Source: Tissierellia bacterium (GTDB taxonomy: Bacteria; Bacillota; Clostridia; Tissierellales; Tissierellaceae). From it: 44,141 bases of DNA. Within the stretch, counting starts at the first letter, position 1; the number at the start of each line of letters is the position of its first letter. The stretch spans positions 1 through 44,141 of the forward strand of contig JAAYTL010000049.1 of the NCBI GenBank assembly GCA_012518035.1, in the 5' to 3' direction. Both the position numbers and the translations under genes were made by a program. Below, one piece after another: positions 1 through 44,141 of the stretch. Below the pieces are notes generated by a model. That model ran no database searches. It worked only from the letters and a program-made list of their open reading frames with translations, and was not told the origin of the DNA.

Positions 1-640
1 AAACTCTTCCTTGCCATTCATCACATATGGTAATTGTTCCTGTAAGTAATCTCTTGCTTTTCTCTCAGCCCATACACTCTTACTACTTATACTTCTATTA
101 TACCCATAAGTGGAAGTCCTCTCAACCTTTTCTCTTAAATTTGCTGCCTTACTAAAATCAGAATATAATTCCCTTTGCCTTCTTAACTTAATACTTACAG
201 ATGTAAAATCTTCTTTGAGTCCTGCAGCTTCATAAGCAATTAATTCTCTTTTAGTTTTTCTCATGGACCTTTCAATTTGTCTTTGCTTTTAGGAGGCAGT
301 ATATGCAGTATAAACCCTTCCATCATATTCAAATGGTGGTGAGTCTATATTTTTAAGCTGCTCTTTAGTATAAGCTGGCTCTGATATCCCTTCAAAAAAA
401 GGATACCAATCATGCCTAAAATTAGCACCTTTAAAGCCATCTACCTCACCTTAACCTATATCAGATAATGATAATTAACCTCTCCTACCACTTCTAGATA
501 CTATCTGTCCCTGCCACAGTGCATATGAGGATCTGGCTCCCATATGTGCTGTAAACTCCATTAGAACCTGGTCAGTCATATCTGCATTGGCTAAACTCAG
601 ATTTCCTGTTATTGGGATATCCCAGTCATTACTGTATTCT
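1..640 (-). pseudogene. Decayed phage minor capsid protein gene
   Basis: Read on the minus strand, this stretch translates into blocks typical of Firmicute phage minor capsid proteins: a segment with ADMTDQVLMEF and SYALWQGQIVSRSG (about 510-600), then RHDWYPFFEGISEPAY (about 365-420), then KQRQIERSMRKTKRELIAY and SIKLRRQRELY, ending at the window edge. The blocks lie in one frame but are broken by three stop codons near 291, 435 and 471. One of these sits where relatives have AYEASQKQRQIE, so it is probably a CAA-to-TAA change. The 3' end of the gene lies outside the window. No start codon is evident. I infer a dead prophage remnant; the family assignment comes from remembered motif similarity, not a search. 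Confidence 0.7.
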
Positions 641-769
641 AGAAAATGTATCTATATAGCATCTATCTAGATGTTTGAACTGGCAATCTACCAATCATGT
701 AGTATTAGTAAAATTCTATAATTGTCCTTTGGTTTGTTTAATTGTTGTATCTATTAATCTCTACATATC

Positions 770-950
770 TTAATCAAACGCAAACATATCTGTGTCATTT
801 ACTAACTTAGTCTGGTTCTCTATTAGCTTTCTTAATTGGTGAATGTACACATTAATTACATTTACATTATCTCCTTCCGGAAGATCTTTTTCTACTTTCA
901 GACCAAATATATTATAAAACGTTACATAGTCTATTGCATGGAAAAAGAGC
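770..950 (-). pseudogene. Unidentified short gene remnant, probably prophage
   Basis: A minus-strand frame of about 60 codons reads FFHAIDYVTFYNIFGLKVEK, then LPEGDNVNVINVYIHQLRKL, and ends NDTDMFAFD with a TAA at 770-772. The composition looks like real protein, but there is no start codon or ribosome site, and the 5' side runs into the terminator of the antitoxin gene. I do not recognise the family. Its position between a degenerate capsid gene and a toxin-antitoxin pair suggests a leftover of the same prophage. The bases from about 640 to 770 show nothing else recognisable. Confidence 0.3.
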
Positions 951-967
951 CTTGGTTTAGGCTCTTT
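942..967 (-). terminator. Intrinsic terminator of the toxin-antitoxin operon
   Basis: Inverted repeat AAAGAGCC / GGCTCTTT with an 8-base loop (944-967). On the minus strand it is followed by a run of T. It sits directly after the antitoxin stop codon at 973. Confidence 0.75.
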
Positions 968-972
968 GTAAC

Positions 973-2055
973 TTATTGAGAACTTACTATCACAGAGTAT
1001 TGAGTTTTTAAATCATAAAGATAGCTATAGGGTACTATTTCATCTTTTTGCAATCTACCTAGTAGGATGCTAGGATGAATACCTAAATCCTTGGAAAATC
1101 TAGTAATGGTATTTCTTGAAAAATCTTCTCTGTTTATAAACTCATTATAATCCTCTTCATTAATAAAGAAATCCCTTGCAAACTTATCAGCTTTTAACTC
1201 TTTCTCTATATAGTGACTTTCATCTTTATAATCTGTATAAAAATCGCCATCTAAAATATGAGAAATTTCATGCATTATTGAAAACCAAAATATATCAGAA
1301 CTTTTATTTCTATCACTTATCAATAACATAATTGATCCATTTCTAAATTTTTTTGTAGCGCCATTGATATTAGCATTTCTTAAATTTGGCAATGCAACCA
1401 AAACAATACCACATTCTAATAATATTTCTTTTAATCTTGGATAAAATTCAGATGGATCTGTTAAGGTCATTTCCCTAATTTCGGGTAGATATTTCCTTAA
1501 TTTTTGCTTATCAAGTTTTTTATCACATTTGTTTCTAGCAATATTAGATGCAATTTCAAGCATGACATTTGAATTTATAATAGATTTTTCATCAAATTCT
1601 TTTGTATTCCTATAACTAACCCCAATATTAAATTCGGCTAAATATGTTAAGTCAGATATGTTTAAAATTGAACGTAGTTTTTCAATTTTTTCTTTTAGAG
1701 AATATTTTTTATTCTCAACAATTCCAAAATCTTTAAAATACTTAAAATCAATCATATTACAAATTCTTTTTTCATCTTCTACCTTTTTATCGCTAATTTC
1801 TAATATTTTCTTCTCATATTCATTTTGTAAGTTCATCCAAGTATTGATAGATATTCCAGTTAGTTTTGATAATTTGTAGGCCATATCCTTACTTAGATTA
1901 TCTTCTCCGTTAATCAATTTGCTAAGGCTTTTCTCGCTTGTACCTAGTCGGCGTGCAAATTCTTTTTGAGTAATATTTAAATCATCAATAATATCCTCGA
2001 CATAAGAGCCAGGATGAAAAGCTATTAAATTCTTATAAGTTATCTCATTACTCAT
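973..2055 (-). CDS. HigA-like antitoxin: XRE helix-turn-helix fused to ImmA/IrrE metallopeptidase domain
   Basis: 360 aa. Residues about 18-75 form a HigA-type helix-turn-helix (ITQKEFARRLGTSEKSLSKL). The C-terminal half carries an ImmA/IrrE (COG2856) zinc peptidase domain with HEISH at 262-266 and a downstream acidic ligand in EKELKAD (about 286). The gene overlaps the upstream toxin gene by 8 bases, the usual toxin-first HigBA order. By analogy the HTH would bind the toxin and repress the operon. ImmA/IrrE enzymes of mobile elements cleave repressors, so self-cleavage or control of antitoxin level is possible but is inference. The ATG at 2055 follows a GGAGGTGAG ribosome site with slightly long spacing. 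Family recognition is firm; whether the pair is an active toxin-antitoxin system cannot be seen. Confidence 0.85.
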   Translation of the reverse strand: MSNEITYKNLIAFHPGSYVEDIIDDLNITQKEFARRLGTSEKSLSKLINGEDNLSKDMAYKLSKLTGISINTWMNLQNEYEKKILEISDKKVEDEKRICNMIDFKYFKDFGIVENKKYSLKEKIEKLRSILNISDLTYLAEFNIGVSYRNTKEFDEKSIINSNVMLEIASNIARNKCDKKLDKQKLRKYLPEIREMTLTDPSEFYPRLKEILLECGIVLVALPNLRNANINGATKKFRNGSIMLLISDRNKSSDIFWFSIMHEISHILDGDFYTDYKDESHYIEKELKADKFARDFFINEEDYNEFINREDFSRNTITRFSKDLGIHPSILLGRLQKDEIVPYSYLYDLKTQYSVIVSSQ

Positions 2056-2386
2056 AATGTTTGCTCACCTCCAAAATCATTATAATCTCTACCGATTTAG
2101 CAATGGCATAAATATCCGTCAATTTTTCATCCATTGGCATTAGAATAAGTCTATAACTACTTCTCCTACCATCAATATCAATAGCATATAGACCTTTCCT
2201 ATCTCCTTTTAGATCATGGAAATGAAATGGTGGGTATTGAATAATATCTTGTAAAGAATCTGCATTTTTAATAAAGTTTATAACTTTCATCAACTTGTTA
2301 GCTACCTTAATAGGATACCTCTTTTTTGCCTCATTTAGATTGTTGCATACTTTTTCAACATCGTTATTCTTATATTCTATGTGCAT
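2048..2386 (-). CDS. HigB/RelE-family toxin-like protein
   Basis: 112 aa from the ATG at 2386, which follows AGGTGAG with 5-base spacing; an upstream in-frame GTG at 2395 overlaps that site and is less likely. The sequence has the RelE/HigB (plasmid maintenance killer) layout: an N-terminal helical part, then FHFHDLKGDRKGLYAIDI and RRSSYRLILMP, the basic beta-strand region that in this superfamily contacts mRNA in the ribosome. It is first in a two-gene operon with the HTH/metallopeptidase antitoxin. The expected activity is ribosome-dependent mRNA cleavage, inferred from the family. The exact subfamily is unsure. Confidence 0.75.
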   Translation of the reverse strand: MHIEYKNNDVEKVCNNLNEAKKRYPIKVANKLMKVINFIKNADSLQDIIQYPPFHFHDLKGDRKGLYAIDIDGRRSSYRLILMPMDEKLTDIYAIAKSVEIIMILEVSKHYE

Positions 2387-2414
2387 TGAACTCACCTAGA
2401 TATTTATTCGACCA

Positions 2415-2464
2415 AATTACCATTTCGGTAATTTTATTATACCTTAAATGTAAATCATTTACAA
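2415..2464 (-). promoter_or_regulatory. Promoter and two inverted-repeat operators of the toxin-antitoxin operon
   Basis: Minus-strand promoter: -35 TTGTAA at 2459-2464, 17-base spacer, -10 TATAAT at 2436-2441. Two perfect inverted repeats lie on it. One is TGTAAATGATTTACA (2449-2463), which overlaps the -35 box and spacer. The other is AATTACC-5-GGTAATT (2415-2433), just downstream of the -10. Their placement fits autoregulation by the HTH antitoxin; which repeat is bound is unknown. Confidence 0.7.
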
Positions 2465-3215
2465 CTAGAATAGTTATATTTTTGTGTTTACTTTATAAGT
2501 ATTTATTAATTTATTGATTTACTATTATATATATCTGATTCTTATCCCTAATCCCTTCCAAACATGGTTATACTTAACCTCTTTTTTATTGCCATATCTA
2601 TTACAAAGCTCTATTTTCTTATGAATACCATAATAAGGACATGTTATTTATATATTACCTTTCAGCAATACTTTACTTAATGAGTGAGCAATTAAAAGTT
2701 GTATCCACATATTATACATCTATAGTTTTTATACATCCTTATCCCTCCTTTGGACATTAGAAAACCCGCTGAAATAGGAGAAAACAGTGGGTTTCTAATT
2801 AGGTTATGAGATACATGATTTAGTTAGGTATCTCCAACTAAAGATATAATACATTTTTATCAAAAAGTGAAAATAAAGTCCTGCAATTACTCTATTGCTA
2901 AATTCCCAAATATCACTACAGCAATTTTATTAATTGTATCAATTCTAAGTTGCTTGTATTATCTTTCATTTTAATTTACTTAATTTGCAATCACATGCCA
3001 TTGTTTGCGTAGTATATAAAGCTTTATACTGTTTACTACCCTCCAATATCGCTTTTATCATTTAGTACAGAATATTACTAGTCTCATAATATATCTCCCT
3101 TTCTACCACTCATGTACAACATTATGCCTACTTATTTGGTTAACACTTATATGCTAGATTGCATATTCTATAGTTAGATTAAACTATTGAATTCTATTGA
3201 AATGAGGTGTTAGGT
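2465..3215. other. Intergenic region with no recognised gene
   Basis: About 750 bases of AT-rich sequence with stops in all frames. The only clear structure is a hairpin, AAACCCGCTG / CAGTGGGTTT with a 13-base loop (2762-2794), which has a short T-run on its minus-strand side and no gene obviously feeding into it. It may be further decayed mobile-element DNA. Confidence 0.5.
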
Positions 3216-3344
3216 ATGGCTGATGTTCTAGATAGAAGGGACTTGGATCGTGATAGAGACAGAAGAGGATGTGATTGTAATGGTTCTATACTCTTCTTCT
3301 TTCTACTGCTTGCAATAATTTTTGCTGGCGACTTTTTTGATTAG
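3216..3344 (+). CDS. Small single-span membrane protein, 42 aa
   Basis: ATG at 3216 follows GAGGTG with suitable spacing. The 42-residue product has a highly charged N-terminus (LDRRDLDRDRDRRG), a CDCNG turn, then a hydrophobic tail of about 17 residues ending in AGDFFD. An intrinsic terminator follows 10 bases after the stop, which supports a real gene. The shape recalls the very small hydrophobic proteins common in spore-forming Firmicutes (for example YjcZ-like), but I cannot assign a family. Function unknown; membrane location is inferred from the hydrophobic stretch. Confidence 0.65.
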   Translation: MADVLDRRDLDRDRDRRGCDCNGSILFFFLLLAIIFAGDFFD

Positions 3345-3354
3345 ACACTATCTT

Positions 3355-3385
3355 AGAATCGGGATTTACCCGATTCTTTTATTTT
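3355..3385 (+). terminator. Intrinsic terminator of the 42-aa gene
   Basis: Perfect stem AGAATCGGG / CCCGATTCT with a 5-base loop, followed by TTTATTTT on the plus strand. Confidence 0.85.
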
Positions 3386-3464
3386 CAGTTTTTTCCTAGG
3401 CCTATTTTCATCATCTATACTGCCTTATAGATGTACTTTTAATCAGATTTATTAAGACCTATGG

Positions 3465-4058
3465 TCATTGAGGAAAAGAAGTAAGGCATTTACTTACTAT
3501 TTCCTTTAAAATGGGTACTACCTCAGCCTCAAACCAGGGATTGTTATTTAACCATCTAAAATTTAATGGTGATGGATGGACTAGGGGTAGGTACTTGGGC
3601 AAGTAGTCTTGGTAGTTTCTTACGGTTTCTGTTAGGTTTTTCTTATATTCCTTGCCTAGGTAGTACTTTTGGGCATAGTTCCCTATTAGAAGGATGGTTT
3701 CAACCTTAGGCATTTCTTTTAATAATATGGGATGCCATTTCTCTGCAAAGCCCTTTCTAGGTGGTAAATCCCCTGATTTTCCCTTGCCTGGGTAATAGAA
3801 ATCCATAGGAAGCTGGGCTATGTTCTCACTGCCATAGAACACCTCTCTGGATATTCCCATCCACTCTCTGAGCCTATCACCACTTGCATCGTTCCAAAAT
3901 ATTCGACTTTCTTCTGCCTTTCGACCTGGGGCCTGACCTACAACTACTAGACGGGCTTCTTTAGTAGCATAAAAGAGGGGTGGTATTCCTTTTTTGGTAT
4001 AGGGTTCATTCATGGAATCAGCCATGATTTCCTCTTTTATCTTTTCAAATATGGTCAT
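3465..4058 (-). CDS. Uracil-DNA glycosylase family protein
   Basis: 197 aa. The UDG-fold signatures are visible: motif 1 near VVVGQAPGRKAEES (about residues 37-50), a NDASGDRL segment, and the C-terminal HPSPLNFRW motif (about 161-169) that corresponds to the minor-groove loop. The N-terminal Cys cluster of family 4 enzymes is absent, so it belongs to the iron-sulfur-free UDG-like group often annotated simply as uracil-DNA glycosylase family. Expected role: removal of deaminated bases in base-excision repair. The catalytic residue set was not resolved. It is a single gene, convergent with the 42-aa gene and upstream of the Nqr terminator, with a moderate ribosome site (AAGGAAAG) before the ATG. 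Confidence 0.8.
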   Translation of the reverse strand: MTIFEKIKEEIMADSMNEPYTKKGIPPLFYATKEARLVVVGQAPGRKAEESRIFWNDASGDRLREWMGISREVFYGSENIAQLPMDFYYPGKGKSGDLPPRKGFAEKWHPILLKEMPKVETILLIGNYAQKYYLGKEYKKNLTETVRNYQDYLPKYLPLVHPSPLNFRWLNNNPWFEAEVVPILKEIVSKCLTSFPQ

Positions 4059-4130
4059 CTAGTTCACTTTCCTTTCATGTCTTCATATGGAAAATAGGTT
4101 GTGACATATAAACCACAAGCCTTTTAAAGA

Positions 4131-4156
4131 TAAAGATGGCATTTCTGCCATCTTTA
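4131..4156 (-). terminator. Intrinsic terminator of the nqr operon
   Basis: Stem TAAAGATGGC / GCCATCTTTA with a 6-base loop, starting directly after the nqrF stop codon. On the minus strand it is followed by ATCTTTA, so the T-tract is weak. Confidence 0.7.
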
Positions 4157-5254
4157 TTAGAACTTATCAAAATAGATTAATTCCTCAGGAATGCCTTTCT
4201 TGGTTAATACTTCAACAACTGAATCAATCATAGCTTCACTACCACATAAGTATGCTTCCTTGTTTTCTGGGTCTTCTAAAAATTTGTCTAAGGCATCAGT
4301 AACTCTTCCCCTAAAACCATCCCAATCACTATCTTCAGGTACCCTAGATAGACAAGGTATGAATTCAAAATCATAAAGGGTTTCTTCTAACTCCTTAAAG
4401 TAATCTAACATAAACAAATCTTCAGGTGTCTTAGCTCCGAAATAGAATCTAGCCTTCCTCTGGATATTCATGGATTTCATATAATTTAGGATTGATAGTA
4501 TTGGCGCCACTCCTGTTCCAACAGCAACCATAACCATCTCCCTATCATTGTCCTGATAGTAGAAGTCACCATATGGTCCATTTATATAGACCGTGTCCTC
4601 TTCATTTAGGTGGTGGTGAACATAGGTAGTTACGATTCCCTGAGGTACATATCCAATTACCAAATCTATGTGGTCTGTTTCCAAAGGAGATGATGCTATT
4701 GAATATGCCCTATATACTTCTTCAGTATTTCCTTCATAAAGGGGGGCCTTTAGTTGAACATATTGACCTGGTTTAAAACTTATTTCCTCATCTTCTGGTA
4801 GTTTAATCCTAATAAGTTTTATCACCTTGGTTAAATCCATAATTGATTCAACAGTTGCTTCAAATTCCTTAACATTAAACAGCTCCTCTGGAATCTCAAT
4901 TTTTATATCTTCTTTAACCTTGCATTGACATGATAATCTTACATTACGGCTTAATTCTTCTTCTGATATGAAGGGTAATTCTGTTGCAAGGACTGGTCCT
5001 CCACCTTCATGGACTGCAACCTTACAGTAACCACATGTTCCCTTACCTCCGCAGGCAGAGGGTATAAATACTTTTTGATCGATTAAGGTTGATAGTAGAC
5101 TATTTCCACCTTCAACTATATATTCCTTCTCCTCATTGATGATTAATTTCACTTCTCCATAGTTACCTATTGTTCTATCTGCTAGGGTTAACAATAGGGC
5201 AATAGCTGCGGAAATCAATGTTAAAGATAAGGTTGTTGTTAAAATAGTTTCCAT
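4157..5254 (-). CDS. nqrF: Na+-translocating NADH:quinone reductase subunit F (NADH dehydrogenase subunit)
   Basis: 365 aa from the ATG at 5254, which has AGGAGG 7 bases upstream; an upstream in-frame start at 5281 would overlap nqrE and has no such site. The order is one N-terminal membrane helix (about 2-25), a plant-type [2Fe-2S] domain with Cys at 68, 74, 77 and 109 (CGGKGTCGYC), an FAD domain with RAYSIASS (182-189), and an NADH domain with GTGVAP (246-251), ending in YFDKF. The Cys spacing matches known NqrF. It takes hydride from NADH on the cytoplasmic side and passes electrons to the intramembrane cluster. It is the last gene of the operon. This subunit, rather than RnfB/RnfC, marks the complex as Nqr-like rather than Rnf. 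Confidence 0.9.
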   Translation of the reverse strand: METILTTTLSLTLISAAIALLLTLADRTIGNYGEVKLIINEEKEYIVEGGNSLLSTLIDQKVFIPSACGGKGTCGYCKVAVHEGGGPVLATELPFISEEELSRNVRLSCQCKVKEDIKIEIPEELFNVKEFEATVESIMDLTKVIKLIRIKLPEDEEISFKPGQYVQLKAPLYEGNTEEVYRAYSIASSPLETDHIDLVIGYVPQGIVTTYVHHHLNEEDTVYINGPYGDFYYQDNDREMVMVAVGTGVAPILSILNYMKSMNIQRKARFYFGAKTPEDLFMLDYFKELEETLYDFEFIPCLSRVPEDSDWDGFRGRVTDALDKFLEDPENKEAYLCGSEAMIDSVVEVLTKKGIPEELIYFDKF

Positions 5255-5264
5255 ATTACCCCTC

Positions 5265-5855
5265 CTATTGGATTTGGACAATGCCAGAGAAACCTATAAA
5301 GGCCATTGCCATTAATCCTGTTATTATCAAGGTGATACCGGGTCCCTGTAGACCTTTAGGTATAGGGGCATTTTCCAGTTTTTTTCTAATACCTGCTAAG
5401 GCTACAATAGCCAAGGTCCAACCTAGGCCAGAGCCTATACTAAATGCTATTGATTGGATTAAGGTGTATTCACGAATTATCATGAATAAGGATACACCAA
5501 GAATAGCGCAGTTTACAGTTATCAAGGGTAAAAATATACCCAAGGCATAATATAAATTTGGAAGGTAACGTTCTAAGATCATTTCTAGCAATTGAACAGT
5601 AGCTGCTATACTTACTATAAACACTATAAATCTTAAATATTCTAAACCAAGGGGTATAAGAACATACTCATAGAGCAGATAATTTATTACACTTGTGATT
5701 GCCAAAACTACTGTGACAGCTTGACCGAGACCAAATGATGTAGGTATTTCCTTAGAAACTGCTATAAAGGAACACATTCCTAGAAAATTAGAAAGTATCA
5801 TGTTGTTGGTAAAGATTGAGGCTATAAAGATGACAAAGGGGCTAATTTCTAACAT
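5265..5855 (-). CDS. nqrE: Nqr subunit E, membrane Fe-S subunit
   Basis: 196 aa with about six membrane helices. Cys28 (LGMCSF) and Cys116 (VNCAIL) sit where NqrE/RnfA supply two ligands of the intramembrane [2Fe-2S] centre shared with NqrD. The C-terminal block IPKGLQGPGITLIITGLMAM is a hallmark of NqrE. The start codon overlaps the nqrD stop by one base (ATAATG), which implies translational coupling. Homologous to RnfA; the name rests on the adjacent nqrF. Confidence 0.88.
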   Translation of the reverse strand: MLEISPFVIFIASIFTNNMILSNFLGMCSFIAVSKEIPTSFGLGQAVTVVLAITSVINYLLYEYVLIPLGLEYLRFIVFIVSIAATVQLLEMILERYLPNLYYALGIFLPLITVNCAILGVSLFMIIREYTLIQSIAFSIGSGLGWTLAIVALAGIRKKLENAPIPKGLQGPGITLIITGLMAMAFIGFSGIVQIQ

Positions 5856-6463
5856 TATTTGGTCACCTCCCCTTCTCGCTTACTATTAAGTACCCATATA
5901 AGTATGGCAAGTAGGAAAAATGCTGCTGGTGGCATTACCATTATGGTCCATGGGGTCCACCATTCTCCTAATACTGGCATACCAAAAATAGTTCCAAAGC
6001 CCATGAGTTCTCTAACAAAAGCTATTGCCAATAATACAAATGTATAACCCAAACCAGCTGCGATTCCATCCCAAAGTGAAGGTATTGGAGGATTGACTTG
6101 GGCATAAGCTTCCGCCCTACCCATGATAATACAGTTGGTAATGATTAAACCTACATATGGTCCTAGGGCCTTGCTCATTTCTGGCATATAGGCCTTTAAG
6201 AATATATCTACTATAATTACATAGGCTGCAATTATAAGAACCTGAATGATCATCCTGACGTGTTTGGGTGTAAACTGCCTAATTACAGAAATTGTAAAAG
6301 ATGATATCCCTGTAACGAAGGTCAAGGCTAGCCCCATAATCAATGAGTTCATCATTAGATTGGTAACTGCAAGGGCAGAACATATTCCCAGGATCTGAAC
6401 TAGGACAGGATTTTCATTTAGGATACCCTGTTTAAATATTTTACTAACCCGCTCTTTAGCCAT
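5855..6463 (-). CDS. nqrD: Nqr subunit D, membrane Fe-S subunit
   Basis: 202 aa with about six membrane helices. Cys28 (LGICSALAVT) and Cys111 (TNCIIMGRAEA) are the conserved half-set of cysteines that, with those of NqrE, bind the intramembrane iron-sulfur centre. NqrD and NqrE are inverted-topology paralogues, and both copies are complete here. It starts 2 bases after nqrC with a GGGGGATG-type ribosome site. Homologous to RnfE. Confidence 0.88.
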   Translation of the reverse strand: MAKERVSKIFKQGILNENPVLVQILGICSALAVTNLMMNSLIMGLALTFVTGISSFTISVIRQFTPKHVRMIIQVLIIAAYVIIVDIFLKAYMPEMSKALGPYVGLIITNCIIMGRAEAYAQVNPPIPSLWDGIAAGLGYTFVLLAIAFVRELMGFGTIFGMPVLGEWWTPWTIMVMPPAAFFLLAILIWVLNSKREGEVTK

Positions 6464-6465
6464 TG

Positions 6466-7071
6466 CTAATCATCCCCCTTACCCATTATAAATTCATGAA
6501 TCTCTGCATTCAATAAGTCGCTTACTGCCTTTGAAGTTTGAGTTGCTCCTGAAATGCTATCTATATTTCCCCCTGGTGCTGGCCTGTATATAATATACAT
6601 ATTGTCTACTGGGTTAGAGATATCTACATCCCTGAATTGCTCCAGAAAGTCAGGCTCAGATATCCTACCACCAAGGCCAGGGGTTTCAGAATGCGCTATA
6701 AATTCCAAACCAAAGACCTTGGAATAATCTGCTGAAACACCTACGTAAGCATCAATCTTACCCCATAATCCAGGTCCTGATGCTGGGATAGCATAACCTC
6801 TTATTTCTCCATTTTCTGTAGTATAGAATATAGGTGGGTCAGAGGCTATATCTACATGAATATGCTCATTAAATACCGATTCTATGACATCTGGGTCATC
6901 GGAAGCAATCGGTATATCGAATACATTGAGGATCTTCCTTCGCAATTCGGTATCTTGTAAGAATTCTATTTTTTCTGCCGTGCTGTGATTTAAATAGGCT
7001 AAAACAAAGGTGTATAAAGCAGTAATTACTGCCACAAAGATTATTGGATAGACAAAAGATTTCTTTTTCAT
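6466..7071 (-). CDS. nqrC: Nqr subunit C, covalent-FMN protein
   Basis: 201 aa from the ATG at 7071, preceded by GGGGG at 7-base spacing; the longer frame from 7161 overlaps nqrB by 86 bases and is rejected. One N-terminal membrane helix (about 8-27) anchors an extracytoplasmic FMN-binding domain. HSETPGLGG (127-135) and SGAT at 174-177 are visible; the Thr177 side chain is the expected site of phosphoester-linked FMN. It carries electrons between the membrane cluster and NqrB. Homologous to RnfG. Flavinylation would need an ApbE flavin transferase, which is not encoded in this window. Confidence 0.88.
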   Translation of the reverse strand: MKKKSFVYPIIFVAVITALYTFVLAYLNHSTAEKIEFLQDTELRRKILNVFDIPIASDDPDVIESVFNEHIHVDIASDPPIFYTTENGEIRGYAIPASGPGLWGKIDAYVGVSADYSKVFGLEFIAHSETPGLGGRISEPDFLEQFRDVDISNPVDNMYIIYRPAPGGNIDSISGATQTSKAVSDLLNAEIHEFIMGKGDD

Positions 7072-7075
7072 AATT

Positions 7076-8047
7076 CTACCCCCTTGCCTGTGCCTTTTGT
7101 TTTTTATAATTCTTATAAGCCTTAACTCCTTCATCCATGAGTGGGACAAAGGTATTGGCAATTAAAATTGCAAACATCATACCACCGGCAAATAAGGCAT
7201 ATCCCCTGATTATAACTGTGACAATCCCTACTAGAATTCCAAATACCCATTTAGCCTCCTTGGCCCGGGGTGATGTAACGGGGTCCGTTACCATAAAGAC
7301 AGTGCCAAACAAGAAACCGCCTGATAAAGCTCCATATAAAGGATTAGGTATCTGTGGATTACCCATGAGATACAAGATGCTAGTTAATCCCACATATCCT
7401 ATAAAGGTTCCTGCCATGACCTCCCAGGAGGCAACCTTTTTATAGATTAAATAGATTCCTGCCAATATTATAAGAATCTTACTGGTCTCTCCTAAGACTC
7501 CTGCAACCCTGCCTAGTAGTAGGTCCAAGTTTGAAACCATTTGTCCAGTATCTCTAAACATTAACATGGGGGTTGCTTGAGAAACTGTTTCTATAGTATC
7601 TGTTAGATATGTTCCAAATCCTCCAGGAAATCCCGTAGCCACCTTTGACCAAGAAATAGTTAAGGGCTCTGGGAAGGTTATATAAACAAAGGCCCTTGCT
7701 ACCAGGGCTGGATTAAAAACATTTCTACCAAATCCTCCGAAAACAGCCTTACCAAAAAAAATCCCAAAAATTATTCCTATAGCAGCTATAAGGTAAGGGG
7801 TTGTAGGAGGCAAGGTTAAGGTGTATAAAATACAGCTTACAAATACAGCTTCAGATGCCTTCTTATTCATCTTTTTCTCAAATATAAGCTCGGTAAGGGT
7901 ACCAAATAATGTTACAAATATAAGTAGGATTAATGATCTCCAACCAAAGAAGTAGATTGAAGCAAATATGATTGGGATGAGAGATATTATAACCGTTCTC
8001 ATCATCTTTTGCTTCATAAAATATTCCGTCCATTTTTCATTTAACAA
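7076..8047 (-). CDS. nqrB: Nqr subunit B, Na+-translocating membrane subunit
   Basis: 323 aa with about eight to ten hydrophobic segments. The NqrB/RnfD core is present: FGGFGRNVFNPALVARAF (103-120) and SQAT (156-159), where Thr159 is the expected covalent-FMN site, and FMVTDPVTSPRA in the C-terminal half. The length is closer to RnfD than to the roughly 410-residue proteobacterial NqrB, because the N-terminal extension that helps form the quinone site is short. The TTG start at 8047 is supported by GGAGG 7 bases upstream. It is the first gene of the operon; no nqrA precedes it, and the upstream neighbour is a parvulin with its own terminator. Confidence 0.85.
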   Translation of the reverse strand: MLNEKWTEYFMKQKMMRTVIISLIPIIFASIYFFGWRSLILLIFVTLFGTLTELIFEKKMNKKASEAVFVSCILYTLTLPPTTPYLIAAIGIIFGIFFGKAVFGGFGRNVFNPALVARAFVYITFPEPLTISWSKVATGFPGGFGTYLTDTIETVSQATPMLMFRDTGQMVSNLDLLLGRVAGVLGETSKILIILAGIYLIYKKVASWEVMAGTFIGYVGLTSILYLMGNPQIPNPLYGALSGGFLFGTVFMVTDPVTSPRAKEAKWVFGILVGIVTVIIRGYALFAGGMMFAILIANTFVPLMDEGVKAYKNYKKQKAQARG

Positions 8048-8163
8048 AAAACCACCTCCACACTTGATTCAGAATCTTAAGATAATAAGATGACTTGTAA
8101 TATTGATACCACAAATATATGTATTTATTCATATATGAGGCTTAATTAATTTAATACAAAGAA

Positions 8164-8205
8164 AACTACTGACGATTAGGAATTAATCTCTAATCTTCAG
8201 TAGTT
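8164..8205 (-). terminator. Terminator-like hairpin after the parvulin gene
   Basis: Arms AACTACTGACGATTAG / CTAATCTTCAGTAGTT with one mismatch and a loop of about 10 bases, followed on the minus strand by TTTTCTTT. It separates the parvulin gene from nqrB. The remaining bases to 8047 hold the presumed nqr promoter, which I could not place with confidence. Confidence 0.7.
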
Positions 8206-8214
8206 CTTTTTTGT

Positions 8215-8961
8215 CTACATGATTTCTACGGAATATTTTTCTTTTAATTGATCTATTCTTTCCAAGTATCTTTCTTGTTGCTTTAACCTTACTACTTGTG
8301 TATATATTTCATCCCTAGCCTCATCAAATGACATTATACCGCCTGGATTTCTCTCATGGAGTTTAATGATATGATATCCAAACTGAGTTTTAACTGGCTC
8401 AGAGATAGCTCCTTCCTCCATGTTAAATGCAGCAGTCTCAAATTCAGGTACCATTTGGCCCCTTGTGAATTCTCCTAGACTACCACCAGCTTCCTTGGAT
8501 GGACAGGATGAATATTTTCTAGCTGCATCTTCAAAGGATAGACCTTCATTGATTTCTTCAATGATCTCCCTGGCCTCATCTTCAGCTTCTACTAGTATAT
8601 GGCTAGCCACTAGTGATTCTTGCTTAGTATAGTGTTCCAAATGGCTGTCATAAAACTCTTTAAGTTCTTCCAGTGTTGCATCTTCGCCTTCTATCAGCTT
8701 GTTTAATGCATAACTCTTCAGCATGTTTGTCTTAGCATCTTCAACCATTTGAACAAATTCTGCATTCTCATCCAGTTTATTTTCCTTGGCATCTATATAA
8801 AGCAACTCCTGATGTACTAGTTCTTCAATGACTTTTTTAATACCCTCTGGTGATTGAAATTGCATTGCCACTTGCGGTCCTATGTCATTTAGGAATTTTA
8901 AGACGTCATTTTGACTAATTTCCTTGCCGTTAACTTTAGCTACAACCTTGTTATCTTTCAT
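8215..8961 (-). CDS. Parvulin-type peptidyl-prolyl cis-trans isomerase
   Basis: 248 aa with an N-terminal SurA-like helical part (VVAKVNGKEISQNDVLKFL onward) and a parvulin domain from about 115 to 210: VASHILVEAEDEA, GGSLGEFTRGQMVPEFETAAF, and FGYHIIKLHER. There is no signal peptide or lipobox, unlike PrsA, so the protein is probably cytoplasmic. Role: prolyl isomerisation or holdase activity during folding. It is monocistronic with terminators on both sides. The start ATG follows AGGTGAG. Confidence 0.85.
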   Translation of the reverse strand: MKDNKVVAKVNGKEISQNDVLKFLNDIGPQVAMQFQSPEGIKKVIEELVHQELLYIDAKENKLDENAEFVQMVEDAKTNMLKSYALNKLIEGEDATLEELKEFYDSHLEHYTKQESLVASHILVEAEDEAREIIEEINEGLSFEDAARKYSSCPSKEAGGSLGEFTRGQMVPEFETAAFNMEEGAISEPVKTQFGYHIIKLHERNPGGIMSFDEARDEIYTQVVRLKQQERYLERIDQLKEKYSVEIM

Positions 8962-9018
8962 TTTCTCACCTTTCCTTGTAAATTTTATTCTATAAGAGGC
9001 AGGTCACAAAAATAAACA

Positions 9019-9047
9019 ACCTCTTGGAGCTTCAATCTCCAAGAGGT
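9019..9047 (-). terminator. Intrinsic terminator of the cold-shock gene
   Basis: Perfect stem ACCTCTTGGAG / CTCCAAGAGGT with a 7-base loop, followed on the minus strand by TGTTTATTTTT. Confidence 0.85.
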
Positions 9048-9062
9048 ATTATTATCTACCTA

Positions 9063-9260
9063 TTAGATAACTGTTATATTTTCTGCTTGTAGACCTTTTT
9101 CTCCTTCTACCACATCAAACTCAACTTCTTGACCTTCTTCTAAAGTTTTAAAGCCGTCTTTGTTTATTTTTGAGTAGTGAGCAAATACGTCATTTCCTTC
9201 TTCAGTAGTGATGAATCCATAGCCTTTTTCTGCATTAAACCATTTAACTGTACCCTTCAT
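9063..9260 (-). CDS. Cold-shock protein (CspA family)
   Basis: 65 aa, the standard size for a single cold-shock domain. Both RNA-binding motifs are present: KGYGFIT (RNP1, residues about 12-18) and VFAHYSKI (RNP2, where VFVHFSAI is usual). It is an RNA chaperone that melts secondary structure and helps transcription and translation at low temperature or in stationary phase. The gene stands alone with a consensus promoter, a 5' leader of about 130 bases, a strong GGAGG ribosome site and a terminator. Paralogue identity (cspA, B, D) cannot be assigned. Confidence 0.95.
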
Positions 9261-9428
9261 ATAAATACCTCCGAAATTTTATTTCTTTAATTCTCTGTAA
9301 AAAACACAAATAAAATTTCTCTATTTATATGTAGATACATATGTTTATTACAGAAATTCTTGTGTTAATAATTTACTTCAGAATTAAAGCTTCGTCTTAA
9401 TTGTACCACTAGTAACCACCATTTGCAA
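9261..9428 (-). promoter_or_regulatory. Promoter and long 5' leader of the cold-shock gene
   Basis: Minus-strand -35 TTGCAA (9423-9428), 17-base spacer, -10 TACAAT (9400-9405). Transcription would begin near 9393, leaving a leader of about 130 bases before the ATG. Long structured leaders that rearrange on cooling are typical of csp genes; that this one does so is inference. Confidence 0.7.
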
Positions 9429-9466
9429 GCGTTTTAGTGTTTTAATAATCAAGAAAAATTATAATT

Positions 9467-9943
9467 TTACTCCCCTAATAGGTTCTCCTTAGTCCTCTTA
9501 CTCATCAACTTTTTATAATCTAGTATATTCCTTGTGTACTCCATACGCATGAGTGGTGAAGATAAGATAAAATCTGCTGTAGCCCTGTTGGTTGCAACAG
9601 GAATATCATAAAGGACAGCAATCCTAAGGAGGGCCTTGATATCAGGATCGTGGGGTTGGGCTTCTAGGGGGTCCCAAAAGAATATTAGTAAGTCAATACC
9701 TCCTTCTGCTATTCTTGAGCCTATCTGCTGGTCTCCACCTAAAGGGCCTGATTTATAAGCCCTTACTGGTAGCTCAACAGTTTCAGCAATCAACTTAGCA
9801 GTAGTACCAGTACCACATAGGAAGTGTTTTTCAAGAGTCCCCTTGTTAAATTTGACCCATTCAATTAATTCCTTTTTCATAGTATCATGGGCAACCAAAG
9901 CAATCCTCTTTTGGACATCCATTTTAGCCCTAACATATTCCAT
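9467..9943 (-). CDS. mgsA: Methylglyoxal synthase
   Basis: 158 aa from the ATG at 9943, with GGAGG 7 bases upstream; the TTG at 9958 overlaps the ribosome site and is rejected. Family motifs are intact: ALVAHDTMKKEL near the N-terminus, CGTGTTAKLI, SGPLGGDQQIGSRIAEG with the catalytic Asp, and FFWDPLEAQPHDPDIKALLR. The enzyme converts dihydroxyacetone phosphate to methylglyoxal plus phosphate, a bypass of lower glycolysis under phosphate limitation. It is cytosolic and a homohexamer in known cases. It lies 64 bases downstream of ftsH and may be co-transcribed. Confidence 0.95.
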   Translation of the reverse strand: MEYVRAKMDVQKRIALVAHDTMKKELIEWVKFNKGTLEKHFLCGTGTTAKLIAETVELPVRAYKSGPLGGDQQIGSRIAEGGIDLLIFFWDPLEAQPHDPDIKALLRIAVLYDIPVATNRATADFILSSPLMRMEYTRNILDYKKLMSKRTKENLLGE

Positions 9944-10007
9944 AGATCCATCCTCCAAACATTATTCTTACTTAAACTATATCACAAAATCTTTATATTT
10001 AATTTCT

Positions 10008-11825
10008 TTAACTATTTAAAATCTCCATAAACTTTTCTCCAGTGATGGTTTCCATCTCCAATAGGTAGTTGGAAAGCTCTATTAGCTTCTCTCTATTGTC
10101 TTCTAAGATTTCTTTAGCCTTTTCATGGGCGGATTTTATTATATTCAAAACCTCTTGGTCTATTTTAGCAGATGTTTCAGGTGAACAGGCTAGGGATGTG
10201 TCTCCTCCTAAATACTGGTTTGTAACGGTTTCCAAAGCCATCATGTCAAAATCCTCACTCATGCCATACCTGGTAACCATGGCTCTGGCTATCCTAGTTG
10301 CTTGTTCTATATCATTGCTAGCCCCTGTTGTTATGGAGCCAAAGACGATTTCCTCTGCTGCCCTACCTCCACATATGGTTACTATTTTACTGAACAAGTC
10401 CTCCTTGGATAAGAGTACACTCTCATCCTCAGGAACCTGCATGGTATAACCCAGGGCACCAGAAGTTCTAGGTATGATGGTAATCTTATGGACCGGGTCA
10501 GAGTGGGTTTGTTTAGCAGCTACTAGGGCATGACCTATCTCATGGTAAGAAATGATTCTTTTTTCCTTAGGTGATATGACAGCTCCCTTTCTCTGGTATC
10601 CAGCTAAGATTACTTCTACCGATTCCTCTAAGTCTTCTTGGTTAATCCTGGTCCTATTATGTCTAACTGCCCGCAAGGCTGCCTCATTTATAATGTTGGC
10701 CAAATCAGCCCCTGATGCTCCAGGAGTAGCCCGGGCTATCTGTCTAAAGTCAATTCCATCTTCCACCTTAACATTCTTTGCATGTACTCTTAGGACAGCC
10801 TCCCTACCAACTATATCTGGCAATTCAACAGGTATACGTCTATCAAATCTACCTGGCCTTAATAAGGCAGGGTCTAGGGTTTCTGGCCTATTGGTTGCTG
10901 CCAGAATCACGACGCCTTGTTTTCCATCAAACCCATCCATCTCCGTTAGGAGTTGGTTTAAGGTCTGCTCTCTTTCGTCATTTCCTGCAAAACCAACACT
11001 ATCCCTCTTCTTACCTATGGTATCAATCTCATCGATAAATACAATACAAGGGGCCTTTTCTTGAGCCTGTTTAAACAAATCCCTTACCTTGGAAGCCCCC
11101 ATACCTGCAAAGAGCTCTACAAATTCTGAACCAGAGATGGAAAAGAAGGGAACATTGGCTTCTCCAGCCACAGCCCTTGCCAAAAGTGTCTTTCCTGTCC
11201 CAGGAGGCCCCACTAACAAGGCCCCCTTGGGCATGACTGCCCCAATATCCTGGTATTTTTTTGGATTGTGTAAAAAATCAACAATTTCTTTTAAGGCTTC
11301 CTTGGCTTCATCTTGACCTGCTACATCATCGAAGGTTTTCCCTGCCTGAGCTGGTACATAGATCTTGGCATTACTCTTACCAAAGGACATGCCACCCATT
11401 CTCCTTTCAAGATTCCTGGATAGGAGATGGCCTAAACCAAATATAAGCAGGATGGGACTTAGTCTTATAAGCAAATTCATAAAGGGGGATAGTTCTTGAG
11501 GGACTACCCTTCCAAAATTTACAACTTCAGATTCTTCAAGCCTGGTTATTAGGTTGGGGTCAGGCATGATGCCTGTTGTAAATATCTTACTATCGCCATC
11601 CTCTATGGATTCAAAGAAGATCTGATTTTCCGTTAACTCAACTTCAGAAATTTGGTCATTTTCCAGCATTGTCAAAAAGGTTTTATAATCAACTTCCTCA
11701 ATCTTTTTTTCTAAGAATCTAGGGAAAATGATGGTATTTAAAACTACAAATATTATTAAGCCTATTATGTAGTAATACATCATGGGTTTTTTAGGCATTT
11801 TGGGTTTTTTCTGTTTGTCATCCAT
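10008..11825 (-). CDS. ftsH: ATP-dependent zinc metalloprotease FtsH
   Basis: 605 aa from the ATG at 11825 (AAGGAGG upstream); the GTG at 11843 overlaps that site. Order: membrane helix 16-36, extracytoplasmic segment about 37-115, second helix about 116-136, AAA domain with Walker A GPPGTGKT (206-213), Walker B IVFIDEID (261-268) and second region of homology ATNRPETLDPALLRPGRFDR, then the M41 protease with HEIGH at 428-432. The usual motif is HEAGH; the Ile does not touch the zinc ligands. The C-terminus is short, with no long acidic tail. It degrades misfolded membrane proteins and regulators. The sequence may be a secondary FtsH paralogue, since the hpt/tilS neighbours of the main copy are absent. 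Confidence 0.95.
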   Translation of the reverse strand: MDDKQKKPKMPKKPMMYYYIIGLIIFVVLNTIIFPRFLEKKIEEVDYKTFLTMLENDQISEVELTENQIFFESIEDGDSKIFTTGIMPDPNLITRLEESEVVNFGRVVPQELSPFMNLLIRLSPILLIFGLGHLLSRNLERRMGGMSFGKSNAKIYVPAQAGKTFDDVAGQDEAKEALKEIVDFLHNPKKYQDIGAVMPKGALLVGPPGTGKTLLARAVAGEANVPFFSISGSEFVELFAGMGASKVRDLFKQAQEKAPCIVFIDEIDTIGKKRDSVGFAGNDEREQTLNQLLTEMDGFDGKQGVVILAATNRPETLDPALLRPGRFDRRIPVELPDIVGREAVLRVHAKNVKVEDGIDFRQIARATPGASGADLANIINEAALRAVRHNRTRINQEDLEESVEVILAGYQRKGAVISPKEKRIISYHEIGHALVAAKQTHSDPVHKITIIPRTSGALGYTMQVPEDESVLLSKEDLFSKIVTICGGRAAEEIVFGSITTGASNDIEQATRIARAMVTRYGMSEDFDMMALETVTNQYLGGDTSLACSPETSAKIDQEVLNIIKSAHEKAKEILEDNREKLIELSNYLLEMETITGEKFMEILNS

Positions 11826-11880
11826 TATAGCTTCCTCCTTCACAATCTAGATATACCCCTATTTTATGTAAACTAACAAA

Positions 11881-11909
11881 AAAGAAACTCAAGACTTTGA
11901 GTTTCTTTT
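11881..11909 (-). terminator. Intrinsic terminator of the ferredoxin gene
   Basis: Stem AAGAAACTCAA / TTGAGTTTCTT with a short loop. T-runs lie on both sides, so it could act on either strand; the gene it serves is the minus-strand ferredoxin. Confidence 0.75.
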
Positions 11910-11921
11910 TCATCTAAGACC

Positions 11922-12113
11922 TTACTCTTCAATAGATATTGCATCAGTTGGGCAAGAATCTGCTGCCTCTTGTGCGCCGTCTTCATGTTCTGCTGGCACT
12001 GGATCAGCTATTACAGTAGCTATATCCTCATCATCCATTTCGAAGACCTCAGGACAAATAGTAGCACATAAACCACAACTTATACAAGCATCTCTATCAA
12101 CAAACGCCCTCAT
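11922..12113 (-). CDS. Ferredoxin, 4Fe-4S
   Basis: 63 aa from the ATG at 12113 (GGAGG at 7-base spacing); the ATG at 12119 is too close to that site. The sequence has CISCGLCATIC near the N-terminus and a lone C in SCPTDAI near the C-terminus, giving the four ligands of a single [4Fe-4S] cluster. The middle is acidic, as in monocluster ferredoxins of Clostridia and Thermotoga. It is a soluble low-potential electron carrier. The gene stands alone between its terminator and the liv operon. Confidence 0.93.
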   Translation of the reverse strand: MRAFVDRDACISCGLCATICPEVFEMDDEDIATVIADPVPAEHEDGAQEAADSCPTDAISIEE

Positions 12114-12239
12114 TTGCATACCTCCAAATATTTTCTATTACATAACCTATTATATTCCTTATTTATAAAAAATCAATACGTGGACGGGACATTCACTTGA
12201 TAATTATTATAACCCATTGGCTAAATTTAAACCATAAAA

Positions 12240-12944
12240 TTAGCCACCAAGGTATGCCTTCTTGACAAGTTCGTTATTTAACAGGTCATTTGCCTTGCCC
12301 TCTAATTCAATTCTACCATTTTTAATTATATAAGCCCTATCTGCATTTAGGAGAGCCATCTTAGCATTTTGCTCAACTAGCATGATGGTCGTTCCTGAAT
12401 TATTTATATTCTTTATAATTTCAAAGATTTCTTTTACTATCATGGGAGCCAGACCCATGGATGGCTCATCCAAAAGAAGTAATTTAGGTCTTGATAATAG
12501 AGCCCTACCAATGGCCAACATTTGCTGCTCTCCACCTGATAAGTTTATGGCGTTTTGGCTTCTTCTTTCATATAGAATAGGAAATAATTCAAATACTTTT
12601 TTAATATCCTTTTTGATATTCTCCTTGTCTGTCCTTGCATATGCTCCTATCTCAAGGTTCTCCAAGACAGACATGGTTCCAAAAATCCTTCTACCTTCGG
12701 GCACATGAGATATCCCCATCTTCACGATATCTGATGCTTGTATCCCAACTATATTTTGATTCTCATAAAGAATCTCTCCAGATTTTGCCTTTTCTAATCC
12801 AGAAATTGTTCTTAGGGTAGTGGTCTTACCAGAACCGTTGGATCCAATAAGGGTAACTATTTCTCCAGAATTTACTTTAAGGCTTATATCTTTTAAGGCG
12901 TGTATTCCACCGTAAAACACATTTAGGTTCTTAATTTCTAGCAA
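12240..12944 (-). CDS. livF: Branched-chain amino acid ABC transporter ATP-binding protein LivF
   Basis: About 234 aa if started at the TTG at 12944 (reading MLEIKNLNVFYGG); upstream TTG 12962 and GTG 12956 are in frame, but they overlap the GGAGGTG ribosome site and the end of livG. Walker A GSNGSGKTT, signature LSGGEQQMLAIGRALLSRPK, Walker B LLLLDEPSMGLAP, and the H-loop region are intact; MLVEQNAKMAL is the LivF-type H-loop context. It is one of two ATPases powering uptake of leucine, isoleucine and valine. It is the last gene of the liv operon; no clear terminator follows it. Confidence 0.92.
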   Translation of the reverse strand: MLEIKNLNVFYGGIHALKDISLKVNSGEIVTLIGSNGSGKTTTLRTISGLEKAKSGEILYENQNIVGIQASDIVKMGISHVPEGRRIFGTMSVLENLEIGAYARTDKENIKKDIKKVFELFPILYERRSQNAINLSGGEQQMLAIGRALLSRPKLLLLDEPSMGLAPMIVKEIFEIIKNINNSGTTIMLVEQNAKMALLNADRAYIIKNGRIELEGKANDLLNNELVKKAYLGG

Positions 12945-12948
12945 CTGC

Positions 12949-13719
12949 CTATTCACCTCCAAGATATGCCTTTATAACTTCTGGATTGTTTTGTATTTCT
13001 TCTGGTGTACCCCTTGCTAATAGCGTTCCATAGTTAAATACAATTATATCATCACATAAGTCCATAACTAGGGACATATCATGTTCTATTAGGATTACTG
13101 TCAAATCAAACTCTTCCCTGATCCATTGGATTAATTCGGTAAGCTCCCTTGTTTCCTGAGGATTCATTCCTGCAGCAGGCTCGTCTAGAAGCAAAAGCTT
13201 TGGTTTAGAAGCTAGGGCCCTAGCGATTTCAACCTTTCTCTGCTCACCGTATGGAAGGTTTTTAGCCAATACATCCTTCTTATCATACAGGTTGAAAGTC
13301 TTCAACAACTCTACTACTTCATCATAGGCTTCATCTTCATGCTTATAGTAGCCTGGCAACCTAAATAATGAGGTAAATAAGTTGTATTTAAAGTTATTAT
13401 GATATCCTATTAGGACGTTCTCTAGAACCGTCATTTCCTTGAATAGTCTAATATTTTGAAAGGTCCTAGCAACTCCATACTTGACCATTCTAGAAGGTCT
13501 AAAATTGATGGAGGAAATTTCCTGATTTAGCTTGTATACTATATCTCCTGAACTAGGACTATAAATGCCTGTCAATAAATTAAAGAAAGTAGTCTTTCCT
13601 GCTCCATTTGGACCAATTAAACCAACTATCTGTCCCTCTTCAATCTTCATATTGATGTTTGATACTGCCTTAACACCACCAAAGGATTTATACAGATTAT
13701 TTACTACTAACATTTCCAC
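12949..13719 (-). CDS. livG: Branched-chain amino acid ABC transporter ATP-binding protein LivG
   Basis: 256 aa. Walker A GPNGAGKTTFFN, the LivG-specific GVARTFQNIRLFKEMTVLENV stretch (cited in part), a linker with PYGEQRKVEIARAL in place of LSGGQ, as is normal for LivG, and Walker B LLLLDEPAAGMNP are present, ending in KAYLGGE. The GTG start at 13719 has GGAGGG 8 bases upstream and overlaps the end of livM by 23 bases. It forms a heterodimer with LivF on the LivH/LivM channel. Confidence 0.92.
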   Translation of the reverse strand: MEMLVVNNLYKSFGGVKAVSNINMKIEEGQIVGLIGPNGAGKTTFFNLLTGIYSPSSGDIVYKLNQEISSINFRPSRMVKYGVARTFQNIRLFKEMTVLENVLIGYHNNFKYNLFTSLFRLPGYYKHEDEAYDEVVELLKTFNLYDKKDVLAKNLPYGEQRKVEIARALASKPKLLLLDEPAAGMNPQETRELTELIQWIREEFDLTVILIEHDMSLVMDLCDDIIVFNYGTLLARGTPEEIQNNPEVIKAYLGGE

Positions 13720-14647
13720 TCAAACCACCCTCCTTATTGAAAAGTTTAAACTCCTTATCTCCCATAACACCTTGAGGTCTATATACCATTATTAAGAATA
13801 AGATTACTGCGTATATTACCATTCTCAATTCTGGGAACCCTTGTAGGAATGAAGATATTACTGATAGGATAACTGCTCCCACAATTGATCCGGTAATGCT
13901 ACCCATTCCTCCAAAGACTACTATTACTAAAATATCTATGGATTTCATAAAGCCGAATGTGTCAGGCTTGATGAAGTAAAAATAGTTTGCATATAAGGCT
14001 CCGGCTATGCCAGCGAAAAATGCCCCAATTACAAAAGCAAGTATCTTATAATATGTTGTATTAACTCCCATGGCCTCTGCTGCAATTTCATCTTCCCTGA
14101 TGGATATACAGGCCCTGCCATGGTAGGATTTTACGAAGTTGCTTATTATAAATATGGTTGCTATAACTGAAAAATACAACCAGGTCCAATTCGTATATCT
14201 GGGTATATCATTGAGGCCTATAGCCCCACCCACATAGTCATTATTAAGTCCTATTATCTTAATAATTTCACCAAATCCTAGGGTTGCTATTGCAAGATAG
14301 TCCCCCCTTAGTCTCAAGGTTGGAATACCGATTAATAGCCCTGCTAAAGAAGCTGATAGGGCTGCAACAGCTACTCCCACAATAAAGGGTTGACCAAGCT
14401 TAGCCGTCATTATACCTGAGGCATAGGCTCCTATGGCCATAAAGGCAGCATGACCTAGTGAAAACTGCCCGGTAAACCCAGTTATAAGATTTAAACTAAC
14501 TGCCAGTATTATATTGATCCCAACGATAACCATATTAAGCTGAATATATGAATCAATGATACCTACATTAGATAGGAGTAGTACTAGGAAGTATATAAGC
14601 AATACCAGCACTAATGTATATATATTTTTCTTAGTCAAGATCTTCAT
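13697..14647 (-). CDS. livM: Branched-chain amino acid ABC transporter permease LivM
   Basis: 316 aa from the ATG at 14647, which has AAGGAG 9 bases upstream; the longer frame to 14698 lies inside livH. About nine hydrophobic segments. Family blocks: LITGFTGQFSLGHAAFMAIGAY near the N-terminus (quoted loosely), LRGDYLAIATLGFGEI, and the coupling region around SIREDEIAAEAMGVN. It forms the membrane channel with LivH. The adjoining genes overlap, which implies coupled translation. Confidence 0.92.
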   Translation of the reverse strand: MKILTKKNIYTLVLVLLIYFLVLLLSNVGIIDSYIQLNMVIVGINIILAVSLNLITGFTGQFSLGHAAFMAIGAYASGIMTAKLGQPFIVGVAVAALSASLAGLLIGIPTLRLRGDYLAIATLGFGEIIKIIGLNNDYVGGAIGLNDIPRYTNWTWLYFSVIATIFIISNFVKSYHGRACISIREDEIAAEAMGVNTTYYKILAFVIGAFFAGIAGALYANYFYFIKPDTFGFMKSIDILVIVVFGGMGSITGSIVGAVILSVISSFLQGFPELRMVIYAVILFLIMVYRPQGVMGDKEFKLFNKEGGLSGNVSSK

Positions 14648-14660
14648 GCCAAACATCTCC

Positions 14661-15545
14661 TTACACCTTTTCCCTTTGGTTGCTACCAAAAATACCATTT
14701 GGCTTAATTAGGAGGACTAATATCAAGATTGCAAAGGCAACTGCATCCTTATACAAGGAGCCTCCTAGGGCACTTACAACAGTTTCGGTAACACCCAAGA
14801 AAAATCCACCAAAGACGGCACCTGGAATTACTCCAATGCCACCTATTACTGCAGCGATAAAGGCCTTAAGTCCTGGTACTGCCCCCATCAAAGGATTGAT
14901 GGTATTATAATATATTCCAACTAGGACTCCAGCTGCTCCTGCCAAGGCAGAACCTATAGCGAAGGTATATGATATTGTCTTATTCATATCAATTCCCATT
15001 AATTGGGATGCATCCCCATCCAGGGCAACGGCTCTCATTGCCTTTCCAGTCTTGGTTTTATGGATTACATATTGTAATAAAAGCATCAAGACTATTGTTA
15101 CCGTTAATATATATATATTTCTAATATCAACTACCGCATTTGTACCAAATAGGCTTACTTGTATATCAGGTAATATATTTGGATAAGACCTGGTCTGCGG
15201 AGTCACAAAATACATCATCCCGTATTGTAAGAACATGGATACTGCTATGGCTGTTATCAAGGCCGCTATCCTTGTTGAATTTCTCATTGGCTTGTAGGCT
15301 ACCTTCTCAATAACAACTCCTAATAAACTTGTTAGTATCATAGAAAGTATAAGTGCAGGAAAAAAACCAAAATTAAAGAAAGTTGTTAGTGCATAGCCTA
15401 TATAGGCACCAACCATGTAAATCTCACCATGTGCAAAGTTGATTAATTTAATTATTCCATAAACCATAGTATATCCAAGGGCCATCAAGGCATATATACT
15501 GCCCAACGATATGCCATTTACAATCTGTTGAATAAAATGTTCCAT
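14661..15545 (-). CDS. livH: Branched-chain amino acid ABC transporter permease LivH
   Basis: 294 aa from the ATG at 15545 (GGAG at 8-base spacing); a GTG at 15554 overlaps the site. About eight membrane segments. Signature regions are GISLGSIYALMALGYTMVYG, INFAHGEIYMVGAYIG, and the coupling loop MRAVALDGDASQLMGID. It pairs with LivM. It lies 81 bases downstream of the binding-protein gene, with a strong hairpin in between. Confidence 0.92.
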   Translation of the reverse strand: MEHFIQQIVNGISLGSIYALMALGYTMVYGIIKLINFAHGEIYMVGAYIGYALTTFFNFGFFPALILSMILTSLLGVVIEKVAYKPMRNSTRIAALITAIAVSMFLQYGMMYFVTPQTRSYPNILPDIQVSLFGTNAVVDIRNIYILTVTIVLMLLLQYVIHKTKTGKAMRAVALDGDASQLMGIDMNKTISYTFAIGSALAGAAGVLVGIYYNTINPLMGAVPGLKAFIAAVIGGIGVIPGAVFGGFFLGVTETVVSALGGSLYKDAVAFAILILVLLIKPNGIFGSNQREKV

Positions 15546-15594
15546 TATCACCACTCCATCTAATATAGCTTAAAACGTCTGTCTTTATAGGTTT

Positions 15595-15616
15595 AGGTGG
15601 GGTAGACACCCCACCT
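15595..15616 (-). promoter_or_regulatory. Intercistronic hairpin between livJ and livH
   Basis: A perfect 9-base-pair GC-rich stem, AGGTGGGGT / ACCCCACCT, with a 4-base loop. No T-run follows on the minus strand, so it is not a standard terminator. Such hairpins often protect the 3' end of the binding-protein transcript so that it exceeds the permeases; that role is inferred. Confidence 0.55.
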
Positions 15617-15626
15617 CACAATTATA

Positions 15627-16796
15627 TTAAGGTTCTAGCTTCTTCAAGAACTTTGGTTCACCGTTTACTAATTCAAGTATAGTTACAGCCTTAACAGGGT
15701 TGTGATTCTCATCAATTGATAGGGTACCAGTAATACCCTTAAAATCTACAGTTTCAGCCATTGCATCTCTAATTTTTTCAGGACTTGCTTCCCCTGCCCT
15801 TTCAACTGCGTCTGCAAAGAAATATCCTAAATCATATCCCATAGCATGGAAGGCTCCTGGTTCTCTACCGAATTTCTCTTTAAAGGCATTTCTAAATGCA
15901 ACAACTTCTTCAGATGTATCCATTGGTGAATAGTGGTTTGAATAGTATACATCATTTAAGGCATCTGCCCCAGCTAAATCTAGGATTTCTGGAGAATCAT
16001 AACCGTCTCCACCAAGAATTGGCACATCGATTCCTAGTTCTCTTGCTTGTTTGATTATCAAACCAACCTCTTCATAGTAACCTGGTACTAGTAGTACCTC
16101 AGGATTAGCTGCTCTTATGTTAGTTAATACTGCCCTAAAATCAGTTTCTTTTGATTGGTAGGCTTCTTCAGCTACAATCTTTCCACCTAGTTTAGTGAAT
16201 TCTTCAATAAAGCTATTTTGAATACCTATACTATAATCACTTGTATTTTCAACTAAGATTGCTGCATTTTTAAGGCCTAAGTCATTGTATGCAAAGTTTG
16301 CCATGGTAACGCCTTGGTAGGAGTCACTGAAACATGTCTTAAATACATAATCCCTTACTTTACCATTGCTATCCACTGTAACATCATCAGCTGTTGCAGA
16401 TGCAGAAACAAGTGGAACACCATGTTGTTCAGCTGGTGGAAGGGCTCCCTTTGTGTTACCAGAAGTGGCTGGCCCTAATATTGTAACTACATTTTCCCTA
16501 GTAATCAGTCTCTCAGAAATGTTAGCTGCCTCAGCACTATCAGAAGTGTTATCCATCTTGATAACTTCTATTTGTTTGCCTAGTACTCCACCATTCTTAT
16601 TTATTTCTTCGATGGCCATCTCAATACCATCAGATAGGTCTGTACCATATGAGGCTACATTTCCTGACAATTCATAATTTAAGCCAACCTTAATTGTGTC
16701 AGCATCTCCGGACCCTTGGCCAGAATCAGAAGAACAGCCAACTACTAAGCTTGCCACCATTATTAACACCAAAAATACAGAAACAACTTTTTTCAT
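15627..16796 (-). CDS. livJ: Branched-chain amino acid ABC transporter substrate-binding lipoprotein
   Basis: 389 aa. A lipoprotein signal peptide ends at VVGC with Cys21 as the lipidated residue, followed by a Ser/Gly/Asp linker. The rest is a periplasmic-binding type 1 (Leu/Ile/Val) fold: TIKVGLNYELSGNVASYG, INKNGGVLGKQIEVI, ATSGNTKGALPPAEQHGVP, and YDLGYFFADAVERAG. It captures branched-chain amino acids outside the membrane and delivers them to LivHM. It is the first gene of the operon, directly after a T-box leader; the start follows AGGGGAG. Related receptors for other amides exist, but the T-box supports an amino acid substrate. Confidence 0.9.
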   Translation of the reverse strand: MKKVVSVFLVLIMVASLVVGCSSDSGQGSGDADTIKVGLNYELSGNVASYGTDLSDGIEMAIEEINKNGGVLGKQIEVIKMDNTSDSAEAANISERLITRENVVTILGPATSGNTKGALPPAEQHGVPLVSASATADDVTVDSNGKVRDYVFKTCFSDSYQGVTMANFAYNDLGLKNAAILVENTSDYSIGIQNSFIEEFTKLGGKIVAEEAYQSKETDFRAVLTNIRAANPEVLLVPGYYEEVGLIIKQARELGIDVPILGGDGYDSPEILDLAGADALNDVYYSNHYSPMDTSEEVVAFRNAFKEKFGREPGAFHAMGYDLGYFFADAVERAGEASPEKIRDAMAETVDFKGITGTLSIDENHNPVKAVTILELVNGEPKFLKKLEP

Positions 16797-16899
16797 TTAA
16801 TCGATCTCCCCTTTTTCATATTTTTGTCATTTAATCTATCTATATATAGTCCAATATCACTAATATCTATATCAACCACCCCCAGCTAATTAAGTATAA

Positions 16900-17190
16900 T
16901 AAAAAGCCTCTATCATATATCCATATAATAGAGGCGAAAGTTTCCGCGTTACCACTCTAATTTAATAGTATTTTTACAAATACTAAACTCACTAGGTTCT
17001 AACAAACCATCGCCTTATAATGTAGGCAAACATCATAACTTACTTAATTTCAGCTATGAGACTCCGAAGTGACCTATTATCTATCAAGCATAATACTGGC
17101 TCCCACCATACCCAGCTCGCTAAGATTAGCTTTTGATAGTTTTCTTCTTCTTCATAGTCTTTAACAAATTCGATTAAAAACTTACGATTT
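16900..17190 (-). ncRNA. T-box riboswitch leader of the liv operon, probable Val specifier
   Basis: On the minus strand the leader shows: a stem I base pairing CTATGA with TCATAG; the distal stem I block GCGAGCTGGGTATGGTGGGA (17101-17120); a candidate specifier GUC at 17071-17073, directly before ACTTCGGAG; the T-box AGAGTGGTAACGCGGAA (core 16944-16954), with UGGU in the bulge matching an A-discriminator tRNA; and an overlapping terminator GCCTCTAT...ATAGAGGC (16906-16935) followed by T5. Uncharged tRNA would stabilise the antiterminator and switch on livJHMGF. The T-box class is certain from the motifs; the Val reading of the specifier is an inference from its position. Confidence 0.9.
16901..16935 (-). 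terminator. Regulated terminator of the T-box leader
   Basis: GC-topped stem GCCTCTAT / ATAGAGGC with an AT-rich extension, followed by TTTTT on the minus strand. It is mutually exclusive with the T-box antiterminator just upstream. Confidence 0.85.
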
Positions 17191-17195
17191 ATAAT

Positions 17196-17224
17196 ACTTT
17201 AACACCCTAAAGCCCTTTTGTCAA
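17196..17224 (-). promoter_or_regulatory. Promoter of the T-box/liv transcript
   Basis: Minus-strand consensus -35 TTGACA (17219-17224), 17-base spacer, -10 TAAAGT (17196-17201). It lies just upstream of stem I. Confidence 0.7.
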
Positions 17225-17454
17225 TACCTTTTTTTATAGTTTATTTAATTTTTTGCAAAATCTTTTAAACCACTGAAATGTTAGCGTTTTCCTTTGTTTT
17301 CCCTTACAAGATTACTAGTTATTCAAGATCAATTTGGTTTGTTTGTTTAATATATTATGCTAGAACCTCAATTATGACATGACTTTTCTTAAAAGGAATA
17401 GTTTTAGGAGGTATTGAAGAAAATAAAAATGAGAAAAATTTTGGAGGATAAGCT

Positions 17455-19017
17455 ATGATAAATGAAAATCTACTTAATAAGATACCCCAATCCTATTGGC
17501 TTGAATCTACTGGTAGAACTAATTATCCAACCCTCAATGAGGATATAGATGTGGATGTTCTAATAATAGGAGGCGGAATGGTTGGACTATTAACAGCCTA
17601 CCAGTTAAAGGGTCAAGTAGCTAAACTTACAATAATAGAAGCCGAAAGAATAGTTGAATCAACAACAGCCCATACTACAGCAAAGATAACATCCCAACAT
17701 GGGCTAATTTACCATAAGTTAATAAGTAAGCTTGGGCGAAACTTGGCAGAACAATATGCCCAGGCCAATGAGTTGGCCATAGGACATATTAAAGAAATTA
17801 TTGATGAAAACAAGATAGATTGTGATTTTGAAACCCAGGCTGCCTATATCTACACCCAGGATGAAAAGTATTTAAAACAAATTCAGGCTGAAGTTGAAGC
17901 TGCCCAATCCTTAGGGATACAGGCTGAATTTGTAGACGAGATACCATTTCCCATGGAGGTTAGGGCTGGAATGGTATTTAAAAACCAAGCCCAATTTCAT
18001 CCTAGAAAATTTTTGTTAGATCTAGCCCAAATAGTCCATAAGAATGGAGTCCAAATCTATGAAAAGACCAGGGCTATAGAACTGGAAGAGGGTTATAAAA
18101 GGTATGTCATCACCACTGATAAGGGAAGCAGAATTTTAGCTGATAAGGTAATTATTGCAAGCCACTATCCCTTCTACAATAAAAAATCTATGTACTATGG
18201 CAGGATATATGTGGAAAGATCATATATATTGGCCGTTAAAGCTAAAGAAGACTACCCAGGTGGCATGTATATTAATGCTGAAGACCCCCCTAGGTCCTTA
18301 AGGAGTCTGCCAACGGAAGATGGCGAACTTATTCTAGTTGTAGGAGAAAACCACAAGCCTGGACAAAGCGAGGATACTAATGGGCATTACCTAAACCTCC
18401 TCAACTTTGCCCAGGACCTATTCACAGTTGAAGCAGTACCCTATAGGTGGTCAACCCAAGATTGCTTAACCTTAGATGGAATACCTTATGTTGGGCAATA
18501 TGCTTCTGATACCCCCAATCTATATGTGGCAACAGGATTTGGAAAGTGGGGGATGACCAATAGTATGGTATCTTCTATGATTCTTAGTGACTTGATTAAC
18601 GAGGGTAAGAGTCCCTTTGCTGAAGTCTATGATCCAAGTAGAAAAACCATAGCTGCTTCAGCTAAGAACTTCCTCATACAAAATGCCGATGTAGCAGTTC
18701 AGCTAATTGAAGGGAAATTATCTTCAACAGAAAAAGATGTGAGTTTAAAACCTGGTGAAGCAATAATTATAGAGATAGATGGGGAAAAAGTTGGGACTTT
18801 TAAGGATGAAGAGGGTGAATTACATTTAGTCAACATAACCTGTACCCATATGGGATGTGAACTGAAATGGAATAAGGCTGAGAGGTCTTGGGACTGCCCA
18901 TGTCATGGATCTAGGTTCACCTATGATGGGGATATTATTCAAGGACCTGCTGTCAAACCTTTAAGCTTTGATAGGGATGTTAATACCATTAAAAAACTTA
19001 TAAATGAGAATTTTTAG
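17455..19017 (+). CDS. FAD-dependent oxidoreductase with C-terminal Rieske [2Fe-2S] domain
   Basis: 520 aa; ATG at 17455 with GGAGG 7 bases upstream. The N-terminal DAO-type FAD domain begins VDVLIIGGGMVGLLTAYQL (about 34-52), continues with STTAHTTAKITSQHG, and has the late FAD block YVATGFGKWGMTNS. The last 90 residues are a Rieske domain with CTHMGC (Cys463, His465) and CPCHGS (Cys481, His484). This architecture is common in Firmicutes and cyanobacteria, but its substrate is not established; it is related to glycine/D-amino acid oxidases. It is probably cytoplasmic. It is monocistronic, divergent from the liv T-box, and ends at a terminator. A weak promoter candidate lies near 17336-17365. 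A 9-codon frame (17430-17459) overlaps its start by ATGA. Confidence 0.88.
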   Translation: MINENLLNKIPQSYWLESTGRTNYPTLNEDIDVDVLIIGGGMVGLLTAYQLKGQVAKLTIIEAERIVESTTAHTTAKITSQHGLIYHKLISKLGRNLAEQYAQANELAIGHIKEIIDENKIDCDFETQAAYIYTQDEKYLKQIQAEVEAAQSLGIQAEFVDEIPFPMEVRAGMVFKNQAQFHPRKFLLDLAQIVHKNGVQIYEKTRAIELEEGYKRYVITTDKGSRILADKVIIASHYPFYNKKSMYYGRIYVERSYILAVKAKEDYPGGMYINAEDPPRSLRSLPTEDGELILVVGENHKPGQSEDTNGHYLNLLNFAQDLFTVEAVPYRWSTQDCLTLDGIPYVGQYASDTPNLYVATGFGKWGMTNSMVSSMILSDLINEGKSPFAEVYDPSRKTIAASAKNFLIQNADVAVQLIEGKLSSTEKDVSLKPGEAIIIEIDGEKVGTFKDEEGELHLVNITCTHMGCELKWNKAERSWDCPCHGSRFTYDGDIIQGPAVKPLSFDRDVNTIKKLINENF

Positions 19018-19024
19018 ATATAAG

Positions 19025-19060
19025 AATAGCTCAAATATCTTCATTCATATTTGAGCTATT
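19025..19060. terminator. Convergent terminator between the Rieske oxidoreductase and apt
   Basis: Arms AATAGCTCAAATAT / ATATTTGAGCTATT with an 8-base loop, then TTCGCTTCTTTT on the plus strand. The two genes converge here, so it could serve both. Confidence 0.8.
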
Positions 19061-19076
19061 TCGCTTCTTTTAGAAA

Positions 19077-19595
19077 TTACTTATCATACTTAACCAGTGA
19101 ATTTATATAGTAGTCTTTTATCTTCTCCCTACCCTTTAAGCTCTCTAGCTCGATTAGGAATTCGATAGCTACTACTTCGCCGCCTAGGGATTCGATTAAT
19201 TTTGCAGCTGAAAGCACGGTTCCACCAGTTGCTAAAAGGTCATCTACTATGGCGATTCTATCTCCCTTTTTTATGGCATCTGTATGGATTTCCAGAGTAT
19301 TGGTGCCATATTCAAGCTCATATTCATTGCTTGCGATGGTTCCAGGCAATTTACCAGGTTTCCTAACTGGGATAAAGCCTACACCAAGCCCATAGGCAAC
19401 TGCAGCCCCTATCAAAAATCCTCTAGCCTCTGGACCTACTACATAATCAACACCCCTGGATCTTAAGTCCTCAACGATTTTATCAATTGAATACTTATAA
19501 GCCTCCTTATCCCTAGTCAGGGTGGTTATATCCTTAAAACTAATGCCCTCTACCGGAAAATCTTCTATTACCCTTATTTTAGATTTTAAATCCAA
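19077..19595 (-). CDS. apt: Adenine phosphoribosyltransferase
   Basis: 172 aa if started at the TTG at 19595 (reading [20 protein letters not shown]), which has GGAGG 8 bases upstream and matches the usual 170-residue length; a further 15 in-frame codons upstream precede the ribosome site. The PRPP loop [13 protein letters not shown], the hood region RKPGKLPG and [10 protein letters not shown] are intact. The enzyme makes AMP from adenine and PRPP in purine salvage, in the cytosol. It stands alone here; relA, its common neighbour, is not in the window. Confidence 0.95.
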
Positions 19596-19702
19596 GTCAT
19601 TTCCCTCCAAATACTTTAATGTCACTGTAAAGTTTACCATACTTTTAATCTTTTTAGTATATAAACATTTATTGAATCGAATTTTATATAAGATTATTGC
19701 CT

Positions 19703-20533
19703 TTAAAACTTTCTACCTCCACCTCCATGGGTCCTACCACTGGATGACCTGTGGGTAGTACTTCTACCAAGGGTTGATTTAGATGTGTTGGTTGGCTTTG
19801 GGATAACCCTATGGGTTACAAAACTATTAATAAGCCTATCTTGTCTATTATAAAAATTTACTATACTATTGGTCCTATAGGAATAGGGGTTGGGCTTACT
19901 TCTGAACCTGTATTGGGATATGATACTTATGATGAAGGCTAATCCGACACCTAAGGCCCCTATCAAGGCTATAAGAATATCTGCTACAGTTAATTTGTTT
20001 TCCTTAACTACTTCCTCGGGTTCATTGTATTGACCAGATGGTATACCCATAACTAGGTAGGACTCAGTTTCCTCCAAAAAACCTAGTGCAGCGCCATAAT
20101 AATCACCTACTAGAAGGCCACTGTCAAAAACCCTATCCAATACTGCCTCTATTCGTACATCAGTCAAATACCTAATTCCCTGGCCAGTTGTTGATATATA
20201 GGTCTCCCTATTGTCCATATCTATTAAGAATAAGATTCCATCATAGTTTGGACCAACACCATAACCATTATAATCAAAGTAATCATCAGCAAATTCCCTT
20301 GAGGACTTGCCTCCAGTATCATCGGTAGTTACAATGACTATATCCATATTGAATTCCTGGGACAAGGCATTTGCCCTATCATTTAAGTCTAGCACCTGGT
20401 CTGGTGACATAAGATTTGCCTCATCAACAACCAGGGTCTTTTGGGCAAATACTGTCCATGGGACTAGTAAGGATACTATAAGAATAATTAAGATGATTAG
20501 AAACTTCCCATTTCTCATAAGACTATTTACCAT
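19703..20533 (-). CDS. ydjH: TPM-domain membrane protein (YdjH/YgcG-like)
   Basis: 276 aa. N-terminal signal peptide or anchor (about 10-30, ending VFAQ), a TPM/Psb32 domain (about 33-165, with [16 protein letters not shown] and [20 protein letters not shown]), a membrane helix (about 185-208), and a basic Ser/Thr/Gly-rich tail ending HGGGGRKF. It starts inside the stop region of the upstream zinc-ribbon gene (ATATGGTAA), so translation is coupled. In B. subtilis the equivalent YdjH acts with YdjG as a membrane platform for the SPFH protein YdjI and PspA; the gene symbol is by that analogy. Confidence 0.8.
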
Positions 20534-21549
20534 ATGAAGTACCCTCCTAACAATAGAAAGAAAAAGGTAGTTCCGAATAGTATACTGGATACTCCCAACA
20601 TCCTTCTCCTACTCAAGGGTAGTTCTCCGTAGGCCCTACCATTTTGACCATTTACAGCAAAGACATAGGTTCTGCCATTATAAAGGTAGGTCAATATCCA
20701 GGCTGGCAAGAGGGTATAATTCCAAGACTTGGCCTCAATATCTATCTGATTTTTGATAGTCCTGGTACTGTTATATCCTTGTATGCTATCCCTTATAAGG
20801 TTATTGTAATACTGGTTAACCTGATTTTTAATAGAAGGCTCTATCTTTTCCTTACCTAAATCGTATTGCTCTGCAAAGAAACCTGAAAGGTAGGGTTTTG
20901 AAAAGGGTATGGCCTCGCTTTCATCATAGGGACCAATCCCGTTTAGTAAGTCCTTATTAATCTTCGTAAAGGCAAGCTCGGATACATTGTTCATATCAAT
21001 CTTGCCCCTTCTAACTATTTCATACTTCTTTGTTTCTGTATACTCTAAATCTCCTGCCCGCCAAACCCTAATATTCCGACCTTCTCCTAGATAATCCACA
21101 TCTGCCACATAATCAACCCACCAATAGGGCAGGTAGATGCCAGTAATTTTTTCTAGCTGGGAGGAGCTAGTAAAGTCATCGGGTATAAACCTCTTCCTCC
21201 CTACCCATTTTAAAAAGATTTCTTTAGCCTGGTCCTTATCTATTTTAAAGGGAATAATTTTATTGGGCAAGAATTCCCCTTTTAATCTTTGTGAAATTAT
21301 TACGGGATTGTGGCAGTAGTAGCAAAATGTAGATGTGGTGGTTTCATCTGTAACTACCTCTGCCCCACAGCTTTTACAAGTGTAGCCGCCCAGGGCTTTT
21401 TCCTCACCGATAGGTGCATGACTGTGTCCTTCTAATAAGTCCACCTCATCGTACTCACTTAAGCAAAAGTCGCATTTGAACTTCTTAATATCTGGCTTGT
21501 AATGAATACCAGCACCACAATTGAGGCACTTATAGCTGGTAGTAGCCAT
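20527..21549 (-). CDS. ydjG: Zinc-ribbon membrane protein (YdjG-like)
   Basis: 340 aa. Two N-terminal zinc ribbons (CLNCG...CDFC and CKSCG...CYYC, within residues 8-85) are followed by a long soluble domain with ITGIYLPYWWVDY and one C-terminal membrane helix (about 318-339). TFIIB-type zinc-ribbon proteins of this layout are often mislabelled as helicase PriA subunits. It lies between the SPFH and TPM genes, as expected for the YdjG role of anchoring the SPFH protein. The start ATG follows AGAGGTGATCC-type sequence. Molecular function is unproven. Confidence 0.78.
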   Translation of the reverse strand: MATTSYKCLNCGAGIHYKPDIKKFKCDFCLSEYDEVDLLEGHSHAPIGEEKALGGYTCKSCGAEVVTDETTTSTFCYYCHNPVIISQRLKGEFLPNKIIPFKIDKDQAKEIFLKWVGRKRFIPDDFTSSSQLEKITGIYLPYWWVDYVADVDYLGEGRNIRVWRAGDLEYTETKKYEIVRRGKIDMNNVSELAFTKINKDLLNGIGPYDESEAIPFSKPYLSGFFAEQYDLGKEKIEPSIKNQVNQYYNNLIRDSIQGYNSTRTIKNQIDIEAKSWNYTLLPAWILTYLYNGRTYVFAVNGQNGRAYGELPLSRRRMLGVSSILFGTTFFFLLLGGYFIW

Positions 21550-21574
21550 ATAGGATCACCTCTTTACTCGAGAA

Positions 21575-22768
21575 TTAAAACTTATTCCCACATTCTGGAC
21601 AGAAATTAGGAGCTTCCCCCTTTGGTTCGTATCCACAGTTAGAACATTTATTAGATACCGGCTTCTTAGTCCCACATTCTGTACAAAAGTTACCATGGTT
21701 TTTATTACCGCATTCTGGGCAGAACCAGGTATTCTTCTGAGTTGTTGGACTTGATTGGGCTGATTGCTTCTCCATTTGTCTTTGGTTACTAGAAGAAGCC
21801 GCTTCCATAAATCCTCCAGCGCTTTGCATACCAAGACCCATACCTAAAAATGCCCCAGTTGCTCCACCTTCGTTGGACCCTGCAGCCTCTAATCCTCTGG
21901 CCACTGAGCCTTGGACATAGCCCTCTCTTACACTTGGGTCGCCCAACATGGCTCCTTTGTTCCTCATATTTATAAGTTCCTTAGATTGGTCATCATAGGA
22001 TATGTTGGAAATGCCCACTGATTGGATTTCCATTCCCCTCATCCTCTTCCAATCTTCATCTAAAACATCAGCCATATACTTACTTAACTCTCTACCCCTT
22101 GATACTACATGGGAAATTCTAATGCCGTCAGCTGACATCTGATTCATGGCGGCTTGAAGGGCTTCTAGGAATTCAGACAGGTACTGCTCATTTATATCTT
22201 GAATTTCGATTCTATCCTTGTTTCTAGGGATGGCTTCCATGAAAAAGAGGATGGGATCTGTTATCTTTATGGAATAGGTCCCAAATGTCCTTAAGAATAG
22301 TTCTGAATTATAGAAGTCATCAAAGTAATTTAGGGGGTTGGGAGTGCCAAATTTTATCCCCTTTATCTCCTGAAGGTTTATATAGTATACCTTTTGTACA
22401 GTAGGAGTCACTCCTCCATACTTAAAACGATTAAAGGACTCCTTCAGTGAATCCTTAAAGGACCCATTAAACAAGGATGGCAGGGATGAATTATCTACCT
22501 TATAATAGCCTTCTTCTGCTGTATAATCTACTATTTTCCCACCATCAACCAGCATCATAAATTGATTAGGATATACGTGGATAATTGATCCATTGGATAC
22601 CGTATCTACTGTTCCCTTTCTATTGGAACCCCTCCTATCATCCTTCCTAACCATGACCCCTTTGGTAAAGACAGTATTGTCCCCCATATTATCCGGTTCT
22701 ATAACTTCTAACCATTGGTCTGCAAGACTTCCGCCTATAGAGCTTGTAAGTGCCTTAATTAATCCCAT
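21575..22768 (-). CDS. ydjI: SPFH-domain protein with C-terminal zinc ribbons (YdjI-like)
   Basis: 397 aa from the ATG at 22768 with AGGAGG 7 bases upstream; 17 further in-frame codons upstream are unsupported. SPFH (stomatin/prohibitin/flotillin) virion-core-like domain over about residues 1-300, a Gly/Ala-rich hinge (GGATGAFLGMGLGMQSAGGF), and three zinc-ribbon knuckles at the C-terminus (CPECG, CTECG, CSNCG, CPECG). It is the first gene of a three-gene operon with ydjG and ydjH. In B. subtilis YdjI links PspA to the membrane under envelope stress; no pspA is found in this window. Confidence 0.82.
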   Translation of the reverse strand: MGLIKALTSSIGGSLADQWLEVIEPDNMGDNTVFTKGVMVRKDDRRGSNRKGTVDTVSNGSIIHVYPNQFMMLVDGGKIVDYTAEEGYYKVDNSSLPSLFNGSFKDSLKESFNRFKYGGVTPTVQKVYYINLQEIKGIKFGTPNPLNYFDDFYNSELFLRTFGTYSIKITDPILFFMEAIPRNKDRIEIQDINEQYLSEFLEALQAAMNQMSADGIRISHVVSRGRELSKYMADVLDEDWKRMRGMEIQSVGISNISYDDQSKELINMRNKGAMLGDPSVREGYVQGSVARGLEAAGSNEGGATGAFLGMGLGMQSAGGFMEAASSSNQRQMEKQSAQSSPTTQKNTWFCPECGNKNHGNFCTECGTKKPVSNKCSNCGYEPKGEAPNFCPECGNKF

Positions 22769-22850
22769 AATAATACCTCCTAATTCTAGATAAATAAATT
22801 CTATAACTATATACCCCAAGTAGGATATTTTTCAACTGAGTAAGTTTAAC

Positions 22851-23365
22851 CTATAAGTCCCTATCATTACCTTTTTTAAGGTTTGTTGAAATAGACTTGA
22901 TTATCACAGCAAAAATAGGACCTAGGATTACACCTATAGGTCCTAGTATTATGGTTCCAAGTAGGCTGGCTAGAAAGGTATAGATTGGCTTGATTCCCAT
23001 CTTGTCTCCAGTAATCTTTGGCTCAAGCAACTGTCTGATTAGACTACCAATTATATAAACCATGGCCAGGCCAAGGGCTAGGTCAGAATTACCTGATAAT
23101 AGGGAAATGACTGTCCAGGGTATCAAAATAATACCGCTACCCAGGACAGGTAGTATGTCTACCAGGGCGATGATGGTTCCCATTAATAAGGGAAATGGCG
23201 CATCAACGATTACTAGTCCTATGCTAAATATTATAAATGTCAAAATCATCAAGATGATTTGGGCCTTAAGGTATCCCCTTAATCCATGCTTTATATCATT
23301 GATTATTATTCTTAGACTATCTTTATTCTTCAATTCAAAGCACCATTCCTCTTCCAAATAATTTT
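22851..23365 (-). pseudogene. Truncated AI-2E family permease (C-terminal half only)
   Basis: 168 aa from a TTG at 23357, and the frame is open a few codons further, to the ftsX stop. The sequence matches only the C-terminal half of AI-2E/YtvI-type permeases: GYLKAQIILMILTF, FPLLMGTIIALVDILPVLGSG (cited in part), and LLEPKITGDKMGI, whereas the family is about 350-380 aa. The coding similarity runs right up to the end of the FtsX permease gene, with no ribosome site or N-terminal half. The simplest reading is a deletion or insertion that removed the 5' half. A small functional protein cannot be excluded. An intact paralogue lies at 27978-29120. Confidence 0.75.
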
Positions 23366-23368
23366 GAT

Positions 23369-26300
23369 TTAGTCTACAGATTTTAGAGATTCCACCATAG
23401 GAATCCTTCTTAACTTGTAATGCATAAAGGCGTTGACCATTACTGCAAATAAGAGGGTCAAAAGAACTGAGTAAACATAACTAATTGGTTCTAAATCTAA
23501 ACCGAACATGATGTTATCCATCTCGACGGTTGTCATTATATACCTATGCAGGTATATCCCCATGACTAACCCTACCATGGTTCCTATAAAGGTTAATATG
23601 ATATTTTCCCTGTAAATATACATGGATACTTCGGGGTCATAAAATCCTAGTACCTTAATAGTTGCTATTTCTCTAACCCTTTCACTTATGTTTACATTTG
23701 TTAGATTATATAAGACCACAAAGGCTAGGGCTCCTGCAGACACAATTATCACCAAGACTACATAGCCCAAGGAGGCAATCATTTCATCGAAGTCTTCCTT
23801 TACTATGGAGTTAAAGCTAACAGAAATTATGCCTTCCTCCTCCAAGAGTTCCCTGGATAAGTTATCTTCTGCCATCTTGGTCATACTGATTAACTTGCCA
23901 ACTGCTTCATTATATTCCAGCTCCCCATTGAAGAGTTTGCTGTAGTATTCCTTGGAAATATAGGCATAGTTTGATGTATAGTTCTCGGTAATAGCATTTA
24001 CTTCAACCAAGGCCTCTTCATCCTCGCTATTTATGAAGGTTATCGTATCTCCTACTCTAATATCCAAGGCATTGCTAACCTGCTTAGAAATTACTATGCC
24101 CTCATCTGGAATCCTAATTTCTTCCTTGGTCTTGGGGTGCCTCAATCTAATTAGCTCTGTTATGACATCATTATCCTTGGGAACTACAACTGATAGATCC
24201 TTTTTCCCATTTTCATTGGATATGCTGCCCCCCTCGCGATGAAGCAGGGCAAAATCCGTTATCTCAGGAAATTCATATAATTTATCTAAGCCATCCTCTT
24301 CAATACCAATGGAAATATCATAGGCAAATATCTCCCCAAACTGCCTATCTACAACAGACCTTATAGAGTCTCTTACACCAAAGCCTGTTAAGAGTAGGGC
24401 GGTGGAGCCAGCTATGCCAAATACCGTCATAAAAAATCTTCTTTTGTATCTTAAAAGGTTCCTCATGGTCACCTTATAACTAAAATTAAACCTATTCCAT
24501 ATAAAGGGTATTTTTTCTAGAATAACAGTTTTACCTATCCTGGGAGCCTTAGGCCTCATCAAGGATGCTGCATTCTCTTTCAACTCACTGCTACAGGCCA
24601 TAAAGGCTGTCATGGTAATCAACATTACCGCTACAGAGCTGACTATTAGGGCTAATCCAGGGTTGAAAACTAGCTCTACTGGAGGTAGGGCATAGTTGAT
24701 ACCAAAGGCATTAAAGATTATGGTAGGAAAAATAGTATAACCCACTGCTACTCCTACTAGGCATCCTAGGACAGTTGCTGTTAAGGCATAGATGATATAC
24801 TTAAAGCTTATGTCCCCCTTGTCATATCCTAGGGCCTTTAAGGTACCAATATTAGTCCTTTGCTCATCTACCATTCTTGTCATGGTAGTTAGGGTTACCA
24901 GGGCAGCTACTAATACAAAGAAGAAGGGAAAGACCTTAGCTATAGCATCTATCCTATCAGCAGCCCCACCATAATCCATATAGGAGTAATGGCTCTCCCT
25001 GTCTAGAACATACCATTGGGCCTCTGGGATATCCTGAATTTCCTTTTCTGCATCCAATATTTCAGCCCATGCTTCCTCCAACTCCTCTTCTACCTCTAAC
25101 TTGGATTCATGGTACTCTTCCCAGCCTTCTTCCAAGTCCTCCTTAGCCTTGGCTAAGTCTCTTTTAGCCTTATTTATCTCCTGGAGTCCTTCCTTCTCTC
25201 CATTGGCAAGGTTTACCTTTTCCTCTTCTAAGGTAGCCCTGGCTTCCTTTAATCCTTGGATATTTCGATTTAATTCTTCCTCACCTTCCATAAGGGCCTG
25301 CTTCCCTGCTTCTAATTCTCTCTTCCCGCTTTCAACTTGTTTGGTGGTTTCAGAGAGAATAGCTTCAGCCCTCATTAATTCCATTGACAATGAAATCTTT
25401 TGTTCCTCAGGTAGATAAGGGTTTTCCAAGGCTGTGTTGAGTTGGCTTATTTGTTCTTCTAGAAGAATAATGGCATCTTCTCCCTTTTTAAGCTCTGCCT
25501 CTGCAAGCTTAAACTCTTCTTCAGCCTGCAACTTCTTATTATTAAAATCTACAATCCCTTTTTCTAGCTCCTTTTCACCTTCAGTAAGTTCTGCCTCAGC
25601 CTTGGCTAGCTCTTCCTTTGCTTCCTTTATGGTTCTATGAAAGTCCTTTTCTTTTTTTTCTAATTCCCTTTCACCATCAGCTATTTCCTTCTCAGCATCT
25701 TCTAATTCCTTTAGGGCATCAGCCAATTTTTCTTCCGCTTCAGCCTTTCCTTCAAAATACTCTTTCTTACCATCTTCTAATTCTTTCCTGGCTTCGTCGA
25801 CTATCTCATCATACCTGGCCTCTTCCCGTATCTCAGCTAAATCTTCCAAATCAGCAAGGATGGGGTTTATTAGATCAAAGTATTCATCCCTGTAGGAATT
25901 ATACTCCCTAGCACCTTGGACGGTTAAGTAAATATCTGTATAGGCATCTAGTTTGAAATTCTCCTGGGGCACTATGATATAGGTTCCAACCTTGCCATTT
26001 CCAATAGGACTATTACCCTTCTCAAAGGACAGATAATAAGGAACCTGAACCCTGCCCACCACTGTAAACTCTGTGTTTTCTAGATCCTCTCCTAAGTCAT
26101 CATCTTTGGGAAGATATAGGCTAATCCTCTCGCCAAGGGGTAGACTGACAAAGTTTTCATCTATAACTTCTACCAGGCACTCATTGGCCCTTTCTGGGTA
26201 CCTTCCTTCTAACAACCTCATTCCATTAATCTGGTTTGGTGAAATATAGCTATGTACTCTAATAACGGTTTCCCTATCATTAAGCATAGCTAGGGCATCT

Positions 26301-26581
26301 AAGCTATAGGTTGCTAGGCTTTCCTCAATACCTTGTATTTTATTTATCTCATCTAAGTCTTCCTCAGTTAAACCCAAGGTTGAAACAACCCTAATGTCCA
26401 TCAACTTATAATCATCATAGTATTTATCTGCAGTATTTTTCATTACCTCTGGCGTTATTTTAAGTCCAGTAAAAAAGGCTACCCCTAAGGCAACAATAGA
26501 TAGTATGGAGATAAACCTTCCTAATGATTTTCTGATGTCTCTTAAGGCATCCTTGACTAATGCAGTTTTCCTCACTACCAT
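23369..26581 (-). CDS. ABC transporter permease, FtsX/MacB type with long coiled coil
   Basis: 1070 aa. N-terminal membrane helix (about 20-40), a MacB-like extracytoplasmic region to about 250, then roughly 270 residues of Glu/Lys/Leu heptads (about 255-530) that must form long coiled coils. An FtsX three-helix block follows at about 550-670 (with TMTRMVDEQRTNIGTLKALGY). A second half repeats the N-helix, extracytoplasmic domain and FtsX block, ending MVESLKSVD. It overlaps the upstream ATPase gene by 7 bases. Such permeases work as mechanotransducers rather than channels, often for peptide or lipoprotein handling; the substrate is unknown. Confidence 0.85.
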   Translation of the reverse strand: MVVRKTALVKDALRDIRKSLGRFISILSIVALGVAFFTGLKITPEVMKNTADKYYDDYKLMDIRVVSTLGLTEEDLDEINKIQGIEESLATYSLDALAMLNDRETVIRVHSYISPNQINGMRLLEGRYPERANECLVEVIDENFVSLPLGERISLYLPKDDDLGEDLENTEFTVVGRVQVPYYLSFEKGNSPIGNGKVGTYIIVPQENFKLDAYTDIYLTVQGAREYNSYRDEYFDLINPILADLEDLAEIREEARYDEIVDEARKELEDGKKEYFEGKAEAEEKLADALKELEDAEKEIADGERELEKKEKDFHRTIKEAKEELAKAEAELTEGEKELEKGIVDFNNKKLQAEEEFKLAEAELKKGEDAIILLEEQISQLNTALENPYLPEEQKISLSMELMRAEAILSETTKQVESGKRELEAGKQALMEGEEELNRNIQGLKEARATLEEEKVNLANGEKEGLQEINKAKRDLAKAKEDLEEGWEEYHESKLEVEEELEEAWAEILDAEKEIQDIPEAQWYVLDRESHYSYMDYGGAADRIDAIAKVFPFFFVLVAALVTLTTMTRMVDEQRTNIGTLKALGYDKGDISFKYIIYALTATVLGCLVGVAVGYTIFPTIIFNAFGINYALPPVELVFNPGLALIVSSVAVMLITMTAFMACSSELKENAASLMRPKAPRIGKTVILEKIPFIWNRFNFSYKVTMRNLLRYKRRFFMTVFGIAGSTALLLTGFGVRDSIRSVVDRQFGEIFAYDISIGIEEDGLDKLYEFPEITDFALLHREGGSISNENGKKDLSVVVPKDNDVITELIRLRHPKTKEEIRIPDEGIVISKQVSNALDIRVGDTITFINSEDEEALVEVNAITENYTSNYAYISKEYYSKLFNGELEYNEAVGKLISMTKMAEDNLSRELLEEEGIISVSFNSIVKEDFDEMIASLGYVVLVIIVSAGALAFVVLYNLTNVNISERVREIATIKVLGFYDPEVSMYIYRENIILTFIGTMVGLVMGIYLHRYIMTTVEMDNIMFGLDLEPISYVYSVLLTLLFAVMVNAFMHYKLRRIPMVESLKSVD

Positions 26582-27279
26582 TCAATCCTTTCTACTGGAA
26601 TAGGATTATCATTAATGGTTTGACTATCAACGATTCCATTTCTAATTCTTATGACCTTATCTCCCATCGGGGCTATGGCTAGATTATGGGTGATGACTAC
26701 AATGGTCATGCCCATTTCCCTACCTGTATCCTGTAGTAATTTTAATATGGATTTACCAGTATTATAATCCAAGGCACCGGTGGGCTCATCGCATAGGAGG
26801 AGCTTGGGATTCTTGGCCAAGGCCCTTGCTATGGCTACTCTTTGCTGCTCCCCTCCAGATAGTTGGGATGGGAAGTTCTTGCTTCTATGGCTTAGTCCCA
26901 CTGCATCTAGGACCTCTTTGGGATCCAAGGGGTTCTCACATATCTGGGTTGCAAGCTCTATATTTTCCAGGGCAGTTAGGTTTTGTACCAGATTATAGAA
27001 TTGGAAAACAAAACCTATATCATGTCTCCTATAGGTGATTAAGTCCTTGTGGGAAAATTTGCTAACCTCCCTACCATCAACTGTAATCTTTCCAGATGTT
27101 GCTGTATCCATGCCACCCAATATATTTAAAATGGTGCTCTTACCAGCCCCACTTGGGCCAGCTATTATTACAAACTCTCCCTTGTCAATGGAAAAATTCA
27201 CCCCATTCAGGGCATTAATCTCCACTTCCCCCATTTTGTAGACCTTTTTCACATCTTTAAATTCTATATATTTATCCAT
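26575..27279 (-). CDS. ABC transporter ATP-binding protein (MacB/LolD type)
   Basis: 234 aa. Walker [15 protein letters not shown]-loop [18 protein letters not shown], signature [15 protein letters not shown], Walker [13 protein letters not shown], and H-loop VVITHN are all intact. It is the partner of the coiled-coil FtsX permease encoded directly downstream with overlapping ends, so the two form one transporter. The ATG follows AGGAG at 7-base spacing. No two-component system is adjacent, unlike many antibiotic-resistance relatives. Confidence 0.92.
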
Positions 27280-27391
27280 AAACCTACTCCTATCAACAAA
27301 TTGGTAATAATATACTGTAAACCAGATACACCAATAATTATATCATCAGAAGGTTAGATTAACAACGAAAGTCTTTACTTACTGATAATTT

Positions 27392-27425
27392 AAAACCCTA
27401 TTGGAAAGTATCCAATAGGGTTTTT
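27392..27425 (-). terminator. Intrinsic terminator after the FMN-binding lipoprotein
   Basis: Perfect stem AAAACCCTATTGGA / TCCAATAGGGTTTT with a 5-base loop; T-runs exist on both strands, so it may be bidirectional. Confidence 0.85.
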
Positions 27426-27445
27426 CTGTAAACTTTTAAGAGGTC

Positions 27446-27847
27446 TTATTTGTTTAATGCTTCCTTAACCAAGGCCTTAAACTGCTCAGCACTTGATGTA
27501 GCCCCTGAGACCGCATCTATTTCGTCCACGTCCTGCCTTTTTATAAGGGCATTTTCTAATTGCTCATAGGCCTCAGCTGGACTTATACCTGAAGCAGCCT
27601 TCATGTTAGCGGCATACTCTTCATCTTCAGATTTTAGTTGGTTGTCTTCATTGATTTCGTCATAGTCAACGGATGTGATTTTACCACCCTCAACTACTAT
27701 CTCTACTCTACCCCTCCAGCCCCTTTCATCGGGTTCACTTTCTGCTGTATATGTTCCATCCTCATATTTAGCATCATTTGAGGCACAGCCTACAAGCACT
27801 GCTAATACCAAGGTAAGTATTAGACCGAATATTAAAGCTCTCTTCAT
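27446..27847 (-). CDS. FMN-binding domain lipoprotein
   Basis: 133 aa from the ATG at 27847, with another ATG just before it and a GTG at 27856; AGAGGTG is the ribosome site. A lipoprotein signal ends LVGC with Cys21. The mature part is one FMN_bind domain (related to NqrC/RnfG) with GKITSVDYDEINEDN and SGATSS near the end, where Thr117 is the predicted covalent-FMN site. It would carry electrons on the outer face of the membrane after flavinylation by ApbE. It stands alone with its own terminator. Its partner is not evident; the Nqr-like operon is 19 kb away. Confidence 0.88.
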   Translation of the reverse strand: MKRALIFGLILTLVLAVLVGCASNDAKYEDGTYTAESEPDERGWRGRVEIVVEGGKITSVDYDEINEDNQLKSEDEEYAANMKAASGISPAEAYEQLENALIKRQDVDEIDAVSGATSSAEQFKALVKEALNK

Positions 27848-27977
27848 CATTAACACCTCTGTCCTTAAAATATATTAGCACAGACAAGAAAATGGATAAT
27901 ATATTGTCAGTGTCAAATATATATTACCCATTTAATGTTTTTTCTATCAAATTAAAATTTACTTTCCTAGAGCCTGC

Positions 27978-29120
27978 TTAGGCAGTTAGATTTTTCTTTA
28001 CCAGCCTCTTCCTGACAAAATCTCCTAATAGTACATATAGAATCGAGAATATAGGTATAAATAGGATTATGCCCATTATACCCATAAGGCTACCACCCAG
28101 GGTAACTGCAACTAAGGTCCATAGGGATGGTAAGCCAGATGCCTTACCTACTACTTGGGGATATATGAGGTTTCCTTCAATTTGTTGGATAATTATAAAC
28201 ATGACCACAAACCATAAGGCCATCTTAGGATTAATAACTAGAATCAAGAAGGCCCCTATAAAACATCCAAAAAAGGCTCCTACGATGGGGACTATGGATG
28301 TTACAGCAATGGTGACACTTATCATCAAAGCATAGGGGAATTTGAATATAGTCATGGCTATAAAGAACATAACACCTAGTATAATAACTTCAAGTAATTG
28401 GCCATGTAGGAAACCTGAAAAAGCGGTGTTTGACAGATTGGCTAGGTAAAACAATCTATTAGCCACCTTCTCAGGGAATATAGCCAGGGTTAAATTCTTA
28501 GTCTGCCCAATAAGCTTTTCCTTTTGAAATAGGATGTAGATTGAAAAAACAAAGGCCAGGGCAAAGGTAATTGTACCACTCACTATGGACATGGATATGT
28601 TAAGAGTGGACTCTAAAACTGCAATTATGCTGCCCTTAGTAAATTCGATGACCTTGTCCTTCAAACTATTCCAATTGAAATCTATGTAGCCTACCCATTC
28701 CATCAGCCTTGGATTGTCCTCTAAAAGAGAGGTTACAAAGGATTGAACTCTTTCAATCATTGCGGGACTTCTTTCAACTAGATCTGTAAAAGTGTTTATA
28801 AGTTCTGGGATTATAATAAAGGAAATGGTTATGAATACCAAAATAAAGATAATTAAGGTTATAGTAAAACTAATACCCCGCTTCAGACCATCATGTTTTC
28901 TAAGTATGGTTTTATTCCAGGGAATCTTAGTCTCAAAAAAGTTCATAGGGCCTTTTAAGATAAAGGTAATAACTAGACCCAAGATAAAGGGGGATAAAAT
29001 AGATAGCCCCTGCTTTAAAACATGGACAACTGCTACTATGTTATCCAATAACCACATAAGTATTATTGCAAAACTTATTAAAAATAAGGCTCTTTTTACA
29101 AATCTAGAATCTAAATCCAT
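27978..29120 (-). CDS. AI-2E family transporter (intact)
   Basis: 380 aa, full family length. About eight membrane helices with the characteristic late block FPYALMISVTIAVTSIVPIVG, FIIIQQIEGNLIYPQVVG and SLWTLVAVTLGGSLMGIMGI. The family was named for autoinducer-2 export but includes Na+/H+ antiporters and sporulation proteins, so the substrate cannot be stated. It is separate from the truncated paralogue at 22851. The ribosome site AGGAATATTA is weak to moderate. It follows the DnaJ-domain gene by 35 bases and may share its transcript. Confidence 0.88.
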   Translation of the reverse strand: MDLDSRFVKRALFLISFAIILMWLLDNIVAVVHVLKQGLSILSPFILGLVITFILKGPMNFFETKIPWNKTILRKHDGLKRGISFTITLIIFILVFITISFIIIPELINTFTDLVERSPAMIERVQSFVTSLLEDNPRLMEWVGYIDFNWNSLKDKVIEFTKGSIIAVLESTLNISMSIVSGTITFALAFVFSIYILFQKEKLIGQTKNLTLAIFPEKVANRLFYLANLSNTAFSGFLHGQLLEVIILGVMFFIAMTIFKFPYALMISVTIAVTSIVPIVGAFFGCFIGAFLILVINPKMALWFVVMFIIIQQIEGNLIYPQVVGKASGLPSLWTLVAVTLGGSLMGIMGIILFIPIFSILYVLLGDFVRKRLVKKNLTA

Positions 29121-29155
29121 TAATATTCCTACTCTCTTAATAGGTATTTTCTAAC

Positions 29156-29941
29156 TTAATTATGTAAGGACTTATATCTTTCTATATTAGCATCGCTTAA
29201 GAATTCATTAGCATCATTTATTTTTTGGAAGATTTCCTTGGCATTAGGTGACTTATTCAAGTCAGGATGATACTCCTTGGCCTTCCTTCTATAGGCTAGT
29301 TTTATCTGGTATTTGTCAGCATCATATGGGACACCTAACAAATCGCAGCTCTCTTCATACTTTTTCTTAAACTCTATAGAAGGGTCAGCATAATATTGAC
29401 CACCATAGTCATATCCTCCATAGCTATAGCCACCAGTGCCTCTTTGATAGTTTTGATACTCATACCACTGTTTGAATCTTTCTTCCCACTGTCGCTGCTG
29501 TTCTTCCTGTCTTTTTTCTTGTTCTCGCCTCAGCCTTTCCGCTTCCATCCTCTTGTACCTATTTCCATAACCACCAAAGGAGTCGTATCTAGCCTTTCTA
29601 CCATGGATGAGGCTATCAGCCCTATCAAATAAATACTCTGTAATTATATACTTAATATATTTTAAATATGAAACAAACTTAGTCCCCAAGATAGGGATTA
29701 TGATTAATAATAATATAAAGCTAGTAATAACTGGATTAAATAGTAAGGCGAGCGCATAGGGAGAAAACAAGAACAAAAATAAACAGCCTCCCATGCTTAT
29801 GAGGCCAATAAGACCCCTTCCGATTGACCTGACTAATGAAACTATGATTTCAAATATATTAATGATGACATCAAAAATAAATGAAATAAATTTAGTGACT
29901 CCATTAAGAATCTTGCCTAAAAATTTCTTGATTAAACCCAT
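29156..29941 (-). CDS. Membrane-anchored DnaJ-domain protein
   Basis: 261 aa. Two or three N-terminal hydrophobic segments (about 15-105) are followed by a charged stretch rich in Arg/Glu/Gln (about 128-160), a Tyr/Gly-rich linker (GGYSYGGYDYGGQYY), and a J-domain over about 195-258 with the essential HPD at 225-227. The J-domain is at the C-terminus rather than the N-terminus, so this is a type III J-protein that would recruit DnaK to the membrane. No zinc fingers or client-binding domain are seen. Its client is unknown. Confidence 0.87.
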   Translation of the reverse strand: MGLIKKFLGKILNGVTKFISFIFDVIINIFEIIVSLVRSIGRGLIGLISMGGCLFLFLFSPYALALLFNPVITSFILLLIIIPILGTKFVSYLKYIKYIITEYLFDRADSLIHGRKARYDSFGGYGNRYKRMEAERLRREQEKRQEEQQRQWEERFKQWYEYQNYQRGTGGYSYGGYDYGGQYYADPSIEFKKKYEESCDLLGVPYDADKYQIKLAYRRKAKEYHPDLNKSPNAKEIFQKINDANEFLSDANIERYKSLHN

Positions 29942-30118
29942 GATGTACTATACCTCTTCCTATCAATCAGTTTACCATCTCATTATATATAATCACATTA
30001 TAATAACTTTTTCAATAGTTTGAACTTAATTATTTGTCTTTAAGATATGCAAAGACCTTGGTTAGGTCTGAAGCAATCATAAAGTATCAGATTAATTAAT
30101 TACTTAAAAGCTTTTGTT

Positions 30119-30131
30119 GATAACGGTTATC
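30119..30131. promoter_or_regulatory. Fur/PerR-like inverted repeat upstream of the FMN reductase gene
   Basis: GATAAC-G-GTTATC is a perfect 13-base palindrome 88 bases before the start codon. With flanks it reads TGATAACGGTTATCT, close to the 7-1-7 pattern of Fur-family operators (TGATAATNATTATCA). Regulation by such a protein is inferred only. Confidence 0.35.
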
Positions 30132-30218
30132 TTTTACTTTTATGGGTATATTCTTAATAGTTTAGAAAAATTATGAATTGCTAATAATATAAATAAAAAA
30201 TAAAATGGAGGTAATAAG

Positions 30219-30776
30219 ATGACAAAGATAGCTATAATACTTGGATCAACCAGACCAGGAAGAATAGGCGAGCAGGTAGCAAAATGGGTATTGGAAAATG
30301 CAAAAAAGAGAAGTGATGCAGAGTTTGAACTAGTTGATGTTGCTGACTACGATTTACCCCTACTAGATGAGCCCATGCCACCTGGATATAGACAATACAC
30401 TAAGGACCATACCTTTAGATGGTCAGAGAAAATTGAGGAATTTGATGGGTTCATAATGGTAACTGCAGAATATAATCACGGTATACCTGGAGCTTTGAAA
30501 AATGCCATCGACTATTTATTCGAGGAGTGGAATCATAAGGCAGTAGGCTTTGTAAGCTATGGTAGTGCCATGGGAGTTAGGTCGGTAGAGCATCTCAGAC
30601 TTGTGTCAGCAGAATTAATGATGGCAGATGTCCGCCAACAAGTGATGTTATCACTCTTTACTGACTTCGAGGACATGAGTAAATTCAAACCCCAAGATTA
30701 TCATCTAGAATCACTAAATTCTCTTTTTGACCAAGTAATAGCTTGGAGTAATGCCTTGAAGGTATTAAGAAAATAA
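30219..30776 (+). CDS. NADPH-dependent FMN reductase (flavodoxin-like fold)
   Basis: 185 aa. Flavodoxin-like fold with the phosphate-binding start TKIAIILGSTRPGRIGEQVA and the flavin loop VTAEYNHGIPGALKNAIDYL, which identify the NADPH-dependent FMN reductase/quinone reductase family. Expected role: reduction of FMN, quinones or azo compounds, with possible protection from redox stress. The ATG follows GGAGGTAATAAG. It is monocistronic with a strong terminator; a Fur/PerR-like palindrome lies upstream. Confidence 0.92.
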   Translation: MTKIAIILGSTRPGRIGEQVAKWVLENAKKRSDAEFELVDVADYDLPLLDEPMPPGYRQYTKDHTFRWSEKIEEFDGFIMVTAEYNHGIPGALKNAIDYLFEEWNHKAVGFVSYGSAMGVRSVEHLRLVSAELMMADVRQQVMLSLFTDFEDMSKFKPQDYHLESLNSLFDQVIAWSNALKVLRK

Positions 30777-30792
30777 GATTTAGTTCATTTGA

Positions 30793-30825
30793 GGGATATA
30801 TTGCAAAGACAATATATCCCTTCTT
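30793..30825 (+). terminator. Intrinsic terminator of the FMN reductase gene
   Basis: Perfect 11-base-pair stem GGGATATATTG / CAATATATCCC with a 6-base loop, followed by TTCTTC on the plus strand. Confidence 0.8.
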
Positions 30826-30847
30826 CATGTCTATTAACCTATATTTA

Positions 30848-30906
30848 TAATATCATTTAGATATTCATCTAATATCATTGACATGTATCTAAGTTTGTAG
30901 TAATAT
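30848..30906 (+). promoter_or_regulatory. Promoter with direct-repeat operator of the ArsR-type/ABC operon
   Basis: Consensus -35 TTGACA (30878-30883), 17-base spacer, -10 TAATAT (30901-30906). Two copies of TAATATCATT (30848-30857 and 30870-30879) lie 22 bases apart; the second overlaps the -35. AGATATTCATCT between them is an inverted repeat. The arrangement suggests binding of the regulator encoded next, which is an inference. Confidence 0.65.
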
Positions 30907-30934
30907 AGGGTCAAATATTAAAGGAGAGGTTTAT

Positions 30935-32020
30935 ATGTTCACTATACACCATGAGCCTAATTGGGTTTATGAGGCTGCAAGTTGTCTGGCCAAAATTAAC
31001 CAGGACAAGGATGAAAATATGCTGGATGAAGATAAAAAGTTTGGCATGACTCGGGAGGAAATGGAAGATTACTTCTCTAACTATGATGAGTATAAGGAAG
31101 CTGTAATATCTGAGCTTAGGCCTATATATGACGAATATCCCCATCTGGGAAAATACTTCCAAGGAACTGACTTAGACAACCTAATTACTACAGTTGCTGG
31201 CTTTCTTACATTTTTCATTGAGGATATATCCACGTTAAAAAATGACCGGGAAGGAATTGATAGGATAGTAAATAAGTCTATGTCCTCCCTATTAGATGAG
31301 CATCTAAAGTTGCCAGAAGATTTGAATCTTGAAATAAGGGATCTAGCTTCCCTATTAGATTATCTAGAGAATGTGGAATTAGAGGATAAAACCAAGCTGC
31401 TCTTAATCAGCCTCTATAATAATCGTTATGAAGTATTAGGGGACCTAGCTGAACTAATAAACCAGTGTATTCCAATTTTAAAGGACCATTTTAATATCAT
31501 AGAGGATGATTTCAAAAGGGCCCTTTCTTCTCTGGGTGACAGGGATAAGTTGAATAGCTTTATGAAGGATACAATCAATGTCCAGTTGGATATACCGGAA
31601 AAGACAGTATTCTATTTTAGTATCTTCAATTCCAACCAAATATCCATTATGGAATCCCATGAAGATAAAGTGATATCATATATAGGAATATTTGTGGAGG
31701 ACTTAATTAAACTGACTGAAAAGAATAAATTCAATGATACTAGGATTCTATCCGACTTAAAGGCCATTAGTGACCCTACAAGACTAAGAATTATAGGCCT
31801 CCTATCGGATAAAAAAATGTACCTTCAGGAGATAGCAGAAGCCCTTGAATTGGCCCCATCTACTATCTCACACCATATACAGATATTGCTGAACACTATG
31901 TTGGTTTCTGTAACAGTGGATGCTATGAACTCGAGGAAGATATTTTATGAGACAAATAAGGATAAGGTTAAGGAATTAGGTGAATCTATCAAAAACCTTG
32001 TTTCAAATAATAGATATTAG
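30935..32020 (+). CDS. ArsR-type winged-helix regulator with large N-terminal sensor-like region
   Basis: 361 aa. The last 85 residues are an ArsR winged helix: LKAISDPTRLRIIGLLSDKK, then LQEIAEALELAPSTISHHIQ as recognition helix, and a wing. The 275-residue N-terminal part is helical, acidic and not recognised in detail; it resembles the uncharacterised extension of some ArsR-family proteins of Firmicutes. There are no metal-binding Cys pairs (no CxC), so a metal sensor is unlikely. The ATG follows AGGAGAGG. It is first in an operon with two ABC half-transporters 11 bases downstream, so it probably controls their expression. Confidence 0.82.
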   Translation: MFTIHHEPNWVYEAASCLAKINQDKDENMLDEDKKFGMTREEMEDYFSNYDEYKEAVISELRPIYDEYPHLGKYFQGTDLDNLITTVAGFLTFFIEDISTLKNDREGIDRIVNKSMSSLLDEHLKLPEDLNLEIRDLASLLDYLENVELEDKTKLLLISLYNNRYEVLGDLAELINQCIPILKDHFNIIEDDFKRALSSLGDRDKLNSFMKDTINVQLDIPEKTVFYFSIFNSNQISIMESHEDKVISYIGIFVEDLIKLTEKNKFNDTRILSDLKAISDPTRLRIIGLLSDKKMYLQEIAEALELAPSTISHHIQILLNTMLVSVTVDAMNSRKIFYETNKDKVKELGESIKNLVSNNRY

Positions 32021-32031
32021 GAGTGACTATT

Positions 32032-33855
32032 ATGGAAAGAAACCCCAATGTTACCTATGGTGAAATGTTAAACAGATTAATTAGGAATATAAGTAAACGA
32101 AATAGGATGATTTTCTTTTATTTTGCTATTTATACTATAGCAGCCTCCATCTATCCATTTTTTTCTATTATTATGCCCAAACTCCTAATCAGCGAATTAA
32201 CCCTGGTAGCAGGGGCTAGCTTAAACAAGATACTGATTATTACCCTAGGTTATTTTCTTTTGACTAGTATCTTTGGCTTTATACGTACCTTTATTCATGA
32301 TCTAGCCTATCCCATGATAACTAAACTAAGGATAGATTATCTAAGGGATGTGTTCGATAAGATTATAAGCATGGATTATAAGTACGCTGAAGATGCTAAC
32401 TTCTTGGAAGAAAACAATAGGGCTATGAGGGCAGCCAGCAGCAACGATGTAGGTATAGAAGGTATATATCATAAGCTCTTTGAAAGCATGGCTATATTTT
32501 TGACCATTCTAGCCCTCACAATTTTTATAGGGGCATTAAATCTATGGATTCTTTTTGGGCTTATTCTCAACATAATAGCTACAGTATATATAAATAATAG
32601 GGTACATGAATACCAATATGAAATGAAGGGTAAACTGGGCCATGCCGAAAGAAGGAAGAATTATTACTATAAGACAACCCATGATTTTGGTTACGGTAAG
32701 GATATTAGAATATATAGCTTAAAGGATAGAATCTTATCGAATTATAATAAGGAGATTGAAAATCTAGTTGCCCTACATAGAAAAATAAGAAACAAGGAGT
32801 ATTTATTGGGTTTTCTAGGCCTGGGGACTCTATTAATAAGTAGTTCCCTGACCTATGGCATCCTAATATATATGGCTTTTAATGGAATGACTATAGCGGA
32901 TTTTTCCATGTATCTTGCTGCCATAACCAACCTGTCCCTTCTAATGAAGTCTTTTGCAGATAATATCTCCTTTATTATCAGCGAAGGTAGGTATGTCAGG
33001 GATTTCTATGAATTTTTAGATAGGAATTTAGGTGGGTCAGGCGGTCACAGGGGTCCTATTGAGAATGATACCCTAGATATTGAGTTTAAGAATGTTAGCT
33101 TTAAATATCCTAAAACAGATAAATATATCTTTAAGAATCTAAATTTTAAGATCAACAAGGGTGAGAGGCTGGCCATTGTCGGGGTTAATGGGGCTGGTAA
33201 AAGTACCTTGGTGAAATTGATGACAGGACTCTTTGATGTCACTGAGGGGGAAATTTTAATAAACGGAGTCCCCATTAAAGAATTCAGTAAAAAAGCCCTC
33301 TACTCTATGTTTTCTGTGGTCTTCCAAGATGTAAATATATTGGCCTTTACTATAGCAGAAAATATAGCCTGTTCTTCAGATAACTTAGATAGGAATCGTA
33401 TCCTTACAGCATTAGACAGGGTGGGTTTAGGTCAAAAGATAAAGAATCTGCCTAAGGGCTTGGACCAAATGATGTTAAAGGTAATTGAAGAAGACGGAGT
33501 AGAGTTTTCCGGCGGAGAAAGCCAGAAATTAGTTATAGCCAGGGGGCTTTATAAGGATGCAAATATGGTAATCATGGATGAACCTACTGCTGCCCTAGAT
33601 GCCTTGGCAGAAGCAGAGATTTATGAGAATTTTAGCGAGCTGGTAAAGGGAAAAACTGCCCTATATATCTCCCATAGATTAGCCAGCACTAAATTCTGCG
33701 ATAAAATCATCCTTCTAGATAAGGAGGGTATTAGGGAATATGGTAGTCATGATGAGCTCATCAAGAAAAAGGGAGCCTATTATGAGATGTTTACCATCCA
33801 GGGCAAATATTACAATCAAGGGGGTAGCAAAGATGAAGCATATGCAGAAGCTTAA
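32032..33855 (+). CDS. ABC exporter half-transporter, first subunit
   Basis: 607 aa from the ATG at 32032 with AGGAG at 8-base spacing; a GTG at 32023 is upstream of it. About six membrane helices in residues 20-310, then an ATPase domain with Walker A GVNGAGKST (about 384-392), signature FSGGESQKL in place of LSGGQ, Walker B MVIMDEPTAALD with the catalytic Glu kept, and H-loop ISHRLAS. It belongs to the MdlB/lantibiotic-type exporter group. Together with the next gene, which overlaps it by 23 bases, it should form a heterodimer. The substrate is unknown; peptides or drugs are candidates. Confidence 0.88.
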   Translation: MERNPNVTYGEMLNRLIRNISKRNRMIFFYFAIYTIAASIYPFFSIIMPKLLISELTLVAGASLNKILIITLGYFLLTSIFGFIRTFIHDLAYPMITKLRIDYLRDVFDKIISMDYKYAEDANFLEENNRAMRAASSNDVGIEGIYHKLFESMAIFLTILALTIFIGALNLWILFGLILNIIATVYINNRVHEYQYEMKGKLGHAERRKNYYYKTTHDFGYGKDIRIYSLKDRILSNYNKEIENLVALHRKIRNKEYLLGFLGLGTLLISSSLTYGILIYMAFNGMTIADFSMYLAAITNLSLLMKSFADNISFIISEGRYVRDFYEFLDRNLGGSGGHRGPIENDTLDIEFKNVSFKYPKTDKYIFKNLNFKINKGERLAIVGVNGAGKSTLVKLMTGLFDVTEGEILINGVPIKEFSKKALYSMFSVVFQDVNILAFTIAENIACSSDNLDRNRILTALDRVGLGQKIKNLPKGLDQMMLKVIEEDGVEFSGGESQKLVIARGLYKDANMVIMDEPTAALDALAEAEIYENFSELVKGKTALYISHRLASTKFCDKIILLDKEGIREYGSHDELIKKKGAYYEMFTIQGKYYNQGGSKDEAYAEA

Positions 33856-35617
33856 AATCTTCTTTTCTATGGCTTGGAGTATCTCCCCTCCCTATATTTT
33901 AATGCTGGTATTAGATACTCTACTTCCAAGCCTTCACATATTTACTAATGTTATACTACCTAAATACTTAATAGATGAATTAACAGGTGGCATGAACAAG
34001 GATAGGCTGATACTCTTTGGTTCCCTGATAGTATTGTCAAATCTATGTTTTACCTTCTTAACCAATACCACTAAGAAGTATATGGAAGTTAAGAAAGTCT
34101 ATATGGCTGATAAGTTTAGCCAGGCCATGGCCAAAAAGATTATGAATGTAGAGTTTTCCTATTTAGAGAATCCATACTATCTGGACTTAAAGGAAAGGGC
34201 TGTATTTGCCATCAATAACCAGGGAACCCTACAAAATTTAATCAGTAACCTGGCCATAGTATTGAAGAATCTACTTACTATTATAGGATTGTTAGCCATA
34301 ATGTTTACCTTGAGCTGGATTTTGGTTTTATTATTAATAATTACCATCATAATATCCCTCTTGATATATAAGTCCTTTGTGGCCTATCAGATGAATTTTT
34401 TCCAAGAAATTATACCTGTAAACCGTAGGTATGGATACTATATGGGTTTTGCCTTTGATGAAAAAATTCAAAAAGATATTAGACTATATAATATGAATAA
34501 AATGATGATTGATAGGGTTACCTACTATAACAATGAAATCAACACCTGGTTCTCTGCCTATTACAAAAAACAGGGCTTGTTCCTAAGTCTATATGGGATA
34601 GTAAATGACTTACAGGCAACCCTAGCCTATGGTTATGTAGGTTTAAGGGTTATTTCTGATAGATTTGGGGGAAGGATTTCACTGGGTTCTTTCACCATGT
34701 ATGTTGCAGCTGCTATTAACTTTACTACAGCTACAGTGGAGTTAGGCTCCGGTCTGATGAGGTTGATACAGATGCTAGGTTATCTTGAACCCTTTGTGGA
34801 GTTTATGTCCCTTCCAGATGAAGATGTTAGAGAGGGTAGATTTGAGCTCACTGGTGATATTGAATCCATTGAATTTTCAAATGTATCCTTTAAATATCCA
34901 GGTAGTGACAGCTTAGTTCTTGAAGATATCTCCTTTAAGATCAAAAAGGGCGAAAAGATTTCCATAGTTGGACTAAATGGAGCCGGGAAAACCACCATGA
35001 TAAAATTAATCTGTAGGCTGTATCAGCCCACTAAGGGAAAGATTTTGATAAATGGTCGTGATGTTTTTGAATATGATCACAAGTCCTACATGGATAAGAT
35101 TGCTGCTGTTTTTCAGGATTATAAACTTTTTGCCTTTAGCATCGATGAAAACATCACCTGTAAGGAAATTAATGCTGACCCTGAAAGAACGAGAACCATA
35201 ATTAAAGAAGTAGGATTAAAGGAAAAGATTGATGATTTACCTGATGGTTTATCCAGCCTTTATGGAAAGGCTTACGACGATAAGGGGATTGAGATGTCCG
35301 GTGGAGAAGGTCAAAAAATTGCTATTGCTAGGGCCCTTTATAAGGATGCTTCCTTGATTATATTGGATGAGCCCACCAGTGCCTTGGACCCCTTAGCAGA
35401 AGCTGAAATCTACGAACACTTCAATAGTATGGTAGGAGACAAGACCGCCATCTACATCTCTCATAGGATGTCTAGCAGTGTCTTCTGTGATAGGATTTTA
35501 GTCATTGAAGGTGGTAAAATTTCAGCATATGATACCCATGAAAACCTACTTAAAAATAAGGATAGCCTATATGCTAAACTTTTCAACTCCCAGGCGGCAA
35601 ATTATGAATTAGCTTAA
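33833..35617 (+). CDS. ABC exporter half-transporter, second subunit
   Basis: 594 aa from the ATG at 33833, preceded by GGGGG at 8-base spacing; the open frame reaches back to 33740 inside the previous gene but without a start signal. About six membrane helices (20-320), Walker A GLNGAGKTT (about 380-388), signature MSGGEGQKIAIARAL, Walker B LIILDEPTSALD, and H-loop ISHRMSS. Both subunits keep the catalytic Glu, unlike heterodimers with one degenerate site, but both have unusual signature motifs. The 23-base overlap with the first subunit implies coupled translation. Confidence 0.88.
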   Translation: MKHMQKLKIFFSMAWSISPPYILMLVLDTLLPSLHIFTNVILPKYLIDELTGGMNKDRLILFGSLIVLSNLCFTFLTNTTKKYMEVKKVYMADKFSQAMAKKIMNVEFSYLENPYYLDLKERAVFAINNQGTLQNLISNLAIVLKNLLTIIGLLAIMFTLSWILVLLLIITIIISLLIYKSFVAYQMNFFQEIIPVNRRYGYYMGFAFDEKIQKDIRLYNMNKMMIDRVTYYNNEINTWFSAYYKKQGLFLSLYGIVNDLQATLAYGYVGLRVISDRFGGRISLGSFTMYVAAAINFTTATVELGSGLMRLIQMLGYLEPFVEFMSLPDEDVREGRFELTGDIESIEFSNVSFKYPGSDSLVLEDISFKIKKGEKISIVGLNGAGKTTMIKLICRLYQPTKGKILINGRDVFEYDHKSYMDKIAAVFQDYKLFAFSIDENITCKEINADPERTRTIIKEVGLKEKIDDLPDGLSSLYGKAYDDKGIEMSGGEGQKIAIARALYKDASLIILDEPTSALDPLAEAEIYEHFNSMVGDKTAIYISHRMSSSVFCDRILVIEGGKISAYDTHENLLKNKDSLYAKLFNSQAANYELA

Positions 35618-35618
35618 A

Positions 35619-35652
35619 AAGAGACAGCCATTAGAATACTTGGCTGTCTCTT
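35619..35652. terminator. Bidirectional terminator between the ABC operon and the HD-GYP gene
   Basis: Perfect 12-base-pair stem AAGAGACAGCCA / TGGCTGTCTCTT with a 10-base loop. The minus-strand side has TTTTT; the stem overlaps the last codons of the HD-GYP gene. Confidence 0.8.
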
Positions 35653-36437
35653 AAATCTACATTTATATTCGCAAGCTCATGGGCCCTTTTAAAATCTTCA
35701 TGGTACTCCATGAAAACATCCACCATTATAGGGTCAAAATGCTTGCCCCTCTGTTTACTGATTAATTGCAAGCTCTTAGCATGGGAATAGGCTTCCTTGT
35801 AGACTCTTTTTGAACGCAAGGCATCATAAACATCCACTATAGCCATTATTCTACCAGAAATTGGAATTTCTTCACCCTTTAATCCATAAGGATAGCCTGT
35901 ACCATCCCACCTTTCATGATGGGAAATTGTTATGTCCATACCCATTTCTAGGAAGGAGTTACCCTTATACTGACTATAGACTTCCTTTATAGTCTCATAG
36001 CCAATGATTACATGGTTTTTCATAATCTCAAACTCTTCAGCAGTAAGTCTTCCCTTTTTTAGGAGTATACCGTCTGGAATTCCCACCTTGCCTATATCAT
36101 GTAAGGGGCTGGCATTATAGATGTTTTCTATAAATGCATCATCTATCAAGGCCTTATACTTTGTGTATTTTCTCAAGTATATGGCCATCAACCTGCATAG
36201 GGTAGCGGTTCTTTCAACATGATTGCCAGTTTCATCATCCCTTGATTCAGCTAATTTTACTAAGGCGAAGATTGTAGCCATCTGAGCTTTGGAGATTTCA
36301 TTTACCTTCTCGTTAACAAGCTCTTCTAGATGATTTGTATAATTCTGGAGCATCTCCCTACTGATTAATAGCTCCTCGTTCTTTTCTTCGAACTTCTTAG
36401 ATAGCTCTGAATACTTTATCATTAAATCTGTCATCAA
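35631..36437 (-). CDS. HD-GYP domain phosphodiesterase, probably the 3' part of a split gene
   Basis: 268 aa from a TTG at 36437, but there is no ribosome site there and the same frame is open for 40 more codons, up to 36557, without any ATG, GTG or TTG. Residues about 1-55 form a coiled coil; the HD-GYP domain follows with HVERTATLCRLM, HDIGKVGIPDGIL, NHVIIGYETIKE, HHERWDGTGYP and AIVDVYDAL, all ligands intact. Such domains hydrolyse cyclic di-GMP. The upstream MBL gene ends in another frame inside the same open stretch, so both may once have been one sensor-phosphodiesterase. See the junction entry. Confidence 0.85.
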   Translation of the reverse strand: MMTDLMIKYSELSKKFEEKNEELLISREMLQNYTNHLEELVNEKVNEISKAQMATIFALVKLAESRDDETGNHVERTATLCRLMAIYLRKYTKYKALIDDAFIENIYNASPLHDIGKVGIPDGILLKKGRLTAEEFEIMKNHVIIGYETIKEVYSQYKGNSFLEMGMDITISHHERWDGTGYPYGLKGEEIPISGRIMAIVDVYDALRSKRVYKEAYSHAKSLQLISKQRGKHFDPIMVDVFMEYHEDFKRAHELANINVDLRDSQVF

Positions 36438-36534
36438 TCTAGTAAGATTATGGCTATCAATCTGGTCGGCAAACCTATCTAGCTGAAGCTTATAAAAATC
36501 ATCTATTAGGTTGTCATTATTTTCTATGTCTAAA

Positions 36535-36557
36535 CTAACGATGGCTAAGACCCCTTT
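36535..36557 (-). other. Probable frameshift junction between the MBL and HD-GYP frames
   Basis: The MBL frame stops at 36535-36537 (TAG), while the HD-GYP frame is closed upstream only by a TAG at 36558-36560. In the 23-base overlap lies a GGGG run (36551-36554). Removing one G would join YYLLER to LAIVSLDIENND and give one protein of about 590 residues. A loss-of-frame mutation, a sequencing error in the homopolymer or recoding could explain it. Confidence 0.65.
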
Positions 36558-37374
36558 CTAATAAATAATAGTCAAACCCAATATGCTCCTCTTTCTTCAA
36601 TAGGTTAATTAGATAGTTTAAATCTTCCTTTGAATCAATCAGGCTACCATGTTGGGGTGCTACTAATACTGGATCTATTCTTTCTATTTGCTCTAGGGCA
36701 TATCTCAAAGAAGCGGCGGAATTCATCTTCCGTCTATGAAAATCCAAGATTCCATGAACCTTACAATCCCTCTTACTTATTGGACAGGTCTTTTGAGTCT
36801 CACAATCTTTGCACTCCTGGGGTATGGAGCAATATAAGCTCCAATTTATATCATAGCTCCCAAATATGTCACTGGAAAAAAGGGTTTTCGTTTTACAATC
36901 ATAGGTTATAAAACTGCCCGCTTCATGGACATAAGGAGTCTGGTAAAACTCGAGTCTTCGTCCACTCTTTAAGGTATAGGAATATCCTAAATCTTCAATG
37001 CAGAGTTTGGGAGTTTTTGTGGAATAATAATTGATGAAAACATTATTCTCCTTGTGGGAGATAATCTTTAACTCTGGATTATCTATAATGCCTTCTAGAT
37101 GGGGTAAACTTCCACATAAATCTGGATCAGTATGATGATAAATCAGGGTAGTTATATTCTTAGGATTTATACCAAGTCTTAGAATTTTCAACATAACTGT
37201 ACTGAAGTCTTCTCTACTTCCCCCATCAATGAGGACTACTTCCTCATCTTCCACAATTATATAGGGATTACAATGTAAGCCTGCCTTGTCATCATTAAAA
37301 CCTACCCAATAGATTCCATTTGCTATTTTAATTGATTCAAAGTAGTCTAAATCATTATTTATTATATCGGCCAT
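36535..37374 (-). CDS. MBL-fold di-iron protein (ODP-like oxygen sensor domain)
   Basis: 279 aa. Metallo-beta-lactamase fold of the flavodiiron type without the flavodoxin domain. Ligand positions: His81, Asp83 and Asp85 (HTDPDL; the family has HxExDH, so Glu became Asp and the last His is Leu86), His150, Asp169 (FSSDIFG) and His242 (APQHGSL). A Cys cluster, C188-C191-C197-C204, lies between Asp169 and His242. Proteins with this domain bind O2 at a di-iron site and are fused to signalling domains (ODP). The loss of one His fits a sensor better than an O2 reductase; this is inference. The ATG has AAGGAG upstream. Confidence 0.8.
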   Translation of the reverse strand: MADIINNDLDYFESIKIANGIYWVGFNDDKAGLHCNPYIIVEDEEVVLIDGGSREDFSTVMLKILRLGINPKNITTLIYHHTDPDLCGSLPHLEGIIDNPELKIISHKENNVFINYYSTKTPKLCIEDLGYSYTLKSGRRLEFYQTPYVHEAGSFITYDCKTKTLFSSDIFGSYDINWSLYCSIPQECKDCETQKTCPISKRDCKVHGILDFHRRKMNSAASLRYALEQIERIDPVLVAPQHGSLIDSKEDLNYLINLLKKEEHIGFDYYLLERGLSHR

Positions 37375-37455
37375 TCTATTCTCCTTATTAATATGAAATT
37401 GTCCTCATATTACATTATAACTAAGTTTAGGTTTATTTTAAAGATTTTGAACAGA

Positions 37456-38691
37456 TTAATTGGCTTTACAGTAGGCATCGATTGAGTCAGCTACATTTTT
37501 GGCTCTTACAACTGCTTCAACAACAGTCTTAGCCCCTGTCACAACGTCACCTGATGCAAATACACCCTTCCTTGTGGTTTCACCTGTTTCACTGGTTAAT
37601 AATAATCCACATGTTGTTGTATCAAAACCCTTGTTATTAACGACTATATTATTCTTTGGATTTTGGCTGACAGCTATTATCACAGCATCACATTTAAATA
37701 AGCTTTCTGAATTCTCTATCTCTTTTAGTAGTTTTTCGCCATTTTCATCAACTGCTATTTCAGTTTTTCTATATATAAGTCCTTCATCTACTATTTCTAC
37801 AGGTGTCTTAAACAGCTCGAAGTCTATTCCCTCATCCTTGGCTTCTTCTATCTCGTGCCTTGTTGCTGTCATGCTCTCAAAATCTCTCCTATAGATTATA
37901 CTAACTTCTTTGACTCCGTTTCTTTTCGCTGTCCTAGCTGCATCCATGGCTGTATTACCGGCACCGATAACCGCTACCTTATCACCTAGACTATATACCG
38001 ATGGAGACTTTAAATAATCAATAGCATAGTGAGCATTACCTAAACTTTCTCCCTTAATATTTAAAGTCCTAGGATTCCATACTCCTGTACCAATAAAAAT
38101 CGCCTTGTAACCATCTTCAAATAGCTTGTCAATGGTTAAGACAGGTCCTATTAGGGTATTGGGTCTAATCTTAACACCTAACTCAATCAACATATCATGA
38201 AACCTGTCCAATACATCTTTGGATAATCTAAAGTCTGGAATTCCATATCTTAAAACCCCACCTATTTTCTCGTTGGTTTCAAACATGGTAACCTTATAAC
38301 CCCTACGGGCTAATGTTACAGCTATAGTTAACCCTGCTGGGCCAGAACCTACTATGGCTATTCTATCCTTATTAAGTTCACTTGGTTTTATTTGGACATT
38401 TCTTAAGTATTCCGTAGAAATCTTCTCTTCCATTTTATAGAAGTCTATCGGTTCTCCCTTTATTCCCTTGATACAATTCCCCTTACATAGGTTTTCATGG
38501 GGACAAACAACTGCACACATGGCAGAAAGAGGATTGTTGTCAAATAAAATCTCCCCAGCCTGTTGGAGATTATCTTCCCTTATCAATTGAATAATCTCTG
38601 GTATGGGAGTGTTAATTGGACACATTTCCATACATCTTGGCTTTTTACACAATATACACCTATTTGCCTCATCAATTAGCTCTCGATACAT
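37456..38691 (-). CDS. GltD-like NAD(P)-dependent FAD/Fe-S oxidoreductase
   Basis: 411 aa. The N-terminal iron-sulfur domain has CILCKKPRCMEMCP and CAVVCPHENLCKGNC (residues 12-75), followed by FAD Rossmann motif IAIVGSGPAGLT and NAD(P) motif VAVIGAGNTAMDAARTAKR, ending ASGDVVTGAKTVVEAV. This is the small-subunit architecture of glutamate synthase, the electron-input subunit PreT of dihydropyrimidine dehydrogenase, and NfnB. No large partner is adjacent, so its electron acceptor is unknown. The start ATG has only a weak ribosome site. It is probably transcribed alone. Confidence 0.88.
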   Translation of the reverse strand: MYRELIDEANRCILCKKPRCMEMCPINTPIPEIIQLIREDNLQQAGEILFDNNPLSAMCAVVCPHENLCKGNCIKGIKGEPIDFYKMEEKISTEYLRNVQIKPSELNKDRIAIVGSGPAGLTIAVTLARRGYKVTMFETNEKIGGVLRYGIPDFRLSKDVLDRFHDMLIELGVKIRPNTLIGPVLTIDKLFEDGYKAIFIGTGVWNPRTLNIKGESLGNAHYAIDYLKSPSVYSLGDKVAVIGAGNTAMDAARTAKRNGVKEVSIIYRRDFESMTATRHEIEEAKDEGIDFELFKTPVEIVDEGLIYRKTEIAVDENGEKLLKEIENSESLFKCDAVIIAVSQNPKNNIVVNNKGFDTTTCGLLLTSETGETTRKGVFASGDVVTGAKTVVEAVVRAKNVADSIDAYCKAN

Positions 38692-38940
38692 ACCATCACT
38701 CTTTCTTTAATTTTTGAACTCAATTATTAGTGATACCCTTAGAAAGGATTTCTAATCATAAAATCTTTAATGTTGCTTCTCATCTAATCTATTATACATG
38801 ACATTTAAGTTTTGTAAAATAAATTGTCTTATTAAGCCTGAATAATATGAATAATAATTAATAATAGATTTATTATAAATAGAAAGCCCATTAAAGGGTA
38901 TAAATTATGATAATTTATAGAATAAATGGAGGTGGAAACA

Positions 38941-40728
38941 CTGAAAAACAAACTCCTTATAGTTATAATTGCCCTATTGATACTCTTTAGTCCCATAGAC
39001 GTTTTTGCTGATGAAGACTTAATTATTTCATCTTGGTTGGTGGAGGCAGAATTAAAGGAAGATGGGTCCTTGGCTATTATTAAGGACGTAACCTATGACT
39101 TTAATAGCTCCTTCAACGGCATATATATGGATATAATCCTAGATGATATGATGGAAATAAAGGATCTCCAAGTCTTCGAACTAGAATCAGGCCAAGAGAT
39201 TGAATACAGCCAAGACCAAAGGGCCAAAAAAGGCCAAAGTCAAGTCTATAGCATGGACTTGACAGCTAATAGTGCCAATATCATGGTCTTTTCTCCATCG
39301 GAAGATGAGATTAAAACCTTTAGGTTCAAATATTTACTTACTAATGTAGCAAGTAGACACACAGATACAGGGGAACTCTACTTCAAATTAATAGGAGCAA
39401 ATAACGAAACTCCTATAGATTATTTTAAAGCTACCATAGAACTTCCAAGTTTTTCTCAAAATGATGTAAAAATCTTCGCCCACGGCCCATTACATGGCAA
39501 AACATACTATGACAAGGAGGTCGTAGTCTTAGAAGTCAATGACCTCCCTGCTAAAACCTTTGTTGAAACCAGGATTCTATTTCCTCAAGACTACATTCCT
39601 TTAGCTAGCAGACAGGGTAATAGGTCCTTGGAAGAAATTCTTGATGAAGAAGAAAGCTTGCTAGAAAAGATTAGAGAAGATGCTGTAAGAAGGGAAAATC
39701 GGAAATCCATATTAAATAAGATTTCCCTTGGACTAAGTGCCCTTGGCCTTTTGATTTTGGGTTTCCTTGTTACTAGGTTAAAAAGAAATCCAGATATATT
39801 TACCAATATGAAGGATATATATCCTGATGAAATAAGCCCAGCAGAGTTGAGCCTATTTATGAATTTAAGCATAGGCCCTAGAGCCTATATTGCAACCCTC
39901 TTAGATTTGGCAAGAAGGGAATATTTAAGACTTGAAACAATAACATCTACTGATATTAAGAAAAAGACAAAGGTGAGAGAATCAGATACTTATCTATTTA
40001 TAAAAAATGATACTCCCACAAATAAGCTACTTAAGCATGAAGAATTCCTCATGAGTTGGTTCTTTAATACTATAGGAGATGGTAAAAAGCTAACCACAGC
40101 TGAGATAGATGGTTACCGTGAAAAATATTCCACTAACTTTTATAAGGAACAGTCAGCCTGGTCTAAGCTGGTAAAGGATGAACTCTTATCCCGAGAATAT
40201 TATGACCCACGAGGAAAGACTTATGGGGTTTTTACCCTTGTAATCAGCCTTTTCCTATTTGTTTTAAGTATTGTAAGCCTGGTCAACGAAGGGCTATTTG
40301 GAATTCTCTTGTTGCTTATTAGTTTTATAATGATGATTTATGGAATTACCCTCTTCCAAAGAAAGTCTGAAAGAGGATATATCCAATATCAATTATGGAA
40401 GGATTTTAAGAAGAATAATCAAGTGAAAGGCTCAGAAGGTCTAGGTCTCTCTACTGATTTAGCTATAATTTACCTAATAGCCTTAGGCTTACCTATGAAG
40501 GACTTAGATGAATATAGGAAATCAGTGGATTTTGAGTACTATCCGATGCACTGGGGTTATTTCTTCTTCCTAACCAATAGTCAGGGTGGTTCTAGGTTTG
40601 AAGACAGTTTTAATAAGAGCTTCTATGGCAATGCTACTAATTCATCTTCCAGCTCCTTTGGTGGTGGAGGCGGCTTTTCAGCCGGTGGTGGAGGCGGTGT
40701 TGGTGGAAGCGGCTCCGGTGGATTTTAA
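38941..40728 (+). CDS. DUF2207 domain membrane protein
   Basis: 595 aa if translation begins at CTG 38941, which has GGAGG 8 bases upstream; the ATG at 38926 contains that very site and the GTG at 38932 overlaps it. Order: signal peptide (ending VFADED), DUF2207 beta-rich extracellular domain (about 25-240, with SSFNGIYMDIILDDMMEI), coiled stretch, membrane helix about 258-280, cytoplasmic domain, two helices about 430-475, and a Gly-rich tail (GGGGGFSAGGGGGVGGSGSGGF cited in part) typical of this family. Function unknown. It lies 19 bases upstream of the ATP-cone gene and is probably co-transcribed. Confidence 0.85.
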   Translation: MKNKLLIVIIALLILFSPIDVFADEDLIISSWLVEAELKEDGSLAIIKDVTYDFNSSFNGIYMDIILDDMMEIKDLQVFELESGQEIEYSQDQRAKKGQSQVYSMDLTANSANIMVFSPSEDEIKTFRFKYLLTNVASRHTDTGELYFKLIGANNETPIDYFKATIELPSFSQNDVKIFAHGPLHGKTYYDKEVVVLEVNDLPAKTFVETRILFPQDYIPLASRQGNRSLEEILDEEESLLEKIREDAVRRENRKSILNKISLGLSALGLLILGFLVTRLKRNPDIFTNMKDIYPDEISPAELSLFMNLSIGPRAYIATLLDLARREYLRLETITSTDIKKKTKVRESDTYLFIKNDTPTNKLLKHEEFLMSWFFNTIGDGKKLTTAEIDGYREKYSTNFYKEQSAWSKLVKDELLSREYYDPRGKTYGVFTLVISLFLFVLSIVSLVNEGLFGILLLLISFIMMIYGITLFQRKSERGYIQYQLWKDFKKNNQVKGSEGLGLSTDLAIIYLIALGLPMKDLDEYRKSVDFEYYPMHWGYFFFLTNSQGGSRFEDSFNKSFYGNATNSSSSSFGGGGGFSAGGGGGVGGSGSGGF

Positions 40729-40746
40729 TTGTAAAGGAGGCTTTAT

Positions 40747-41022
40747 ATGTTGAGAGTATATAAGCGAAGTGGTAGAATAGAAAACTTTGACAACCACAGG
40801 CTGATGACCAGTCTGTTAAATACTGGATATGATATGAACTTTACCCTTAATCAAAGGGAATCTGAATTGCTGGTTGAAGAGATCAAAGACAAGATAATTG
40901 ATATTAGAGAAGAAGATGGTTTGACCTCTACCTTTGAAATCAGGGCCCTAGTAACCTATATCTTGAGAAAAAGAGGCTACTCGGATTTAGCCTACCACTA
41001 TTATAAAAACAGATTTAATTAA
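40747..41022 (+). CDS. Stand-alone ATP-cone domain protein
   Basis: 91 aa, almost exactly one ATP-cone domain: RVYKRSGRIENFDNHRLMTS at the start, then LLVEEIKDKIIDI, TFEIRALVTYILRKRGYSDL and AYHYYKNRF at the end. In ribonucleotide reductases and NrdR this domain binds ATP/dATP and reports nucleotide status. Here there is no catalytic or zinc-ribbon part. The ATG follows AAAGGAGGC. It comes after the DUF2207 gene with 18 bases between and ends at a terminator. Its partner is not visible; no nrd gene lies in the window. Confidence 0.85.
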   Translation: MLRVYKRSGRIENFDNHRLMTSLLNTGYDMNFTLNQRESELLVEEIKDKIIDIREEDGLTSTFEIRALVTYILRKRGYSDLAYHYYKNRFN

Positions 41023-41025
41023 AAT

Positions 41026-41060
41026 ATCCCCTATAATTTGCCTAGCAATTTATAGGGGAT
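41026..41060. terminator. Bidirectional terminator after the ATP-cone gene
   Basis: 16-base arms ATCCCCTATAATTTGC / GCAATTTATAGGGGAT with one mismatch and a 3-base loop, followed by TTTCTTCTT. It lies between convergent genes. Confidence 0.8.
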
Positions 41061-41081
41061 TTCTTCTTCAATATGCAAATA

Positions 41082-41495
41082 TTAATCATCATTTTCAAGT
41101 AATACCTTGGCACAATAGTTAATGACATCACTTCTTTTTATTATTCCAATAAATGTTTCCTCATCATCTACCACAGGAACAAAATTTTGATTTTGTACTA
41201 GGGTTACCAGGTCCATGATATTTGAGTTTATGGATACTGACTTACACCTTGTATGTCTCTCTACATCTTTGATAGAAACCTTGCTGGTATCCTTTATTGT
41301 AAGTCCAGGAGTGTTCTTTAATTTCCACAATAAATCTCCTTCTGTAATGGTTCCCACATATCTGCCATCCTTCTCTATCAGTGGTATAGCAGAATATGTA
41401 TGGTGTTCCATCTTTTCTAATACCTGCCTCATTGTCGAATCTGTTGTTGCATAGATTATTTCACTTTTTGGTGTTAAGAAAAATGCTATATTCAT
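41082..41495 (-). CDS. CBS-domain pair protein
   Basis: 137 aa comprising two CBS motifs: residues about 10-68 (TMRQVLEKMEHHTYSAIPLIEKDGRYVGTITEGDLL cited in part) and 75-130 (NFVPVVDDEETFIGIIKRSDVI). CBS pairs bind adenosine nucleotides such as AMP, ATP or c-di-AMP and regulate other proteins. No enzyme domain is attached. The start follows AAAGGGGAATG. It is 20 bases downstream of the threonine aldolase gene, so the two could be co-transcribed. Confidence 0.87.
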   Translation of the reverse strand: MNIAFFLTPKSEIIYATTDSTMRQVLEKMEHHTYSAIPLIEKDGRYVGTITEGDLLWKLKNTPGLTIKDTSKVSIKDVERHTRCKSVSINSNIMDLVTLVQNQNFVPVVDDEETFIGIIKRSDVINYCAKVLLENDD

Positions 41496-41515
41496 CTCAT
41501 TCCCCTTTTCTAGTT

Positions 41516-42541
41516 TTAAGAATTCTTTCTAAAAAACCCTATTAACTTGTCTATACTTTCTTGGCTGGTAGCCCAAGAGGTTACAAGTCTTATGACTGAG
41601 CTGTTATCATCTACCTTTCCAAGAGTATAAAATGCAAATTCTTCAGATAACTTTTTAATCAAGTCATTGGGTAATATTGGGAAAATCTGATTAGAACAAG
41701 GTTCTGCAAAAAACTTATACCCAAGTTCTTTTAATACTTCGGTTACTTGCTCAGCCATCTTGTTAGCATGTTCAGCCAATTCAAAAAACAGGTTATCCTC
41801 AAATAAGGCTTCAAATTGTATGCCTAAGAGAAATCCCTTAGAAAGCATAGCCCCTTTTTGCTTAAGCAGATATCTGAAATCTTCCTTTAAATCATCTCTG
41901 GTAATAACTATTGCTTCCCCTAGATAGGCCCCGTTCTTGGTTCCTCCTATATAGAAAACGTCGGTCAAATCAGCTATATCCTTTAAGCTAAGGTCATTTA
42001 TTCTACTTGTTAAGGCGGAACCCAACCTTGCCCCGTCTAAGAATAAGTAGAGCCCCTTCTCCCTACATAAGTTGCTTATAGCTGTCAACTCTGCCTTAGT
42101 ATATACAGTTCCAAATTCTGTTGAGTTAGATATATAAACCATCTTTGGTTGGGGTCTAGTCTCTGTGGAATATATATCAAGTCCTTGCTTAATAGCCTCT
42201 AGAGTTAGCTTACCCTCCTTACTCGGAACACTAATTATTTTATGTCCAGTTGCTTCGATAGCCCCAGTTTCATTGGTAAATATATGACCTGTATCAGCAG
42301 CAATCACTGCTTGATGGGGTCTCAAAAAAGAGGAAATTACTAATAGATTTGCCTGAGTCCCCCCAGATGTAAATTGAATTTCTGCATTTGGATCAGCGAT
42401 TATTCCCCTAATATAGTCTCTTGCTCTATTACTATGGATATCACTTCCATATCCAGCATTTTGCTCCAAATTGGATTTTTTCATATAATCTAAAATCCTT
42501 GGATGGGCACCCTCACTATAATCACTGGCGAAACTATACAT
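41516..42541 (-). CDS. ltaE: Low-specificity L-threonine aldolase family, PLP enzyme
   Basis: 341 aa from the ATG at 42541, with GGAGG 8 bases upstream; an ATG at 42556 overlaps the site. Fold type I PLP enzyme of the beta-eliminating lyase family: FASDYSEGAHPRIL at the N-terminus, GGTQANLL, HIFTNETGAIEATGHKI, LFLDGARLGSAL (PLP-binding Asp), and DVFYIGGTKNGAYLGEA with the Schiff-base Lys. It cleaves L-threonine or L-allo-threonine to glycine and acetaldehyde in the cytosol. The exact substrate among related beta-hydroxy amino acids is not certain. Confidence 0.88.
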   Translation of the reverse strand: MYSFASDYSEGAHPRILDYMKKSNLEQNAGYGSDIHSNRARDYIRGIIADPNAEIQFTSGGTQANLLVISSFLRPHQAVIAADTGHIFTNETGAIEATGHKIISVPSKEGKLTLEAIKQGLDIYSTETRPQPKMVYISNSTEFGTVYTKAELTAISNLCREKGLYLFLDGARLGSALTSRINDLSLKDIADLTDVFYIGGTKNGAYLGEAIVITRDDLKEDFRYLLKQKGAMLSKGFLLGIQFEALFEDNLFFELAEHANKMAEQVTEVLKELGYKFFAEPCSNQIFPILPNDLIKKLSEEFAFYTLGKVDDNSSVIRLVTSWATSQESIDKLIGFFRKNS

Positions 42542-42669
42542 TCCGATTACCTCCATTAAATAAATTTGGACTTAGTTTAATTCTATCACAAATTTAATAT
42601 TAAGGCATTATTAATAGACCAGAAAACTATAATGTATTAAAGTTATTTCTATTTTAGAATGGGGGTAAA

Positions 42670-42906
42670 ATGGATTTGGGACTTCTAAAAAAGCTTAGAA
42701 AAGGATTTTCAACAAAAGTTATTAATAAGGAACCGGATAAACCACCTGCCTTAAGCCATGAAGAAAAATTAGCTATAGAAGAAGTTGAAATCGCTAGGTC
42801 AAATTTTAATGATGCAGATGAAGATACTATAGATTTAGCAATTTATGAACTTATGGTTGCAGAAGAAAGACTAAATCTACTAATCAAGAATAAAAAGAAG
42901 AAGTAA
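42670..42906 (+). CDS. Small DUF2508-like protein, 78 aa
   Basis: 78 aa, strongly charged. The second half (IEEVEIARSNFNDADEDTID, then LAIYELMVAEERLNLLIK) resembles DUF2508/YaaL proteins, which are small helical proteins of unknown function near recR and dnaX in other genomes; here the neighbours differ. There is no membrane segment. ATG after GGGGGTAAA. It is convergent with the methyltransferase gene; no clear terminator is seen after it. Confidence 0.6.
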   Translation: MDLGLLKKLRKGFSTKVINKEPDKPPALSHEEKLAIEEVEIARSNFNDADEDTIDLAIYELMVAEERLNLLIKNKKKK

Positions 42907-42964
42907 TAGAAAAACTATCACTTCCCCATCACCTCAAAAGCCAACCTATTATAGGGTAATTCCC

Positions 42965-44125
42965 TTATAAAATCCGTCCCTTCATCCCCTCTTCTATATA
43001 TAGATCCTCTAATCCCCAAAACTCCTTGAACTGCTTATAGGAGTTTAGGGCCTTTTCCTTATCGCCTTTTGAAGATTTAATAGCCCTTATCATAATGTTT
43101 TTGGGGGTATGCTCCATGTCAATAAATTCAAGTAATTGGACTTGATAACCCATGATCTCTAGGACCTGACCTCTTAGGCTATCTGTAACTAAAGCACTAA
43201 GCCTTTCACGTATTATACCATGCTTAAGCATTGGTTCAAGTGCATCCGATTGAATCTTGTCATAGAATTCATGCTGGCAACATGGGACCGATAGAATTAC
43301 CTTAGCCTTCCAATCTATTGCCTTTATTAAGGCCGCATCAGTAGCAGTATCACAAGCATGTAAGGTAATCACCATATCCACATCCAAAAGATTATCATAG
43401 TCCTTAATGTCCACATGGATGAAGTATAATCCCTTATAATCTAAATCCTTGGCAACCTGGTTACAAAAATTAATTACATCCTCCTTTAAATCAAGTCCGA
43501 TAATATTTACATCAAATTTTAGTATCTCAACCAGGTAATAATATAGGGCAAAGGTCAAATAGCTTTTACCACATCCAAAGTCTATGATATTTAGTCTCCC
43601 GTCCTTCTTTATTCTTGGAATTATATCTTCTACCAGTTCTAAAAAGCGATTGAGCTGTCTAAACTTATCATATCTCTTCTTTGAGACCTTCCCCTCCTTA
43701 GTCATTACCCCCAATCTAATGAGAAAGTCTATAGGTTCTCCATCTTGAAGAATATATTTCTTCCTTCTATTGTGGGATAAATCTAAGGACTCCTTGCTAG
43801 CCTTCTTTTTTAGAATCTTAACCTTGTTCTTTTTACTGATTAGGATTTGGTAGTCTGCCTCCCTTGTAAACAAGATAGCCTGCCTGAAAATACCATTTAA
43901 AAGATCAAGCATCTCAAGCCCAGCCTTATCATGCTCCAAATTTTTGTGAATGACCTTCTCAGAATAATAGTAGGTAAACTGATACATAATTTCTTCCCTT
44001 ATTAATACTGGTTTTACATCAACCTTCTTAAAACTATCTAAAGACTTCTTTCTTAGATTACTAAATACTCCCTTGATTAAACTATGATTATCTATTATTT
44101 CCCTCAGAAGAGCTTCCTTTTCCAC
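42965..44125 (-). CDS. SAM-dependent methyltransferase (class I)
   Basis: 386 aa. The class I methyltransferase core begins at NIIDFGCGKSYLTFALYYYL (SAM-binding motif I, about residues 178-197), continues with VNIIGLDLKEDVI, and has TLHACDTATDAAL and VPCCQHEF, features of the group annotated as Methyltransf_32 or tRNA/rRNA cytosine-type methyltransferases. The N-terminal 150 residues are helical and basic. The substrate is not known; RNA is likely by relatives such as eukaryotic METTL25/TRMT13-type proteins. The start is the GTG at 44125 with AAGGAG at 7-8-base spacing. The last 16 bases of the window hold only this ribosome site. Confidence 0.82.
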   Translation of the reverse strand: MEKEALLREIIDNHSLIKGVFSNLRKKSLDSFKKVDVKPVLIREEIMYQFTYYYSEKVIHKNLEHDKAGLEMLDLLNGIFRQAILFTREADYQILISKKNKVKILKKKASKESLDLSHNRRKKYILQDGEPIDFLIRLGVMTKEGKVSKKRYDKFRQLNRFLELVEDIIPRIKKDGRLNIIDFGCGKSYLTFALYYYLVEILKFDVNIIGLDLKEDVINFCNQVAKDLDYKGLYFIHVDIKDYDNLLDVDMVITLHACDTATDAALIKAIDWKAKVILSVPCCQHEFYDKIQSDALEPMLKHGIIRERLSALVTDSLRGQVLEIMGYQVQLLEFIDMEHTPKNIMIRAIKSSKGDKEKALNSYKQFKEFWGLEDLYIEEGMKGRIL

Positions 44126-44141
44126 TGACTTACTCCTTCTA

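Follow-up and report, generated by a model that had tools for sequence, protein, structure and literature searches.

Two overlapping minus-strand genes in the 44,141-nucleotide stretch of DNA analysed here (the window) form, with a probability that we put at roughly 0.6, a translationally coupled two-gene module, in which the product of the first gene, a sensor of the ODP family, would dock onto the product of the second, an HD-GYP phosphodiesterase, the synthesis of which would begin at AUC. The initial annotation had treated the two frames as one gene, split by a surplus G, for an oxygen-sensing c-di-GMP phosphodiesterase. Much of the underlying description was confirmed, namely the coordinates of the MBL (here, ODP) and HD-GYP frames, both on the minus strand; the 23-bp overlap of the open frames around a GGGG run (36554-36551); and the lack of ATG, GTG or TTG over 40 codons of the HD-GYP frame, where the first such codon is a TTG at 36437 (codon 41). 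Neither this TTG nor the ATG that follows it is preceded by a Shine-Dalgarno (SD) sequence (+0.5 and +0.4 kcal/mol, respectively). A point missed earlier is that the GGGG run is part of a good SD, at a suitable distance from an in-frame ATC (36542-36540). The idea of an ODP-like di-iron sensor tied to an HD-GYP output can thus be retained as an inference, whereas that of a single split gene cannot.

Table 1. Positions of the features of the gene pair and its flanks.
Feature	Position	Strand	Remarks
ODP-family di-iron MBL gene	37374..36535	minus	279 aa, begins with ATG; proposed sensor of oxygen or redox state
SD of the ODP gene, AAGGAG	37381..37386	minus	anti-SD duplex -8.2 kcal/mol
HD-GYP frame, stop to stop	36557..35631	minus	308 aa
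HD-GYP gene from ATC	35631..36542	minus	303 aa; PF13487 and PF01966; 8-nt overlap with the ODP gene
SD of the HD-GYP gene, AAAGGGG	36551..36557	minus	within the 3' end of the ODP gene; -8.1 kcal/mol, spacing 6
ATC, probable non-canonical start of the HD-GYP gene	36540..36542	minus	position of the ATG/TTG of relatives
Helical N-terminal module, HD-GYP protein	36339..36542	minus	about 68-75 aa; proposed docking/transmitter segment for ODP
HD-GYP catalytic domain	35730..36260	minus	PF13487 match
Four-cysteine insert of ODP, CKDCETQKTCPISKRDC	36763..36813	minus	residues 188-204; might bind Fe-S or Zn
Promoter-like site TTTAAA-17-TATAAT	37414..37442	minus	5' of the pair; consensus match only
Hairpin, 11-bp stem, A/T runs on its flanks	35620..35651		likely bidirectional terminator between convergent genes

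Promoter-like consensus matches such as the one 5' of the pair numbered 19, compared with 13 expected by chance. Farther upstream, on the same strand, lies a gene identified by eye as a GltD-like oxidoreductase (37456-38691); an ORF with a similar C-terminus is also found upstream of the pair in the relative L002, suggestive of a conserved gene order. On the other side, the hairpin at 35620-35651 (arms AGAGACAGCCA/TGGCTGTCTCT) separates the HD-GYP gene from a convergent ABC transporter gene, and the stop codon of the HD-GYP gene lies in the loop of this terminator-like structure. With its listed ATG, the second of two ABC transporter ORFs (33740-35617) overlaps the first (32023-33855) by 116 nt and likely has a later start. 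Elsewhere in the window, a T-box leader was detected on the minus strand (16927-17164, 106.4 bits).

The family to which the initial annotation assigned the first protein is confirmed: the ORF matches PF19583 with an E-value of 2.4e-52 (178.1 bits, cut-off 27.2), and the solved structures that best match its profile are 6qrq (2.2e-25) and 6qnm (2.6e-21), ahead of flavodiiron enzymes. The ligand motifs HTDPDL, PYVHEAG, SSDIF and QHG line up with those of 6qrq and yield a positive result in the di-iron motif test; the ODP ligand consensus HxDPDL, PYxHxxG, SSD and QHG is retained, and H150, D169 and H242 are intact. Flavodiiron enzymes carry HxExDH where ODPs have HxDPD. In the window protein, examined as a possible flavodiiron protein (FDP/FprA), a flavodoxin domain is absent and the motif is HTDPDL rather than HxExDH. 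Judging from these matches, the product is a probable oxygen-binding di-iron protein. An AlphaFold model of ODP, built from two sequences, was of low confidence (pLDDT 59). The protein additionally contains an insert of the form C-x2-C-x5-C-x6-C, which distinguishes the ODPs with an HD-GYP or cyclase partner (12 of 12) from those that stand alone or are fused to GGDEF-REC (0 of 8); an Fe-S cluster or zinc might be bound there.

The second ORF matches PF13487 (HD_5; E = 3.7e-31, 108.6 bits, cut-off 27.2) as well as PF01966, again as initially annotated, and its best match among solved structures is 4mcw (4.4e-49). The motifs HDIGKVG, HHERWDGTGYP and DVYDAL are intact and the HD-GYP motif test was positive, so by its sequence the product probably destroys c-di-GMP. 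The genome encodes 12 GGDEF and four HD_5 matches, which makes c-di-GMP turnover and signalling plausible in this organism; no c-di-GMP-I riboswitch was found in the genome, and control genomes likewise gave none. The HD-GYP protein is cytosolic and lacks a recognisable sensor domain; it has only the helical N-terminal module. A profile of this module (A2) was found in exactly the genomes that encode this ODP, 8 in the set of relatives and 3 in the class set, where the genome of the window is counted in both sets and the members found helped to build the profile; an independent match was obtained in L044 (E = 4.6e-17). We propose that ODP docks on this module or transmits its signal through it.

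Among 100 relatives searched, seven other genomes proved to encode an ODP of this subfamily (52-71% identity), and wider searches added G342 and G352 from the class and G832 from the phylum; the relatives that carry the pair are ten in number (L002-L008, L037, L038 and L044). All ten encode ODP in full as an ORF of its own (275-328 aa as open frames), and the HD-GYP gene lies directly 3' of it in another frame, overlapping the ODP stop by 1-14 nt, mostly as ATGA, TAATG or TTGA. The HD-GYP gene starts with ATG in nine relatives and with TTG in one (L044), in each case behind an SD with a duplex energy between -5.8 and -11.7 kcal/mol and a spacing of 3-7. The HD-GYP proteins of L007 and L008 contain an added PAS domain, and that of L044 appears similar by eye.

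The same arrangement can be recognised in the window. Located 6 nt ahead of the in-frame ATC, AAAGGGG forms a duplex of -8.1 kcal/mol with the 16S tail, comparable to the values in relatives (all energies were computed with a generic anti-SD sequence, and spacing follows the measure of the tool). The ATC aligns with the start codon of the relatives, as do the residues encoded next with the N-termini of the relatives' proteins. Between the ATC and the TTG, 18 of 34 residues are identical to those of L002, and changes are in excess at third codon positions (p = 0.003 against L002, p = 0.04 against L003 and p = 0.004 against L004), i.e. these 34 codons appear to evolve as coding-like sequence. 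The organism is also likely to initiate translation at an AUN codon, since in its genome infC (L058, G000:C123), although a special case, seems to begin with an ATT preceded by AGGAGGT. Given the SD, the aligned start position, the coding-like stretch and the ATT of infC, the sequence as it stands is most simply explained by an AUC start of the HD-GYP gene. This codon initiates translation poorly and is normally discriminated against by IF3, and therefore the HD-GYP protein could be made at a low level or not at all.

The explanation favoured by the initial annotation, a single fused ODP-HD-GYP protein, either produced through slippage or a programmed +1 frameshift at AGGGG or masked by an extra G in the sequence, draws on the 23-nt frame overlap, where deleting one G from the run would merge the frames, but it is highly improbable. 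The annotation had pointed to homologues as the arbiter, and the one-gene reading fails because, in ten of ten relatives, the genes are separate and the HD-GYP gene has its own start and ribosome-binding site. No ODP-HD-GYP fusion was detected in the genomes searched (the relatives, class and phylum sets), where the sole ODP fusions found are to GGDEF-REC, and the G run is accounted for as the SD of the HD-GYP gene. Frameshifting is further opposed by the RNA structure at the junction, which is not unusual (z = 0.28), and a run of four G is short for slippage.

With two genes established, the ATC itself allows two other explanations. The start codon might have been lost recently, leaving a very young pseudogene or a down-regulated allele with weak or silent HD-GYP expression, perhaps of a product truncated from the TTG at 36437 or the ATG at 36434. 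The 40 codons devoid of a canonical start fit this possibility, as does the C-terminus of the window protein, which exceeds that of most relatives by about 11 residues and reaches into the terminator hairpin. However, the SD of the HD-GYP gene is intact, coding constraint is retained upstream of the TTG, and the two internal starts, which lack an SD and would cut the conserved N-terminal module, were rejected as candidates. We also compared the changes at invariant sites, defined from the other nine sequences (84 in ODP and 91 in HD-GYP). The window departs at 4 of the 84 ODP sites, compared with 1-5 in intact relatives, and at 4 of the 91 HD-GYP sites, plus the start residue, compared with 1-6 in relatives with canonical starts; the HD-GYP frame of L038, which is cut by a contig end, shows 8 departures. 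The dN values of the window pair are similar to those of the relatives, whereas dS is saturated, so that dN/dS is not usable. These normal change counts and the similar dN, together with the retained motifs, speak against the recent decay of the pair that had been considered, and at the sequence level neither protein shows a sign of it; we regard loss of the start codon as quite unlikely. An error of assembly or sequencing at base 36540, with an ordinary start in an ordinary two-gene pair, is unlikely too, although less so: ATC differs by just one base from the ATG of the relatives, the assembly is a draft of 131 contigs, and the rest of the HD-GYP gene looks intact, whereas the genome is reported to be 99.72% complete and the pair shows no further damage.

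Under the two-gene module with an AUC start, the AAAGGGG in the 3'-terminal part of the ODP gene would position ribosomes that finish ODP, and these would start HD-GYP just ahead of the ODP stop, probably at AUC in this case, and such coupled translation would yield matched amounts of the two proteins. The stand-alone ODP would bind O2, or else report the iron or redox state, and O2 or oxidation at its di-iron site would alter its contact with the helical module and so switch c-di-GMP hydrolysis. Phosphodiesterase activity might be high without O2, the direction being a guess by analogy with the hemerythrin-HD-GYP protein discussed below. If the ATC start is real, it is a rare natural AUC initiation site, one at which automated gene prediction would shorten the gene or overlook it.

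Pairing of this kind might extend beyond HD-GYP. In L035 (4127-5810), a MAG labelled Deltaproteobacteria, a gene for an adenylate/guanylate cyclase ends within the frame of a four-cysteine ODP. Among 793 ORFs, the N-terminus of this cyclase scored E = 0.019 against the helical module of the HD-GYP proteins, a weak likeness that is only suggestive of homology. It is conceivable, albeit doubtful, that the four-cysteine ODP subfamily is a swappable oxygen/redox cassette, in which a separate sensor serves effectors (HD-GYP, PAS-HD-GYP and perhaps nucleotide cyclase) through a helical docking module, with the natural AUC setting effector synthesis in the window.

Both protein families are already known, and so is di-iron control of HD-GYP via hemerythrin. 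Our literature search, judged by title and abstract and with most subscription journals outside its scope, returned nothing that points to an ODP or MBL protein working with HD-GYP. Among solved structures, the ODPs 6qrq and 6qnm align without the four-cysteine insert of the window ODP, and the HD-GYP structures 4mcw/4mdz/4me4 share the HD-GYP domain (E = 4.4e-49) and match only from residue 80 on, such that the helical N-terminal module is left uncovered. The ODP-GGDEF-REC fusions, proteins of about 670 aa with a C-terminal receiver in three genomes (L039, L040 and L050), likewise join an ODP to an output domain of the c-di-GMP type, but as a single polypeptide (GGDEF plus receiver) that lacks the four-cysteine insert. 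In Bhr-HD-GYP of Ferrovum sp. PN-J185, a hemerythrin is fused to HD-GYP, which is active only when ferrous (PMC9388753). There, a non-heme di-iron oxygen/redox sensor is known to govern an HD-GYP c-di-GMP phosphodiesterase, as we propose here; the sensor of Bhr-HD-GYP, however, has the hemerythrin fold and is covalently fused, whereas that of the window is an MBL-fold ODP from a separate gene. The ODP of Treponema denticola (TDE2498) is a characterised oxygen sensor coupled to an adjacent receptor without a sensing module of its own (PMC7666581). This system, ODP/TDE2496, resembles the window pair in its stand-alone ODP, HxDPD-type motif and genetic coupling to a sensor-less cytosolic effector (PMC7666581), and differs in its output, a chemoreceptor as opposed to an HD-GYP phosphodiesterase. 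The conserved ODP and HD-GYP pair would extend the ODP precedent to c-di-GMP control and would provide a directly testable sensor-effector pair.
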